DNA of 49,644 nt from Clostridia bacterium. Lineage in GTDB: Bacteria; Bacillota; Clostridia; Monoglobales; Monoglobaceae. The position numbers were made by a program, and so were the translations under genes. The stretch is taken from the NCBI GenBank assembly GCA_017436245.1, contig JAFSDN010000011.1:1-49644 (forward strand). Direction: 5' to 3'. Below the pieces are notes generated by a model, which saw only the letters and a list, made by a program, of their open reading frames with translations, did not search any database and was not told the origin of the DNA. Of this stretch, positions 1 to 49,644 are shown in pieces; position 1 is the first letter of the stretch; every line of letters begins with the position of its first letter.

Positions 1-771
1 AATGATGCATGGAGCAGATTTTTTTGCCTGCTCAAAAAGGTCACGGACACGTGATGCACCAACACCAACAAACATTTCAACAAAGTCCGAACCGGAAATT
101 GAGAAGAAGGGTACACCTGCTTCGCCTGCAACGGCTTTTGCAAGAAGAGTTTTACCTGTTCCGGGAGGGCCCACAAGCAGAACACCCTTGGGAATTCTTG
201 CCCCAAGCTCGCAGAACTTCTGGGGGTTTTTGAGAAATTCAACAATTTCCTGCAGCTCTTCCTTTTCTTCGTCTTCGCCGGCAACATCATCAAAGGTTTT
301 TTTGTTCTTTTCGTCAATGGTGACCTTGGCACGGTTTTTGCCAAAGTTCATAACACCGCCTTTGCCGCCGCCCTGAGACTGGCGCATGAAGCCAACCCAG
401 AAGAATATCATAATGAGAATCAAGCCCAGAGACGGGAGAAAGCTGAGCCACCAGGGGGGAGAAGAGGGAATGGGGGTTTCCACCTTCAGTGTGCCGTCCA
501 TTATCTGCTGCTCCATCTCGGCGCCTGCACTTAAATACAGTGCGCTGTAGCCCGGAATTTCAACCTCGATTTGCTTATTGTCGGTGAGGGTTGCAATTGC
601 GGTTGTTTCCACAATCTGGAGCTTTGTTACTTCACCTGCTTTGATTTTTGAAACAAGGTCGGAATAAATGACAGTGGATGTTGTTTCGGGCATGGAAGTC
701 ATTACAAAGAGAATGAGAATGACTGAAAAAAGGATTAAATAAAACCCAAGCCCACGTAAATTTTTTTTCAA
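1..771 (-). CDS. ftsH: ATP-dependent zinc metalloprotease FtsH, 5' part (cut by window edge)
   Basis: First 257 codons of FtsH, the membrane-bound AAA+ protease that degrades damaged or short-lived proteins. Seen: an N-terminal membrane helix (about residues 5-25), an extracytoplasmic domain, a second helix rich in Trp/Leu/Ile (about 110-130), a Gly-rich linker (QGGGKGG), then the AAA domain with Walker A GPPGTGKT at about 201-208 and the pore-loop motif [10 protein letters not shown]. The reading stops inside Walker B (SAPCII), so the rest of the ATPase and the HEXXH protease domain lie outside the window. I chose a TTG start at 769-771 because AGGAGG lies just upstream and the membrane helix follows at once; no ATG fits. 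It is transcribed away from the cyclophilin gene at 1044. Confidence 0.93.
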
Positions 772-947
772 ATAATCGCCTCCTAAAATCGGGATAACTA
801 CTTTCAGGCTAACTGTTGAAAGCAGTATCAAAGCATATTGATGTTAAAAAAATATGCAAAAATATCCATTTTGATTATATTAACATATTTTCTTTATAAA
901 AACAATAGCAAAACAAAAAAATTTATAATTTTGTAACATTCTTAGTA

Positions 948-983
948 TTGACAAAATTATGAATAACAATTACAATTGTTATT
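948..983 (+). promoter_or_regulatory. Promoter with overlapping inverted repeat, upstream of the first cyclophilin
   Basis: TTGACA (948-953), 17-bp spacer, TACAAT (971-976): a near-consensus housekeeping promoter. A perfect 9-bp inverted repeat, AATAACAAT (962-970) and ATTGTTATT (975-983), spans the -10 box with a 4-bp centre. Such placement suits a repressor operator, but the site does not clearly match Fur, PerR or another consensus I know. Confidence 0.65.
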
Positions 984-1043
984 ATGCGGAATATTGATTT
1001 ATATTCTTGCAAAAAATAACTTTTTGAATCAAAGGAGAAAACT

Positions 1044-1787
1044 ATGTCAAACAAAAAGAAAACAAAAGGAAAAGATACAGGAGTTTTGATTTTTTGCATC
1101 ATTGCAATTGTTGCGGTGGCGGCTGTTCTGATTATCGGTGGAACGGGTATGTTTATGGGCGGTGAAACCGCAGAAGAAACTCCCACAGATAATACGGCAA
1201 CATCGGCACCTGCTGAGGAAAAGCCTGCTATGCCTGAACCACAGCCCATTGACGATTCTGTTAAGGTTTATGACGAAATTCCCCAGGGTCATCCCGTTGC
1301 CACAATCAATATGGAAAACGGCAAGGCAATTAAAATTGAGCTTTATCCCGAATATGCACCTCAGACTGTTGCAAACTTTGTTGCACTTGCAGAGTCGGGC
1401 TTTTATGACGGTCTTACCTTCCACAGAGTTGTTGAAGGCTTTATGGCTCAGGGTGGTGACCCTCAGGGCACAGGTATGGGCGGCAGCGAAAAGAATATTG
1501 TTGGTGAGTTCTATCAGAACGGTTTTGCCGACAACACCCTTTCACACACAAGAGGCGTAATTTCAATGGCACGCAGTCAGGCAAACAACAGTGCATCAAG
1601 CCAGTTCTTTATCTGCTATGATGACGCATCCTTCCTTGACGGTTCTTATGCGGCATTCGGCAAGGTTGTTGAAGGTATGGAAAATGTTGATGCCTTCCTT
1701 GAAGTTGAAAGAAGCATGAACGAAATGGGCGAAGAAGCAACACCTGTTGAACCTATTGTTATGAAGAGCGTTACAGTTGAAAGATAA
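1044..1787 (+). CDS. Membrane-anchored cyclophilin-type peptidyl-prolyl isomerase
   Basis: A 247-residue protein: short Lys-rich cytosolic start, one membrane helix (about 14-33), an acidic/Pro-rich linker (40-70), then a cyclophilin domain to the C-terminus. Cyclophilin signatures are present: FHR at 126-128, QGGDP at 136-140, SQFF at 186-189 and LDG at 198-200. It should catalyse cis-trans isomerisation of X-Pro bonds outside the membrane, probably helping secreted or surface proteins fold. AAAGGAGA precedes the ATG. It is the first of three related isomerases within 3.4 kb, is followed by its own terminator, and has its own promoter. Anchoring by an uncleaved helix is inferred; there is no lipobox. 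Confidence 0.9.
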   Translation: MSNKKKTKGKDTGVLIFCIIAIVAVAAVLIIGGTGMFMGGETAEETPTDNTATSAPAEEKPAMPEPQPIDDSVKVYDEIPQGHPVATINMENGKAIKIELYPEYAPQTVANFVALAESGFYDGLTFHRVVEGFMAQGGDPQGTGMGGSEKNIVGEFYQNGFADNTLSHTRGVISMARSQANNSASSQFFICYDDASFLDGSYAAFGKVVEGMENVDAFLEVERSMNEMGEEATPVEPIVMKSVTVER

Positions 1788-1791
1788 AAGA

Positions 1792-1848
1792 AAAAAAGCG
1801 CCTTTGATGCCCACATAGCAAACGGGCATCAAAGGATACAGCTTTTTT
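1792..1848 (+). terminator. Rho-independent terminator after the first cyclophilin
   Basis: A perfect 12-bp stem, CCTTTGATGCCC (1801-1812) and GGGCATCAAAGG (1824-1835), followed by a T-run at 1843-1848. The A-run at 1792-1797 lets it work on both strands. Confidence 0.85.
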
Positions 1849-1950
1849 CGTCCATGTGCGTTTCCGCCATTGGCGGAAAATTTCGCACGGACAATTAAAT
1901 TTTTGTTTTTTACATAATAGGAAATGCGGAATTTCCTATTATGCAAAAAA
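1849..1950 (+). repeat. Two consecutive hairpins in the leader of the second cyclophilin
   Basis: Hairpin 1 (1850-1892): outer GTCC..GTGCG pairs with CGCACGGAC, inner TTTCCGCCA (1861-1869) pairs with TGGCGGAAA (1871-1879). Hairpin 2: 20-nt arms at 1906-1925 and 1931-1950 with one mismatch and a 5-nt loop. They lie between a terminator and the ribosome binding site of the gene at 1979. They could be a mobile palindromic repeat or a structured leader; no known riboswitch matches. Confidence 0.6.
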
Positions 1951-1978
1951 TCATATACAAAGGACAAGGAGAAAAATT

Positions 1979-2488
1979 ATGACAGACAATGTAAAAGTAT
2001 TGGTTGAAATGGAAAATGGCGGCGAGTTTGTTATTGAGCTTTATCCCGAATATGCACCTCAGACGGTTCAGAATTTTGTTGATTTGGTTGCAGACGGCTT
2101 TTATGACGGAGTTTGCTTTCACAGAGTTGTTGAGGGCTTTATGGCACAGGGCGGCGACCCTGAAGGCACAGGTATGGGCGGCAGCGGCGTTGAAATCCCC
2201 GGTGAATTTTCGGCAAACGGCTTTGAGGGTAACACACTTTCCCACACAAGAGGCGTGATTTCAATGGCAAGAAGCATGAATCCCGACAGTGCATCAAGTC
2301 AGTTCTTCATCTGCTATGATGACGCATCCTTCCTTGACGGCAACTATGCAGCATTCGGCAAGGTTGTTGAGGGGATGGATGTTGTTGACGGATTTTTGGA
2401 TGTTGAAAGAACCTATAATTCCATGGGCGAGCTTGCATCACCTGTTGAACCTATTGTTATGAAGTCGGTTACGCTTTTGGAGGATTAA
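1979..2488 (+). CDS. Cytosolic cyclophilin-type peptidyl-prolyl isomerase
   Basis: A 169-residue single-domain cyclophilin. FHR at 47-49, then MAQGGDP and SQFF carry the active-site framework. There is no signal peptide or membrane helix, so it should act in the cytosol. An in-frame ATG exists at 1856, but its 41 extra codons run through hairpins and look non-coding. The ATG at 1979 has a good site (AAGGAG) and begins directly on the fold. It is closely related at nucleotide level to the isomerases at 1044 and 3158. The SGNH hydrolase follows after 4 bp, its ribosome binding site inside the end of this gene, so the two are likely cotranscribed. Confidence 0.92.
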   Translation: MTDNVKVLVEMENGGEFVIELYPEYAPQTVQNFVDLVADGFYDGVCFHRVVEGFMAQGGDPEGTGMGGSGVEIPGEFSANGFEGNTLSHTRGVISMARSMNPDSASSQFFICYDDASFLDGNYAAFGKVVEGMDVVDGFLDVERTYNSMGELASPVEPIVMKSVTLLED

Positions 2489-2492
2489 TGAT

Positions 2493-3134
2493 ATGGAACT
2501 GAAAGGAAAAAAGGTAAATTTTTTGGGTGACAGCATCACACAGGGCGTTGGAGCTTCCTGTGAAAAGACATATTACTGCAATGTGTTTGAAAGACTTGCA
2601 GAAGTTGGAATAGCAAGAAATTACGGAATCAGCGGCACAAGAATTGCCAATCAGCATAATGTTGTGGAAGCAATTGATTCACAATCCTTCTGCCAGAGAT
2701 ACGATGAAATGGATAATGATGCTGATATTGTGGTTGTTTTTGGCGGAACAAATGATTACGGTCACGGCGATGCGCCCTTTGGCGAATTTTCGGACAGAAC
2801 TCCCGAAACCTTTTACGGCGGATGTCATTATCTGATGAAGGGGCTGATTGAAAAGTTCCCGAAGAGTCAGATTGTTTTTATGACCCCCATGCAAAGAAGC
2901 GGAGGCTATAATCTGAAGCCTGACAGAGAGCAGAATCTGAAAGATTATGTTCATGCACTCAAAGAGGTTGCGGAGTATTATTCAATTCCTGTTCTTGATT
3001 TGTTTGCGGAGCTTGGAGTTTGCCCTGATGTGGAAATTCAAAAGGCAATGTATTGTCCTGACGGACTTCACCCCAATGATGCAGGCTGTTTGAAGATTGC
3101 TCAGAAGCTGATTAAGTTTTTGGAAAATCTGTAA
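2493..3134 (+). CDS. SGNH/GDSL-family hydrolase
   Basis: A 213-residue esterase/lipase-like protein of the SGNH fold. Block I GDSITQG (12-18) holds the nucleophile Ser14, block III GGTND (84-88) the oxyanion Asn, and DGLH (190-193) the Asp/His of the triad. The family deacylates lipids, acetylated sugars or polysaccharides; the substrate cannot be read here. No signal peptide, so probably cytosolic. The start uses TTGGAGG, which sits in the end of the upstream isomerase gene. The SLH-cyclophilin gene follows 23 bp later with its own AGGAG, so 1979-4420 may be one transcript. Confidence 0.88.
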   Translation: MELKGKKVNFLGDSITQGVGASCEKTYYCNVFERLAEVGIARNYGISGTRIANQHNVVEAIDSQSFCQRYDEMDNDADIVVVFGGTNDYGHGDAPFGEFSDRTPETFYGGCHYLMKGLIEKFPKSQIVFMTPMQRSGGYNLKPDREQNLKDYVHALKEVAEYYSIPVLDLFAELGVCPDVEIQKAMYCPDGLHPNDAGCLKIAQKLIKFLENL

Positions 3135-3157
3135 AATAAAATACGGAGGAGATTATT

Positions 3158-4420
3158 ATGAAAAAGGTTATTGCATTATTGCTTTCGGTTGTTATGCTCC
3201 TGGGCGTGACAAGTGTTGCGGCAGAGGAGGGTATTCCTTATCCTGCGGATATTGAAGGCCACTGGGCAGAGGGTGAAATTGCCAGAGCATATATGAGCGG
3301 CATGGTGAACGGCGATCCTGACGGCAGCTTCCGTCCCGATGATTCGGTTTCCCGTGCAGAGTTCCTGAAAATGCTTGTTGCCATCTTCTGCGAAAGACTT
3401 GAAGGTTTTGTTTCCGATGAGCTTGACGACGGAACCCATTGGGCGTCAAAGTATTATAACTTTGCAAATGCAATGATGTATGCACCATTGAGTGAGGATT
3501 CTGCCGTTGACGGAATTGTTCCCGGTCTGATGAGTGCCGAGAATTTTGATTTGCCAATCGGAAGATGGGAAATGAGCTATCTTGTGAGCTCATCAATCCG
3601 CAATGTACTTGGAATTGAGGGCAGAGCTGCGGATAAAACCTATGGCGATGCCGAAGAAATCAAGGCGAGCTTTTCGGCTGAGGTTGCCGATGCAATCAAC
3701 AATACATTTTTGATGGGAATTATGACAGGTGACGAAAAGGGAAACATCAATGCAAAGCAGGGAGGAACTCGTGCTGAGGCGGTTGTTATTGTGAACCGTG
3801 TTGATGCTATTTTGGTTGAACTTATCAAGCAGGCAGAAGCTACTCAGCAACAGCAGCAACAGCTTGAACAGCAGATTGCAGAATCGGTAAAGGTGTACGA
3901 GGAGATTCCTGAAGGTCATCCCGTTGTTACCTTTGAAATGGAAAACGGCAAAAAGTTCAAAATTGAGCTTTATCCCGAATATGCACCTCAGACTGTTGCA
4001 AACTTTGTTGAGCTTGCAAAGTCGGGCTTTTATAACGGACTCACATTCCACCGCATTGTTGAAGGATTCATGGCACAGGGTGGTGACCCTGAGGGTAATG
4101 GAACAGGCGGAAGTGAGAATAATATCAAGGGCGAATTTGCCGCAAACGGATTCAGTCAGAACACACTTTCACATACAAGAGGTGTGATTTCAATGGCAAG
4201 AAGCGGTCATCCCGACAGTGCATCAAGCCAGTTCTTTATCTGCTATGACGATGCATCATTCCTTGACGGTTCTTATGCCGCATTTGGCAAGGTGATTGAA
4301 GGCATGGAGGTTGTTGATGACTTCCTGAAAGTTGAAAGAAAAGCCAATGAAATGGGCGAAATGGCAATCCCTGTTGAGCCTGTGGTGATTAAGACTGTTA
4401 CGGTTGGTAAAGGAAAGTAA
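3158..4420 (+). CDS. SLH-domain protein fused to a cyclophilin-type prolyl isomerase
   Basis: A 420-residue secreted protein: signal peptide (1-22), SLH-type region (about 26-220, first repeat ending in the typical DGSFRPDD..SRAEFLKML pattern), a Gln-rich linker (about 228-242), then a full cyclophilin domain (about 245-418) with FHR, QGGDP, SQFFI and LDG. SLH domains bind cell-wall polymers, so this should be a prolyl isomerase tethered to the outer wall, helping surface proteins fold. The start follows GGAGG. Stretches of the cyclophilin part are nearly identical in DNA to the gene at 1044, pointing to recent duplication and fusion of an SLH module. Domain order is certain from sequence; the client proteins are unknown. 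Confidence 0.9.
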   Translation: MKKVIALLLSVVMLLGVTSVAAEEGIPYPADIEGHWAEGEIARAYMSGMVNGDPDGSFRPDDSVSRAEFLKMLVAIFCERLEGFVSDELDDGTHWASKYYNFANAMMYAPLSEDSAVDGIVPGLMSAENFDLPIGRWEMSYLVSSSIRNVLGIEGRAADKTYGDAEEIKASFSAEVADAINNTFLMGIMTGDEKGNINAKQGGTRAEAVVIVNRVDAILVELIKQAEATQQQQQQLEQQIAESVKVYEEIPEGHPVVTFEMENGKKFKIELYPEYAPQTVANFVELAKSGFYNGLTFHRIVEGFMAQGGDPEGNGTGGSENNIKGEFAANGFSQNTLSHTRGVISMARSGHPDSASSQFFICYDDASFLDGSYAAFGKVIEGMEVVDDFLKVERKANEMGEMAIPVEPVVIKTVTVGKGK

Positions 4421-4429
4421 ATAAAAGCG

Positions 4430-4478
4430 AGGATGCGGTAGACCAATTTTGGACATTGAGTTGACTGCATCCCTTTTT
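4430..4478 (+). terminator. Probable terminator after the SLH-cyclophilin gene
   Basis: GGATGC..GT pairs with AC..GCATCC, followed by CCCTTTTT, giving an imperfect stem-loop with a T-run between 4420 and the next start at 4499. Confidence 0.55.
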
Positions 4479-4498
4479 AATTTGGGAGGAATTAATTT

Positions 4499-7186
4499 AT
4501 GAAAAAAATCTCAATCTTTATATTAGCTATAGTAATGTTATTTACTTCCAACAATATATTTGTGTGGAATGTTGAAGCATCTGAAAGCGGAAGCTGTGGG
4601 GATGGAGTTGTTTGGAATTTGAATGATGATGGAGTATTGTCCATTGGTGGCTCGGGTAGAATGGATGATTATTTTGGGGCCGGATTGCCACCATGGGATA
4701 AAATGAAAGACAATATAAAGGAAGTTGTTATTGAAAACGGTGTGACAAGCATAGGCAGTGCGGCGTTTTTTAATTATCCCAATATAATGAAAATTACATT
4801 AGGGAATGATGTGAAAAAAATAGGCGATTATGCATTTTTCAACTGTCTGAAAATAACAGATATTAACTGGAATGCGTGTGATGTTGATGATTTTGGAAGC
4901 AATAAAATTTTTGATTCGATAGGAACGGAACAAAACGGCATTACGGTTATTTTTGGGGAGAATGTAAATTCTATACCGGCAAATGCTTTTAATACAGTAA
5001 ATTCTCCCAATATTAAGAAAATTGTCATTGGAGATAATGTTTCAATAATTAAAGAAAGAGCATTTATGAATTGTTTTAATGTAACAGATGTTACGATTGG
5101 TAAGAATGTTAAAGAAATAAGATTTGAAGCTTTTTGGAGAAACAAAAATCTTTCAGATATATATTGGAATGCTGTTGAAGTATATGATTTTAGTGAGTCG
5201 GACAGTACTTTTATGTATGTTGGCGAAGAAGCGGAAAAAGGGCTTTGTGTGCATGTGGGAAGTGGAGTGCAATATATTCCTGCTAATTTGTTTTTTGCTG
5301 AAATTGACAGCATACACATTCCAAAGTCTGTAGATAAAATAGGTGTTCGTCCTTTTTCAAACATTGGAGAAATAGAAAATGTGTACTATGAAGGAAGCAA
5401 AAGTGAATTTACTAATGTTGTTAACGCTGATCTTTTATTACTTTCGCAGACGAATGTTCATTATCGGTCGTATGGAGATATTCAAAAACAGGAGCAGAAA
5501 AAAGAACAAAAAGAGGAGAGCTTTTCATTTGAAGAATCAGATTTACATATTAATATTGGAGAAAGTTTGATTTTGACGGGCTATTTTGATAATTTATCAG
5601 ATATAGATAATATGTATGAGAGAATTTCTGTCATCAGCAGTGATGAAAATGTTGTAAAAATAATAAATCAGTACGGATACGGTCATTTGGACATAATTGC
5701 TCTTGAGGTTGAAGTAAACGGAGTCGGCGAGGGGAATGCCGATGTTTCTGTGTGGCTTGACGGCAAGAAGCTTTCTGAGGTTGGTGTAAATGTTAAAGCA
5801 ATACAGCAAGAAATTACAGTTCTATTAGATGGAAACCAGGTTAAATTTGACCAACCACCGGTAATGATAAATGATAGAGTAATGGTTCCGATTCGTGCTG
5901 TTGCAGAAAAAATGGGTGATACTGTTAAGTGGAGCGAAAAAGATAATTCAGCTTTAATAATTCATCCTGACAGAATGGTTGTCTTCAAAAACAATCATAA
6001 TTCTGTAGTAATTGCAAAAGAACCAGAATTTGATAAATGGGAACATTATGATTTAGATGTTCCGGCGCAAATAGTGGGAAGTAGAACATTAACTCCTATA
6101 AGAGCTATTGGAGAATGTTTAGGAGCAAAAGTGGAGTGGGATGGTGAAACGCAAACTGTAAAAATAACTTCAAGCAAAAGCATAAATAAAACCATAACTG
6201 ATGAAAAAGTAACAAAATTTAATGTATATTACAGTTTGACGCTAAAAGATAATCTTTTTGCGGAATTTTCACCCGAAATCAAAGAGTTCTACGAAAGTAG
6301 GAACGATTGGGCAGATTCTTTTATTATATGGTGGGACGATTGGTTTCTTGGAGTTGACAATTTAATTTCTGGTGAGAAAAACAATGTTTATATGATTAAG
6401 AAGTGTTTGGCTGAACTTTTTTCTGAATTGCCTGATAATAAAGAAATCAATATGTCAACAGAAATAGAGATAACTAATTGGCTTTCAACGGGACTTTCAT
6501 ATTTATCATATGTAGATTTTACAAAAATTGATAAGGTGGTAAACATATCTCCTCATACGGCTAATGCTTTATCAAAATTTGGCAATGCATTAGATAAAGT
6601 AGGGCTGAAATTAGAATTAACAGGAGTAACGTTTGAATCGGTATGTAAAATGTTAAGTGATTATACTATCGGTATAACATATATTGATTTAATAAGGGAA
6701 ACACTGAAAGATTCAAACATCAATGATGATGTTTTTTATGAGGCTTTAGATAGTTTAGAAAAAGAATATACAAACAAGATTGTAAATGCATTAGCAGCTG
6801 GTGCTAAAGATGGTGTAATAGCTTTTGGAAAATTTGCGATAGGTACAGCGACAGGAGGACTATTCTCATTAGCAAGTTTCTCAAAAGATACAATAAATGC
6901 TATAGCGGGGTATGACGATATAGCAGATGCAGTTAAAAACATTCACTGTATATATTGGTTCAATGAATACATTGATAATGCCGAATTATCAATAAGAACA
7001 GATGCATATACAGCCCCCAAAAAAATAGATGATTATATAAAAGTATTTAATTTTCAAAAAACTATTAAAAAGAAATTATATCAATCTATGGATATGCTAA
7101 AAAATTCTAAAGATGAATATACAGTCAATAGAATACAGGAACAGTTAAACAAAATAGACAATATGTCATATATTGTATGGAAATAA
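4499..7186 (+). CDS. Large secreted BspA-type leucine-rich repeat protein with stalk (copper amine oxidase N-like) domain
   Basis: An 895-residue surface protein. Seen in order: signal peptide (1-28), an N-terminal WNLNDDGVLSIGGSGRM motif typical of BspA-like proteins, LRR_5 repeats (about 60-320, recurring 'IGxxAFxNC' units), a charged KEQKEE linker (about 330-345), a beta-rich segment, a stalk-type domain (about 440-565; VLLDGNQV, VPIRAVAEKMG, TPIRAIGECLG), then about 320 residues I do not recognise. BspA-type repeats often bind host or bacterial surface ligands; ligand here unknown. The gene is visibly more AT-rich than its neighbours, with many AAT/ATA/TTA codons, which suggests horizontal acquisition or different selection. 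A double terminator follows. Confidence 0.85.
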   Translation: MKKISIFILAIVMLFTSNNIFVWNVEASESGSCGDGVVWNLNDDGVLSIGGSGRMDDYFGAGLPPWDKMKDNIKEVVIENGVTSIGSAAFFNYPNIMKITLGNDVKKIGDYAFFNCLKITDINWNACDVDDFGSNKIFDSIGTEQNGITVIFGENVNSIPANAFNTVNSPNIKKIVIGDNVSIIKERAFMNCFNVTDVTIGKNVKEIRFEAFWRNKNLSDIYWNAVEVYDFSESDSTFMYVGEEAEKGLCVHVGSGVQYIPANLFFAEIDSIHIPKSVDKIGVRPFSNIGEIENVYYEGSKSEFTNVVNADLLLLSQTNVHYRSYGDIQKQEQKKEQKEESFSFEESDLHINIGESLILTGYFDNLSDIDNMYERISVISSDENVVKIINQYGYGHLDIIALEVEVNGVGEGNADVSVWLDGKKLSEVGVNVKAIQQEITVLLDGNQVKFDQPPVMINDRVMVPIRAVAEKMGDTVKWSEKDNSALIIHPDRMVVFKNNHNSVVIAKEPEFDKWEHYDLDVPAQIVGSRTLTPIRAIGECLGAKVEWDGETQTVKITSSKSINKTITDEKVTKFNVYYSLTLKDNLFAEFSPEIKEFYESRNDWADSFIIWWDDWFLGVDNLISGEKNNVYMIKKCLAELFSELPDNKEINMSTEIEITNWLSTGLSYLSYVDFTKIDKVVNISPHTANALSKFGNALDKVGLKLELTGVTFESVCKMLSDYTIGITYIDLIRETLKDSNINDDVFYEALDSLEKEYTNKIVNALAAGAKDGVIAFGKFAIGTATGGLFSLASFSKDTINAIAGYDDIADAVKNIHCIYWFNEYIDNAELSIRTDAYTAPKKIDDYIKVFNFQKTIKKKLYQSMDMLKNSKDEYTVNRIQEQLNKIDNMSYIVWK

Positions 7187-7210
7187 CTAAAGTAATTAGC
7201 GTATAGCAAA

Positions 7211-7275
7211 AAAGAACAGGCAAGTCAAGGGTAAATGCTCGAGCAATGTTCGCCCTTGACAAACCTGTTCTTTTT
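7211..7275 (+). terminator. Strong terminator after the LRR protein gene
   Basis: AAAGAACAGG (7211-7220) pairs with CCTGTTCTTT (7264-7273), and inside it GTCAAGGG (7224-7231) pairs with CCCTTGAC (7253-7260). A T-run follows. Confidence 0.85.
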
Positions 7276-7290
7276 CACAGTATGTCAGTT

Positions 7291-7331
7291 AAGGGGATTT
7301 AAGCCGAAAAACGGACTTAAATCCCCTTTTT
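7291..7331 (+). terminator. Second, tandem terminator hairpin
   Basis: A perfect 13-bp stem, AAGGGGATTTAAG (7291-7303) and CTTAAATCCCCTT (7316-7328), with CCG/CGG extending it at the loop and T's at the end. It lies 16 bp after the first terminator. Confidence 0.75.
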
Positions 7332-8048
7332 CAAAAGCGTTCATTTTTAGATTTTGTTGAACGATAGAACCTCATTTTTGAGGTTTTGAGTCTTGAAAAC
7401 TGCTAAAACAGGGCATTTTCAACCCTCTATTGCGTTACATTTACCCCTCAAATGAGAAAAAGCACACCACACTATAAATGTGATATGCTTAGCTCTCTGC
7501 AACCCTTTGATAGACCGTCAATACCTATACTGTTTTATTGAGGACTGTCAAAAGACAGGATTTTTTGTTTTGTATTATTCATTTTTCATTATTCAATATT
7601 CATCACTCATTAGGGTCGACAGGATTTTATGATGAATGATGAAGTCCGCTACGCTGATAAATAATTAATAATTAAGGTAGTTTTGTTCCGCAAAACAAAA
7701 TATAAAATATCCTAATGGTTCTGCTATTCCAAAAAGACTTGTAGAAAACGATTTTTTAAAATCGGGTTGCTACAGCTCCTGGGTTTTGCGTGGCAAAACT
7801 CGGATGAGGTGGTGAAGTAACTGGTTATGCTATTTAACGGTTGCAACTGCAACCTAACCTCATCAGTCACCTTGTGACAGCTTCTCCTCGAGGAGAAGCC
7901 TTGCTTAAGACTACCCATTTATGGATAGCAGGTAAAAATACGCATGACTGGCAGGGAAACAAAAGACGCACTTGTGCGTAGCTAGTTTTGAGTAGGGCTA
8001 TGCCCGAAAACCACCTGCTATGCGGGTGGATGTTTATTTTTAAATGAA
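7332..8048. other. Gene-free, hairpin-rich intergenic region
   Basis: No convincing gene in about 720 bp. Seen: a degenerate ATTATTCATTATTCA-like stretch (about 7570-7615); GTTTTGTTCCGCAAAAC (7681-7697); paired CAGTCACCTTGTGACAG with CTTCTCCTCGAGGAGAAG (about 7865-7897), a style of palindrome that recurs in clostridial intergenic DNA; GACGCACTTGTGCGT (7965-7979); GGGCTATGCCC (7996-8006); and CCACCTGC/GCGGGTGG before a T-rich tract (8011-8040). The last could terminate transcription. The region looks like layered remains of small palindromic repeats. Confidence 0.5.
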
Positions 8049-8429
8049 TTACAAAATTTCTGCAATGTGAAAGCCCTCCTGATGGGGGATGTGCTCAATG
8101 AGCATGGCGAACATGGTGAATTCGCCCATGAAATCCGACTGTTGATGAAGCTCGGCATAGATGAGGCTCTGATTTAAAGCGATTTCAATTTGCTCGATTT
8201 CGGCTGTGGAAATGGTCAGGGCAACCCATGTGCGGTGTTTGTTCCAATGGCTTTTTATGGCTTTTATTTCGTTGATTGCCGAATCCCACTCTTTGGCACC
8301 GGCATATTTTCGGGCAAGCTCACATTTTTCGCTTATGGCTTCGGACAGATTCAACATTATATTGATATGAACGACCATAAAACTTATTATTACAAGCAGG
8401 ATAACAAGTGCAATGATAAAGGCTTTCAT
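8049..8429 (-). CDS. DUF4363 family protein
   Basis: A 126-residue protein with one N-terminal membrane helix (about 3-22) and a helical, His/Trp-containing outer part. The pattern (helix, then 'KCELARKYAGAKEWDSAINEIKAIKSHW', quoted as separate words: KCELARKY, WDSAINEI, IKSHW) fits DUF4363, a family with no established function often found beside DUF421 proteins. Its ATG overlaps the stop codon of the DUF421 gene by 4 bp (ATGA), so translation is probably coupled and the two proteins likely act together at the membrane. In B. subtilis and relatives YetF-like proteins are linked to spores or stress; that is a weak guide only. Confidence 0.75.
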   Translation of the reverse strand: MKAFIIALVILLVIISFMVVHINIMLNLSEAISEKCELARKYAGAKEWDSAINEIKAIKSHWNKHRTWVALTISTAEIEQIEIALNQSLIYAELHQQSDFMGEFTMFAMLIEHIPHQEGFHIAEIL

Positions 8430-9118
8430 TTTGAAGTCTCCTTGCAGGATTTTTTTATTATTATTATTTCTCCCGATGAATCGGCTGTCATACAGAAGAT
8501 TTGTCGGGGATTTTTTATCTTTCGGGCTTTTAGTTGTTTGTCAAGCCAGTTTTCGTTATATCCCAAACGCTTGAGGTTGTGGAGATTGATTTTTCCGTTT
8601 TCAATGATTATATAACTGACCAGAACCGCCGAATCGGGAGCAATGTTCAAATGGGAGAGAGTTATGGGCTGATGCTGGGTTTTGGGGATTACGCTGACGT
8701 TGCCGTTGGTTTCCATTATAATGTATTCCACCTCCGAAAGGTTTGTGGAGCCCGTATTCCGCATGGTTGACATCAAATCGTTCAGGTTGAAGCGTTGTTT
8801 TTCCATTTCCTTTTGGTTCAGCTTGCCCTTTTCGTAAAATACACTTGGCACTCCGTAAAAAATCTTTCGTATGACAGGGCTTTTGTATGCGCCGAATGAC
8901 AGCAGAATTTCAAGAATAAGAAGAAGAGAAATTACAATGATTCCTGTTATCATGGGCTGATTGGGGTCCTGAATGGGTAGTGATGCAACCTCGGAGATTA
9001 TGATTGTGACAACAAGCTCTGAGGGCTCAAGTTCACCAATTTGACGCTTTCCCAGCATTCGCAGTGAAAAGATAACAAAGAAATATATAAGAATTGTTCG
9101 GATGAAAATTACAAGCAT
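8426..9118 (-). CDS. DUF421 (YetF/YcaP-like) membrane protein
   Basis: A 230-residue protein with three N-terminal membrane helices (within 1-80) and a cytosolic C-terminal beta domain. Motifs typical of the family: RMLGKRQIGELEPSELV near 20-36 and MRNTGSTNLSEVEYIIMETNG split around 118-140 (cited in pieces: MRNTG, LSEVEYIIME, NG). Function in the family is not settled. GAGGAGG precedes the ATG. It is the first gene of a two-gene unit with the DUF4363 gene. The multi-hairpin element at 9142-9422 starts 24 bp upstream and so occupies the place where its promoter and leader should be. Confidence 0.85.
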   Translation of the reverse strand: MLVIFIRTILIYFFVIFSLRMLGKRQIGELEPSELVVTIIISEVASLPIQDPNQPMITGIIVISLLLILEILLSFGAYKSPVIRKIFYGVPSVFYEKGKLNQKEMEKQRFNLNDLMSTMRNTGSTNLSEVEYIIMETNGNVSVIPKTQHQPITLSHLNIAPDSAVLVSYIIIENGKINLHNLKRLGYNENWLDKQLKARKIKNPRQIFCMTADSSGEIIIIKKSCKETSK

Positions 9119-9141
9119 CTGATTCCTCCTCTGACAAGATT

Positions 9142-9422
9142 ATAACGAATGTCTTCAGTCGGAATAGCGATATATCGCTATTCCACGACAGCAAATGCTT
9201 TGCTGTCATGAAAACTATTTCTCAAAATAGTTTTCGAAGACTTCGTTGTAATGAAGTGTCGGGAATTTGCTACGCAAATTCCTTGTCAAAACAGAGTTTT
9301 GACGCAGGAAAACATTGAAAATGTTTTCCCGCACGACGCATTCATTATAATAGTAGTCGGTGAAACGCATTTGCGTTTTTTGTTTGCGATGTATCGCTAT
9401 TCTGACTGAAGACATTCGTTAT
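9142..9422. repeat. Two-lobed multi-hairpin repeat element, complete copy
   Basis: A 281-bp element with 37-bp terminal inverted repeats (2 mismatches; they begin ATAACGAATGTCTTCAGTC) flanked by direct repeats GATT (9138-9141 and 9423-9426), as after insertion. Inside, lobe A is closed by GTCTTC (9151-9156) with GAAGAC (9236-9241) and holds three hairpins: 9161-9184, 9187-9207, 9211-9234. Lobe B is closed by 9246-9261 with 9334-9350 (16 pairs, one bulge) and holds three more: 9262-9282, 9285-9303, 9307-9329. A further hairpin is AAACGCA/TGCGTTT (9363-9378). No ORF of note. The partial copy at 49514 shows compensated substitutions. MITE-like mobile element or structured RNA gene; not identified. 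Confidence 0.85.
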
Positions 9423-9464
9423 GATTAGTATTCCCTGAAAAGTAAAATAAAACCCTGCTTTCAC

Positions 9465-9488
9465 ATAAAAAGAATTTTTGCATATTAT
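9465..9488 (+). promoter_or_regulatory. Possible sporulation (sigma-E/K-like) promoter
   Basis: ATA (9465-9467), 13 bp, CATATTAT (9481-9488) resembles mother-cell sigma-E/sigma-K promoters. There is no TTGACA/TATAAT pair nearby, and the genes behind it look spore-related. Weak on sequence alone. Confidence 0.35.
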
Positions 9489-9522
9489 GGATGTGGAATG
9501 ATTTTTTGAGGAGTGTGAAGAT

Positions 9523-9927
9523 ATGGCAGAAAATGCAGAAAAGGGCTTTGGCTACATTGTTGTTCAGGTATCCACGGCAGACAGCGCAATACCCGTACCG
9601 GGGGCAAATGTGCTTGTTTCGCAAAATGCCGAGGGTGGCGAGGCTTTGGTGTCGATTATGAAAACTGACCGCAACGGAAAGACCGAAGCCTTGAAGGTGG
9701 CGGCGCCATCGGCGGAAAATTCACTTACCCCTGAGGGAGTAAACAGGTTTTTCAAGTATAATATCCGAATTGATTACCCGGGGTATTATACGGTTGAGAA
9801 TGTTAATGTTCCCGTGTTTGAAGGGCAGACGTCAATTCAGCCGGTGGCGTTGATCCCTCTTGAGGAAAGCCGTGAAAGGGGAAGAATTGTGAGATTCACC
9901 GAAGAAGAACCCTTTGAAAATGAATAA
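9523..9927 (+). CDS. Small beta-domain protein (carboxypeptidase-regulatory-like), probably envelope or spore associated
   Basis: A 134-residue protein without signal peptide or membrane helix. It reads like a single carboxypeptidase-regulatory-like/Ig-like beta sandwich: 'GYIVVQV..PVPGANVLV', a 'TDRNGKTEAL' turn, and 'YNIRIDYPGYYTVENVNV'. Such domains usually mediate protein contacts. GAGGAG precedes the ATG. The gene begins a unit with two peptidoglycan-binding proteins (23 bp to the next start, which has its own site), and a mother-cell-type promoter may lie upstream. A role in assembling a spore layer is inferred from context only. Confidence 0.6.
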   Translation: MAENAEKGFGYIVVQVSTADSAIPVPGANVLVSQNAEGGEALVSIMKTDRNGKTEALKVAAPSAENSLTPEGVNRFFKYNIRIDYPGYYTVENVNVPVFEGQTSIQPVALIPLEESRERGRIVRFTEEEPFENE

Positions 9928-9949
9928 ATGGGAAGGATGGTGAAGTGAA

Positions 9950-11347
9950 ATGGTTGGCAGACCCTTTATACCCGAAACAATAACCGTTCATCTGGGAACA
10001 CCCGATTCAAATGCCGAAAATGTCACGGTCAGCTTTCCGGACTACATAAAAAATGTGGCATCAAGCGAGATTTTTCCCACATGGCCCGAAAGTGCAATCA
10101 GAGCCAATATATACGCTCAGATTTCATATGCGTTGAATCGGGTTTATACCGAGTGGTACAGGTCACGGGGGTATGATTTTGATATAACAAATTCCACAGC
10201 CTTTGACCAGTCTTTTGTGAACGGACGTGATATTTTTGAAAATATAAGCCGCATTGTTGATGAAATCTTTAATGATTATATCAGGCGACAGGGAAATATT
10301 GAACCCTTGTTTGCCGCCTTTTGTGACGGAAAGGAAGTGACCTGTGATGGGCTTTCACAATGGGGCACCGTTGAGCTTGCAAATCAGGGCCTGGGCCCCT
10401 ATGATATTCTGACCCGATACTATGGGAACGATATTGAGATTGTGCAGGATGCACCAATTCAGAATATTGCGGAGTCATATCCGGGAGCGCCTTTGCGGGT
10501 GGGCAGCTCCGGTCAGAATGTGAGAACCATTCAGACTCAATTGAACAGAATATCAAGAGATTATCCTTTGATTCCCAAAATAACCAACGTTGACGGTGTG
10601 TTTGGCGAAAGAACGGAGGATGCCGTAAGACAGTTTCAGGAGATTTTTAACCTTACTCCTGACGGAATAATTGGAAAGGCTACATGGTATAAGATAAAGT
10701 CAATATTTGTTGCGGTTTCAAGGCTTGGTGCGTTAAATTCAGAAGGAATAAAACTTGCGGATGTTTCAAAGAATTTTGTAACTGAGCTGAGACCGGGCGA
10801 CCGTGGCGATGCTGTGCGTGTTATTCAGTATTATCTTTCGGTTATTGCGGTTTATAACAATGCTGTGCCGTCGGTTAATATTGATGGAATATACGGCAGC
10901 GCAACGGAAAATTCTGTCAGGAGCTTTCAGCGGTTTGCGGGGTTGGAGGAGACGGGAATTGTTGATGAACAGACATGGAATGCTCTCAGCGACACTTATC
11001 TTGGAATTCTGGAAAGCTATCCGCCGCAATTTCTGGCAGAAGAATATGCACCATATCCCGGAACACCGCTGGTTTTGGGTAGCACGGGTGAATCGGTGCG
11101 TGTTGTTCAGGACAGACTGAGCTTTATTTCGGAAATTTATGAGAATATTCCCAATGTTCAGGTAACGGGAACCTTTGATGAACAGACACAGAGTGCCGCA
11201 GATGCCTTTGCTGAGGATTTGGGAGTTGCTCCCAAGGGATTTGTGGGACCTGTTTTGTGGAGGTTGATTGAGGACACCTATTTTAATTTAAAAAACGGAG
11301 ATTTGAAGACACCGGGGCAGTATCCGGGATATTCTGTGAATCAGTGA
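9950..11347 (+). CDS. SpoIID/LytB-like domain protein with three peptidoglycan-binding repeats
   Basis: A 465-residue protein. Residues about 10-165 resemble the SpoIID/LytB fold: 'FPDYIKNVASSEIFPTW' holds the Glu in the place of SpoIID's catalytic Glu, 'ANIYAQISYAL' matches the following helix, and 'SQWGTVELANQGL..DILTRYYG' matches the C-terminal signature. Three PG_binding_1 repeats follow (about 180-250, 280-345, 365-435), each starting 'LRVGSSGQNVRTIQ', 'LRPGDRGDAVRVIQ' or 'LVLGSTGESVRVVQ'. The DITNST..DQSF segment also fits SpoIID. It may trim or bind spore peptidoglycan. No signal peptide, so a mother-cell cytosolic or coat location is possible. The stop overlaps an alternative GTG of the next gene. 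Confidence 0.72.
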   Translation: MVGRPFIPETITVHLGTPDSNAENVTVSFPDYIKNVASSEIFPTWPESAIRANIYAQISYALNRVYTEWYRSRGYDFDITNSTAFDQSFVNGRDIFENISRIVDEIFNDYIRRQGNIEPLFAAFCDGKEVTCDGLSQWGTVELANQGLGPYDILTRYYGNDIEIVQDAPIQNIAESYPGAPLRVGSSGQNVRTIQTQLNRISRDYPLIPKITNVDGVFGERTEDAVRQFQEIFNLTPDGIIGKATWYKIKSIFVAVSRLGALNSEGIKLADVSKNFVTELRPGDRGDAVRVIQYYLSVIAVYNNAVPSVNIDGIYGSATENSVRSFQRFAGLEETGIVDEQTWNALSDTYLGILESYPPQFLAEEYAPYPGTPLVLGSTGESVRVVQDRLSFISEIYENIPNVQVTGTFDEQTQSAADAFAEDLGVAPKGFVGPVLWRLIEDTYFNLKNGDLKTPGQYPGYSVNQ

Positions 11348-11358
11348 CGGAGGTTTGT

Positions 11359-11895
11359 ATGGTGAATAACAGATTCTATTTTTCGCACAGAGATGACTCG
11401 GCAAACATACTTGAGCTTCAGACTTATCTCAGGTATCTTTCAAGGTATTATCCGGCTATTCCGCAAATTGTTCCCGACGGAATTTTCGGACCTGAAACAA
11501 AGGCGGCAGTTACGGCATTTCAAAAGCAAAATGGATTGAGCGGAAACGGCGACGTGGATTTTGAAACATGGACTCGTATTGTGGAGCTGTATGACGAAAC
11601 CGTAAGAGCGGAGCGACACACAAAGCCGGTTTATGTTTACCCCGTGGACATTCCGCATTTCAAGCCCGGCGACAGCTTTGAAGAAATATATATACTTCAG
11701 ATAATGCTCAGACGCCTTGCAAAAATATTCGGGAATATTCATCTGCCGAAAATTACGGGAGTTTTTGATGCCGACACAAAAAGGGCGGTTGAGGATTTTG
11801 CTCGACTTTACGGCAAAAAGACTGACGGAACAGTTGACAGAGAGCTGTGGAACATCATTGCAGACACATACAGCGCATTTACCTTTAATGACTGA
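11359..11895 (+). CDS. Peptidoglycan-binding domain protein (two repeats)
   Basis: A 178-residue protein made almost wholly of two PG_binding_1 repeats: residues about 12-75 ('ILELQTYLRYLSRYYPAIP', 'DGIFGPETKAAVTAFQKQNG') and 100-170 ('EIYILQIMLRRLAKIF', 'GVFDADTKRAVEDFARLYG'). These bind cell-wall glycan. There is no catalytic domain and no signal peptide. A GTG at 11344 would overlap the previous stop, but the ATG at 11359 has a clean GGAGG and is preferred. It follows the SpoIID-like gene by 11 bp and is likely cotranscribed, forming a three-gene set with 9523 and 9950. Confidence 0.78.
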   Translation: MVNNRFYFSHRDDSANILELQTYLRYLSRYYPAIPQIVPDGIFGPETKAAVTAFQKQNGLSGNGDVDFETWTRIVELYDETVRAERHTKPVYVYPVDIPHFKPGDSFEEIYILQIMLRRLAKIFGNIHLPKITGVFDADTKRAVEDFARLYGKKTDGTVDRELWNIIADTYSAFTFND

Positions 11896-11924
11896 TTGAC
11901 TTTTGGTATGATATTTGGTATATT
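11896..11924 (+). promoter_or_regulatory. Promoter for trmB
   Basis: TTGACT (11896-11901), 17 bp, TATATT (11919-11924), starting right after the previous stop codon. Its transcript would carry the palindromic element at 11943 in the trmB leader. Confidence 0.6.
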
Positions 11925-11942
11925 ATAGAGGGGATTCAAACG

Positions 11943-12077
11943 CAATGTCATTAAGTTAAGGATATATGCGGAAATGTCATTCTGAGCGTAGCCGTAAGGC
12001 GAAGTCGAAGAATCTTATTTGAGACAAAGATTCTTCACTACGTTCAGAATGACAAGCTGCTTAACTTAATGACATTG
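11943..12077. repeat. MITE-like palindromic element in the trmB leader
   Basis: A 135-bp element with perfect 18-bp terminal inverted repeats CAATGTCATTAAGTTAAG (11943-11960) and its complement (12060-12077). Inside are two complementary arms, GTCATTCTGAGCGTAG and CTACGTTCAGAATGAC, with AGAATCTT/AAGATTCT. The direct repeat TTCAAAC flanks it one or two bases out (11935-11941, 12080-12086). The inner GTCATTCTGAGCG word recurs at 16970 and 38297. No coding capacity; non-autonomous mobile repeat. Confidence 0.75.
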
Positions 12078-12118
12078 GCTTCAAACAGCCCCTCGATGAT
12101 GCTTGGGAGGAAATACAT

Positions 12119-12766
12119 ATGAGAATGAGAAGAAAAAAACACCGTGAGGAAAGAATGGAAAACTGCGGTGAGTTGATGATAAAAGATATTCTGGCATATA
12201 AGGAAGATATTAAGGCTGTTTTTGAGGAAGACAAGCCCCTGCATATTGAAATCGGATGCGGAAAGGGTGGATTTATTTCCGAAACTGCACGCAGAAATCC
12301 TGATGTGAATTTTATTGCATTTGAAAAAAATCTGGATGTTCTGGTGCTTGCCATGGAAAAGGTGACAGCTTTGGGGTTGACCAATGTCAGATTTGTCCCG
12401 GGGGATGCGGGAGTTCTTTCGGAACTTGAAACAAAATCAAGGGTGCAGAGAATATATATCAACTTTTGTGACCCATGGCCAAAAAGCGGACACAAAAAAA
12501 GAAGGCTCACCCATGAAAGATTCCTTTTGATATATAAGAATCTTCTTGAAAAGGGCGGAGCAATCCACTTCAAAACAGACAACAGAGGCTTGTTTGAATT
12601 TTCACTCAATTCGTTTGCGGATTTTGGGTTGAAACTAAAAAACATCACCCTCGACTTGCACAACAGCGGTTTTGAGGGTAATGTTATGACCGAATATGAA
12701 ACTCTGTTTTCTGAAAAGGGACAGCCTATTTACCGTTGTGAGGCTATCCTGACAGAAGTTATCTGA
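12119..12766 (+). CDS. trmB: tRNA (guanine-N7)-methyltransferase
   Basis: A 215-residue Rossmann-fold methyltransferase that uses SAM to make m7G46 in the variable loop of tRNAs. SAM-binding motif IEIGCGKGG at 43-51, acidic AFEK at 67-70, and the family-specific catalytic/tRNA-binding stretch DPWPKSGHKKRR at 118-129, then TDN near 195. Length is normal. The ATG has GGGAGG 7 bp upstream. It appears to be transcribed alone from the promoter at 11896, with a palindromic repeat in its leader, and is convergent with the membrane protein gene at 12783. Confidence 0.95.
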   Translation: MRMRRKKHREERMENCGELMIKDILAYKEDIKAVFEEDKPLHIEIGCGKGGFISETARRNPDVNFIAFEKNLDVLVLAMEKVTALGLTNVRFVPGDAGVLSELETKSRVQRIYINFCDPWPKSGHKKRRLTHERFLLIYKNLLEKGGAIHFKTDNRGLFEFSLNSFADFGLKLKNITLDLHNSGFEGNVMTEYETLFSEKGQPIYRCEAILTEVI

Positions 12767-12782
12767 ACCTGATTTCAATTGA

Positions 12783-13274
12783 CTAATTTTCGTGCCCGAC
12801 AATTTTGGGAACAGCAATGAGGGTTGTTACCATTAAAAGCTGTGAAACAACGAAGGACACAAAGGCATATTCTCTGTTGAGCATTGGCTCAAGAAAACGT
12901 GAGTGCTGAAAAAAGTATCTGTAAAAAACACGAAAGCCGGCTAAGGTATCGGCGCCATCTGTTGTGGGAAATACAATCCAGAGGTTACTTGCAATCAGGT
13001 AGCATATTGTTGAAAAAATCAGATAGACTCCGTATGAAACCAATGCCGGAATCCAGTATTCTGCCGGTGAAAAGGCATTGGTGCAAATCTTATACCAGTT
13101 TTTGTAATAGGCAATCATAAACAAAAGCAGGGATACAAAGTTGAGCACAAAGCATACAAATCTTATGGAAACAACGTCATCCTGAAAAATCATCATTGAA
13201 AAAGCCGCCGAGCAAGTCAATGAAAGACACAGGAGCTTTATTGTTTCAACCAGTGTTCTTGAAAAAATGTACAT
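12783..13274 (-). CDS. Unrecognised four-helix membrane protein
   Basis: A 163-residue protein that I do not recognise. Four membrane helices are evident: about 8-30, 38-58, 75-97 and 138-158. Between helices 3 and 4 lies an Asp/Phe/Arg-rich loop. An ATG at 13349 would add 25 charged residues; the ATG at 13274 is preferred because GGAAAGGAA lies upstream and the first helix follows immediately. It overlaps no other gene, faces trmB tail to tail, and is divergent from the FliB-like gene. No family assignment, so no function is offered. Confidence 0.6.
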   Translation of the reverse strand: MYIFSRTLVETIKLLCLSLTCSAAFSMMIFQDDVVSIRFVCFVLNFVSLLLFMIAYYKNWYKICTNAFSPAEYWIPALVSYGVYLIFSTICYLIASNLWIVFPTTDGADTLAGFRVFYRYFFQHSRFLEPMLNREYAFVSFVVSQLLMVTTLIAVPKIVGHEN

Positions 13275-13392
13275 ATATAAATTCCTTTCCGGAAAAGAAT
13301 GTTTTGTCCGTATCTTATTCATTCTACCACAAAGTTTTGAGATATTCAAGAGAAAACAAAAAAATATATTAAAAAGTGAGGGAATTTTCCTG

Positions 13393-14334
13393 ATGAAAAC
13401 ATATGCACCCGGATATTACAAAAAATTCAAGTGTATAGCAGATAAATGTAAAAACAACTGTTGTATAGGCTGGGAAATTGATATAGACACACAAACCTTT
13501 GAAGAATATCAAAAGGTGAAGGGTGATTTGGGAGACAGATTGCAAAGCTGTATTTCGGACAACGCAGAGGGTGAACGGCACTTTGTACTTGACGGGGATG
13601 AAAGATGTCCTTTTTTGAACAAAAACAATCTGTGTGATATTTATGCCGGACTTGGGGAAGAAAGTCTTTGTGATATTTGCAGAGACCATCCCAGATACCG
13701 GAATTTTTATGACTGCCGCACAGAAGTGGGGCTTGGACTTTGTTGCGAGGCGGCGGTTGATTTGGTTCTGGACTGGCAAGAGGTGTTTTCGTTGGTTGTG
13801 GTTGATGAAGACGAAGAAGCCGAAGGCTTTGACGATTTGGAGGAAGTGTTCTTTTCTTTGCGTGACAAGGCTTTTGAAATAATTCAGAATCAGGGCATGA
13901 GTGCGGAGGAGTGTGTGGATGTTCTTCTGGAAACCTTTGGGCAAAGTGCTGATGCGGAACCCTTTGAGAACCGGGTTGGTGTTTATCTTTCCCTTGAAAT
14001 TCTGGACGGTGAATGGAAGAAGATGCTTGAAGAGTCGCTGACGTGCAAAAAGTTTGATTATGATATATTTAAAAGCCGTGAGGGGCAGAATATTCAAAGA
14101 CAGCTTCTTTTGTATTTTGTTTACAGGCATACGGCAGAGGGAATTTATGACGGATGTTTTGGTGCGTGGGTCAGGTTTGCTGTTTTGGGGCTTGAAATGA
14201 TAAAGGCTTTGTGTGCCGCAAGCGAAAAGCCGTCAATTGTTTGTTTTAAGGATATTGCACGGCGATATTCGTCTGAAATCGAGTATTCTGAAGAAAATAC
14301 AAAAAGGTTGCTGAACTTGTTGTGCATGACCTGA
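13393..14334 (+). CDS. Flagellin lysine-N-methylase (FliB)-like protein
   Basis: A 313-residue protein with the Cys pattern of the FliB/YkgJ-like group: C14, C19, C23, C24 near the N-terminus, then 'RCPFLNKNNLCDIY' and 'LCDICRDHPRY' further on. These Cys probably hold a metal or Fe-S centre. FliB of Salmonella methylates lysines of flagellin; many Clostridia carry homologues without such evidence. No motility gene is in this window, so the substrate is uncertain. The ATG at 13393 is preceded by GAGGGAA; an upstream in-frame ATG at 13267 overlaps the start region of the divergent gene and reads as low-quality sequence. Confidence 0.75.
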   Translation: MKTYAPGYYKKFKCIADKCKNNCCIGWEIDIDTQTFEEYQKVKGDLGDRLQSCISDNAEGERHFVLDGDERCPFLNKNNLCDIYAGLGEESLCDICRDHPRYRNFYDCRTEVGLGLCCEAAVDLVLDWQEVFSLVVVDEDEEAEGFDDLEEVFFSLRDKAFEIIQNQGMSAEECVDVLLETFGQSADAEPFENRVGVYLSLEILDGEWKKMLEESLTCKKFDYDIFKSREGQNIQRQLLLYFVYRHTAEGIYDGCFGAWVRFAVLGLEMIKALCAASEKPSIVCFKDIARRYSSEIEYSEENTKRLLNLLCMT

Positions 14335-14363
14335 AAAAATCTTTGGTTATGGCGTAAAGCTTG

Positions 14364-14392
14364 TTGACTTTTTGAAAAAATAGTTATATAAT
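14364..14392 (+). promoter_or_regulatory. Promoter of the 37-residue membrane peptide
   Basis: TTGACT (14364-14369), 17 bp, TATAAT (14387-14392): close to consensus, 21 bp before the start codon region and with a strong AAGGAGGG site after it. Confidence 0.75.
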
Positions 14393-14413
14393 GAATCCAA
14401 GGAGGGATGATTT

Positions 14414-14527
14414 ATGTCAAAAAAATTATGGATTATCGGTGGCGCTGTTGTTGCATTGCTTGCGGCTGCCATTGCTGTTATTGCATTTATAACAACTTCT
14501 CAGGCGATTGAAGAGGTTCAGGACTGA
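14414..14527 (+). CDS. 37-residue single-pass membrane peptide
   Basis: Short ORF of 37 codons: Met-Ser-Lys-Lys start, one hydrophobic helix of about 21 residues rich in Ala/Val/Ile (6-27), and a short polar tail ending EEVQD. Its own near-consensus promoter, an AAGGAGGG site 7 bp before ATG, and a hairpin (GTGCGCAC/GTGCGCAT-like, 14563-14585) behind it argue that it is real. I do not recognise it. N-in topology is expected from the two Lys. Possible roles, all inferred, are a small regulator of a membrane complex or a stress peptide. Confidence 0.65.
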   Translation: MSKKLWIIGGAVVALLAAAIAVIAFITTSQAIEEVQD

Positions 14528-14613
14528 TTCATACGGCTGAAACCGGATTTGTATAATTGACAAGTGCGCACGGAATTTCTGTGCGCATTGGTTTTGAATG
14601 GAGAGTTTGAAAA

Positions 14614-14967
14614 ATGGTTTTAAAGGCTGATAAAAGAGAATTTGCAAAATGGGATGGCGTTGAGGGAGGATGCGGCGAGCTGATTCTTGAAATGGTTACT
14701 GATAAAAGGGTTAATCCGTCAAATGTGAGTCTTTGTGCCCATGCGAAGCTGGACCCGGGCTCAGGCATTGGTTATCATGAGCACTACGGTGAAAGTGAAA
14801 TTTATTACATACTTTCGGGCAAGGGACTTTATGACGACAACGGAACCAAACGTGAGGTTACTGTTGGCGATGTGACATATACGCCCCACGGTCAAGGGCA
14901 CAGTCTTGAAAATATCGGGGATTGTGTTCTTGAATTTATGGCGATTATTAATACCGACGAGAGATAG
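14614..14967 (+). CDS. Cupin domain protein (first of tandem pair)
   Basis: A 117-residue single cupin. The metal-binding motif is visible as 'GYHEHYGESEIYYILSG' (two His and a Glu), with the second cupin motif 'HGQGHSLENIG' giving the last His. Such small cupins bind a divalent metal and act as isomerases, dioxygenases, or sugar or ligand sensors; the reaction cannot be read. The N-terminal 'GGCGELILEMVTDK' region is outside the barrel core. It lies 18 bp before a paralogue of the same layout (14986), so the pair is probably cotranscribed and may form a heterodimer. Confidence 0.82.
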   Translation: MVLKADKREFAKWDGVEGGCGELILEMVTDKRVNPSNVSLCAHAKLDPGSGIGYHEHYGESEIYYILSGKGLYDDNGTKREVTVGDVTYTPHGQGHSLENIGDCVLEFMAIINTDER

Positions 14968-14985
14968 GGACAGAGGTGAAAAAAG

Positions 14986-15333
14986 ATGATTTCAAAAAAG
15001 AACAGCAGAACGATTGATGTGAGAACGGGTGCCGAAGGCGGCAAGGGAAGTATCTCCATGGATAAGCTGAATAACGAGGTTATAAAGCCGTCAAAGGTGC
15101 GAAAACTGGCTCATGCAAAGCTAAAGCCGGGTTCGTCGGTGGGCTATCATGTTCATTATGGCGAAAGTGAAACCTTTTATATTCTTTCGGGAAAGGCACT
15201 TTATAATGACAACGGAACAGAAATTGAGCTTTCGGCAGGTGATGTTACCTTTACGCCCGACGGCGAAGGCCACAGCATTGAAAACATTGGCAATGATGTT
15301 CTGGAATTTATACTTATGATTGTTGTGGATTGA
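14986..15333 (+). CDS. Cupin domain protein (second of tandem pair)
   Basis: A 115-residue paralogue of the preceding gene. The same motifs are present: 'GYHVHYGESETFYILSG' and 'DGEGHSIENIG', with conserved 'ALYNDNG' and 'GDVTFTPDG'. Both proteins keep all His/Glu metal ligands, so neither looks decayed. AGAGGTGA precedes the ATG. Tandem duplication followed by divergence of the N-terminal arm is the simplest history. Substrate unknown; the gene downstream (DUF5662) starts 28 bp later and may be in the same transcript. Confidence 0.82.
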   Translation: MISKKNSRTIDVRTGAEGGKGSISMDKLNNEVIKPSKVRKLAHAKLKPGSSVGYHVHYGESETFYILSGKALYNDNGTEIELSAGDVTFTPDGEGHSIENIGNDVLEFILMIVVD

Positions 15334-15361
15334 TTTTTGTTGAAGAATTGGAGCGAATGGA

Positions 15362-15883
15362 ATGAAAAAGTTTTTCGGTCATTTGTCAACGGTGCTCAGA
15401 CACAAATGGAAGGTTTTTGTACATTGCTGCAAAGCAGGAATCCCGTGGCGGGGGATTATGCACGATATGTCAAAGTTTTCGCCCACGGAGTTTGTTCCGG
15501 GGGTGCGGTTCTTTTTGGGGACACGAAGTCCCAATGAGGCAGAACGTGCCAGATACGGTTTTTCTGCGGCATGGGTGCATCACAAGGGCAGAAACCGCCA
15601 TCATTTTGAATACTGGACGGATTATAACCCCGAAACAAAGGTTATTGCACCTGTGAAGATGCCTGTGAGATTTGTGAAGGAAATGTTTTGTGACCGTGTT
15701 GCGGCAAGCAAGATTTATCAGGGAAAGAATTATTCACAAATGCATCCCATAAAGTATTTTGAAAACGGAAAGGCAAGACGGATGATTCACCCCGAAACCT
15801 CGGATTTGCTTGAATCGTGGCTTGTTATGCTTGCTGAAAAGGGCGAAAAAGAGACTTTTGAATACATCAGGAAGATAAAATAA
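15362..15883 (+). CDS. DUF5662 family protein
   Basis: A 173-residue soluble protein matching, as far as I recall it, DUF5662: an N-terminal 'LRHKWKVFVHCCKAGIPWRGIMHDMSKFSPTEF' segment (H..HD..KFSP pattern, cited as the spaced residues), 'HHKGRNRHHFEYW' in the middle, and 'HPETSDLLESWL' near the end. The many conserved His and Asp suggest a metal site of HD-like type. Biochemical role unknown. It is spaced 28 bp after the cupins and 17 bp before the transporter at 15901, so 14614-16836 may be a single operon. Confidence 0.65.
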   Translation: MKKFFGHLSTVLRHKWKVFVHCCKAGIPWRGIMHDMSKFSPTEFVPGVRFFLGTRSPNEAERARYGFSAAWVHHKGRNRHHFEYWTDYNPETKVIAPVKMPVRFVKEMFCDRVAASKIYQGKNYSQMHPIKYFENGKARRMIHPETSDLLESWLVMLAEKGEKETFEYIRKIK

Positions 15884-15900
15884 CGGAAAGAAGTGTTTTT

Positions 15901-16836
15901 ATGGCAACAGAAGTTGTGTTTAATCAGGTTGCGGCGTTGTTTATTTTTGCCATAATTGGCTATGTTCTGGCAAAGACAAATATTGTGAACCGGGCGCATT
16001 CCAAAATTCTTTCGGTGCTTGGCGTTTATGTTTTTATGCCTGCAAAGTTCTTTAAGACGTTTGCGGAGAATTTTACACCGTATTACATAAGTACAAAGTA
16101 TGTTTACTTGATTATTTCGCTGGCGGTGCTGTTTGTTCTTGTTCTGCTTTCAAAACAGGCGGCAAAGCTCTTCAGCAGGGATAAGTATGAACGGAATGTT
16201 TTTCAGTATACCATGACAATTCCCAACTTTGGTTATATGGGTTATGTTCTTGCTGAGGCTATATATGGAAGTGCGGCATTGACAAATATTATGATGCTTG
16301 GACTTCCCATTTCGGTTTATACTAACACCGAGGGCTATCGTATGCTTACGGGGACAGGCGGTTTTACACTGAAAAAGATTTTTAATCCTATGTTTGTGGC
16401 AACGATTGTTGGTTGTGTGTGGGGATATTTTGGTCTCCCTGTGCCTGCTGTTGCCCGGACGGTGCTTGACAGTGCCAGCGGATGTGCAGGAGCGGTTTCC
16501 ATGCTTCTTATGGGGATTGTTGTTGCCGAGCAGAAGCTATTGTCCATTGTTGTGGATTTTCGCATATACATAACGGTTGCAATCAGACTTTTTGTGATTC
16601 CGGGTCTTGTTGGTGGTGCATTTTTTGCTGTATTGCCACTTTTGGGCTTTTCGGCAGATGCAACAAGAGAATTGGTGCGATATTCACTTATGATTTTTGC
16701 AATGCCCTGTGGGCTTAACACCATTGTTTTTCCAAAACTTGTGGGCAAGGATTGTAAGCTGGGTGCAGGTTTTGCCCTTGTTTCTGTTGCGGCATCGCTG
16801 TTCAGTATACCCTTTTGGCTCACTGTCTGGGGATAG
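15901..16836 (+). CDS. AEC family transporter (auxin efflux carrier-like)
   Basis: A 311-residue integral membrane protein with about ten helices and the two-half layout of the AEC family; the Pro/Gly-containing breaks ('VYVFMPAKFF' in the first half, 'FAMPCGLNT' in the second) lie where the crossover helices are expected. Bacterial members export or import organic acids such as malate or malonate; the substrate is not predictable. It uses an ATG 17 bp after the DUF5662 stop, with GGAAAGAAG as site. After its stop comes a MITE-like element and a bidirectional terminator. Confidence 0.85.
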   Translation: MATEVVFNQVAALFIFAIIGYVLAKTNIVNRAHSKILSVLGVYVFMPAKFFKTFAENFTPYYISTKYVYLIISLAVLFVLVLLSKQAAKLFSRDKYERNVFQYTMTIPNFGYMGYVLAEAIYGSAALTNIMMLGLPISVYTNTEGYRMLTGTGGFTLKKIFNPMFVATIVGCVWGYFGLPVPAVARTVLDSASGCAGAVSMLLMGIVVAEQKLLSIVVDFRIYITVAIRLFVIPGLVGGAFFAVLPLLGFSADATRELVRYSLMIFAMPCGLNTIVFPKLVGKDCKLGAGFALVSVAASLFSIPFWLTVWG

Positions 16837-16887
16837 GCAAAAGCGGCATATGGGCTTTGCTTGAAAAAAATAGAGAAAAAAGAAAAA

Positions 16888-17032
16888 TGGTTCCTTAACA
16901 AATGTTGGGGTTTAGTACAAAAAAGATGTTTCGACTACGCTCAACATGACCTTGCACCGACAAGCTTTAGTCATTCTGAGCGCAGCGAAGAATCTTTACA
17001 AAGCATTTACCCCAACATTTGTTATAGAACCA
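16888..17032. repeat. MITE-like palindromic element
   Basis: A 145-bp element with terminal inverted repeats of 24 bp (2 mismatches) at 16888-16911 and 17009-17032; the 16-bp core TAACAAATGTTGGGGT is perfect. The inside carries two related arms, GACTACGCTCAACATGAC and GTCATTCTGAGCGCAGCG, the latter shared with the element at 11943. Different termini with the same inner word suggest nested or modular repeats. Confidence 0.72.
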
Positions 17033-17035
17033 GAA

Positions 17036-17076
17036 AAAAGCCGGGGCTTCGATGCGAAGCCCCGATTTGTTTTTTT
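17036..17076. terminator. Bidirectional terminator
   Basis: GGGGCTTCG (17043-17051) pairs with CGAAGCCCC (17055-17063), with an A-run before and a T-run after. It can serve the AEC transporter on the plus strand and the Cys-rich peptide genes on the minus strand. Confidence 0.8.
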
Positions 17077-17197
17077 AGCAACCGCAGCCGCAGCCGTTGT
17101 TACTGAATGTTGAACCGTTGTTACCGCAACCGCAGCAGCAAACGAGGATAAGAATTAAGATAATCCACAGACAGCCATTGTCGTTACCGAAGCACAT
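17075..17197 (-). CDS. Cys-rich small membrane peptide (40 residues), copy 1
   Basis: A 40-codon ORF on the minus strand. It starts MCFGNDNGC, continues with LWIILILILV (a short membrane helix), then CCCGCG, and ends in NNGCGCGC: nine Cys in all. AAGGAGGTG lies just upstream of the ATG, and the bidirectional terminator lies just downstream. The next gene upstream (17276) encodes a paralogue. Such peptides resemble clostridial entries labelled 'chorion class high-cysteine' or left unnamed; I know of no function. Possible roles, inferred: metal binding at the membrane, a spore layer component, or a disulfide-linked surface peptide. Confidence 0.75.
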   Translation of the reverse strand: MCFGNDNGCLWIILILILVCCCGCGNNGSTFSNNGCGCGC

Positions 17198-17275
17198 ATG
17201 TCGCACCTCCTTTTTGAGTAAATATGCTTTGGGAGCTGTGTTGAAAAAACTTCTCCCGTTCAGTTGTTGCTTAAT

Positions 17276-17419
17276 TTAGTCACAGCAACAGTCGTTTCCG
17301 CGGCTTGAAATATTGTTGCAACCGCAGTTGTTGTCGTTGCCGCAACCACAGCAGCAAACGAGGATAAGAATCAAGATAATCCACAAACAGGAATTATTTG
17401 AGCCTCCGAAGCAACCCAT
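17276..17419 (-). CDS. Cys-rich small membrane peptide (47 residues), copy 2
   Basis: A 47-codon ORF, paralogue of the one at 17075. It starts MGCFGGSNNSC, has the identical hydrophobic core LWIILILILV, then CCCGCG, and a tail with CGC and a final CCCD: eleven Cys. GGGAGGTG precedes the ATG. The core is conserved at DNA level as well (17112-17171 against 17345-17404), so the pair arose by tandem duplication. The genes are 78 bp apart and face away from tmk. The promoter was not identified; a CATATAAT-like -10 lies near 17504-17510 without a clear -35. Confidence 0.75.
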   Translation of the reverse strand: MGCFGGSNNSCLWIILILILVCCCGCGNDNNCGCNNISSRGNDCCCD

Positions 17420-17560
17420 ACACTCACACCTCCCGAAAAATTTTTGACAAATTTATGGATTTTTCGTTTTGTTTTTTGATGTTTTTGTTTTTGGTCTTAA
17501 TGTATTATATGGAAATGTGGGCGGTTGGTGATTTGTCCTTGCAAAAAATTTGAAAACTTA

Positions 17561-17589
17561 TTGACTTATGGCTTTTGATAAAGTAAAAT
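17561..17589 (+). promoter_or_regulatory. Promoter of tmk
   Basis: TTGACT (17561-17566), 17 bp, TAAAAT (17584-17589), about 30 bp before the tmk start. Confidence 0.6.
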
Positions 17590-17619
17590 AAAGGTAATGA
17601 AAGCGGAGGAAAAAGAAGA

Positions 17620-18252
17620 ATGAAAAACAGAGGTAAGTTTATTGTATTTGAAGGAATTGACGGCAGCGGAAAAAGCACGCAAATGAAGCTGCTTGCCAAA
17701 AAACTTGAGGAAAAGGGAATAAAAACGAGGCTGACACTTGAACCCACTTATGGGCTTGTTGGTGGCACACTGCATGATATTCTTTCGGGAAAAATCAAGG
17801 CAGACCCAAAGGTGACGGCGGCGCTTTTTGTTGCCGACCGTCTTGACCATCTGACCAATGCTGAGGACGGAGTTCTGAAAAGTTTAGAGGAGGGCGAAAC
17901 TGTTATTTGTGACAGATATTATTTTTCGTCATACGCATATCAAAGCACCGAGGTGTCGTCGGAATGGGTTGTTGAGGCAAACAGGCTTTGTGCCGAAACT
18001 CTCAGACCTGATGTGACTTTGTTTGTTGATATTTCACCCAAGACAGCAATGGAAAGAATTCTTGCAAACCGTGATACCATTGAAATTTATGAAACCGAAG
18101 AAAAACTCACAAAGGTTCGTGATGCATACTTTGCCGCATTTGAAAAAATGAAGGACTGCGAGAATGTGAAAATAATCAATGGCGAAAGAACAGTGGAGGA
18201 AATTGCCGAGGATATTGGAAAATATTCTCTTGAAAATATCTTCCAAATATGA
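17620..18252 (+). CDS. tmk: Thymidylate (dTMP) kinase
   Basis: A 210-residue kinase phosphorylating dTMP to dTDP with ATP, a step of dTTP synthesis. P-loop GIDGSGKST at 12-20, the DR(Y/H) motif as 'CDRYYFSSYAYQ' near 97-107, and a lid region around 'ANRDTIEIYE'. Length is typical. The ATG has GCGGAGG upstream. It appears monocistronic: its own promoter lies at 17561 and the purine operon promoter starts 46 bp after its stop. The insert in 'TYGLVGGTLHDILSG' replaces the usual EPGGT motif (EPTYG), a variant seen in some clostridial members. Confidence 0.92.
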   Translation: MKNRGKFIVFEGIDGSGKSTQMKLLAKKLEEKGIKTRLTLEPTYGLVGGTLHDILSGKIKADPKVTAALFVADRLDHLTNAEDGVLKSLEEGETVICDRYYFSSYAYQSTEVSSEWVVEANRLCAETLRPDVTLFVDISPKTAMERILANRDTIEIYETEEKLTKVRDAYFAAFEKMKDCENVKIINGERTVEEIAEDIGKYSLENIFQI

Positions 18253-18298
18253 GTGTTAAATTTCTATCATTCTGTGCAATTTGAAATGTCGAATTTTC

Positions 18299-18327
18299 TT
18301 GACAAGCATAGCTGTTTATGCTAAAAT
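18299..18327 (+). promoter_or_regulatory. Promoter of the purine operon
   Basis: TTGACA (18299-18304), 17 bp, TAAAAT (18322-18327), about 40 bp before the riboswitch. Confidence 0.75.
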
Positions 18328-18369
18328 TATAAGGTAGTGGCAGATGACTGCCGGTATCGTAGAAAATAG

Positions 18370-18480
18370 CTTTTTGTGACTGACGGAATTAGTGGGTATG
18401 AACCACGTGGAAGCAAAAAGTTTGAATTATGTCGACCGTCTGGGCAGTCCTGTATTAATACTACAGGACTGCCCCTTTTT
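18370..18480 (+). promoter_or_regulatory. ZTP (pfl) riboswitch with terminator
   Basis: Hallmarks of the ZTP/ZMP-sensing pfl motif: first stem CTTTTT (18370-18375) with AAAAAG (18415-18420), GTGACTGACGG inside it, and the highly conserved CCGTCTGGGCA (18436-18446). GACGG (18382-18386) can pair with CCGTC, the known pseudoknot. A terminator follows directly: GGGCAGTCCTGTA with TACAGGACTGCCC and a T-run to 18480. Ligand binding should block the terminator and switch the purine operon on when AICAR/ZTP accumulates through lack of 10-formyl-THF. Confidence 0.9.
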
Positions 18481-18553
18481 ATGACAAGGAGAAAAAATCT
18501 GCGTATCTCGTCCCCTCTTGTTCGGGGCAGTGCAGATAGCGCGGCACCGCTCT

Positions 18554-18593
18554 CTGCAAAGGGACAAGCTATACGGGTTTTTTGTCCTTGCAG
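18554..18593 (+). other. Second leader hairpin between riboswitch and purE
   Basis: CTGCAA..GGACAA (18554-18567) pairs with TTGTCCTTGCAG (18582-18593), with a T-run in the loop-side arm. Upstream in 18497-18560 other short stems (CCCC/GGGG, GCAG..AGC/GCT..CTGC) are possible. The stretch 18481-18626 is structured but unassigned. Confidence 0.5.
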
Positions 18594-18626
18594 TTTGGAT
18601 TATGAAAATACGAAAGGATGATATAT

Positions 18627-19121
18627 ATGAAAAAAGTTGGAATTATCATGGGTTCGGACAGCGACCTCCCGGTTGTTGAAAAGGCAATGACGGCTCTTGA
18701 TGAGCTTGGTGTGCCCTATGAGGTTCATGTTTTTTCGGCACACAGAACGCCTGTTGAAGCAAAGGAATTTTCGGCCAATGCCAGAGCAAAGGGCTTTGGT
18801 GCGATTATTGGTGCGGCAGGCATGGCGGCACACTTGGCTGGTGCAATTGCGGCAAACACAACCTTGCCTGTTATTGGTATCCCCGTAAAGTCTTCAAATC
18901 TTGACGGCATGGATGCGCTTTTGTCAACGGTTCAGATGCCTCCCGGAATTCCGGTGGCAACGGTGGCAATCAACGGTGCGAAAAATGCGGCGGTTCTGGC
19001 TGCCCAGATTATTGCCGTTGAGGATGCGGAGCTTGCGGCAAAGCTTGATGCACAGCGTAAGGCTGCGGCAGATACCGTTCTTGAAAAGAACAGGGCAATT
19101 GAAGAAAAATACAACAAATAA
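18627..19121 (+). CDS. purE: N5-carboxyaminoimidazole ribonucleotide mutase
   Basis: A 164-residue class I PurE, converting N5-CAIR to CAIR in purine synthesis. Seen: MGSDSDLP near the N-terminus, SAHRTP at about 40-45, and the C-terminal GMAAHLAGAIAA and VQMPPGIPVATVAI blocks. An in-frame ATG at 18618 is likely too close to AAAGGATG; the ATG at 18627 is preferred. It is the first gene behind the ZTP riboswitch. No purK, purC or purB is in this window, so those steps must be encoded elsewhere. A 29-bp gap with GGAGG leads into the purF-like gene. Confidence 0.95.
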   Translation: MKKVGIIMGSDSDLPVVEKAMTALDELGVPYEVHVFSAHRTPVEAKEFSANARAKGFGAIIGAAGMAAHLAGAIAANTTLPVIGIPVKSSNLDGMDALLSTVQMPPGIPVATVAINGAKNAAVLAAQIIAVEDAELAAKLDAQRKAAADTVLEKNRAIEEKYNK

Positions 19122-19150
19122 CTGAATAATTTTTTAGATGGAGGCAGTAT

Positions 19151-20572
19151 ATGGGCGGTTTTTTTGGAACAGTCAGCAGACATGATGCAATTGCAGATGT
19201 GTTTTTTGGTGCTGACTATCATTCGCATCTTGGAACACGCCGCGGAGGTATTGCGGCATATGACAGCGAAATCGGTTTGCAGAGAGATATTCACAACATT
19301 GAAAATACTCCTTTCAGAACCAAATTTGACAATGTCTTTAACGAAATGAAGGGTAATTCGGCAATCGGTGTTATCAGCGATTCCGATCCTCAGCCCCTTT
19401 TGATACGTTCTGAAATCGGCACCTATGCCATTGCCACAATCGGCAGAATCAATAATGCGGAAGAGCTTATTGAAAAGCATCTTGGCAAGGGTGGTCATTT
19501 TGGTGTTATGACCGGAGGAAAGGTTAATTCAACTGATCTTGTGGCGGCGCTGATTAATGAAAAGAGTACCTTTGCTGAAGGTATTGAATATGTTCACGAT
19601 GTGGTTGAGGGAACGGTTTCGATTTTGATTCTCACCAACGACGGCAAGCTTATCGCTGCCCGTGACAAGGTGGGCAGGCTTCCTGTTCTCATAGGAAGCA
19701 ACGAAGACGGATATGCCGTTTCATTTGAGGATTTTGCATACAAAAAGCTGGGCTATGACGATGAAATGGAGCTTGGACCCGGTGAGGCGGTTGAGATTAC
19801 TTTGGACGGGATAAAACAGCTTGTGAAGCCCGGCAAGGAAATGAAAATCTGTGCATTTCTATGGAGCTATTACGGTTATCCCAACTCTGTTTATGAGGGT
19901 AAGAATGTTGAAACCATGCGATACCGCAATGGCGCAATTATGGCACAGACCGACAGGGCAAACGGCAAGGCAACCGACATTGATTATGTCAGCGGTGTTC
20001 CTGATTCGGGCACACCCCATGCGATAGGTTATGCCAATGAAAGCGGTATTCCCTTTGCAAGACCGTTCATCAAATACACACCCACATGGCCCCGAAGCTT
20101 CACTCCCAAGCATCAGACCGAAAGGGTAAAGATTGCAAGAATGAAGCAGGTTCCCATTCACGAGCTTATTGAGGACAAAAACCTTCTTTTTGTGGATGAC
20201 TCAATTGTGCGGGGAACTCAGCTCAAGGAGACGGTTGATTTTCTTTATCAGCATGGTGCAAAATCGGTGCATATGCGCTCGGCTTGCCCGCCCATTATGT
20301 ATGGCTGCAAGTTTTTGAACTTCACAAGCAGTAAAAATGAAATGGAGCTTATAGCCCGTCAGACAGTAATGGAGCTTGAGGGTGAAGAGGGCTTCAAGCA
20401 TATTGAAGAATACAGTGACGGCAACACCGAAAGAGGAAAAAAACTGAGAGAGAAAATATGCAGGGACATGGGCTTTGAATCCCTTGATTTTCAGTCCCTT
20501 GAGGGTGTTATCAAGGCAATCGGACTTGAGCCGTGCAAGCTTTGCACATATTGTTGGAGCGGAAAAGAATGA
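19151..20572 (+). CDS. PurF-like amidophosphoribosyltransferase lacking the catalytic N-terminal Cys
   Basis: A 473-residue PurF homologue. The PRPP site VDDSIVRGTQ (348-357) and Cys at 234, 386 and 462/465/468, in places matching the Fe-S ligands of Bacillus PurF, are kept. The N-terminus reads MGGFFG instead of (M)CG-V/I-V/F-G, so the nucleophile Cys of the glutaminase domain is Gly. The Arg of RYST (here near GVISDS) and the Asn of HNGN (here TIGRIN) also appear replaced. Canonical PurF makes phosphoribosylamine from PRPP and glutamine; this one may use free ammonia, need a partner, or be regulatory. The start is firm (GGAGG, no upstream Cys). A hairpin repeat begins at its stop codon. Confidence 0.88.
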   Translation: MGGFFGTVSRHDAIADVFFGADYHSHLGTRRGGIAAYDSEIGLQRDIHNIENTPFRTKFDNVFNEMKGNSAIGVISDSDPQPLLIRSEIGTYAIATIGRINNAEELIEKHLGKGGHFGVMTGGKVNSTDLVAALINEKSTFAEGIEYVHDVVEGTVSILILTNDGKLIAARDKVGRLPVLIGSNEDGYAVSFEDFAYKKLGYDDEMELGPGEAVEITLDGIKQLVKPGKEMKICAFLWSYYGYPNSVYEGKNVETMRYRNGAIMAQTDRANGKATDIDYVSGVPDSGTPHAIGYANESGIPFARPFIKYTPTWPRSFTPKHQTERVKIARMKQVPIHELIEDKNLLFVDDSIVRGTQLKETVDFLYQHGAKSVHMRSACPPIMYGCKFLNFTSSKNEMELIARQTVMELEGEEGFKHIEEYSDGNTERGKKLREKICRDMGFESLDFQSLEGVIKAIGLEPCKLCTYCWSGKE

Positions 20573-20677
20573 CAACAAAAAAGCAGCACTGAGCAAACAA
20601 ACTACACCACTTGCAGTACACACAAAGTACAGCGTTGGCTTTGGTTTGTTCACTTCGCACCATTTATTGATGTCATT
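20568..20677 (+). repeat. Purine-operon hairpin repeat B (purF-purM junction)
   Basis: An imperfect long hairpin starting at the purF-like stop. Outer AATGACA..CAA pairs with TTG..TGTCATT, middle AACAAAC pairs with GTTTGTT, and the tip is GTAC-ACACAAA-GTAC. Same family as 24389, 24499 and 29624. The rest of the 162-bp gap holds the purM ribosome binding site. Confidence 0.7.
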
Positions 20678-20734
20678 ATAGAAAAAGGTATATAATTAAA
20701 TTCATTTTTTGACATACAGAAAGGAAATTTTGAA

Positions 20735-21775
20735 ATGGAAAAGAGCTTTAGTGAAAGTTACAAGGCGGCGGGCGTTGATATTACCGCAGGCTACAAGGCT
20801 GTTGAGCTTATGAAACAGCACATCGCAAGAACCGTGACCGCAGGAGCGGCATCGGATATCGGCGGTTTTGGCGGACTTTTTGAAATGGATTTGACGGGAA
20901 TTGAAAAACCCGTTTTGGTTAGCGGAACAGACGGCGTTGGAACAAAGCTGAAAATGGCATTCCTTATGGACAAGCACGACACCGTTGGTATTGACTGTGT
21001 TGCCATGTGTGTGAATGATATTATCTGCTGCGGGGCAAAGCCCTTGTTCTTCCTTGACTATATTGCGGTGGGCAAAAACTTCCCTGAAAAGGTTGCTCAG
21101 ATTGTTTCGGGTGTTGCAGAGGGTTGTGTTCAGTCGGGCTGTGCTCTCATCGGTGGCGAAACTGCTGAAATGCCCGGCTTCTATCCTGAGGATGAATATG
21201 ATATGGCAGGCTTCTCGGTTGGTGTTGTTGACAAGGCAAAGGTTCTTGACAATAATGCAATCAAGGAAGGTGATGTTATTGTTGCCCTTCCTTCCAGCGG
21301 TGTTCATTCAAACGGCTTCTCCCTTGTGAGAAAGGTGTTTGATGTGGAAAATGCAGACATCAAGGCTCCTCGTGCGGAGCTTGGCGGCAAGTCGGTTGGC
21401 GAAACACTTCTCACCCCCACAAAGATTTATGTAAAGCCCATGCTGGCACTTTTTGAGGAAGTTACTGTTAAGGCGGTTTCGCATATTACGGGCGGTGGTT
21501 TTTATGAAAATATTCCGCGTAGTATTCCCAAGGGCTTTGGCGCAAAAATCAAGAGAGACGATGTTCGTGTTCTTCCCATTTTTGATCTTATTGCAAAAGA
21601 GGGAAATATTCCTGAAAGGGATATGTTCAACACCTTTAATATGGGCGTTGGTATGAGCGTTGTTGTGGCAAAGGAAGATGCTGACAAGGCTGTTGAGATT
21701 CTCAAGGCAAACGGCGAGGATGCTTATATCATCGGTGAAATCATCAAGAGTGACGAGGGTGTTGTTATATGCTGA
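20735..21775 (+). CDS. purM: Phosphoribosylformylglycinamidine cyclo-ligase (AIR synthetase)
   Basis: A 346-residue enzyme that closes the imidazole ring: FGAM + ATP to AIR. Family motifs: GGFGGLFE near 43-50, [11 protein letters not shown] near 63-73, '[11 protein letters not shown]' in the middle, '[14 protein letters not shown]' in the ATP-binding half and 'FNMGVGM' near the C-terminus. Length is normal. The ATG follows AGAAAGGAAA. The gene overlaps purN by 7 bp, so the two are translationally coupled. It sits behind hairpin repeat B in the operon. Confidence 0.96.
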
Positions 21776-22383
21776 AGCAAACAAGAATAGCCGTTCTGGT
21801 TTCGGGCGGCGGAACAAACCTTCAGGCTCTCATTGATGCTCAGAACTCAGGAATCATAAAGAGCGGAAAAATTGAACTTGTTATTTCCAACAATGCTGAT
21901 GCCTATGCGCTGACTCGTGCGCAAAATGCAGGAATTGATACTGCTGTTGTTTCAAAGAAGGAGCTTGGGGGCGACCAGAGGATTTTTGAGGAAACTCTCA
22001 TTGAGGTTCTTATGAGCAAGGGCATTGAACTGATAATCTTAGCAGGGTTTATGTGCATTTTGAGTGCAAGCTTCACGTCAAAGTACCCCAAAAGGATTAT
22101 CAATGTTCATCCGTCGCTTATTCCCTCCTTCTGCGGCAAGGGCTTTTACGGACTTCGTGTTCACGAAGCGGCTCTTGAATATGGTGTGAAGGTCACGGGG
22201 GCAACGGTTCATTTTGTGAACGAAATCCCCGACGGCGGTGAAATTATTCTTCAAAAGGCTGTTGAAATCAAGGATGGTGACACTCCCGAGGTTCTTCAGA
22301 AGAGGGTTATGGAAGAAGCAGAGTGGAAAATTCTTCCTCAGGCGGCAGAAATGGTTTCGGCTGAGCTTGCGGAGTATATTTAG
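21769..22383 (+). CDS. purN: Phosphoribosylglycinamide formyltransferase
   Basis: A 204-residue GAR transformylase that moves the formyl group of 10-formyl-THF to GAR. The catalytic triad appears as Asn112 and His114 in '[11 protein letters not shown]' and Asp155 in 'PDGG'; the N-terminal '[12 protein letters not shown]' loop binds the ribonucleotide phosphate. It overlaps purM by 7 bp. As a formyl-THF consumer it fits under a ZTP switch. Length is typical. Confidence 0.96.
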
Positions 22384-22397
22384 AAAGGAAATTTAAA

Positions 22398-23117
22398 ATG
22401 GATATTTATAAGATTAATGATATGGGTGAGTTAATCAACGGCAACCCCTACGTTGGCAGAGGTATTGTTCTTGGAAAGAGCGAAGACGGCGAAAATGCTG
22501 TTGTTGCATATTTCATTATGGGCAGATCTGAAAACAGCCGTAACCGTGTTTTTGTGGAAGACGGCAGTGAGGTTATTATCTATCCCTTTGATGAATCAAA
22601 GGTTGAAGACCCCAGTCTGATTATTTATTCACCAATCAGAAAGTTTGAAAATAAATTAGTTGCAACAAACGGCGACCAGACAGATACGGTTATTGAGTTT
22701 CTTGAAAAGGGCAAGACCTTTGAGGAAGCTCTTGATACGCGCTGTTTTGAGCCTGACGGCCCCAACTGGACTCCCAGAATCAGCGGTATGATTACCTTTG
22801 GTGAGAATGATTTCTCATACAAAATGAGTATTTTAAAGAGTGCAGATGCCGAAGGCACAGAGTGTAACAGATTTACATATTCTTACAAGGCACTCAAGGG
22901 TCTGGGTCATTTTATTCATACATATGTTTGTGACGGCAATCCCATTCCCACATTCCAGGGTGAGCCCGAAAGAGTTGCTGTCCCCAATGATATTGACGAG
23001 TTTACCGACAAAATCTGGGATAACCTCAACGAGAATAACAGGATTTCCTTGTATGTGAGATACATTAATCTCAAAACAGGCGAAGAAGTTAACAGAATGA
23101 TAAACAAGAATGCGTAA
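22398..23117 (+). CDS. IMP cyclohydrolase, PurO-like
   Basis: A 239-residue protein of the IMP_cyclohyd (PurO-like) family, which closes FAICAR to IMP. Seen: 'GNPYVGRGIVLG' near 16-27, 'YFIMGRSENSRNRVF' near 37-51, and 'WTPRISGMI' near 125-133, typical of this group. It replaces the N-terminal IMP cyclohydrolase half of ordinary bacterial PurH, absent in the next gene. AGAAAGGAAA lies before the ATG. The tight 14-bp spacing to purN and placement before AICARFT support the role. The family name is from recall; function is well supported by context. Confidence 0.87.
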   Translation: MDIYKINDMGELINGNPYVGRGIVLGKSEDGENAVVAYFIMGRSENSRNRVFVEDGSEVIIYPFDESKVEDPSLIIYSPIRKFENKLVATNGDQTDTVIEFLEKGKTFEEALDTRCFEPDGPNWTPRISGMITFGENDFSYKMSILKSADAEGTECNRFTYSYKALKGLGHFIHTYVCDGNPIPTFQGEPERVAVPNDIDEFTDKIWDNLNENNRISLYVRYINLKTGEEVNRMINKNA

Positions 23118-23199
23118 TACCGGCAGGAGTCACAAACAAGTGACTCCATTTGGTGTTTTTAAAGGAAAAGATAAATACATACAGAAAGGATGTTTCAAA

Positions 23200-24384
23200 A
23201 TGAAAGAATTTGAACTGAAATATGGTTGTAACCCCAACCAGAAGCCTGCAAAAATTTTTATGAATGACGGCAGTGAGCTTCCAATTGAAATCCTCAGCGG
23301 AAAGCCCGGCTACATCAATTTTCTTGATGCTTTCAACAGCTGGCAGCTTGTAAAGGAGCTGAAAGCGGCACTTGGTATGCCTGCGGCAACGTCGTTCAAG
23401 CACGTCAGCCCCACATCTGCGGCAGTTGGTATTCCCATGAGTGCTGATTTGAAAAAGGCTTGTTTTGTTGATGATATTGAAGATCTTGATTCATCGGCTC
23501 TGGCAACGGCTTATGCACGTGCAAGAGGTACTGACAGAATGTCATCCTTTGGTGACTGGATTGCGCTCAGCGATGTTTGTGACGTTGTTACTGCAAAGCT
23601 CATAAAGCGTGAGGTTTCTGACGGTGTAATTGCTCCCGGTTACACAGACGAAGCTCTTGAAATTCTCAAGAGTAAGAGAAACGGAAATTATAATATAGTA
23701 AAGATTGACGAGAATTATGTTCCTGCCGAGCAGGAAATCAAGATGGTTTACGGTATCTCCTTTGAACAGGGCAGAAACAACTTCAAGATTGACGAGGAGC
23801 TTCTTTCCGAAATTGTTACAGAAAACAAGGAAATGCCCGATTCAGCAAAGAGAGATTTGATAATTGCTTTAATTACTCTCAAATATACACAGAGCAACTC
23901 GGTATGCTTTGCAAAGGACGGTCAGGCAATCGGTGTTGGTGCAGGTCAGCAGTCAAGAATCCACTGTACAAGGCTTGCAGGAAACAAAGCAGACATCTGG
24001 CATCTCCGTCAGCATGAAAAGGTTCTCAATCTTCCATTCCTTGACACCATCGGCAGACCCGACCGTGACAACACAATTGACGTATACATCTCCGATGATG
24101 ATGAAGACGTTCTTGCAGACGGCAAGTGGGAAAAGCTTTTCACACACAAGCCCGAACCGTTGACTCGTGAAGAAAAGAAAGCATACCTTGCCGGCATAAA
24201 GGGCGTTGCTCTTGGCAGTGATGCGTTCTTCCCCTTTGGCGACAACATTGAGCGTGCGGCAAAGAGCGGCGTAACCTACATTGCAGAGCCCGGCGGCTCA
24301 ATCCGTGATGACAACGTAATTGAAAGATGTAATGAATTTGGAATGGTTATGGCATTTACTAAGATGCGCTTATTCCACCACTAA
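23200..24384 (+). CDS. purH: AICAR formyltransferase, stand-alone (PurH C-terminal domain only)
   Basis: A 394-residue AICAR transformylase: it formylates AICAR with 10-formyl-THF to FAICAR. Active-site regions are 'FKHVSPTSAAVG' (Lys-His) near 66-77 and 'SDAFFPFGDNIERAA' near 350-364, with a C-terminal MRLFHH. The N-terminal MGS-like/IMP cyclohydrolase domain of bifunctional PurH is missing and supplied by the gene at 22398. An in-frame ATG at 23110 overlaps the previous gene; the ATG at 23200 is preceded by AGAAAGGA and starts on the conserved domain. Its substrate AICAR (as ZMP) leads to ZTP, the ligand of the operon's riboswitch. Confidence 0.93.
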   Translation: MKEFELKYGCNPNQKPAKIFMNDGSELPIEILSGKPGYINFLDAFNSWQLVKELKAALGMPAATSFKHVSPTSAAVGIPMSADLKKACFVDDIEDLDSSALATAYARARGTDRMSSFGDWIALSDVCDVVTAKLIKREVSDGVIAPGYTDEALEILKSKRNGNYNIVKIDENYVPAEQEIKMVYGISFEQGRNNFKIDEELLSEIVTENKEMPDSAKRDLIIALITLKYTQSNSVCFAKDGQAIGVGAGQQSRIHCTRLAGNKADIWHLRQHEKVLNLPFLDTIGRPDRDNTIDVYISDDDEDVLADGKWEKLFTHKPEPLTREEKKAYLAGIKGVALGSDAFFPFGDNIERAAKSGVTYIAEPGGSIRDDNVIERCNEFGMVMAFTKMRLFHH

Positions 24385-24388
24385 TGCC

Positions 24389-24493
24389 AATGTTGGCAAA
24401 AATGCACCGAAGTCGCAAACCTTCCCACTTGCAGTACACAAAGTACAGCTGCGGGGTCGGTTTACACCTTCTGCACAATTTTTGCCTAACATT
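24389..24493 (+). repeat. Purine-operon hairpin repeat A (purH-purD junction)
   Basis: A 105-bp imperfect hairpin just after the purH stop. Outer AATGTTGGCAAAAA pairs with TTTTTGCCTAACATT, middle AAACC (24417-24421) pairs with GGTTT (24459-24463), and the tip is GTAC-ACAAA-GTAC. Confidence 0.7.
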
Positions 24494-24498
24494 GCAGA

Positions 24499-24598
24499 CA
24501 GAGGTAAATTTGGGGTGAACGTCCAAACCTCACCGTTTGGAGTACACAAAGCACACCTTCGGGATTCGGTTTGAACATTCTCCATCAATTTTATCTTG
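24499..24598 (+). repeat. Purine-operon hairpin repeat C (purH-purD junction)
   Basis: A second hairpin 6 bp after the first. GTCCAAACC (24521-24529) pairs with GGTTTGAAC (24568-24576), the outer arms are GAGGTAAATTTGGGG and its near complement CTCCATCAATTTTATC, and the tip GTAC-ACAAA-GCAC has one change. Together with copy A it fills most of the 259-bp gap before purD. Confidence 0.68.
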
Positions 24599-24643
24599 TT
24601 TTTGGATTATCCGAATAAAATACGTCCGAAAGGTTTTGAATAT

Positions 24644-25906
24644 ATGAAAATTATGGTAGTCGGTGGCGGCGGACGTGAGCACGCCATCATAAAATCACTG
24701 AAAAAAAGCCCCAAGGTTTCAAAAATTTATGCACTTCCGGGCAACGGCGGTATTGCCGCTGATGCGGAATGTGTTGACATCGGGGCAAAGGATATTGACA
24801 AAATTGTTGAGTTTGCAGTTGAGAACAGCATTGAGTTTGCTGTTGTTGCACCTGACGACCCATTGGTTCTGGGTGCGGTTGATGCTCTCAACGAAAAGGG
24901 AATTCCTTGCTTTGGCCCAAAGGCAAATGCCGCTATAATCGAAGGCAGCAAGGTCTTCTCAAAGAATCTTATGAAAAAATACAATATTCCCACAGCGGAA
25001 TATGAAGTGTTCAGCGACATGGATGCGGCTCTCAAGTATCTTGAAACAGCTCCAATCCCAACAGTTATCAAGGCAGACGGTTTGGCACTTGGCAAGGGTG
25101 TTATCATTGCGGAAACAAGAGAGGATGCAATGAATGCCGTAAAGTCGATGATGGAAGACAAAATCTTTGGTGACAGCGGAAACAATGTTGTCATTGAGGA
25201 ATTCCTCACGGGCCCCGAGGTTTCGGTTCTCAGCTTCACAGACGGAAACGTGGTTGTTCCCATGGTTTCGTCAATGGATCACAAGCGCGCTCTGGACGGT
25301 GATAAGGGTCTCAACACAGGCGGTATGGGTACAATTGCTCCAAATCCCTATTACACAGATGAAATTGCAGAGGAATGTATGGAAAAAATCTTTGTTCCCA
25401 CAATGGAAGCAATGAACAAGGAAGGCAGAACCTTCAAGGGTTGTTTGTACTTTGGGCTTATGCTAACTCCAAAGGGACCAAAGGTTATTGAATATAACTG
25501 CCGCTTTGGTGACCCCGAAACACAGGTTGTTTTGCCTCTTCTTGAAAGTGACCTATTTGAGATTATGCAGCATGTGGAAGCAGGAACACTCAAGGATGCA
25601 GAAGTTAAGTTTTCGAAATCGGCTGCTTGCTGTGTTGTTGTTGCCTCAAACGGCTATCCCGGCAAATATGAAACGGGCTTTGAAATTACCCTTCCCGAAA
25701 ACTCAGACGGAATTTTTGTTGCAGGTGCAAAAATCAAGGACGGCAAGCTGGTGACCGGCGGCGGCAGAGTTTTGGGCGTTACGGAAGTTGGTGCTTGCCT
25801 CAACTGTGCAATCAATGCGGCCTACAAAACTGTTGAAAATGTGAAATTTGATAACGCATTTTACAGAAAAGACATAGGCCAAAAGGCATTGGCGGCTTTG
25901 AAATAG
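24644..25906 (+). CDS. purD: Phosphoribosylamine-glycine ligase (GAR synthetase)
   Basis: A 420-residue ATP-grasp ligase joining phosphoribosylamine and glycine. Signatures: 'MVVGGGGREHAI' at the N-terminus, 'IPCFGP' near 86, 'KADGLALGKGVI' near 142-153, 'SMDHKRALDGDKG' and 'NTGGMGTIAPNPYY' in the middle, and 'YNCRFGDPETQ' near 284-294. Upstream in-frame ATG at 24596 lies inside hairpin repeat C; the ATG at 24644 with AAAGG upstream begins directly on the fold and is preferred. Length then matches the family. The next gene purL follows by 23 bp. Confidence 0.96.
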   Translation: MKIMVVGGGGREHAIIKSLKKSPKVSKIYALPGNGGIAADAECVDIGAKDIDKIVEFAVENSIEFAVVAPDDPLVLGAVDALNEKGIPCFGPKANAAIIEGSKVFSKNLMKKYNIPTAEYEVFSDMDAALKYLETAPIPTVIKADGLALGKGVIIAETREDAMNAVKSMMEDKIFGDSGNNVVIEEFLTGPEVSVLSFTDGNVVVPMVSSMDHKRALDGDKGLNTGGMGTIAPNPYYTDEIAEECMEKIFVPTMEAMNKEGRTFKGCLYFGLMLTPKGPKVIEYNCRFGDPETQVVLPLLESDLFEIMQHVEAGTLKDAEVKFSKSAACCVVVASNGYPGKYETGFEITLPENSDGIFVAGAKIKDGKLVTGGGRVLGVTEVGACLNCAINAAYKTVENVKFDNAFYRKDIGQKALAALK

Positions 25907-25929
25907 AGGACATAAGAAAGGAAAGAATT

Positions 25930-28900
25930 ATGGTATACAGAGTTTTTGTTGAAAAGAAAAAAGAGCTTGCGGCAGAAGCAAATTCCCTCAAGGGCGAGCT
26001 TAAAAATCTTCTTCAGATTAAGGGCCTTGAAGATTTGAGAATAATCAACCGCTATGATGTTGAAAATATTGACGAGGAGCTTTTTGAATACTGCAAAAAG
26101 ACAGTATTCTCGGAGCCTCAGCTTGATATTGTGACTGATGAAATAACAGATAAGTGCGACGTAATCTTTGCAGTTGAATTTCTTCCCGGTCAGTTTGACC
26201 TTCGTGCAAATTCAGCGGAGGAATGTATTCAGCTTATCTCCAAGGGTGACCGTCCCACAGTGAGAGCCGCAAAGGTTTATATGCTTTACGGCAAGCTGAC
26301 AGATGCAGATGTTGCTGAAATCAAGAAGTATGTTATCAACCCGGTTGAATCAAGAGAAGCAACTCTTGAAATGCCCGAAACATTGAAGGCAGTTTATGAC
26401 ATCCCCGAAACTGTTGCAACATTGGATGGCTTCATTGATTTGGATGAAGCAGGTCTTCAAAAGATGATTGACGATATGGGACTGGCGATGGATATTGATG
26501 ACATCAAGTTCTGTCAGCAGTATTTCATTGGCGAAAAGCGCAACCCCACAATCACCGAAATCAGAATGATTGACACATACTGGTCTGACCATTGCCGTCA
26601 CACCACATTCCTCACAACAATTGATAATGTTAAGTTTGAGGATGAGCTTTTGCAGGCGGCTTATGACAGATACATTGAAACAAGAAAGGCAATTGGCAGA
26701 ACAAAGCCCGTTAATCTTATGGACATTGGTACAATTGCCGCAAAATATCTGAAAGCAAACGGCAAGCTTGACGGTCTTGATGAAAGTGAAGAAATCAATG
26801 CTTGTACGGTTAAAATCGACGTTGATGTTGACGGTGTGACCGAAAAATGGTTGCTCCTCTTCAAAAACGAAACACACAACCATCCCACCGAAATCGAACC
26901 CTTTGGCGGTGCGGCAACTTGTATTGGCGGTGCTATCCGTGATCCGCTGTCAGGACGTTCTTATGTTTATGCGGCAATGCGTGTTACCGGTGCGGCTGAC
27001 CCGTTAAAGCCCGTTTCTGAAACAATTGAGGGCAAGCTCCCTCAAAGAAAGATTGTTACAGGTGCGGCGGCAGGTTACAGCTCATACGGTAATCAGATTG
27101 GTCTTGCCACAGGTCAGGTTGACGAGCTTTATCATGACGGCTATGCTGCAAAACGTATGGAAATTGGTGCGGTTGTTGCGGCGGCTCCTGCTGAGAATGT
27201 AAGACGTGAACGCCCCATTGATGGCGATATTGTTATTCTTCTTGGCGGAAAAACAGGCCGTGACGGTTGCGGCGGTGCAACAGGTTCTTCAAAGTCTCAT
27301 ACTGTTGAATCTTTGGAGAGCTGCGGTGCCGAGGTTCAGAAGGGTAACGCTCCCGAAGAAAGAAAGCTCCAGAGACTTTTCCGCAACAAGGAGGCATCTC
27401 TCCTTATTAAACGTTGTAACGACTTTGGCGCAGGCGGTGTGTCTGTTGCAATCGGTGAATTGGCTGACGGACTGGAAATCAATCTGAACGCTGTTCCCAA
27501 AAAGTACGAAGGTCTTGACGGCACAGAGCTTGCAATCAGCGAATCTCAGGAGAGAATGGCTGTTGTTGTTGCAAAGGAAGATGTTGAACGCTTCAAGGAG
27601 CTTGCAAAGAGCGAAAACCTTGAGGCAACAGTTGTGGCAGAGGTTAAGGCTGAACCAAGACTTGTTATGCATTGGAATGGTAAGGAAATCGTGAACATTT
27701 CACGTGAGTTCCTGAACTCAAACGGTGCTGAAAAGCACATTGATATTGCACCTGCAAAGCCCGAATGTTACAAGAAGGCGGATGTTGCTGATTTTAAGGC
27801 AGGAATGCTTGAACTTGCAGACGATTTGAACGTATGTTCAAAGAGAGGTCTTTCAGAACGTTTTGACTCCACAATCGGTGCAGGTACAGTTCTGATGCCC
27901 TTTGGCGGCAAGCATCAGCTTACACCAATTCAGGCAATGGTTAACAAGGTTTCTGTTGAACAGAAGCACACAAAGACTGCATCTGTTATGGCATGGGGCT
28001 ATAATCCCTTTATTGCTGAAAAGAGCCCTTATCACAGTGCGTACTTAGCTGTTGTTGAGTCTGTTGCAAAGCTGGTTGCAACAGGTGCAGAGTTTAAGGA
28101 TGTTTATCTCACATTCCAGGAATATTTTGAAAAGCCCAAAAAGGACGCAAAGCGCTGGGGTAAGCCTCTTGCGGCGTTGCTTGGTGCATTTGATGCACAA
28201 AGAGAGCTTGAAATTGCGGCAATCGGCGGCAAGGACTCAATGAGCGGTACTTTTGAGAATATTGATGTTCCGCCCACACTTGTTTCATTTGCTGTTACTG
28301 ACGAAAATGTTGACAACATCATTTCGCCCGAATTCAAGGCGGCAGGAAACAAGGTTGTTTGGATTAAGCCCGAATATGACAAAAACGGTCTCCCTGTGAC
28401 AGAAAGCCTTCTTGACTGCTTCAAAAAGGTTACAGAGCTTGTACGGAGCGGTGCGGCAGTAAGCGCATACACTCCTACATACGGCGGTATTGCTGAAGCT
28501 GTAATGAAGATGGCAATGGGTAACGGAATCGGCTTTGAATTTGCTGACGGAATTTCACTTGATGATGTATTTGGCTACAGCTACGGTTCGTTTGTTGTGG
28601 AACTCAGCAAGGATGCAGATGCAGGTGTTGTTCTGGGGACAACAACCGCCAACAATGCAATCACATATGGCGGTGAAGCAGTTTGCATGTGCGAAATTTC
28701 AAAGGCTTATGAAAATAAGCTGGAAAAGATTTATTCATGCAACATTGAAACCGAAAAGAAGGATATTCCTGCGTTTAATTATGAAACAAAGTCTGTTGTT
28801 ACACCCAAAATCGGTGTTGCAAAGCCCAAGGTTCTCATTCCTGTGTTCCCCGGAACAAACTGCGAATTTGACTCTGCAAAGGCTATGCGTGATGCGGGCG

Positions 28901-29622
28901 CTGAACCTGAAATCTTTGTTATAAACAACCTGACTCCTCAGGCAATATCCGAATCTGTTGAAGCCTTTGCAAAGAAGCTGAACGAATCACAGATTGTGTT
29001 CATTCCCGGTGGCTTCTCGGGCGGTGACGAGCCTGACGGTTCAGCGAAGTTTATCACAGCGTTCTTCCGCAATCCCGAAATCAAGGAAGCAACATCCGAG
29101 CTTCTTGATATGCGTGACGGCTTGATGTGCGGTATCTGTAACGGCTTCCAGGCTCTTATCAAGCTGGGTCTTGTGCCTTACGGAAAGATTATTGATACAG
29201 ACGAAAATTGCCCCACACTTTCATACAACACAATTTCACGCCATCAGTCAAAACTGGTACGCACAAGAGTGGCATCAAACAAGTCACCATGGATGGCAAA
29301 TGCAAGTGTTGGCGAAATTTACACAGTTCCCATTTCTCATGGTGAAGGTCGTTTCATGGCAAGTGACGAGCTTGTGAAGCAATTGGCTGAAAATGGTCAG
29401 ATTCTCACACAGTATGTAGATTTGGAGGGCAATCCCACCAACGAGATTCAGTACAACCCCAACGGTTCAACCTTCGCAATTGAAGGTATCACATCACCTG
29501 ATGGTCGTGTTCTTGGTAAGATGGGTCACTCCGAAAGATGGGGTTACGGACTTTACAAGAATGTTGAAGGTAACTTTGATATTGGAATGTTTAAGTCAGC
29601 AGTAGAATACTACAACATATAG
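25930..29622 (+). CDS. purL: Phosphoribosylformylglycinamidine synthase, long single-chain form
   Basis: A 1230-residue single-chain FGAM synthase (FGAR + Gln + ATP to FGAM). In order: a PurS-like N-terminal domain (about 1-90), two AIRS-type synthetase halves ('DHCRHTTF' near 218, 'NETHNHPTEI' near 314, 'GGKDSMSG' near 770) and a class I glutaminase domain (about 960-1230) with the nucleophile in 'CGICNGFQ', His in 'ISHGEGRF' and 'GGFSGGDE'. Clostridia often carry this long form while Bacillus uses separate PurS/Q/L. AAAGGAAAG precedes the ATG. Hairpin repeat D begins 2 bp after its stop. All active-site motifs are intact, in contrast to the PurF-like gene. Confidence 0.96.
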   Translation: MVYRVFVEKKKELAAEANSLKGELKNLLQIKGLEDLRIINRYDVENIDEELFEYCKKTVFSEPQLDIVTDEITDKCDVIFAVEFLPGQFDLRANSAEECIQLISKGDRPTVRAAKVYMLYGKLTDADVAEIKKYVINPVESREATLEMPETLKAVYDIPETVATLDGFIDLDEAGLQKMIDDMGLAMDIDDIKFCQQYFIGEKRNPTITEIRMIDTYWSDHCRHTTFLTTIDNVKFEDELLQAAYDRYIETRKAIGRTKPVNLMDIGTIAAKYLKANGKLDGLDESEEINACTVKIDVDVDGVTEKWLLLFKNETHNHPTEIEPFGGAATCIGGAIRDPLSGRSYVYAAMRVTGAADPLKPVSETIEGKLPQRKIVTGAAAGYSSYGNQIGLATGQVDELYHDGYAAKRMEIGAVVAAAPAENVRRERPIDGDIVILLGGKTGRDGCGGATGSSKSHTVESLESCGAEVQKGNAPEERKLQRLFRNKEASLLIKRCNDFGAGGVSVAIGELADGLEINLNAVPKKYEGLDGTELAISESQERMAVVVAKEDVERFKELAKSENLEATVVAEVKAEPRLVMHWNGKEIVNISREFLNSNGAEKHIDIAPAKPECYKKADVADFKAGMLELADDLNVCSKRGLSERFDSTIGAGTVLMPFGGKHQLTPIQAMVNKVSVEQKHTKTASVMAWGYNPFIAEKSPYHSAYLAVVESVAKLVATGAEFKDVYLTFQEYFEKPKKDAKRWGKPLAALLGAFDAQRELEIAAIGGKDSMSGTFENIDVPPTLVSFAVTDENVDNIISPEFKAAGNKVVWIKPEYDKNGLPVTESLLDCFKKVTELVRSGAAVSAYTPTYGGIAEAVMKMAMGNGIGFEFADGISLDDVFGYSYGSFVVELSKDADAGVVLGTTTANNAITYGGEAVCMCEISKAYENKLEKIYSCNIETEKKDIPAFNYETKSVVTPKIGVAKPKVLIPVFPGTNCEFDSAKAMRDAGAEPEIFVINNLTPQAISESVEAFAKKLNESQIVFIPGGFSGGDEPDGSAKFITAFFRNPEIKEATSELLDMRDGLMCGICNGFQALIKLGLVPYGKIIDTDENCPTLSYNTISRHQSKLVRTRVASNKSPWMANASVGEIYTVPISHGEGRFMASDELVKQLAENGQILTQYVDLEGNPTNEIQYNPNGSTFAIEGITSPDGRVLGKMGHSERWGYGLYKNVEGNFDIGMFKSAVEYYNI

Positions 29623-29623
29623 T

Positions 29624-29721
29624 CCGGTAAAATTTGTTTATTTCGTGCGCCCGACCGCCCTTGCGTACACACAGTACGCAGCGGTTGGTCGTTCACACAA
29701 ACTAAATCAAATTTTCCTCGG
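29624..29721 (+). repeat. Purine-operon hairpin repeat D (purL-fhs junction)
   Basis: Starts right after the purL stop. Outer CCGGTAAAATTTG pairs with CAAATTTTCCTCGG, middle CGACC pairs with GGTCG, inner GCGTAC pairs with GTACGC around a short ACACA loop. This is the best-paired member of the family. Confidence 0.72.
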
Positions 29722-29756
29722 AATTGGAAGAAATGAAAAATTGGAGGTAAAAACCA

Positions 29757-31421
29757 ATGAAAACAGATATAGAAATTGCTCAGAGCGTCAAAATGCAGAA
29801 GATTACCGAAATTGCAAAAACTGCAGGTGTTGACGAAAAATATCTTGAGCTTTACGGAAATTATAAGGCAAAAATAGACCTTGCACCTCTCAAGGAAATG
29901 AAGCGCAAGGCAAAGCTGATTCTGGTTACGGCAATCACGCCCACTCCTGCGGGCGAAGGCAAGACAACAACCACAATTGGTCTTGCTGACGGCATGAAGA
30001 AGATTGGCAAGAATGTTATGGTTGCTCTCCGTGAGCCGTCTTTGGGCCCCGTATTTGGCGTCAAAGGCGGTGCGGCAGGCGGTGGATATGCTCAGGTTGT
30101 TCCCATGGAGGATATAAACCTTCATTTTACGGGCGACTTCCATGCCATCGGAGCGGCAAACAACCTTCTTGCGGCTATGCTTGATAACCATATTTATCAG
30201 GGAAATAAACTTAACATTGACCCAAGACGCATAACATGGAAAAGATGTGTTGACATGAATGACCGTCAGCTCAGATTTGTTACCGACGGTTTGGGTGGCA
30301 GAGTCAACGGTGTTCCCCGTGAGGATGGCTACGACATAACTGTTGCATCTGAGGTTATGGCAGTTCTTTGTCTTTCGTCATCAATTACTGATTTGAAGGA
30401 ACGTCTTTCAAGAATTGTTGTTGGCTATACCTATGACGAAAAGCCTGTTACCGCAGGTGAAATTGGTGCGGCAGGCGCAATGACGGCACTCCTCAAGGAT
30501 GCACTCAAGCCCAATCTTGTGCAGACGCTGGAGGGTACTCCGGCATTTGTTCACGGTGGTCCTTTTGCAAATATTGCTCACGGCTGTAACTCGGTTATTG
30601 CAACTGAAATGGCAATGAGATTCGGTGATTATGTTATTACCGAAGCAGGCTTTGGTGCTGACCTTGGTGCTCAGAAGTTCCTTGACATCAAGTGCCGCTA
30701 TGCAGGGCTGAACCCCGATGCGGTGGTTATGGTTGCAACAATCCGTGCCCTCAAAATGCACGGCGGTGTTCCCAAAACTGAGCTTGGCGGCGAGAATCTT
30801 GAGGCACTCAAAAAGGGTATTCCAAACCTTCTTCGTCACATTGCCAACATCAAGGAGGTGTACAAGCTTCCGTCGGTTGTTGCGGTTAATCGCTTCCCGA
30901 CCGATACGGATGCTGAGGTTCAGCTTGTTATTGACGAATGTAAGGCTCTTGGCGTTAATGTTGTTCTCTCAAATGTATGGGCAGAGGGCGGCAATGGCGG
31001 AATTGAGATGGCAGAGGAGGTTGTTCGTCTTTGTGAACAGCCCAATGATTTCTCATTCAGCTATGACCTTGATGACTCAATTGAAAACAAGATTGACACA
31101 ATCGTAAAACGTGTGTACAGAGGTAAGGGTGCGGCATTTACTCCTGCCGCAAAAAAGGAAATTGCAAAGCTCAGTGAGCTGGGCTATGATAAGTTGCCAA
31201 TTTGTATGGCAAAAACTCAGTACAGCTTTTCGGACGATATGACAAAAATCGGAGCTCCCGAGGATTTTGTTGTTACGGTCAGAAATGTTAAGGTTTCGGC
31301 AGGGGCGGGCTTTATTGTTGCACTCACAGGTGATATAATGACAATGCCCGGACTCCCGAAAGTTCCTGCGGCTGAAAAAATTGACGTTGATGAAAACGGA
31401 GTAATCAGCGGCTTGTTCTAA
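29757..31421 (+). CDS. fhs: Formate-tetrahydrofolate ligase
   Basis: A 554-residue ATP-dependent enzyme making 10-formyl-THF from formate and THF. P-loop '[13 protein letters not shown]' at 61-73, '[10 protein letters not shown]' near 98-107, '[21 protein letters not shown]' (cited here as GGAAGGGY and DINLHF), and the C-terminal '[10 protein letters not shown]'. The family is typical of anaerobes and acetogens. GGAGG lies 7 bp upstream. As last gene of the ZTP-controlled operon it directly restores the cofactor whose shortage raises ZTP, used by PurN and AICARFT. A bidirectional terminator follows. Confidence 0.96.
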
Positions 31422-31434
31422 AAAATGAATTCAA

Positions 31435-31470
31435 AAAGGAGACATGGCTTTGGGGCTATGTCTCCTTTAG
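31435..31470. terminator. Bidirectional terminator ending the purine operon
   Basis: AAAGGAGACAT (31435-31445) pairs perfectly with ATGTCTCCTTT (31458-31467). It lies between fhs and the convergent hydrolase gene. Confidence 0.8.
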
Positions 31471-31488
31471 TTTTGAAAGTAACTATTA

Positions 31489-32805
31489 TCATTTACCCAT
31501 TTCCAAGAGCTTTTCAGCCATTTTATAGCCGGCTTCTCTTTCGGAACGGTTTGAACCGGGGCGTGATTCATAAATTGTGTCAAAATACATTTCCTTTGCA
31601 ACAACGTATCCGATTGACATATTGGACATTGTTGCAACCATATTTTTCTTTGTGTCGGTGCCTGATTTCACCATATCTCCAAAGTGACTGAAGATTTCGC
31701 CGGGGAAGGCATAAAGCTTAAAATCCCCAATTCTGATTACCTGAAGAGGAACGTCAAATTCAGCCGGTTGTGTGTTGAGAAAGTCCATAAGGCGTTTTGA
31801 CATTGCAAGGGCATATTGGTCAGGGTCGGTGTTGTCGGCGGCAATTTTGATGCCGGGGATTTCCTTGACGGTTGCAATAATGTGGTTTGCGTTGTCAATA
31901 TCCTCCTGAGGTACTTCACGTCTTTTTATGGGGATTGTTTCAAATTTTGATGAAATAGTGTCGCCAATCAACGGTTCGGCATTATCTTGAATTCTCAGCA
32001 GTTCTTCTGCGAGAAGTCTGCCCATATGACGGTAATGGAAGGGGTCGGTGATGGGCTTTTTGACATTGAAGTGATTGATGTTTCCTGCTGTTCCCATGAA
32101 GAACAAAGTAACAAAGTCTTCACCGTATTTTTCTTTCATAATTTTTGAGACTTCGGCAGGATAGTCGCCGCTGTATTCAGTTCCGTCAACGCAGTCAAGA
32201 TGGCAGTCAAAGGTGAATACCATACCCTTTGGTGTGCCGTCACTGCCGTAAGCAAAGAGGGCAGGAACAGACTTGTCAATTTCGGTGGTGGGCTCAACAA
32301 TGTCGGGATTCAATACACCGGGGTTTGTTCGGGGTGTTGAATTTTTCATTATGTAGTCACGGCAAAATGAAATTCCGTCAACATAGCCACGGGCAAAGGT
32401 GAAAGTACATTCTTCAAGGCGCTTGTGGGCAAGAATAACGCAGTCTGCCATGAGCTTTGAAAACACGGTGTAATATTCTCTCTGGTTTTCAACGGCATCG
32501 GGGTCATCGTTGTACTCAAAGCGGGGTATGCCTGTGTGGGTGTGAACTCCTGAAAATAACACGTTTTCGGGCTTGATACCTGTATATTTTTCAATTCTGC
32601 CCACAATCATATCACGGACTTCTTTTTCGCTAAAACAGCCATCAATGGCAAGAAGTGCCACGGTTTCGCCGTTGGATTCCGCAACCATTGCTTTGGCATA
32701 AAGACGGTCTTTTACATTACTGCCCTTACGGAGATTAAAGTATCCGGGCAAAAAACAGCCCAGAGGGGGTGTGATTTCTTTTTCGTAAAATGCAACTTTG
32801 AACAT
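31489..32805 (-). CDS. Neutral/alkaline ceramidase-family hydrolase (N-terminal domain type)
   Basis: A 438-residue protein that resembles the neutral/alkaline non-lysosomal ceramidase N-terminal domain: 'ITPPLG' near 11-16, 'DRLYAKAMV' near 33-41 and the metal-binding 'SGVHTHTGIPRF' near 85-96. True ceramidases cleave the amide bond of ceramide; bacterial short homologues are mostly uncharacterised. The ATG at 32805 has AAAGGAG upstream. An in-frame ATG at 32964 would add a hydrophobic segment read from the lacI 3' region and is unlikely. So the enzyme should be cytosolic, which does not fit secreted ceramidase activity. It follows the LacI-type regulator gene and probably shares its promoter; an amide or amino-sugar substrate is inferred. 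Confidence 0.8.
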   Translation of the reverse strand: MFKVAFYEKEITPPLGCFLPGYFNLRKGSNVKDRLYAKAMVAESNGETVALLAIDGCFSEKEVRDMIVGRIEKYTGIKPENVLFSGVHTHTGIPRFEYNDDPDAVENQREYYTVFSKLMADCVILAHKRLEECTFTFARGYVDGISFCRDYIMKNSTPRTNPGVLNPDIVEPTTEIDKSVPALFAYGSDGTPKGMVFTFDCHLDCVDGTEYSGDYPAEVSKIMKEKYGEDFVTLFFMGTAGNINHFNVKKPITDPFHYRHMGRLLAEELLRIQDNAEPLIGDTISSKFETIPIKRREVPQEDIDNANHIIATVKEIPGIKIAADNTDPDQYALAMSKRLMDFLNTQPAEFDVPLQVIRIGDFKLYAFPGEIFSHFGDMVKSGTDTKKNMVATMSNMSIGYVVAKEMYFDTIYESRPGSNRSEREAGYKMAEKLLEMGK

Positions 32806-32917
32806 ATAATTGTACTCCTTTGAAGTTTTATATAAATAATTATACTGCTGTAAAATAAAAAGGTCGAGAAACAAACCGTACAGGAAAAACAAAGAGGTAA
32901 AAAACACAAACAGGTTG

Positions 32918-33889
32918 CTAATTTTTTTTGCCGATTGTTTCGCCTTTAAAGAACTGTCGCTCAACGGTTATTGTATGTTTTGAAACATTGTGTTTTTTTG
33001 CAATCAGCCGGTAAAGGAGGTGAACCGCCTCGGAACACAGCTCTTCCAGATGCATCTTTATGCATGAGAGCTTTCGGTTGCCGTAGGGAGCTGTGCTGAT
33101 GTCATCCAGACAGACAACCGAGATGTCCTCGGGGACACGGAGATTTTCCTCGCTCAGTCTTTGGAGAATTCCGACAGCGATGTGGCTGTATGCCGCAAAA
33201 ACTGCTGTTGGCAGACTTCCCTTCTTTATCATTTCGTCAATGCCGTAATATCCGCAGTCCTGAAAACGGTGATTGTTGATTGAAACAAATTCCGGATTGT
33301 TTGCAACACCGCAGCTTGCGGCGGTATTAAGAAATATTTCATATTCCTTGGCGGTGTACTGCTCGCCGATGAAGCCAATGTTGTGATGTCCTTCCTTTAA
33401 TAAAAGGTTTATGCTTTGGCTCAGGGCATCACCCATGTCGGCATAAATTGCATGGACATTGGCGGTTGCTTTTTCAAGACCAATCTGAATGATTGGAACT
33501 TCTGTGGAATTCTTTATTTTTGAAATGGGTTCAATCACGATGATTCCGTCTGCGTGCGCATATTTTATGTAATAATCAATGAGCTCGGCCTGCTTTTCGG
33601 GTGAAAAGCTGCTGACCGACAGGAGCATTGTTCCGTTACGCTTTGTGATTTTTTCTTCAAGATATGTTGACATTTGTGAGTAATGAACACCAAGCATTTC
33701 GGGACAAATGACGGCAATGAGTTTTTTGTTGTATTTTGGCTTGTAATATTTTTCAAAGCAGCCTGTGTCCTTGGCAATTTTAATGATTTGCTCCTTTGTT
33801 TCCTTGCTGATTTCGGGACTGTCCGAAAAAGCCTTTGAAACAGTTGAAACGGCTACGTTTGCTATTTTTGCTATCTTTGCAAGTGTCAC
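32918..33889 (-). CDS. LacI-family transcriptional regulator
   Basis: A 323-residue repressor: helix-turn-helix at 1-25 ('TLAKIAKIANVAVSTVSKAFS'-type, core VAVSTVSKAF), then a periplasmic-binding-protein-like effector domain (about 58-320) with 'YADMGDALSQ' and 'ISVVCLDDISTAPY'. Such regulators bind a sugar or nucleotide. A GTG start at 33889 has GGAGGTG 7 bp upstream. It faces nagA divergently, so it likely controls nagA/nagB-like genes and itself with the hydrolase gene at 31489. Candidate operators are the CGAAA-TTTCG palindromes at 33901 and 33989. Effector unknown; an amino-sugar phosphate is likely. Confidence 0.88.
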   Translation of the reverse strand: MTLAKIAKIANVAVSTVSKAFSDSPEISKETKEQIIKIAKDTGCFEKYYKPKYNKKLIAVICPEMLGVHYSQMSTYLEEKITKRNGTMLLSVSSFSPEKQAELIDYYIKYAHADGIIVIEPISKIKNSTEVPIIQIGLEKATANVHAIYADMGDALSQSINLLLKEGHHNIGFIGEQYTAKEYEIFLNTAASCGVANNPEFVSINNHRFQDCGYYGIDEMIKKGSLPTAVFAAYSHIAVGILQRLSEENLRVPEDISVVCLDDISTAPYGNRKLSCIKMHLEELCSEAVHLLYRLIAKKHNVSKHTITVERQFFKGETIGKKN

Positions 33890-33900
33890 TTCTGCACCTC

Positions 33901-33912
33901 CGAAAATTTTCG
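33901..33912. promoter_or_regulatory. Candidate operator 1 (CGAAAATTTTCG)
   Basis: Perfect 12-bp palindrome between the lacI -10 and its start, touching the ribosome binding site. Similar in half-sites to 33989-34001. Confidence 0.5.
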
Positions 33913-33944
33913 TATTTTTCTCAAAAGATACATTTATTGAGGTC

Positions 33945-33973
33945 AGTATAACACAATAGTGTTAAGATTTCAA
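33945..33973 (-). promoter_or_regulatory. Promoter of the LacI-type regulator gene, with inner palindrome
   Basis: On the minus strand: TTGAAA (33973-33968), 17 bp, TATACT (33950-33945). The spacer contains the palindrome TAACAC-AATA-GTGTTA (33949-33964), another possible operator. Confidence 0.65.
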
Positions 33974-33988
33974 TAAATTTTCTTATTT

Positions 33989-34001
33989 CGAAAAAGTTTC
34001 G
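33989..34001. promoter_or_regulatory. Candidate operator 2 (CGAAA-AAG-TTTCG)
   Basis: A 13-bp inverted repeat lying between the two divergent promoters, 12 bp upstream of the nagA -35. Half-sites equal those of 33901-33912. Confidence 0.5.
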
Positions 34002-34013
34002 TAAAAAATTCGG

Positions 34014-34043
34014 TTGACAATGCTCTTTTAAAAAGATATAATT
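34014..34043 (+). promoter_or_regulatory. Promoter of nagA
   Basis: TTGACA (34014-34019), 18 bp, TATAAT (34038-34043). Perfect hexamers. Confidence 0.8.
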
Positions 34044-34112
34044 CAATTATAAGGTAAAGTGTGCAGCTGTAACATGTTAAAGAATTTCGGCAGAAAGGCA
34101 AGGAAATTTGTT

Positions 34113-35249
34113 ATGAAAGCTATTATAAATGCAACACTTGTTATGCCGGACCATTATATCCCTGATGCAACCCTCATTATGGATGGTGACAGGATTGTCG
34201 ATTTTGGCAGAAAAATGCCTGTTCCCGACGGTGCGGAAGTTATTGATGCACAGGGTAATTTTGTTGGGCCCGGTTTAATTGATATACATACTCATGCTGA
34301 CGGAAACACTTATTTTCACGAAGACCCGGTGAAGTGTTCGCGAACTCTTCTTGACCATGGTGTGACTTCGGTTCTTCCGGCTTTGTTTTACAGCATGAAC
34401 AAGCAGGAGCATCTTGATGCAATTAAAAAGTTCAAGGATGCAATTGCCGCAGGCGAATGTGGAAACATCATCGGTGTTTATATGGAAGGCCCTTATCTGA
34501 ACCCGGATTTTGGCTGTGATAAGGAGAAAAATGTCTGGAAGGATGCCATTGTTGAAAAGGATTATGCCGAAGTGGTTGAAGCCGCAAAGGATTTTGCAAA
34601 GGTATGGTGCGTGGCTCCTGAAAGAGAGGGGATTTTGGATTTTGTTAAGTATGTGAAACGTGAAATCCCTGAAATTGTGTTCTCGGTTGCACATTCTGAG
34701 GCAACTCCCGAACAGATTGAAGCTTTGATGCCCTATGGCCTGAAGCTTGGAACTCATCACACAAATGCAACGGGAACTCTGGAGAATTATCCCGAAGTGC
34801 GTGGTGTTTGTGTTGACGAAACAGTTAATTACAACGACGGAATTTATGCGGAGCTGATTGTTGACTCCTTTGGGGTTCATGTTCATCCTTATATGATTCG
34901 TCTTGTTAAAAAGGTAAAGGGTCAGGACAAGATTATTCTTATTGCGGATTCCTTTGTTGCTGATGGTCCTCCCCTTCCCGGACTTGAGGAAGCCTTTGAC
35001 ATAAATTTTGACTGGGGCGGAGATATTGCCGGTTCAAAGCTGACTCTGGATGTTGCCTGTCATAATATGATGGTGCACACCGGTGGTTCTGTGTGTGATG
35101 TGTTCAAGTATGCGTCACTCAACCCATCACGCCTTTTGAATATGCCCGAAATCGGACAAATCAAAAAGGGCAATCTTGCGAACTTAATCATTGTTGACCA
35201 ATGGTTTAATGTTAAAAATACTATATTAAAAGGAGAAATTGTAAAATGA
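34113..35249 (+). CDS. nagA: N-acetylglucosamine-6-phosphate deacetylase
   Basis: A 378-residue amidohydrolase removing acetate from GlcNAc-6-P. 'GPGLIDIHTHADG' (53-64) gives the HxH metal pair, 'YMEGPYLNP' near 128 the Glu ligand, 'VAHSEAT' and 'LGTHHTNATG' the further His, and 'IADSFVADG' near 290 the catalytic Asp. 'GQIKKGNLANLIIVD' closes the beta sandwich. Some residues differ from classic NagA (HHTNA rather than HLFNAM-like), so a related amino-sugar phosphate is possible. The ATG at 34113 has AAGGCAAGGAAA upstream; an earlier in-frame ATG at 34059 lies in the leader. It overlaps the next gene by 4 bp (ATGA), so coupled. Confidence 0.88.
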   Translation: MKAIINATLVMPDHYIPDATLIMDGDRIVDFGRKMPVPDGAEVIDAQGNFVGPGLIDIHTHADGNTYFHEDPVKCSRTLLDHGVTSVLPALFYSMNKQEHLDAIKKFKDAIAAGECGNIIGVYMEGPYLNPDFGCDKEKNVWKDAIVEKDYAEVVEAAKDFAKVWCVAPEREGILDFVKYVKREIPEIVFSVAHSEATPEQIEALMPYGLKLGTHHTNATGTLENYPEVRGVCVDETVNYNDGIYAELIVDSFGVHVHPYMIRLVKKVKGQDKIILIADSFVADGPPLPGLEEAFDINFDWGGDIAGSKLTLDVACHNMMVHTGGSVCDVFKYASLNPSRLLNMPEIGQIKKGNLANLIIVDQWFNVKNTILKGEIVK

Positions 35250-36217
35250 GTTTTATTACAGATCCCGCAACAAAATTTGATTTCCAGCCTCATGAATTTG
35301 TTCCTTTCAAGGACAAGAAGGTTTGCGATTATGTTCGCAGCCTCAGTGGCAAGGATTTGGAAAAGAGAGAAGACTGGTGGCATCCCGAATTTAACGTAAA
35401 GGTTATGATGAACCCCCATCCTGTTCTCATTGCAACACTTTTTGAGCGTCTCAAAGCTGCATCAGAGGCAGGCAAGAGCTTCACAATGATTCTCGGTAAT
35501 CCCGAACCTGACACATATATTCCTCTTGCACAGCTTATCAACTACTTCGGTGTTGACTGTAGCAAGGTTCACCTTGTTGCAGAGGATGAATGGGCTGATG
35601 AAAACGGCAACATCGCTCCCATTACATACGAAGCAGGCTTTGCACATTCTATGATTAAGTATCTCTACTATCAGATTGATGAAAAGCTCCGTATGCCCAT
35701 GGAAAATGTTCATTTCCCCACAAACGCAAACATCAAGGATTATTCCAAGATAATTGACGACATCACTGAGGGAACAGGTGCAGATATTGCATCAACTTCT
35801 CCCGGTTGGGCAGGTCATATGGCATTTGTTGATCCCATTCCCGAATTCATCGGCAGCGGTGACGTTGAAGAATGGCTCAACCAGCCCGCACAGATTGTTA
35901 AACTTCATCCAATGACCATTATGCAGAACTCTCTCAATGGTACATTTGGTCAGTCAGGTGATATTGCAAATGTTCCTCCCTGTGCCGCAACCATCGGTCC
36001 TCTTGATGTAATGCGTGCAAAGGAAAGAATTGAAGTTCATGCACTTGCAACCTGCGGTACATTCTCATCATGGCAGAGAATGACAAGCCGTCTTTGCACA
36101 CATGGACCCATCACACCTTATCTCCCCAGCTCAATGCTTCAGACAAAGAAGACTCAGGTTTATATCAGCGAAGAGCTTGCAGCTCCATTTGAGTGCTGGG
36201 AAAAAGTTGGATATTAA
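35246..36217 (+). CDS. Glucosamine-6-phosphate deaminase-like isomerase
   Basis: A 323-residue NagB/RpiA-fold protein. 'TMILGNPEPDTYIPLAQLI' corresponds to the substrate-binding start, 'VHLVAEDEWADE' to the FNMDEYVG-like catalytic loop, and 'STSPGWAGHMAFVDP' to the GIGPDGHIAFNEP-like loop. The active-site words differ from classic NagB, so this is a divergent member: it may deaminate glucosamine-6-P or isomerise another amino sugar. Coupling by the 4-bp overlap with nagA supports the pathway GlcNAc-6-P to fructose-6-P. AAAGGAG lies in the nagA end. A GAAA-loop terminator follows. Confidence 0.82.
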   Translation: MSFITDPATKFDFQPHEFVPFKDKKVCDYVRSLSGKDLEKREDWWHPEFNVKVMMNPHPVLIATLFERLKAASEAGKSFTMILGNPEPDTYIPLAQLINYFGVDCSKVHLVAEDEWADENGNIAPITYEAGFAHSMIKYLYYQIDEKLRMPMENVHFPTNANIKDYSKIIDDITEGTGADIASTSPGWAGHMAFVDPIPEFIGSGDVEEWLNQPAQIVKLHPMTIMQNSLNGTFGQSGDIANVPPCAATIGPLDVMRAKERIEVHALATCGTFSSWQRMTSRLCTHGPITPYLPSSMLQTKKTQVYISEELAAPFECWEKVGY

Positions 36218-36250
36218 GATTTCGCAAGAAACCTTTTTTATCAAAAACGC

Positions 36251-36292
36251 AACCACAAGACCGCAGCGAAAGCTGCGGTTTTGTGGTTTTCG
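36251..36292 (+). terminator. Terminator after the nagA-nagB-like unit
   Basis: AACCACAA-GA-CCGCAGC, GAAA tetraloop, GCTGCGG-TT-TTGTGGTT (36251-36288), followed by T's. Confidence 0.85.
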
Positions 36293-36326
36293 TGATTTTG
36301 CAAAAATATAAAATATGAATATATAA

Positions 36327-36367
36327 ACAAAGTGACTACCCCGTTTTGTAGGAAGTAGCCACTTTGT
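36327..36367. repeat. Intergenic hairpin
   Basis: ACAAAGTGACTAC (36327-36339) pairs with GTAGCCACTTTGT (36355-36367), one mismatch. Position between two units; terminator or repeat. Confidence 0.5.
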
Positions 36368-36399
36368 TATGTATTTGTGTCGCAACAAGAGCCATGCAT

Positions 36400-36569
36400 C
36401 TGCACGTAAAAAAGGTGTGCAGCTCGATTGAACCGCACACCGAAAAACACGTAGCTCAATCGTTACCACACGAAATTTGTCAATACTTCCACAGTACGCC
36501 AAAATAAGAGCACGCATTTTTGCCAAAAGCAAAAAGGGTACTATGGAAAACTATAAAATTTCGTGTGGT
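36400..36569 (+). other. Structured intergenic region with potential pseudoknot and a 105-bp long hairpin
   Basis: GGTGTGC (36414-36420) pairs with GCACACC (36435-36441); CGATTGA in its loop (36425-36431) pairs with TCAATCG downstream (36456-36462), an H-type pseudoknot layout. CTGCAC (36400-36405) can compete with GTGCAG (36417-36422). Next, 14-bp arms ACCACACGAAATTT (36465-36478) and AAATTTCGTGTGGT (36556-36569) enclose CCACAGTAC/GTACTATGG and TTTTTGC/GCAAAAA. No gene is seen in 36218-36712. Confidence 0.5.
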
Positions 36570-36647
36570 GATACTATTATATCACTTTTTTGAAAAATTG
36601 CAATACTTTATTTGATTAAATTACAGAGGTTTATGCATATGCTTTAA

Positions 36648-36676
36648 TTGACAAATAATAACATAAATGCTATACT
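36648..36676 (+). promoter_or_regulatory. Promoter of the creatininase-family gene
   Basis: TTGACA (36648-36653), 17 bp, TATACT (36671-36676). Confidence 0.7.
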
Positions 36677-36712
36677 TGTTTACGATTAAATTTGATTATC
36701 TATGGTGATTTT

Positions 36713-37558
36713 ATGCTTTGGGAAAATTTGAGAGAAGAAGAATTTGAGGTTGCGATTGAAAGTTCAAAGGGACTTTGTATTGTGCCGGTTGGCTGTCTTG
36801 AAAAGCACGGACAGCATCTCCCTGTGGGGACAGATGTTATTCACATAACGGGAATTGCGCAACGGGCGGCGGAAATTGAGCCTGTGTGTATTTTTCCGTC
36901 CATGTATTTTGGTGAGAAAACAGGTGCAGGAGAATTCAAGGGCACGGTTATTTTCAGTCCCGAACTGAGACTTCAGATTCTGAAGGAGACCTGCAGCGAA
37001 ATATACCGCAACGGTTTTGACAAAATTCTCCTTTATGACGGACATGGCGGCAACCGTGCAATGATTGATTATTTTATGCGTGGACTTCTTTATGAAAAAA
37101 CGCCATATTCGGTGTTCAGCTATGCTTTGGGCTCGGATTTTGCAACTCCCAAAAAGCTTCTTAATATGGGTTATAAATACCTGACCACCGAGGACAGAAA
37201 GATTCTTCAAAGCTACAATGAACAGAAAAAACGCTTTGGACATGCCGATTTCATTGAAATGGGCTGGGTTTACGGTGTTCGTCCTGAAACGGTGCGGCTT
37301 GACAAGGTATATCAGGAAAGCAACGAGTCAACCCATAGGTTTGATGAATTTTCAAAGCTGAATATAAGCACTCCCTTTGCGTGGATGGCGAACTATCCCA
37401 ATTCCTATGAGGGGGATATGCATGAGGGCATGAATGAACGGATTGCAAGGGCAATGGTGGATTATTCAACCGAAAAGCTGGTTGAGGTAATTCGGTTCCT
37501 GAAAAATGAAACCGTTTCGGATGAGTTTAAGGCGGAATGGCTTGAAAAACAAAGGTAG
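36713..37558 (+). CDS. Creatininase-family amidohydrolase
   Basis: A 281-residue protein of the creatininase family, metal-dependent amidohydrolases acting on cyclic amides and similar bonds. 'PVGCLEKHGQHLPVGTD' (25-41) carries the Glu, His and Asp metal ligands and 'YDGHGGN' near 112-118 the next His. The C-terminal half is longer than in creatininase proper. Members also act in flavin (FAPy) and mycofactocin pathways, so the substrate is open. The ATG at 36713 is taken; a TTG at 36692 in frame adds seven residues and neither has a strong ribosome site. It has its own promoter and precedes the zinc-ribbon gene by 14 bp. Confidence 0.82.
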   Translation: MLWENLREEEFEVAIESSKGLCIVPVGCLEKHGQHLPVGTDVIHITGIAQRAAEIEPVCIFPSMYFGEKTGAGEFKGTVIFSPELRLQILKETCSEIYRNGFDKILLYDGHGGNRAMIDYFMRGLLYEKTPYSVFSYALGSDFATPKKLLNMGYKYLTTEDRKILQSYNEQKKRFGHADFIEMGWVYGVRPETVRLDKVYQESNESTHRFDEFSKLNISTPFAWMANYPNSYEGDMHEGMNERIARAMVDYSTEKLVEVIRFLKNETVSDEFKAEWLEKQR

Positions 37559-37572
37559 ATGGAGTGTGAGGT

Positions 37573-38286
37573 ATGTATTGTCATAAGTGCAGGGCAGAGC
37601 TTGCTGAGGATGCTGAAAGGTGCTTTAGTTGCGGTGCGGCGGTTGATGACGGCTGTGGCGAGGATAATATTGCGGCATTCTTTGAGGCTAATGAAGCAAG
37701 GGTGAAGGAATCAAAGACGATAAAAGACGGGTTTCTTTCCACAAGGTTTGGAAAGGCCTTGTTTGCTTTTATTTGTTTTGGTATTATTGCAATGGCGGTG
37801 AGCTTTGGCAAAGGCGACATTGTTTCGGGCGTTATTGCAATTTTGATGACGGTGTGTGCCATAATTTCCTTTTTTGTTGGTGTGCGGATTATAAAAGTTC
37901 CATCGGAGGAAGTGAAGTTCCTTGTTGCCATCATTGCTCTGATGTTTGTTATTCCTTATTTCAGTGCCTATAACCCGGTGGGCGACAGGGCAAGGTCTGC
38001 TGATGTAACTGCGGTGGTTGAGGAAGACGTAGAGTTAACGGAAGATGCGGAGAGCGTGGAGACTTTTTCAGTGCAGGAGGATGATGAGAAAGAGGAAGCT
38101 GTGGAGGATGAAGAACAAACAGAGGCTCCGATGGAGACTGAAACGGAAGCCGTGGGAGAGGTTTATGTAACTCCCACGGGTAAAAAATATCATCTTGACA
38201 ACAAGTGTGCAGGAGTGAATGCAATTCCAAAAAGCAAGGCAGAGGTGGAAGGCAAGTATGAGCCTTGCAAAAAATGCGCCAAGTGA
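37573..38286 (+). CDS. Zinc-ribbon membrane protein with C-terminal Cys/His domain
   Basis: A 237-residue protein: N-terminal zinc ribbon (CHKC at 3-6, CFSC at 17-20), three membrane helices (about 58-78, 86-109, 115-135), an acidic Glu-rich stretch (about 150-198), and a C-terminal mini-domain 'GKKYHLDNKC' plus 'CKKC' that resembles the Ada-like metal-binding domain found at the end of many surface or nuclease-linked proteins. Function unknown. It is probably cotranscribed with the creatininase-family gene. The acidic linker likely lies outside the membrane, presenting the Cys/His unit. Confidence 0.72.
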   Translation: MYCHKCRAELAEDAERCFSCGAAVDDGCGEDNIAAFFEANEARVKESKTIKDGFLSTRFGKALFAFICFGIIAMAVSFGKGDIVSGVIAILMTVCAIISFFVGVRIIKVPSEEVKFLVAIIALMFVIPYFSAYNPVGDRARSADVTAVVEEDVELTEDAESVETFSVQEDDEKEEAVEDEEQTEAPMETETEAVGEVYVTPTGKKYHLDNKCAGVNAIPKSKAEVEGKYEPCKKCAK

Positions 38287-38296
38287 GATGGCTGAA

Positions 38297-38323
38297 AAGA
38301 TTCTTCACTACGTTCAGAATGAC
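38297..38323. repeat. Single arm of the GTCATTCTGAACG palindromic repeat
   Basis: The 27 bp beginning AAGATTCTTCACTACG match the right inner arm of the element at 11943-12077 exactly. No partner arm is nearby, so it is a fragment. Confidence 0.65.
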
Positions 38324-38369
38324 CGCTTGTTCATGTTGTGCTGAGCTTTTTGAAGCATCTTTTTTGAGT

Positions 38370-39899
38370 TTAGCTGTTCAGAAACATACGTTTCACGAAC
38401 CACGTCATATCGGTGCGGAGATTTTTGCACAGACATGAGCTGTACAGGGTGTATACTCCAATGATGAAAGCGATACCAAGCACGGTTGAAAAAACACTTG
38501 AACCGTAGTTGAAAAATACTGATAGTGAGGTTGCGGTGAAATGTGTTAAAATGGCGGCAATCAGATGTCTGAAAAACCATCCGGAGAGTTCAAAGGGGAT
38601 TTTTGTTGTTTTCAGAACCTTTCGCATGGTGCAGGAGGCTGTGAAGATGTTGCTGATGAATATAATAACAAACAGAGAGCTTATGCCTGTTCTGGGCGTT
38701 AGAAACAGGATAAGACCGATTCTGAGAAAGGAATCGCAAAAGCTGAAAATCAGCAGGTTTGTCTGTTTGCCCAATCCGTTGAGAATGCCGCAGGAAACCG
38801 AGTCCATAAACATAATGGGTGAAAAAAGTGCAATCACAAAAACCGATTTGGCAATGTGCGGAGCGGAATAAACAAGGCTTGAAAGCTCGGTGGGAAGTGT
38901 TGTGAATATTGTGCATACCAAAAAACCGCCAAAGGCGGTAAAGCGGTAAAGCCGTGATACCAGGGTTGAAAGGCGGAGACGGGTTTTCATGCTGTCGGCT
39001 CTTGAAATTTCGGGTATCAGCAAGGTGAAGCATGAGGAGAGCAGGGTCAGAGGAAAAATGATTAACGGCATAACCATTCCGTGAATTATTCCGTAGCGAC
39101 TCAGGGCATCGGAATTGTTAAGACCAAACTTTTTCAGACAGGAAACAATCAGAACGTTTTCCTGCATTCTCAAAAATGCACCTGAAAGGGAGGTTGTCAT
39201 TGCCGGCAGTGCAATTCGTGCAAGGGACAGAAATACATTTTCCCTTTGGCAGACCTGACGTAATTGGGGCCGGTCTTTGAGATAAAAAACAGACAGGTAA
39301 AGGCAGGACGAAAGCTCGCCTATTGTAATTCCGAGAAAAACTGCGGCGCATCCGCAGCTTATGCCCATGGGCAGAAATTTGTTGAGAAGCAGGGTTATGG
39401 ACGTGATTTTTACGGCTTGTTCCACAAATTCGGAGGAAGCGGGGATAAAAACCTTTCGGGAGGCATAAAAATATCCCTTGATGCAATAAGATATGCTCAT
39501 GAAAAGGATGCTTGGGGAGAGGGTGAGAATGCTCAGTCGTGTTCGGGGTTCTTTCAGGAAGGTGACGGATATGCGGTGGGAGAAAATACAGGTTGCAAGA
39601 ATGACTGCGGTGCTGAGAAGAAACACACAAAGCAGGGCGAAACGCATTATTTTTTTTATGTTGTCGGTACAGCCCTTTGCGTATTGTTCGGCAACGGTTT
39701 TTGAAACTGCCACACCGAGACCGCCTGTTGCAAAGGTCAGAATTATGCTGTGGAAGGAAAATACAAGGGAAAAAAGCCCCATGCCTTCGGCACCAAGACG
39801 GGTGGAATAAAAGGCACGAAAGCCAAAGTCAACGGATTTTGCAATTATCCCCGAAAGGGTCAGGACAGCGGCGCTGCGGAGAATATTTTGTTTAGACAA
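38370..39899 (-). CDS. SpoVB-like polysaccharide/lipid flippase (MOP superfamily)
   Basis: A 509-residue protein with about 13-14 membrane helices, of the SpoVB/MurJ-like oligosaccharidyl-lipid flippase group; the first residues MSKQ and 'GIIAKSVDFGFRAFYSTRLGAEGMGLF' (cited pieces: GIIAKSVDF, FYSTRLGAEGMGLF) match SpoVB. It would flip lipid-linked peptidoglycan precursors or polysaccharide, in SpoVB's case for the spore cortex. I chose the TTG at 39899: GAGGTGG lies 5 bp upstream. A GTG at 39908 lies within that site. The ribosome site sits in the 3' arm of a terminator-like hairpin (39905-39938). The cytidylate-kinase-like gene and spoIID lie upstream on the same strand. Confidence 0.85.
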   Translation of the reverse strand: MSKQNILRSAAVLTLSGIIAKSVDFGFRAFYSTRLGAEGMGLFSLVFSFHSIILTFATGGLGVAVSKTVAEQYAKGCTDNIKKIMRFALLCVFLLSTAVILATCIFSHRISVTFLKEPRTRLSILTLSPSILFMSISYCIKGYFYASRKVFIPASSEFVEQAVKITSITLLLNKFLPMGISCGCAAVFLGITIGELSSCLYLSVFYLKDRPQLRQVCQRENVFLSLARIALPAMTTSLSGAFLRMQENVLIVSCLKKFGLNNSDALSRYGIIHGMVMPLIIFPLTLLSSCFTLLIPEISRADSMKTRLRLSTLVSRLYRFTAFGGFLVCTIFTTLPTELSSLVYSAPHIAKSVFVIALFSPIMFMDSVSCGILNGLGKQTNLLIFSFCDSFLRIGLILFLTPRTGISSLFVIIFISNIFTASCTMRKVLKTTKIPFELSGWFFRHLIAAILTHFTATSLSVFFNYGSSVFSTVLGIAFIIGVYTLYSSCLCKNLRTDMTWFVKRMFLNS

Positions 39900-39938
39900 A
39901 AAAACCACCTCACAATGAATATATTCACTGTGAGGTGG
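39898..39938 (-). terminator. Terminator-like hairpin holding the ribosome binding site of the flippase gene
   Basis: On the minus strand: CCACCTCACA (39938-39929), a loop that itself pairs TGAATA/TATTCA, TGTGAGGTGG (39914-39905), then seven T. The GAGGTGG in the 3' arm is the ribosome site for the TTG at 39899. Confidence 0.75.
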
Positions 39939-39950
39939 GAAATATGCCTT

Positions 39951-40580
39951 TTAGTCTTTAAAATAGGCTTCACGTTTTGCGATATAGTCGGCAAGAATCT
40001 GTACGCTTTCGTCCTTTGAAAGTCCTGCGGTGTTGAGGCACAAGTCGTAATTTTTCACGTCGCCCCAGATGTTGTTTGTGTAAAAATTGTAGTAGTTGGC
40101 ACGACGTTTGTCGGCTTTTGTAACTGCGGATTTTGCAACCTTTTCGGTCATATTGTCACGTTCCATAAGGTTTTGGATTCGTGTGTTTTCGTCAGCACAG
40201 AGGAACAGACGTACAAGGTGGGGGTTGTCACGGAGTATGTAGTCGGCACAGCGACCTACGATAACACATGAGCCTTCCTCGGCGATGCTTTTGATGACAT
40301 CCGCCTGAACCTTGAAAATGTTGTCTCCGTTGAGCATATCATTATATTGGTAATAAAGCCCTTTGGTGGACTGAACACCCATAACCAGAGAGTAAAGCAA
40401 GCTGTGGGTGGGTTTTTCTTCAATACCGTCAAAAAGATGCTCGCTGAGACCGCTTTCCTTTGCGGAGCGCGCAATCAATGCTTTGTCATAAAATGGAATT
40501 CCAAGCTTTTCGGCAAGAGCTTTTCCGATAAGTTTTCCGTTTGAACCAAGCTGTCTTCCGAGAGTTATAATTGATTTCAT
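39951..40580 (-). CDS. Cytidylate kinase-like family protein
   Basis: A 209-residue P-loop NTPase of the cytidylate-kinase-like group (distinct from Cmk). N-terminus 'IITLGRQLGSNGKLIGKALAEKLG' (key residues G, R, Q, GS.GK) stands for the nucleotide-binding loop, 'FYDKALI' for the following strand, 'CVIVGRCADYIL' for Walker B-like and 'TKADKRRANYYNFYT' for the lid. The family is widespread in Clostridia; the substrate is not established and may be a nucleoside monophosphate or a metabolite. AAAGGCAGGG precedes the ATG. A terminator-like hairpin separates it from the flippase gene downstream. Confidence 0.85.
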   Translation of the reverse strand: MKSIITLGRQLGSNGKLIGKALAEKLGIPFYDKALIARSAKESGLSEHLFDGIEEKPTHSLLYSLVMGVQSTKGLYYQYNDMLNGDNIFKVQADVIKSIAEEGSCVIVGRCADYILRDNPHLVRLFLCADENTRIQNLMERDNMTEKVAKSAVTKADKRRANYYNFYTNNIWGDVKNYDLCLNTAGLSKDESVQILADYIAKREAYFKD

Positions 40581-40645
40581 ATTGTGATACCCTGCCTTTC
40601 GTTTTCAATCTATATAGTACTTACATACATATTTTATCATATTTT

Positions 40646-41611
40646 TTACATTTTGACAATTTGTATATTTGTATAATAATGTAACAGGATTTCTGTGTAA
40701 TTTTTCCCGTCCTTTGCCATGCTGTTGGCGCCTTTCTGACTCATTCCCACTCCGTGACCGTTGCCAATGACGTCAAATGTTACCGAGTCGGGGGCTACGG
40801 TGACTGTGAAGTTTGCGGATTTAAGCCCAAAGATTTTACGGATTTCGGTTCCTTTAAAGGTTTTGCCGCATAGGGTGGCTGATGCAACGGCGCCGCCGTC
40901 GGTGCGTGATATGTCTGAAACCGTAGGTGCAGTGCCGAGCGGAAGCTGTGTACCTGCGTTGTTTAACTTTTGGATAAATTCCTTTGCAGAAAAGGTTGTT
41001 TGCGAAAGGGTTGTGTCGGAATATTCGTTGTTTTCCACGGAACGGAGGTAGGGAAGACTTGCCTGCCACACATCCTCCGAGTTTTCGGTGCGGCTGCCCC
41101 CGGAGGCAAAAAAACACGCCTCAACAGCCTGATTGTCATAGAGCATATATTCACCTGTTGTGGCTGTGACCGCTGCACGGAGCTTCTGCCAATATGCATT
41201 TTTTTCCTTATCGCTCCATTTTTCTTTAGCCTCCGATTCCGGAAGCCAGCCCTTACAGTGGGCGGGGTTGGTGCATATTGCGGCATTGGGGTGTTCGGGG
41301 TTGGTTTTGTCAAGTTTGCTGAGAATGTAGCTCCGTGCCGCAACTGCCTGAGCCTTCAGGGCTTCGACCTCGTAGCTTGCAGGCATTTCGGCAGCAAGAA
41401 CCCCCACAAGGTGGTCTTCAAGCTTTACCTCTGATACGCTGTTGGTTTTTGTGTTGAGACAGCTTACGGTGAAGTTTTCTGCATTGTCTGAGCTGCTTTG
41501 GGGATTGCCGGGTATGGAATTGGGCTTTCGGGGAAAGCACAGTCCAAGAAGACATGGAAATATGAAAATAAAACTGAAAAGTATAATTGTAAAAAACTGA
41601 GTTTTTTTCAT
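40646..41611 (-). CDS. spoIID: SpoIID/LytB-domain protein (stage II sporulation protein D)
   Basis: A 321-residue protein with an N-terminal membrane anchor (about 6-27) and a SpoIID domain: 'LVGVLAAEMPASYEVEALKAQAVAARSYIL' contains the catalytic Glu (AAEMP) and the conserved helix (EALKAQAVAARSY); 'ACFFASGG' and 'GNGHGVGMSQKGAN' near 290-303 complete it. SpoIID is the lytic transglycosylase that, with SpoIIP and SpoIIM, thins septal peptidoglycan during engulfment. This supports a spore-forming host. AAAGGATA lies upstream of the ATG. It is divergent from the rpsF operon. Confidence 0.9.
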   Translation of the reverse strand: MKKTQFFTIILFSFIFIFPCLLGLCFPRKPNSIPGNPQSSSDNAENFTVSCLNTKTNSVSEVKLEDHLVGVLAAEMPASYEVEALKAQAVAARSYILSKLDKTNPEHPNAAICTNPAHCKGWLPESEAKEKWSDKEKNAYWQKLRAAVTATTGEYMLYDNQAVEACFFASGGSRTENSEDVWQASLPYLRSVENNEYSDTTLSQTTFSAKEFIQKLNNAGTQLPLGTAPTVSDISRTDGGAVASATLCGKTFKGTEIRKIFGLKSANFTVTVAPDSVTFDVIGNGHGVGMSQKGANSMAKDGKNYTEILLHYYTNIQIVKM

Positions 41612-41694
41612 GGCTTTGTATCCTTTTTCGTGTGTTGTTTTATTATATTCTCAAAAGGACAGGTTTATGACATAAAAAATTTCATGGAAAATAC

Positions 41695-41723
41695 TTGACA
41701 TTTAAAAAAAAGTGTATTATAAT
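41695..41723 (+). promoter_or_regulatory. Promoter of the rpsF-ssb-rpsR operon
   Basis: TTGACA (41695-41700), 17 bp, TATAAT (41718-41723): fully consensus. Confidence 0.9.
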
Positions 41724-41732
41724 CATTTGGTT

Positions 41733-41766
41733 AGGAAATTCCTTACTTTCGGTATACCCGAAAGTC
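41733..41766 (+). promoter_or_regulatory. rpsF leader hairpins, possible S6:S18 binding site
   Basis: AGGAA-A-TTCCT (about 41733-41743) and ACTTTCGG (41745-41752) with CCGAAAGT (41758-41765). Leaders of this operon in many bacteria bind the S6:S18 complex and contain a conserved CCG; one is present here. Fit to the published motif was not computed. Confidence 0.4.
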
Positions 41767-41792
41767 AAAAGTCCATAAGGAGGTGAAAAGAA

Positions 41793-42092
41793 ATGGTTGA
41801 GGTTATTAACAAGTACGAAACATTGTTTGTTGTTGATGCATCCAAGGGTGAAGAAGAAACAGCAGCATTGGTTGATAAGTTCAAATCATTGATTGAGGCT
41901 AACGGTACAATTGAAAGCGTTGACGAATGGGGACGCAGAAGATTGGCTTATCCTATCAATGACATGGCTGAAGGCTACTATGTTTTGATTAACTTCGCTG
42001 CAAAGGCTGAGTTCCCTGCAGAATTGGAACGTGTGTTTGGTATTACAGACGGAGTTCTCAGAAACATTGTCATCAAGAAAGACGAGAAATAA
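41793..42092 (+). CDS. rpsF: 30S ribosomal protein bS6
   Basis: A 99-residue bS6 of normal length. 'YETLFVVDAS' at the N-terminus, 'EWGRRRLAYPINDMAEGYYVLINF' (key parts: WGRRRLAYPI, GYYVLINF) in the middle, and the 'R(N)IVIKKDE' end identify it. It binds 16S rRNA with bS18 in the platform of the 30S subunit. AAGGAGGTGA lies 7 bp before the ATG. First gene of the conserved rpsF-ssb-rpsR operon. Confidence 0.98.
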   Translation: MVEVINKYETLFVVDASKGEEETAALVDKFKSLIEANGTIESVDEWGRRRLAYPINDMAEGYYVLINFAAKAEFPAELERVFGITDGVLRNIVIKKDEK

Positions 42093-42128
42093 TTATGTGA
42101 GTTTTTCTCACAGAAAGCGAGATTGCTT

Positions 42129-42566
42129 ATGATTAACAAAGCGATTTTGATGGGCAGACTTACCCGTGATCCGGAACTGAGACATACAGGTTCGGGTACA
42201 CCCGTTTGCAGTTTTACAATTGCAATTGACAACGGCTACGGTGAAAACAGACAGACAGATTTCATTAACTGCGTTGCATGGAACAAAAGTGCTGAATTTG
42301 TGGACAAGTACTTCACAAAGGGCAGAATGATTATTGTTGACGGTCGTATTTCAACACGTACATGGGAAGGTCAGGACGGAAAGAAAAACTATGTTACAGA
42401 GGTTGTAGCAAATCAGGTTTCTTTCGGTGAATCAAAGAAGAATGCTGAGGAAGGCGGCTTTTCGGCTCCTGCCCGCGGTGGTTTTGATGCGCCTGTTCCT
42501 GAAATGCCTGCTGATACAGAGGACGATTTTGTTGCTCTGGAGACTAATGATGATTTGCCGTTTTAA
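42129..42566 (+). CDS. ssb: Single-stranded DNA-binding protein
   Basis: A 145-residue SSB with an N-terminal OB fold ('NKAILMGRLTRDPELR', 'DFINCVAWNKSAEFV', 'GRISTRTW') and a disordered Gly/Pro tail ending in the acidic 'DDLPF' tip that recruits replication and repair proteins. The ATG at 42129 is used; a TTG two codons earlier is less likely. It lies between bS6 and bS18 genes, the usual order in Bacillota. Confidence 0.97.
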   Translation: MINKAILMGRLTRDPELRHTGSGTPVCSFTIAIDNGYGENRQTDFINCVAWNKSAEFVDKYFTKGRMIIVDGRISTRTWEGQDGKKNYVTEVVANQVSFGESKKNAEEGGFSAPARGGFDAPVPEMPADTEDDFVALETNDDLPF

Positions 42567-42607
42567 TTCGGCTAACCTTTAAATTGTTGAGATAGGAGGA
42601 AAGAACA

Positions 42608-42856
42608 ATGCCTGAAAAGGAAAGAAATGATAAGGTCAGAGCAAGAAGACCCAAGAGAAAAGCTTGTGCTTTTTGCGTTGACAAGGTTGAATTTATTGAT
42701 TATAAGGATGTTGCAAAGCTCAGACGCTACATCACAGAAAGAGCTAAGATTCTTCCCAGAAGAATCAGCGGATGCTGCGCAAAGCATCAGAGAGAGCTTA
42801 CTGTTTCAATCAAGAGAGCAAGATATATGGCACTTTTGCCTTATAGTGCTGACTAA
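42608..42856 (+). CDS. rpsR: 30S ribosomal protein bS18
   Basis: An 82-residue bS18. '[16 protein letters not shown]' and '[24 protein letters not shown]' (cited parts: [13 protein letters not shown]) identify it. The two Cys pairs (CAFC and the Cys of GCCAKH) are of the zinc-binding 'C+' form of bS18; a paralogue without Cys is sometimes encoded elsewhere. GATAGGAGG precedes the ATG. A terminator follows. Confidence 0.97.
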
Positions 42857-42865
42857 TAATTTTGG

Positions 42866-42900
42866 GGTGAACGATATTAATTTCGTTCACCTTGTTTTTT
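42866..42900 (+). terminator. Terminator after rpsR
   Basis: GGTGAACGA (42866-42874) pairs with TCGTTCACC (42883-42891), followed by a T-run to 42900. Confidence 0.85.
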
Positions 42901-42945
42901 AAAAAAATATCGGTTTAATTAAAATGAAAGGCGGTTTAATCGGCT

Positions 42946-43656
42946 ATGAAAAAAAGTATGAAAGGAATCGTTGCAGGTGCTGTTGTTGCTTCAACCTTAA
43001 TCGGAAGCAGCATCATTGCAAGCACCGGTTCGGTGAAAATTGATGTTGTGTATGACAACATAAAAATCGTTCTTGACGGCGAACAGCTGGACCCCAAGGA
43101 TGCAAACGGTCAGACTGTTGAGCCCTTTATCTATAACGGAACAACTTATCTCCCCGTAAGAGCAATCGGAAATGCAATCGGCAAGGATGTTTCATGGGAC
43201 GGTGTTGAAAAGGTTGTTTATCTTGGTGCAAAACCGGGGGAGACGGCTGACTGGCTTGATGTTTGTGCTCCCTATCAGTATAAGGAAGGAAAGGAATATA
43301 AGCTGGAGAATAATGAATTCTTTACCATGTCGGGAAAGAAGTATACAAATGGCTACACCTTTTACCTCTGGAATGCTTACAAGACAGCAGAAGCTCTTTA
43401 TAACCTTGACGGAAAGTATCAGAGTGTTTCCTTCACGGTTGGTCATATAGATGACACCACAAGGGCAAATGCAACCCTTAACGTGTATCTTGACGGCATT
43501 ATTGCTTACACAAAGGAACTGAAATATGATGATTTGGCTCAAAAGGTTACAATTCCCCTTGACGGAGCACTTCATATGAAGATTGAGCTTACAAGTGATG
43601 AGCCCGGAAATACTTATGATATATATTACGGCATATCGGAAGGCGAATTTAAATAA
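42946..43656 (+). CDS. Secreted stalk-domain protein with possible NPCBM-like C-terminal domain
   Basis: A 236-residue exported protein: signal peptide (1-26), a stalk/copper-amine-oxidase-N-like domain (about 30-95; 'KIVLDGEQL', 'YLPVRAIGNAIGKDVSW') and a C-terminal beta domain (about 100-236) that resembles NPCBM-type carbohydrate-binding modules ('YTNGYTFYLWN', 'VSFTVGHIDD', 'NVYLDGIIAY'). Likely a small cell-surface binding protein. AAAGGCGG lies before the ATG. Stalk domains also occur in the LRR protein at 4499. A strong terminator closes the gene. Confidence 0.78.
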   Translation: MKKSMKGIVAGAVVASTLIGSSIIASTGSVKIDVVYDNIKIVLDGEQLDPKDANGQTVEPFIYNGTTYLPVRAIGNAIGKDVSWDGVEKVVYLGAKPGETADWLDVCAPYQYKEGKEYKLENNEFFTMSGKKYTNGYTFYLWNAYKTAEALYNLDGKYQSVSFTVGHIDDTTRANATLNVYLDGIIAYTKELKYDDLAQKVTIPLDGALHMKIELTSDEPGNTYDIYYGISEGEFK

Positions 43657-43662
43657 AAGCTG

Positions 43663-43699
43663 CAAGGGCGTGAGATTGAAAACTCACGCCCTTGTTTTT
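43663..43699 (+). terminator. Terminator after the stalk-domain gene
   Basis: Perfect 12-bp stem CAAGGGCGTGAG (43663-43674) and CTCACGCCCTTG (43683-43694) with a T-run. Confidence 0.9.
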
Positions 43700-43825
43700 G
43701 GACTTTTCCGGCAGAAAAACAGTTTGTAATCAAGTCTTAACAAATTTGTAATAATGTTTGTTGATTTTGTGATACAAACAGCTTTTTTTTTCTACATTTT
43801 TCTAAAAAAATATTGCAAATTTCTA

Positions 43826-43854
43826 TTGAAAATTAACAAAGATTTATGTATAAT
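43826..43854 (+). promoter_or_regulatory. Promoter of the SLH-amidase gene
   Basis: TTGAAA (43826-43831), 17 bp, TATAAT (43849-43854), 55 bp before the start codon. Confidence 0.7.
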
Positions 43855-43909
43855 GATTAATGGACAACTGTAATGAAAGATGAAGAATATTTTGTAAGGA
43901 TTTGAAACC

Positions 43910-45208
43910 ATGAAGAGGACGTCTGCTGTTTTATTGATAATTGGCATATTGCTGATGTTGTTTCCGCAGCCCGTTGTTTTTGCGCAGTCCTTCCCCGACG
44001 TTACTTTTACTCACCCCAATTATATTGCGGTAAAAAAGCTGTCGGAAAACGGAATTGTTGCGGGGTATGATGACGGAACATTTCAGCCCGATAAGGAAAT
44101 TACCAGAACGGAGTTTTGTGCATTGCTTGCAAGGATGCTTGGGTTTGTGCCCCAGGGCTATGCTGTGAAGGAAGTGCCTTTTTCGGATGTTGGTGCCGAT
44201 TACTGGGGTGTTTCTTTTATTTCGTACTGCTATGAGCGGGGTTTGATTAACGGAATGGGGGACGGCACTTTTGCTCCGGCGGACAAGGTTACCCTTGCAC
44301 AAGCAATCAAGATGGCTGTATGCGCAATGAAAAAGGAAGCCGAGGCTCTTGAAATTGAGGGTGAAAACTGGTATTCGGGATATGTTGAGGTTGCTTCAAA
44401 ATACAGAATTCTGAAAAGCATTAGTCAGGAGCCGGATGAAAATGCAATGCGATGCAGTGCGGCACAGATTGTTTATAATGTTGCAATGTATGACGGCGGT
44501 GTTGTGAATTACGACGAGCTTATGCAGGAATATGCTCCCGAGTTTGCCCCGACAGAGGATGAGATTGATGAGCTTTATGAAAATAAAGATTATTCGTACC
44601 TGAGCGTCATTTTGCTTGATCCGGGTCACAATTACAGAGGCAAGGATATTGGTGCAAGAATTGATGAGCTTGGTGTCAGAGAAGAAATAATCACATGGCA
44701 GATTTCGGACAAGCTGAGGTTTATGCTTGAAGAAATGGGCTACACCGTTTATATGACAAGGGAAAACCTTGAGGACAGCATTGCAAACACCTCCACCACC
44801 GAAAGCTTGCAGGCAAGAGTTGACCTTGCCCATGCGGTTCTGGCGGATTTGTATATTTCCATTCATTGCAATATGGGCGGAGGCACAGGGACGGAAACAT
44901 ATTGTTTTGACCTTGGCGGACAGTCGGCACATCTTGCAAAGTATATTCAGAAAAATATTACCGAGGCTACGGGCTTTTATAACCGTGGCGTGAAAACCGC
45001 TAATTTCTTTGTTATCAAAAACACAGCAATGCCGTCAGTTCTTGTTGAAACGGGATTTCTGGACATGGAATCGGACAGGGAAGTGCTGCTTTCGGAGGAA
45101 GGGCAGGAGATAATTGCCCGTGCAATTGCCGATGCGGTTGCCGAATATGCCGAATCCCTTGAAAGGCAGGACGGCGCTGCTGCGGCAATTCTTGAAAGCA
45201 TTGAATAA
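43910..45208 (+). CDS. SLH-domain N-acetylmuramoyl-L-alanine amidase
   Basis: A 432-residue secreted cell-wall hydrolase. Signal peptide (1-25), SLH repeats (about 28-200: 'VAGYDDGTFQPDKEITRTEF', 'INGMGDGTFAPADKVTLAQA'), then an Amidase_3 domain (about 232-425) with zinc ligands His240 in LDPGH, Glu258/259, His319 in SIHC and the catalytic Glu380 in VETGF. It should cut the amide between MurNAc and L-Ala while held on the wall by its SLH repeats. No strong ribosome site beyond AAGGATT is visible. The U32 gene follows by 24 bp. Confidence 0.92.
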   Translation: MKRTSAVLLIIGILLMLFPQPVVFAQSFPDVTFTHPNYIAVKKLSENGIVAGYDDGTFQPDKEITRTEFCALLARMLGFVPQGYAVKEVPFSDVGADYWGVSFISYCYERGLINGMGDGTFAPADKVTLAQAIKMAVCAMKKEAEALEIEGENWYSGYVEVASKYRILKSISQEPDENAMRCSAAQIVYNVAMYDGGVVNYDELMQEYAPEFAPTEDEIDELYENKDYSYLSVILLDPGHNYRGKDIGARIDELGVREEIITWQISDKLRFMLEEMGYTVYMTRENLEDSIANTSTTESLQARVDLAHAVLADLYISIHCNMGGGTGTETYCFDLGGQSAHLAKYIQKNITEATGFYNRGVKTANFFVIKNTAMPSVLVETGFLDMESDREVLLSEEGQEIIARAIADAVAEYAESLERQDGAAAAILESIE

Positions 45209-45232
45209 GTTTGGATTGAAGAGGAAATGAAA

Positions 45233-46465
45233 ATGATAAAAAAACCCGAATTGCTTGCACCTGCAGGAAGTCTGGCAAAACTGAAAATTGCAATAACTTA
45301 CGGTGCTGATGCGGTTTATGTTGGCGGTGAGGAGTTTTCGCTGAGAGTTGCTGCAGAGAATTTTTCCGTTGAGGAGCTTGCCGAAGGCGTTGAGTTTGCT
45401 CACCAAAGAGGAAAAAAGGTTTATCTCACAGCAAATATTATTCCGCATAATTCGGATATTGCCGAATATGAGGAGTTTTTGAAAAAGTATTCGTCTGCCG
45501 GATTTGATGCGGTTATTCTTTCGGATTTGGGAATGTTTCAATTAACAAGGGAAATTGCCCCCGAGCTTGAAATTCATGTGAGCACTCAGGCAAACAATGT
45601 AAATTTTAAAAGTGCCGAAAGCTGGTACAAAATGGGTGCGAAGCGTGTTATTCTTGCAAGGGAAATGTCCTTTGATGAGATTGCGGAAATCCGTGAAAAA
45701 ACACCTGAGGGTCTTGAACTGGAGGCATTTGTTCACGGTGCAATGTGCATTTCCTATTCGGGAAGATGCCTGCTCAGCAATTATCTGACAAACCGTGACA
45801 GCAATCTTGGTGCCTGCTCGCATCCGTGCCGTTGGAAGTACTTCCTTATGGAGGAAACAAGGCCGGGCGAATATATGCCTGTTTTTGAAAATGAAAGAGG
45901 AACATTCATATACAATTCCAAGGATTTGTGTATGATTGAACATATTGACAAGCTCATTGAAAGCGGTCTTGACAGCTTCAAAATTGAGGGGCGTGTCAAG
46001 ACGGAATACTATCTTGCCACGGTTGTTAAGGCTTACCGTGATGCCATTGACAGTTATTTTGATAACCCCGAAGGCTTTGAGGCTAATCCGATGTGGCTTG
46101 AGGAATTGAAAAAAGTCAGTCACCGTGACTATACAACCGGATTTTTCTTTGGAAAACCGGGCGGTGATGAACAAAATTACAAGACGGGTTCATATATCAG
46201 AAACTATGAGCTTCTTGGAATTGTTGAAGACTATGACCCCCAAACGGGTATGCTTTCGGTTGTCCAGAAAAACAGATTTTTCAAAGGCTCGGAGGTGGAA
46301 TTCCTCAGACCGAAGGGAGAATTTGTGAAGCATACCATTCAATACATGGAGGATGAGGATGGCAATGAGCTTGAGGTTGCAAACAGACCTCAGAGCATTG
46401 CAAGAATCAGAATTGATACGCCCATTGAGAAAGACTCAATGATGCGGGGTGTCAGAGAAAGTTAA
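45233..46465 (+). CDS. Peptidase U32 family protein (TrhP-like, tRNA hydroxylation)
   Basis: A 410-residue U32 protein. 'PELLAPAGSLAKLKIA' opens the TIM-barrel, and the U32 signature is plain as 'EAFVHGAMCISYSGRC', 'LSNYLTNRDSNLGAC' and 'HPCRW'. The Cys in it may bind an Fe-S cluster. In Bacillus and E. coli related proteins (TrhP/YegQ) make 5-hydroxyuridine at tRNA position 34 from prephenate-linked chemistry; earlier 'collagenase' names are doubtful. A start at 45227 is possible but is too close to AGAGG, so the ATG at 45233 is used. In many genomes two U32 genes lie together; here there is one. Confidence 0.88.
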   Translation: MIKKPELLAPAGSLAKLKIAITYGADAVYVGGEEFSLRVAAENFSVEELAEGVEFAHQRGKKVYLTANIIPHNSDIAEYEEFLKKYSSAGFDAVILSDLGMFQLTREIAPELEIHVSTQANNVNFKSAESWYKMGAKRVILAREMSFDEIAEIREKTPEGLELEAFVHGAMCISYSGRCLLSNYLTNRDSNLGACSHPCRWKYFLMEETRPGEYMPVFENERGTFIYNSKDLCMIEHIDKLIESGLDSFKIEGRVKTEYYLATVVKAYRDAIDSYFDNPEGFEANPMWLEELKKVSHRDYTTGFFFGKPGGDEQNYKTGSYIRNYELLGIVEDYDPQTGMLSVVQKNRFFKGSEVEFLRPKGEFVKHTIQYMEDEDGNELEVANRPQSIARIRIDTPIEKDSMMRGVRES

Positions 46466-46520
46466 TTTTTGAAAAATAATTAAATTTATATATTTTTTCA
46501 CAATCAGGAGGTTGAAAAAC

Positions 46521-49436
46521 ATGAAAAGATTTTTATCTGCATTGATGCTTATCGTGTTCACAATCGTTTCTTTGGCTGTTGTGCCTGCTTCGGCTGCAGC
46601 ATTCAGCGATATTGAAAACGACAAAAGCACACTCGAAGCTGTAACCGTGCTCAACAAGTTGGGCGTTATCAACGGTTATGAAGAAAGTGATGGTACGTTC
46701 ACTTTCAGACCCACCAACAACGTAACAAGAGCTGAGTTCACAGCAATGCTGCTCAGAACACGTAATCTTGGTTCTGTTGGTTCAACAAGTCTTGAAAATC
46801 CCCCATTCCCCGATGTTACTGACCCCAGTGTTTCATGGGCAATCGGCAATATCAGAACAGCTCGCGATATGAAGATTATCAACGGCTATGATGACGGTAC
46901 CTTTAAGCCCAATAACACAGTTACCTATGAAGAAGCAATCAAGATGATTGTTTGTGCACTGGGTTACGGCGATATGGGCGTTGCTGCAGAAGGAACAGCC
47001 TGGTATGCAAAATATCTTGCAACCGCAACACAGCTGAAGTTCCTTGACGGCGCAGGCGGACAGCTTGGTGTTCCTGCAACACGTGCAACAATTGCAAAGA
47101 TGCTTTATAACTGTCTTGAGGTTAAAATCGCTGAAAACAACGAAATCACCCAAAAGACAATTCTTGAAGCTGACCTCGGTCTTGTTAAGGACACAGGCTT
47201 CATTGCTTCAAATCCCGAAATCAGCCTTTCTGCTCCCGATGCAAATCTGAGAGCTGATGAGGTTCAGATTATTTCTGACGAAACAGGCGAGACAATTACC
47301 TGCAAGGTTGACAATGTTGAAGAGTATGCTGATATGCTTGGTGCTCAGATTACATTCTACTACAAGGATGACAGAGCATCAGATACAAAGACACTTGTGA
47401 TGGCAAATGTTGAAAGGTCGGTAACTGTTGAGGTTGATGCTGACATGATTGATGCTGACGAATGCAGCAGTAGTTCTGTTTCATATTATGAAAGCGAAGA
47501 TTCAAAGCGCATTACCACACTGAATATGGATAATGACTGTATTGTTGTTTATAACGGACAGCTTTACGGTGCAGACACAGAAGAAAGCTATTACCGTGTT
47601 TACTATGACGAAATGGATGAAAATGCAATTCCTCTCGTTGGTTCAATGAAGTTCCTTGACAAGGATGCTGACAAGAAGTATGACATTGTTTTTGTTGATT
47701 CTTATGATGCATATATTGTTTCTTCGGTTACAACTTCAACAAAGACAATTGTTGACAATAACCTGAGAAAGGGTACTGAAAATAACAAAATTACTCTTGA
47801 CCCCGATGATACATCAAGAATTGTAAAGATTGTTGACAAGAACGGCAAGGATGTTGCTTTCAACACAATCAAAACAGGCAGCGTTGTTTGCGTTAAGTCA
47901 AGCAATCCTTTGAACGGCGGCGAGCAGATTGTTACAGCAGTTGTTTGCAACGATACTGTTTCCGGTACTGTTAAGGGTGTTAACTCTGACGATTCAATCA
48001 AGATTGACAGCAAGTCATACAAGTTCTCAGCTTTTGCTCCCTGGGTTAATCCCATTGATGGTGCTGAAGCTGTTATGACACAGCCTGAAATGGGTGACAG
48101 CGGTAAGTTCTACCTTGACATGAACGGCAACATCATCGGTTATGACAAGACTGAACAGACAACAAATCAGCAGTACGGTTATCTGATGAGCGTTAAGGAA
48201 GACAACGACGGCTTTGATGACATCCTTGTTCTCAGAATTCTCACTCAGACAGGCAGCAAGACATCTTACTATGCTTACGAAAAGACCAAGGTTAATGGCG
48301 ATGATTTCCCAAGCTATGACAGACTTCTTGAAGCTCTTGGAGAGACTGCTAATCCCAGCGGAAACTCGGCATATCCTGATGGTACTGACAATAATGACTA
48401 CTCACAGCTTATCAAGTTTACTACAAAGAGCAACAAGGGTCAGGTTGTGATTGATGAAATCGTTACAGTAACAGAGGATACAATGGTTTCAAAGGGTGGA
48501 GACACAAGTTCTGACGAGCTTTTCTTCTTTGATGCAGTAGACGCAGGCGACAGCGTGACATACAAATCATCGGGCAAGCAGCTCACAGGTGATAAGAATA
48601 TTACCATCAGCAGTTCTATTATTTTCAGAATTCCTGAAGACAGAGCTGATGTTGATCAGTATAAGAAAATGACAACCAATGACTTTGACAACAATGAAAC
48701 ATACAGTGCTGAATTCTATGATGTTTCAACAGCAAACACAGCAAAGGTTGTTCTTGTTTACGGCGGCGGTGCTGAACCCGGTGAGGTTAAGGCAACATCC
48801 CCTGTTATGGTTATCACTGAGATTGAAAATCCGGAGGATCCTTCGGGTGAACAGGCAACAAGATACAAGATGATTGGTTATGTTGGTTCAACAGAGGTTG
48901 AATACTGGGGTTCACATGAATGTGAAGATGTTCTTGAAACACTTCAGCCCGGTGATGTTGTGAGACTTGGTACTGACAACGACAATTACTACACCGTTAA
49001 GCCGGAACACATTATCTTTAGTGTTGCTGATGGATTCCGTGATGAAGCAATTGAATATGAGCCTAATGAAGGTGAATATGAGAAAGAATTAAGAGTCGAC
49101 GGTTCTGTTCGTTACAGAGTTGTTTGGGGCTCGGCATACCAGTTTGAGAAAGACAATGTGTTTGTAATGTCAACAGATATTCTTGCAGGTGATGAGGATG
49201 AAGCTGATGTTGATGATACACGTTTTGATATGCAGCTCAGCTGGTTCAAAAATGCAAAGATTTATGAATTTGATGCATCAGGCAAGACTCTTGATATTAT
49301 TGAACACGATAAGGCTGAAAACGAGGCAGTTCTTGAAGGACTTCAGTATTATGACGGTTCATCAACACCCGATGAAGTATTTGTTCATATGACCAGTTCT
49401 TCAAATGTAGCAACAGTAATTATTGTAAGAAGATAG
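46521..49436 (+). CDS. Large SLH-domain surface protein (S-layer-like)
   Basis: A 971-residue exported protein. Signal peptide (1-26, cut after ASA), three SLH repeats (about 27-195: 'VINGYEESDGTFTFRP', 'INGYDDGTFKPNNTVTYEEA', 'LGVPATRATIAKMLYN'), then about 770 residues of Asp/Thr/Val-rich beta-type sequence with no catalytic motif that I recognise. Low Cys, high acidic content and the SLH anchor suit an S-layer or major surface protein. AGGAGG precedes the ATG at 46521; the TTG at 46512 lies within that site. A 16-bp bidirectional terminator ends the gene. Confidence 0.9.
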   Translation: MKRFLSALMLIVFTIVSLAVVPASAAAFSDIENDKSTLEAVTVLNKLGVINGYEESDGTFTFRPTNNVTRAEFTAMLLRTRNLGSVGSTSLENPPFPDVTDPSVSWAIGNIRTARDMKIINGYDDGTFKPNNTVTYEEAIKMIVCALGYGDMGVAAEGTAWYAKYLATATQLKFLDGAGGQLGVPATRATIAKMLYNCLEVKIAENNEITQKTILEADLGLVKDTGFIASNPEISLSAPDANLRADEVQIISDETGETITCKVDNVEEYADMLGAQITFYYKDDRASDTKTLVMANVERSVTVEVDADMIDADECSSSSVSYYESEDSKRITTLNMDNDCIVVYNGQLYGADTEESYYRVYYDEMDENAIPLVGSMKFLDKDADKKYDIVFVDSYDAYIVSSVTTSTKTIVDNNLRKGTENNKITLDPDDTSRIVKIVDKNGKDVAFNTIKTGSVVCVKSSNPLNGGEQIVTAVVCNDTVSGTVKGVNSDDSIKIDSKSYKFSAFAPWVNPIDGAEAVMTQPEMGDSGKFYLDMNGNIIGYDKTEQTTNQQYGYLMSVKEDNDGFDDILVLRILTQTGSKTSYYAYEKTKVNGDDFPSYDRLLEALGETANPSGNSAYPDGTDNNDYSQLIKFTTKSNKGQVVIDEIVTVTEDTMVSKGGDTSSDELFFFDAVDAGDSVTYKSSGKQLTGDKNITISSSIIFRIPEDRADVDQYKKMTTNDFDNNETYSAEFYDVSTANTAKVVLVYGGGAEPGEVKATSPVMVITEIENPEDPSGEQATRYKMIGYVGSTEVEYWGSHECEDVLETLQPGDVVRLGTDNDNYYTVKPEHIIFSVADGFRDEAIEYEPNEGEYEKELRVDGSVRYRVVWGSAYQFEKDNVFVMSTDILAGDEDEADVDDTRFDMQLSWFKNAKIYEFDASGKTLDIIEHDKAENEAVLEGLQYYDGSSTPDEVFVHMTSSSNVATVIIVRR

Positions 49437-49470
49437 TATTACTCTAAATCTGATTGTAATAATTCTTAAC

Positions 49471-49506
49471 ATACAAAAAACCCGCCATAAGGCGGGTTTT
49501 TTGTAT
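49471..49506. terminator. Bidirectional terminator after the SLH surface protein
   Basis: A perfect 16-bp stem, ATACAAAAAACCCGCC (49471-49486) and GGCGGGTTTTTTGTAT (49491-49506), ATAA loop. Confidence 0.9.
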
Positions 49507-49513
49507 AGGTTCT

Positions 49514-49644
49514 ATAACGAACGTCCTCAGTCGAAATAGCGTAATTACACTATTTCACAGCAGCAAACATTTTGCTGCCATGAAAATTATTTCGAGAAAT
49601 AATTTTCGAGGACTTCGTTGCAATGAAGTGCCGGGAATTTGCCA
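49514..49644. repeat. Two-lobed multi-hairpin repeat element, second copy (cut by window edge)
   Basis: The first 131 bp align without gaps to 9142-9272, with 24 differences by eye. Lobe A is kept: GTCCTC (49523-49528) with GAGGAC (49608-49613), and hairpins 49533-49556, 49559-49579, 49583-49606. Half the differences fall in six compensated base pairs. It sits 8 bp after the terminator of the SLH gene. Confidence 0.85.

Follow-up and report, generated by a model that had tools for sequence, protein, structure and literature searches.

We describe here a family of short repeats represented by a hairpin-rich stretch in a 49,644-nucleotide window, which is the whole of contig 68 in the 1.81-Mb genome (74% complete) of a Clostridia bacterium (G000), Oscillospiraceae-like and from rumen or colon. 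With a probability of about 0.7, we take this family to be a non-autonomous, MITE-like set of mobile elements built of modular cloverleaf lobes and moved in trans over a 2-bp AT by a recombinase or transposase encoded elsewhere. The dispersal of the copies, their precise insertion at AT (two empty sites), their conserved fold, the hybrids and the change of lobes at a fixed position between two species were observed directly; from these we infer mobilization in trans by an enzyme acting over the 2-bp AT.

The original prediction had named multiple copies in the host as a supporting result, and sequence searches of the genome recovered about 25 dispersed copies (about 12 of type A, 12 of type C and one hybrid), the multiplicity within a single genome that characterizes MITEs. 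These counts are minima; contigs of G000 and of a second genome (G008; L110–L113) begin or end inside elements. The elements break assemblies, with several contig ends in both genomes falling within them, e.g., at 49514–49644 of the window. Type A is about 205 bp long (AACGAATG...CATTCATT) and corresponds to positions 9144–9346 of the window; type C is about 182 bp long (AATCATTG...CTACTATT), with 12 full copies in G000. Both consist of two cloverleaf lobes, in each of which a closing stem encloses three hairpins. Across the family, element lengths are about 182–277 bp and only short, spurious open reading frames are found, in keeping with the small size and non-coding nature of MITEs. The terminal inverted repeats of type A (AATGAATG/CATTCRTT) are short and imperfect, and those of type C are weaker. 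Insertion is seen in either orientation, and nearly all copies are intergenic, like the window copy; for several of them, the end of a gene is only a few bases away. The regular two-lobed design is kept across copies, which bears out the earlier view that this is not a MITE of the simple-hairpin kind.

Every feature originally read from the window copy is present at its coordinates: the 37-bp inverted ends (9142–9178/9386–9422; 40 nt and 93% complementary when extended), two lobes of three hairpins each (closing stems 9151–9156/9236–9241 for lobe A and 9246–9261/9334–9350 for lobe B), one further hairpin, and GATT on either side (9138–9141 and 9423–9426). The lobe A stem is prolonged outward by the pairing of AACGAA (9144–9149) with TTCGTT (9242–9247). 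Folded as RNA, the 281-nt strand reached −145.6 kcal/mol against −62.3 ± 4.7 for dinucleotide shuffles (z −17.7), with z-scores of −15.2 for the opposite strand and −15.4 for the A part alone folded as DNA. The 281-bp stretch is thus real and far beyond chance. Within this strand, the lobe A stem competes for the same bases with the 37-bp stem that joins the two ends, and only one of them can form: the lowest-energy fold has the end-to-end stem and leaves lobe A open, the closing of which costs 28 kcal/mol. When the A element is folded by itself, lobes A and B both close.

What did not hold was the equation of the 281-bp stretch with the element, as the natural unit is the two-lobe A or C element and, the window copy is a chimera of a complete A element (9144–9346) and a 72-bp hybrid mini-lobe (9349–9420; Table 1). 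Positions 9345–9397 show a 96% match to the outer end of C lobe 2, and positions 9386–9422 are an inverted copy of the A left end at 9142–9178 (95%); the C2 and A parts of the mini-lobe are fused at the 12-nt GCGATRTATCGC (9386–9397), which is contained in both lobes. Since the left end of A recurs in inverted form at the end of the mini-lobe, the 37-bp inverted repeats are secondary, a by-product of rearrangement, and they are peculiar to this copy, with the other copies having short and imperfect inverted ends. The C2/A hybrid mini-lobe would have been joined to an A+B element, probably via template switching at the same 12-nt sequence, thereby giving rise to the long inverted termini.

Table 1. 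Features of the family in the window (coordinates are positions in the 49,644-nucleotide stretch).
Feature	Position	Strand	Basis and remarks
Left AT of insertion site (TT-AT-AA)	9142..9143	.	AT before 49/52 distinct outer ends; single AT in natural empty sites
Lobe A, outer end left, inner end right	9144..9247	+	Closing stem 9144–9156/9236–9247; hairpins about 9161–9184, 9187–9207, 9210–9235; folds; covariation in A copies, helices 1–4
Inner junction dinucleotide GT between lobes (TT-NN-AA; GC in most copies)	9248..9249	.	Alignment of A copies
Lobe B, inner end left, outer end right	9250..9346	+	Closing stem around hairpins 9262–9282, 9285–9303, 9304–9332; helices 5 and 7 covary, 8 invariant, 6 changed on one side only
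AT common to complete A element and appended mini-lobe	9347..9348	.	Sequence; outer-end scan
Hybrid mini-lobe, C lobe 2 outer end fused to inverted A left end	9349..9420	+	Sequence matches, fold
Terminator-like hairpin with T-rich tail, within mini-lobe	9362..9379	+	Consensus match only; 0.5 expected by chance
Right AT of insertion site	9421..9422	.	Sequence; outer-end scan
Second A copy: lobe A and start of lobe B, cut by contig end	49514..49644	+	

The stems are preserved through compensatory changes in both types, a result that the original prediction had listed as supporting it. In the alignment of C (19 copies, five genomes), paired cells make up 96.5%, and 16 pairs (52 cells) are changed on both sides, compared to 8.1 pairs and 13.8 cells in shuffled controls and at most 5 and 8 in slid ones. 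The C closing stems covary too (e.g., columns 103/185, with GC in 12 copies and AU in 6), and the individual lowest-energy folds show the two-lobe plan in nearly all 19. Likewise, 98.7% of cells are paired in the 11 A copies, with 12 pairs and 30 cells double-changed versus 7.0 and 10.7 upon shuffling. A covariance model built from C alone matches A copies with E-values down to about 1e-11, indicating that the architecture is common to both types. Thus, A and C, with little sequence in common, keep the same eight-helix, two-cloverleaf plan through compensatory changes. None of the outcomes by which the original prediction was to be overturned, namely a single copy, missing covariation or a match to a known element, was observed.

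The insertion sites showed a consistent signature. AT lies directly at 49 of the 52 distinct outer ends, usually inside TT-AT-AA, and two natural empty sites have a single AT where the occupied forms have AT on both sides, i.e., the target-site duplication of a MITE. In the first case, a C copy sits within another repeat as CTCAAC-AT-[element]-AT-GAC, and 11 aligned unoccupied copies of that repeat read CTCAACATGAC or CAGAATGAC. In the second, a C copy splits an integrase gene, which, when joined with one AT, matches phage integrases over the full length; in each of the five integrase records listed, the match covers precisely as many bases as expected. Most orthologous empty sites in G008 are too diverged for the join to be read to the base. 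In principle, the AT could belong to the element rather than to a duplication, with the two empty-site cases alone speaking against this. The window copy, GATT-AT-[element]-AT-GATT, fits the AT rule. Hence, the proposal that GATT is the insertion duplication was set aside: GATT occurs as such in the window copy only, and the AT adjacent to the element accounts for this copy and nearly all others. A TA duplication of the IS630/mariner-like kind was likewise rejected, as the native sequence at one site (C37) is CAACATGAC, which is without TA. The element opens with AA and closes with TT; on entering TT-AT-AA, it therefore restores that sequence on either side, and this accounts for the frequent back-to-back arrangement of A and C elements. 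Such tandems with a common TTATAA are present at several loci. In G005 (L064, L068), C elements abut A/B-type lobes at TTATAA in the same tandem layout as in G000.

The lobes behave as modules. Each meets the flank at an outer end TT-AT-AA and its partner at an inner end TT-GC-AA (occasionally TT-GT-AA), and the standard element is a head-to-head pair, A+B or C1+C2. Hybrids of the form A+C2 (G000 C67), C1+B (G008 C12) and A/C2-like+B (G005 C36) always keep AT-type outer and GC-type inner junctions, and a solo, deleted B lobe is flanked by AT (G000 C22). Further, lobes differ between two species at matching sites. At one of these, G000 has A with a mostly deleted B (C64) and G008 has C1+B (C12), with the same exact boundary and flanks, each of about 1 kb, that show 90.4% and 90.5% identity. 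At the other, lobe A in G000 (C5) faces lobe C1 in G008 (C46), with a flank 98.4% identical over 244 bp. As lobes share little sequence outside their common ends, ordinary homologous recombination does not explain the swap. A hot spot that received separate insertions could also account for the same-site differences. We also raise, quite tentatively and as an unlikely mechanism at present, a lobe-cassette exchange in which some recombinase would swap whole lobes in place, recognizing the folded lobe and using TT-AT-AA outside and TT-GC-AA inside as sites with matching 2-bp cores.

Of the alternatives to a family of modular lobes moved in trans, the one that survives best, though we deem it doubtful, is an ordinary MITE of a DDE-type transposase: a deletion derivative of an insertion sequence with a 2-bp AT duplication, in which the lobes would be incidental palindromes and the hybrids would have formed by template switching at TTGCAAT. 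The short inverted ends, the 2-bp flanking repeat, the AT-rich target and the intergenic position all agree with it, and template switching between palindromes is visible in both the window copy and the deleted C64 copy. However, incidental palindromes would not be expected to keep one eight-helix plan in the largely unrelated A and C types, and the replacement of lobes at matching sites breaks off precisely at the outer end, a point without flank homology. Moreover, no insertion sequence with these ends was seen in the G000 assembly.

A structured non-coding RNA or cis-regulator whose gene has spread and whose transcript is under selection is in our view very unlikely. While it would account for the strong folding and covariation, and a promoter-like −10 stands directly upstream of some copies (e.g., C75), insertion occurs in both orientations, with copies inside a repeat and a gene, the ends are nearly symmetrical, and C models score on both strands. 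DNA hairpins can be corrected by template switching or template-directed repair of palindromes, giving rise to compensatory changes; hence, the covariation points to a fold that matters or is copied and does not establish RNA as its functional form. A known RNA family was discounted, with no Rfam family scoring above the gathering level and sub-threshold matches appearing at permissive settings only. The absence of an Rfam match or a named family agrees with the initial impression that no known family has this layout. The least probable reading is that of a REPIN/PATE-like element moved by a Y1 (HUH, IS200/IS605 or RAYT) transposase reading end hairpins on single-stranded DNA: the inverted arrangement of hairpin-rich halves and the strong single-strand DNA folding would suit it, but IS200/605-type insertion leaves no duplication, in contrast to the AT on both sides here, and Y1 transposases had no match in the carriers G000, G001 and G003 (incomplete metagenome-assembled genomes), with several in the non-carriers G002, G004 and G006.

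Under the preferred reading of mobilization in trans, an enzyme encoded elsewhere would recognize the folded or AT-rich ends and join DNA over the 2-bp AT. Insertion would rebuild TT-AT-AA at both ends, enabling later copies to dock beside earlier ones, and lobes would be exchanged at matching 2-bp cores, AT outside and GC inside. The 2-bp sequence common to the element junctions and the target, as looked for in a serine recombinase substrate, is AT; an enzyme of another class that duplicates 2 bp would produce an identical footprint. What makes a serine recombinase an appealing candidate is its strand exchange over a 2-bp shared sequence, together with the hybrids' constant AT outer and GC inner junctions. 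Nearly every genome of the genus has serine recombinase genes (PF00239), with two in G000 and none in the carrier G003, which precludes naming such an enzyme by co-occurrence; no element ends were found at the fetched PF00239 loci. The occurrence of the element across the nine genomes of the genus is matched by neither Y1 transposases nor serine recombinases, and a Y1/RAYT driver is accordingly disfavoured. In the 74%-complete G000 assembly, no autonomous partner with these ends around a gene was found. The original suggestion of a recombinase or transposase substrate stands as far as behaviour goes, with no enzyme gene tied to the element.

We investigated the distribution of the family by BLAST against 148 relatives and with the covariance model against 38 genomes of the family, 51 of the order and 391 of the class, the class search scoring about 6 candidates per genome, such that weak relatives could be missed. 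Among the genomes searched, full elements were found in one genus only (G000, G008, G001, G003 and G005). The named carriers are rumen or colon metagenome-assembled genomes, namely Oscillospiraceae SIG451 and Clostridia RGIG5380, RGIG7510 and RGIG8795. In another genus of the same family (G025), a single C1-like lobe with two hairpins lies ahead of an efflux-transporter-like gene (L092, 1501–1593); this may represent a lobe on its own or else an ancestral leader element. Searches of viral contigs, plasmids and phages returned no match to the element, and such an origin was rejected.

The window copy fills the gap between the DUF421 gene and the gene at 9523. The proposed effect on the expression of either gene is possible, judging by this placement and one terminator-like hairpin near chance level. 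The window also has other structured features. Positions 16885–17040 hold a copy of a different family of short inverted repeats, which are about 145 bp long with ends GGTTCTTTAACAAATGTTGGGG/CCCCAACATTTGTTATAGAACC and occur more than 30 times in G000; a C element sits within another copy of this repeat elsewhere in the genome. Positions 18366–18452 are a ZMP/ZTP riboswitch (Rfam RF01750) just ahead of the purE-like gene at 18618, which starts a run of purine biosynthesis genes. On another contig of G000 (C26; L083, about 1300–1500), an intergenic region rich in hairpins carries repeats of the GTGATATT hairpin type; it has no sequence relation to the elements described here and may constitute a further multi-hairpin repeat family.

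Among known systems, Tn3-type ends give 5-bp duplications, and RUP is an IS630-type MITE with a TA target. MITEs such as RUP resemble the present elements in being short, AT-rich, non-coding, intergenic and dispersed, with short inverted ends and a target duplication, but differ in that the target here is AT, a two-lobe, six-hairpin plan is conserved and no partner insertion sequence was found in G000. The nearest published analogue for modular mosaics, set beside ours by description, is the BOX elements of Streptococcus, in which boxA and boxC surround a variable number of tandem boxB units (PMC3049150). These too are small, non-coding, modular mosaic repeats of stable structure whose modules vary between loci, and they cluster with and insert into other repeats (PMC3049150); in contrast, the present lobes stand head to head at TTGCAA, are exchanged whole and have 2-bp AT flanks. 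REPINs and RAYT-mobilized REPs (PMC3116915, PMC2817692) are likewise dispersed, intergenic, inverted pairs of structured halves, but their halves are 20–40-nt hairpins, compared to cloverleaves of about 100 nt here, and the host assembly has no Y1 transposase. The IS607 serine transposase exchanges strands over a 2-bp GG common to the element end and the target (PMC6188088); such an exchange over AT would leave the footprint seen here, although IS607 is without terminal inverted repeats and encodes its own enzyme. TIMEs, the Tn3-derived miniature elements (PMC4133298), are also non-autonomous and build mosaics, but they have Tn3-type ends and are without cloverleaf lobes. In the literature searched, which covered few subscription journals, no named family has two head-to-head cloverleaf lobes.

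The element works like a MITE and most of the definition of one applies to it. The usual description of bacterial MITEs is that of single hairpins or short mosaics, and it is mainly through the exchange of lobes at fixed sites that this family goes beyond an ordinary one. Should the folded lobes prove to be what a recombinase acts on, the family would represent a new form of cassette exchange in which non-coding DNA is guided by its structure, and the defined 2-bp cores lend themselves to a plasmid assay. Even on the ordinary reading, the family, with its conserved stems, precise empty sites and swapped modules, offers a clean case for understanding why mobile repeats keep structure.
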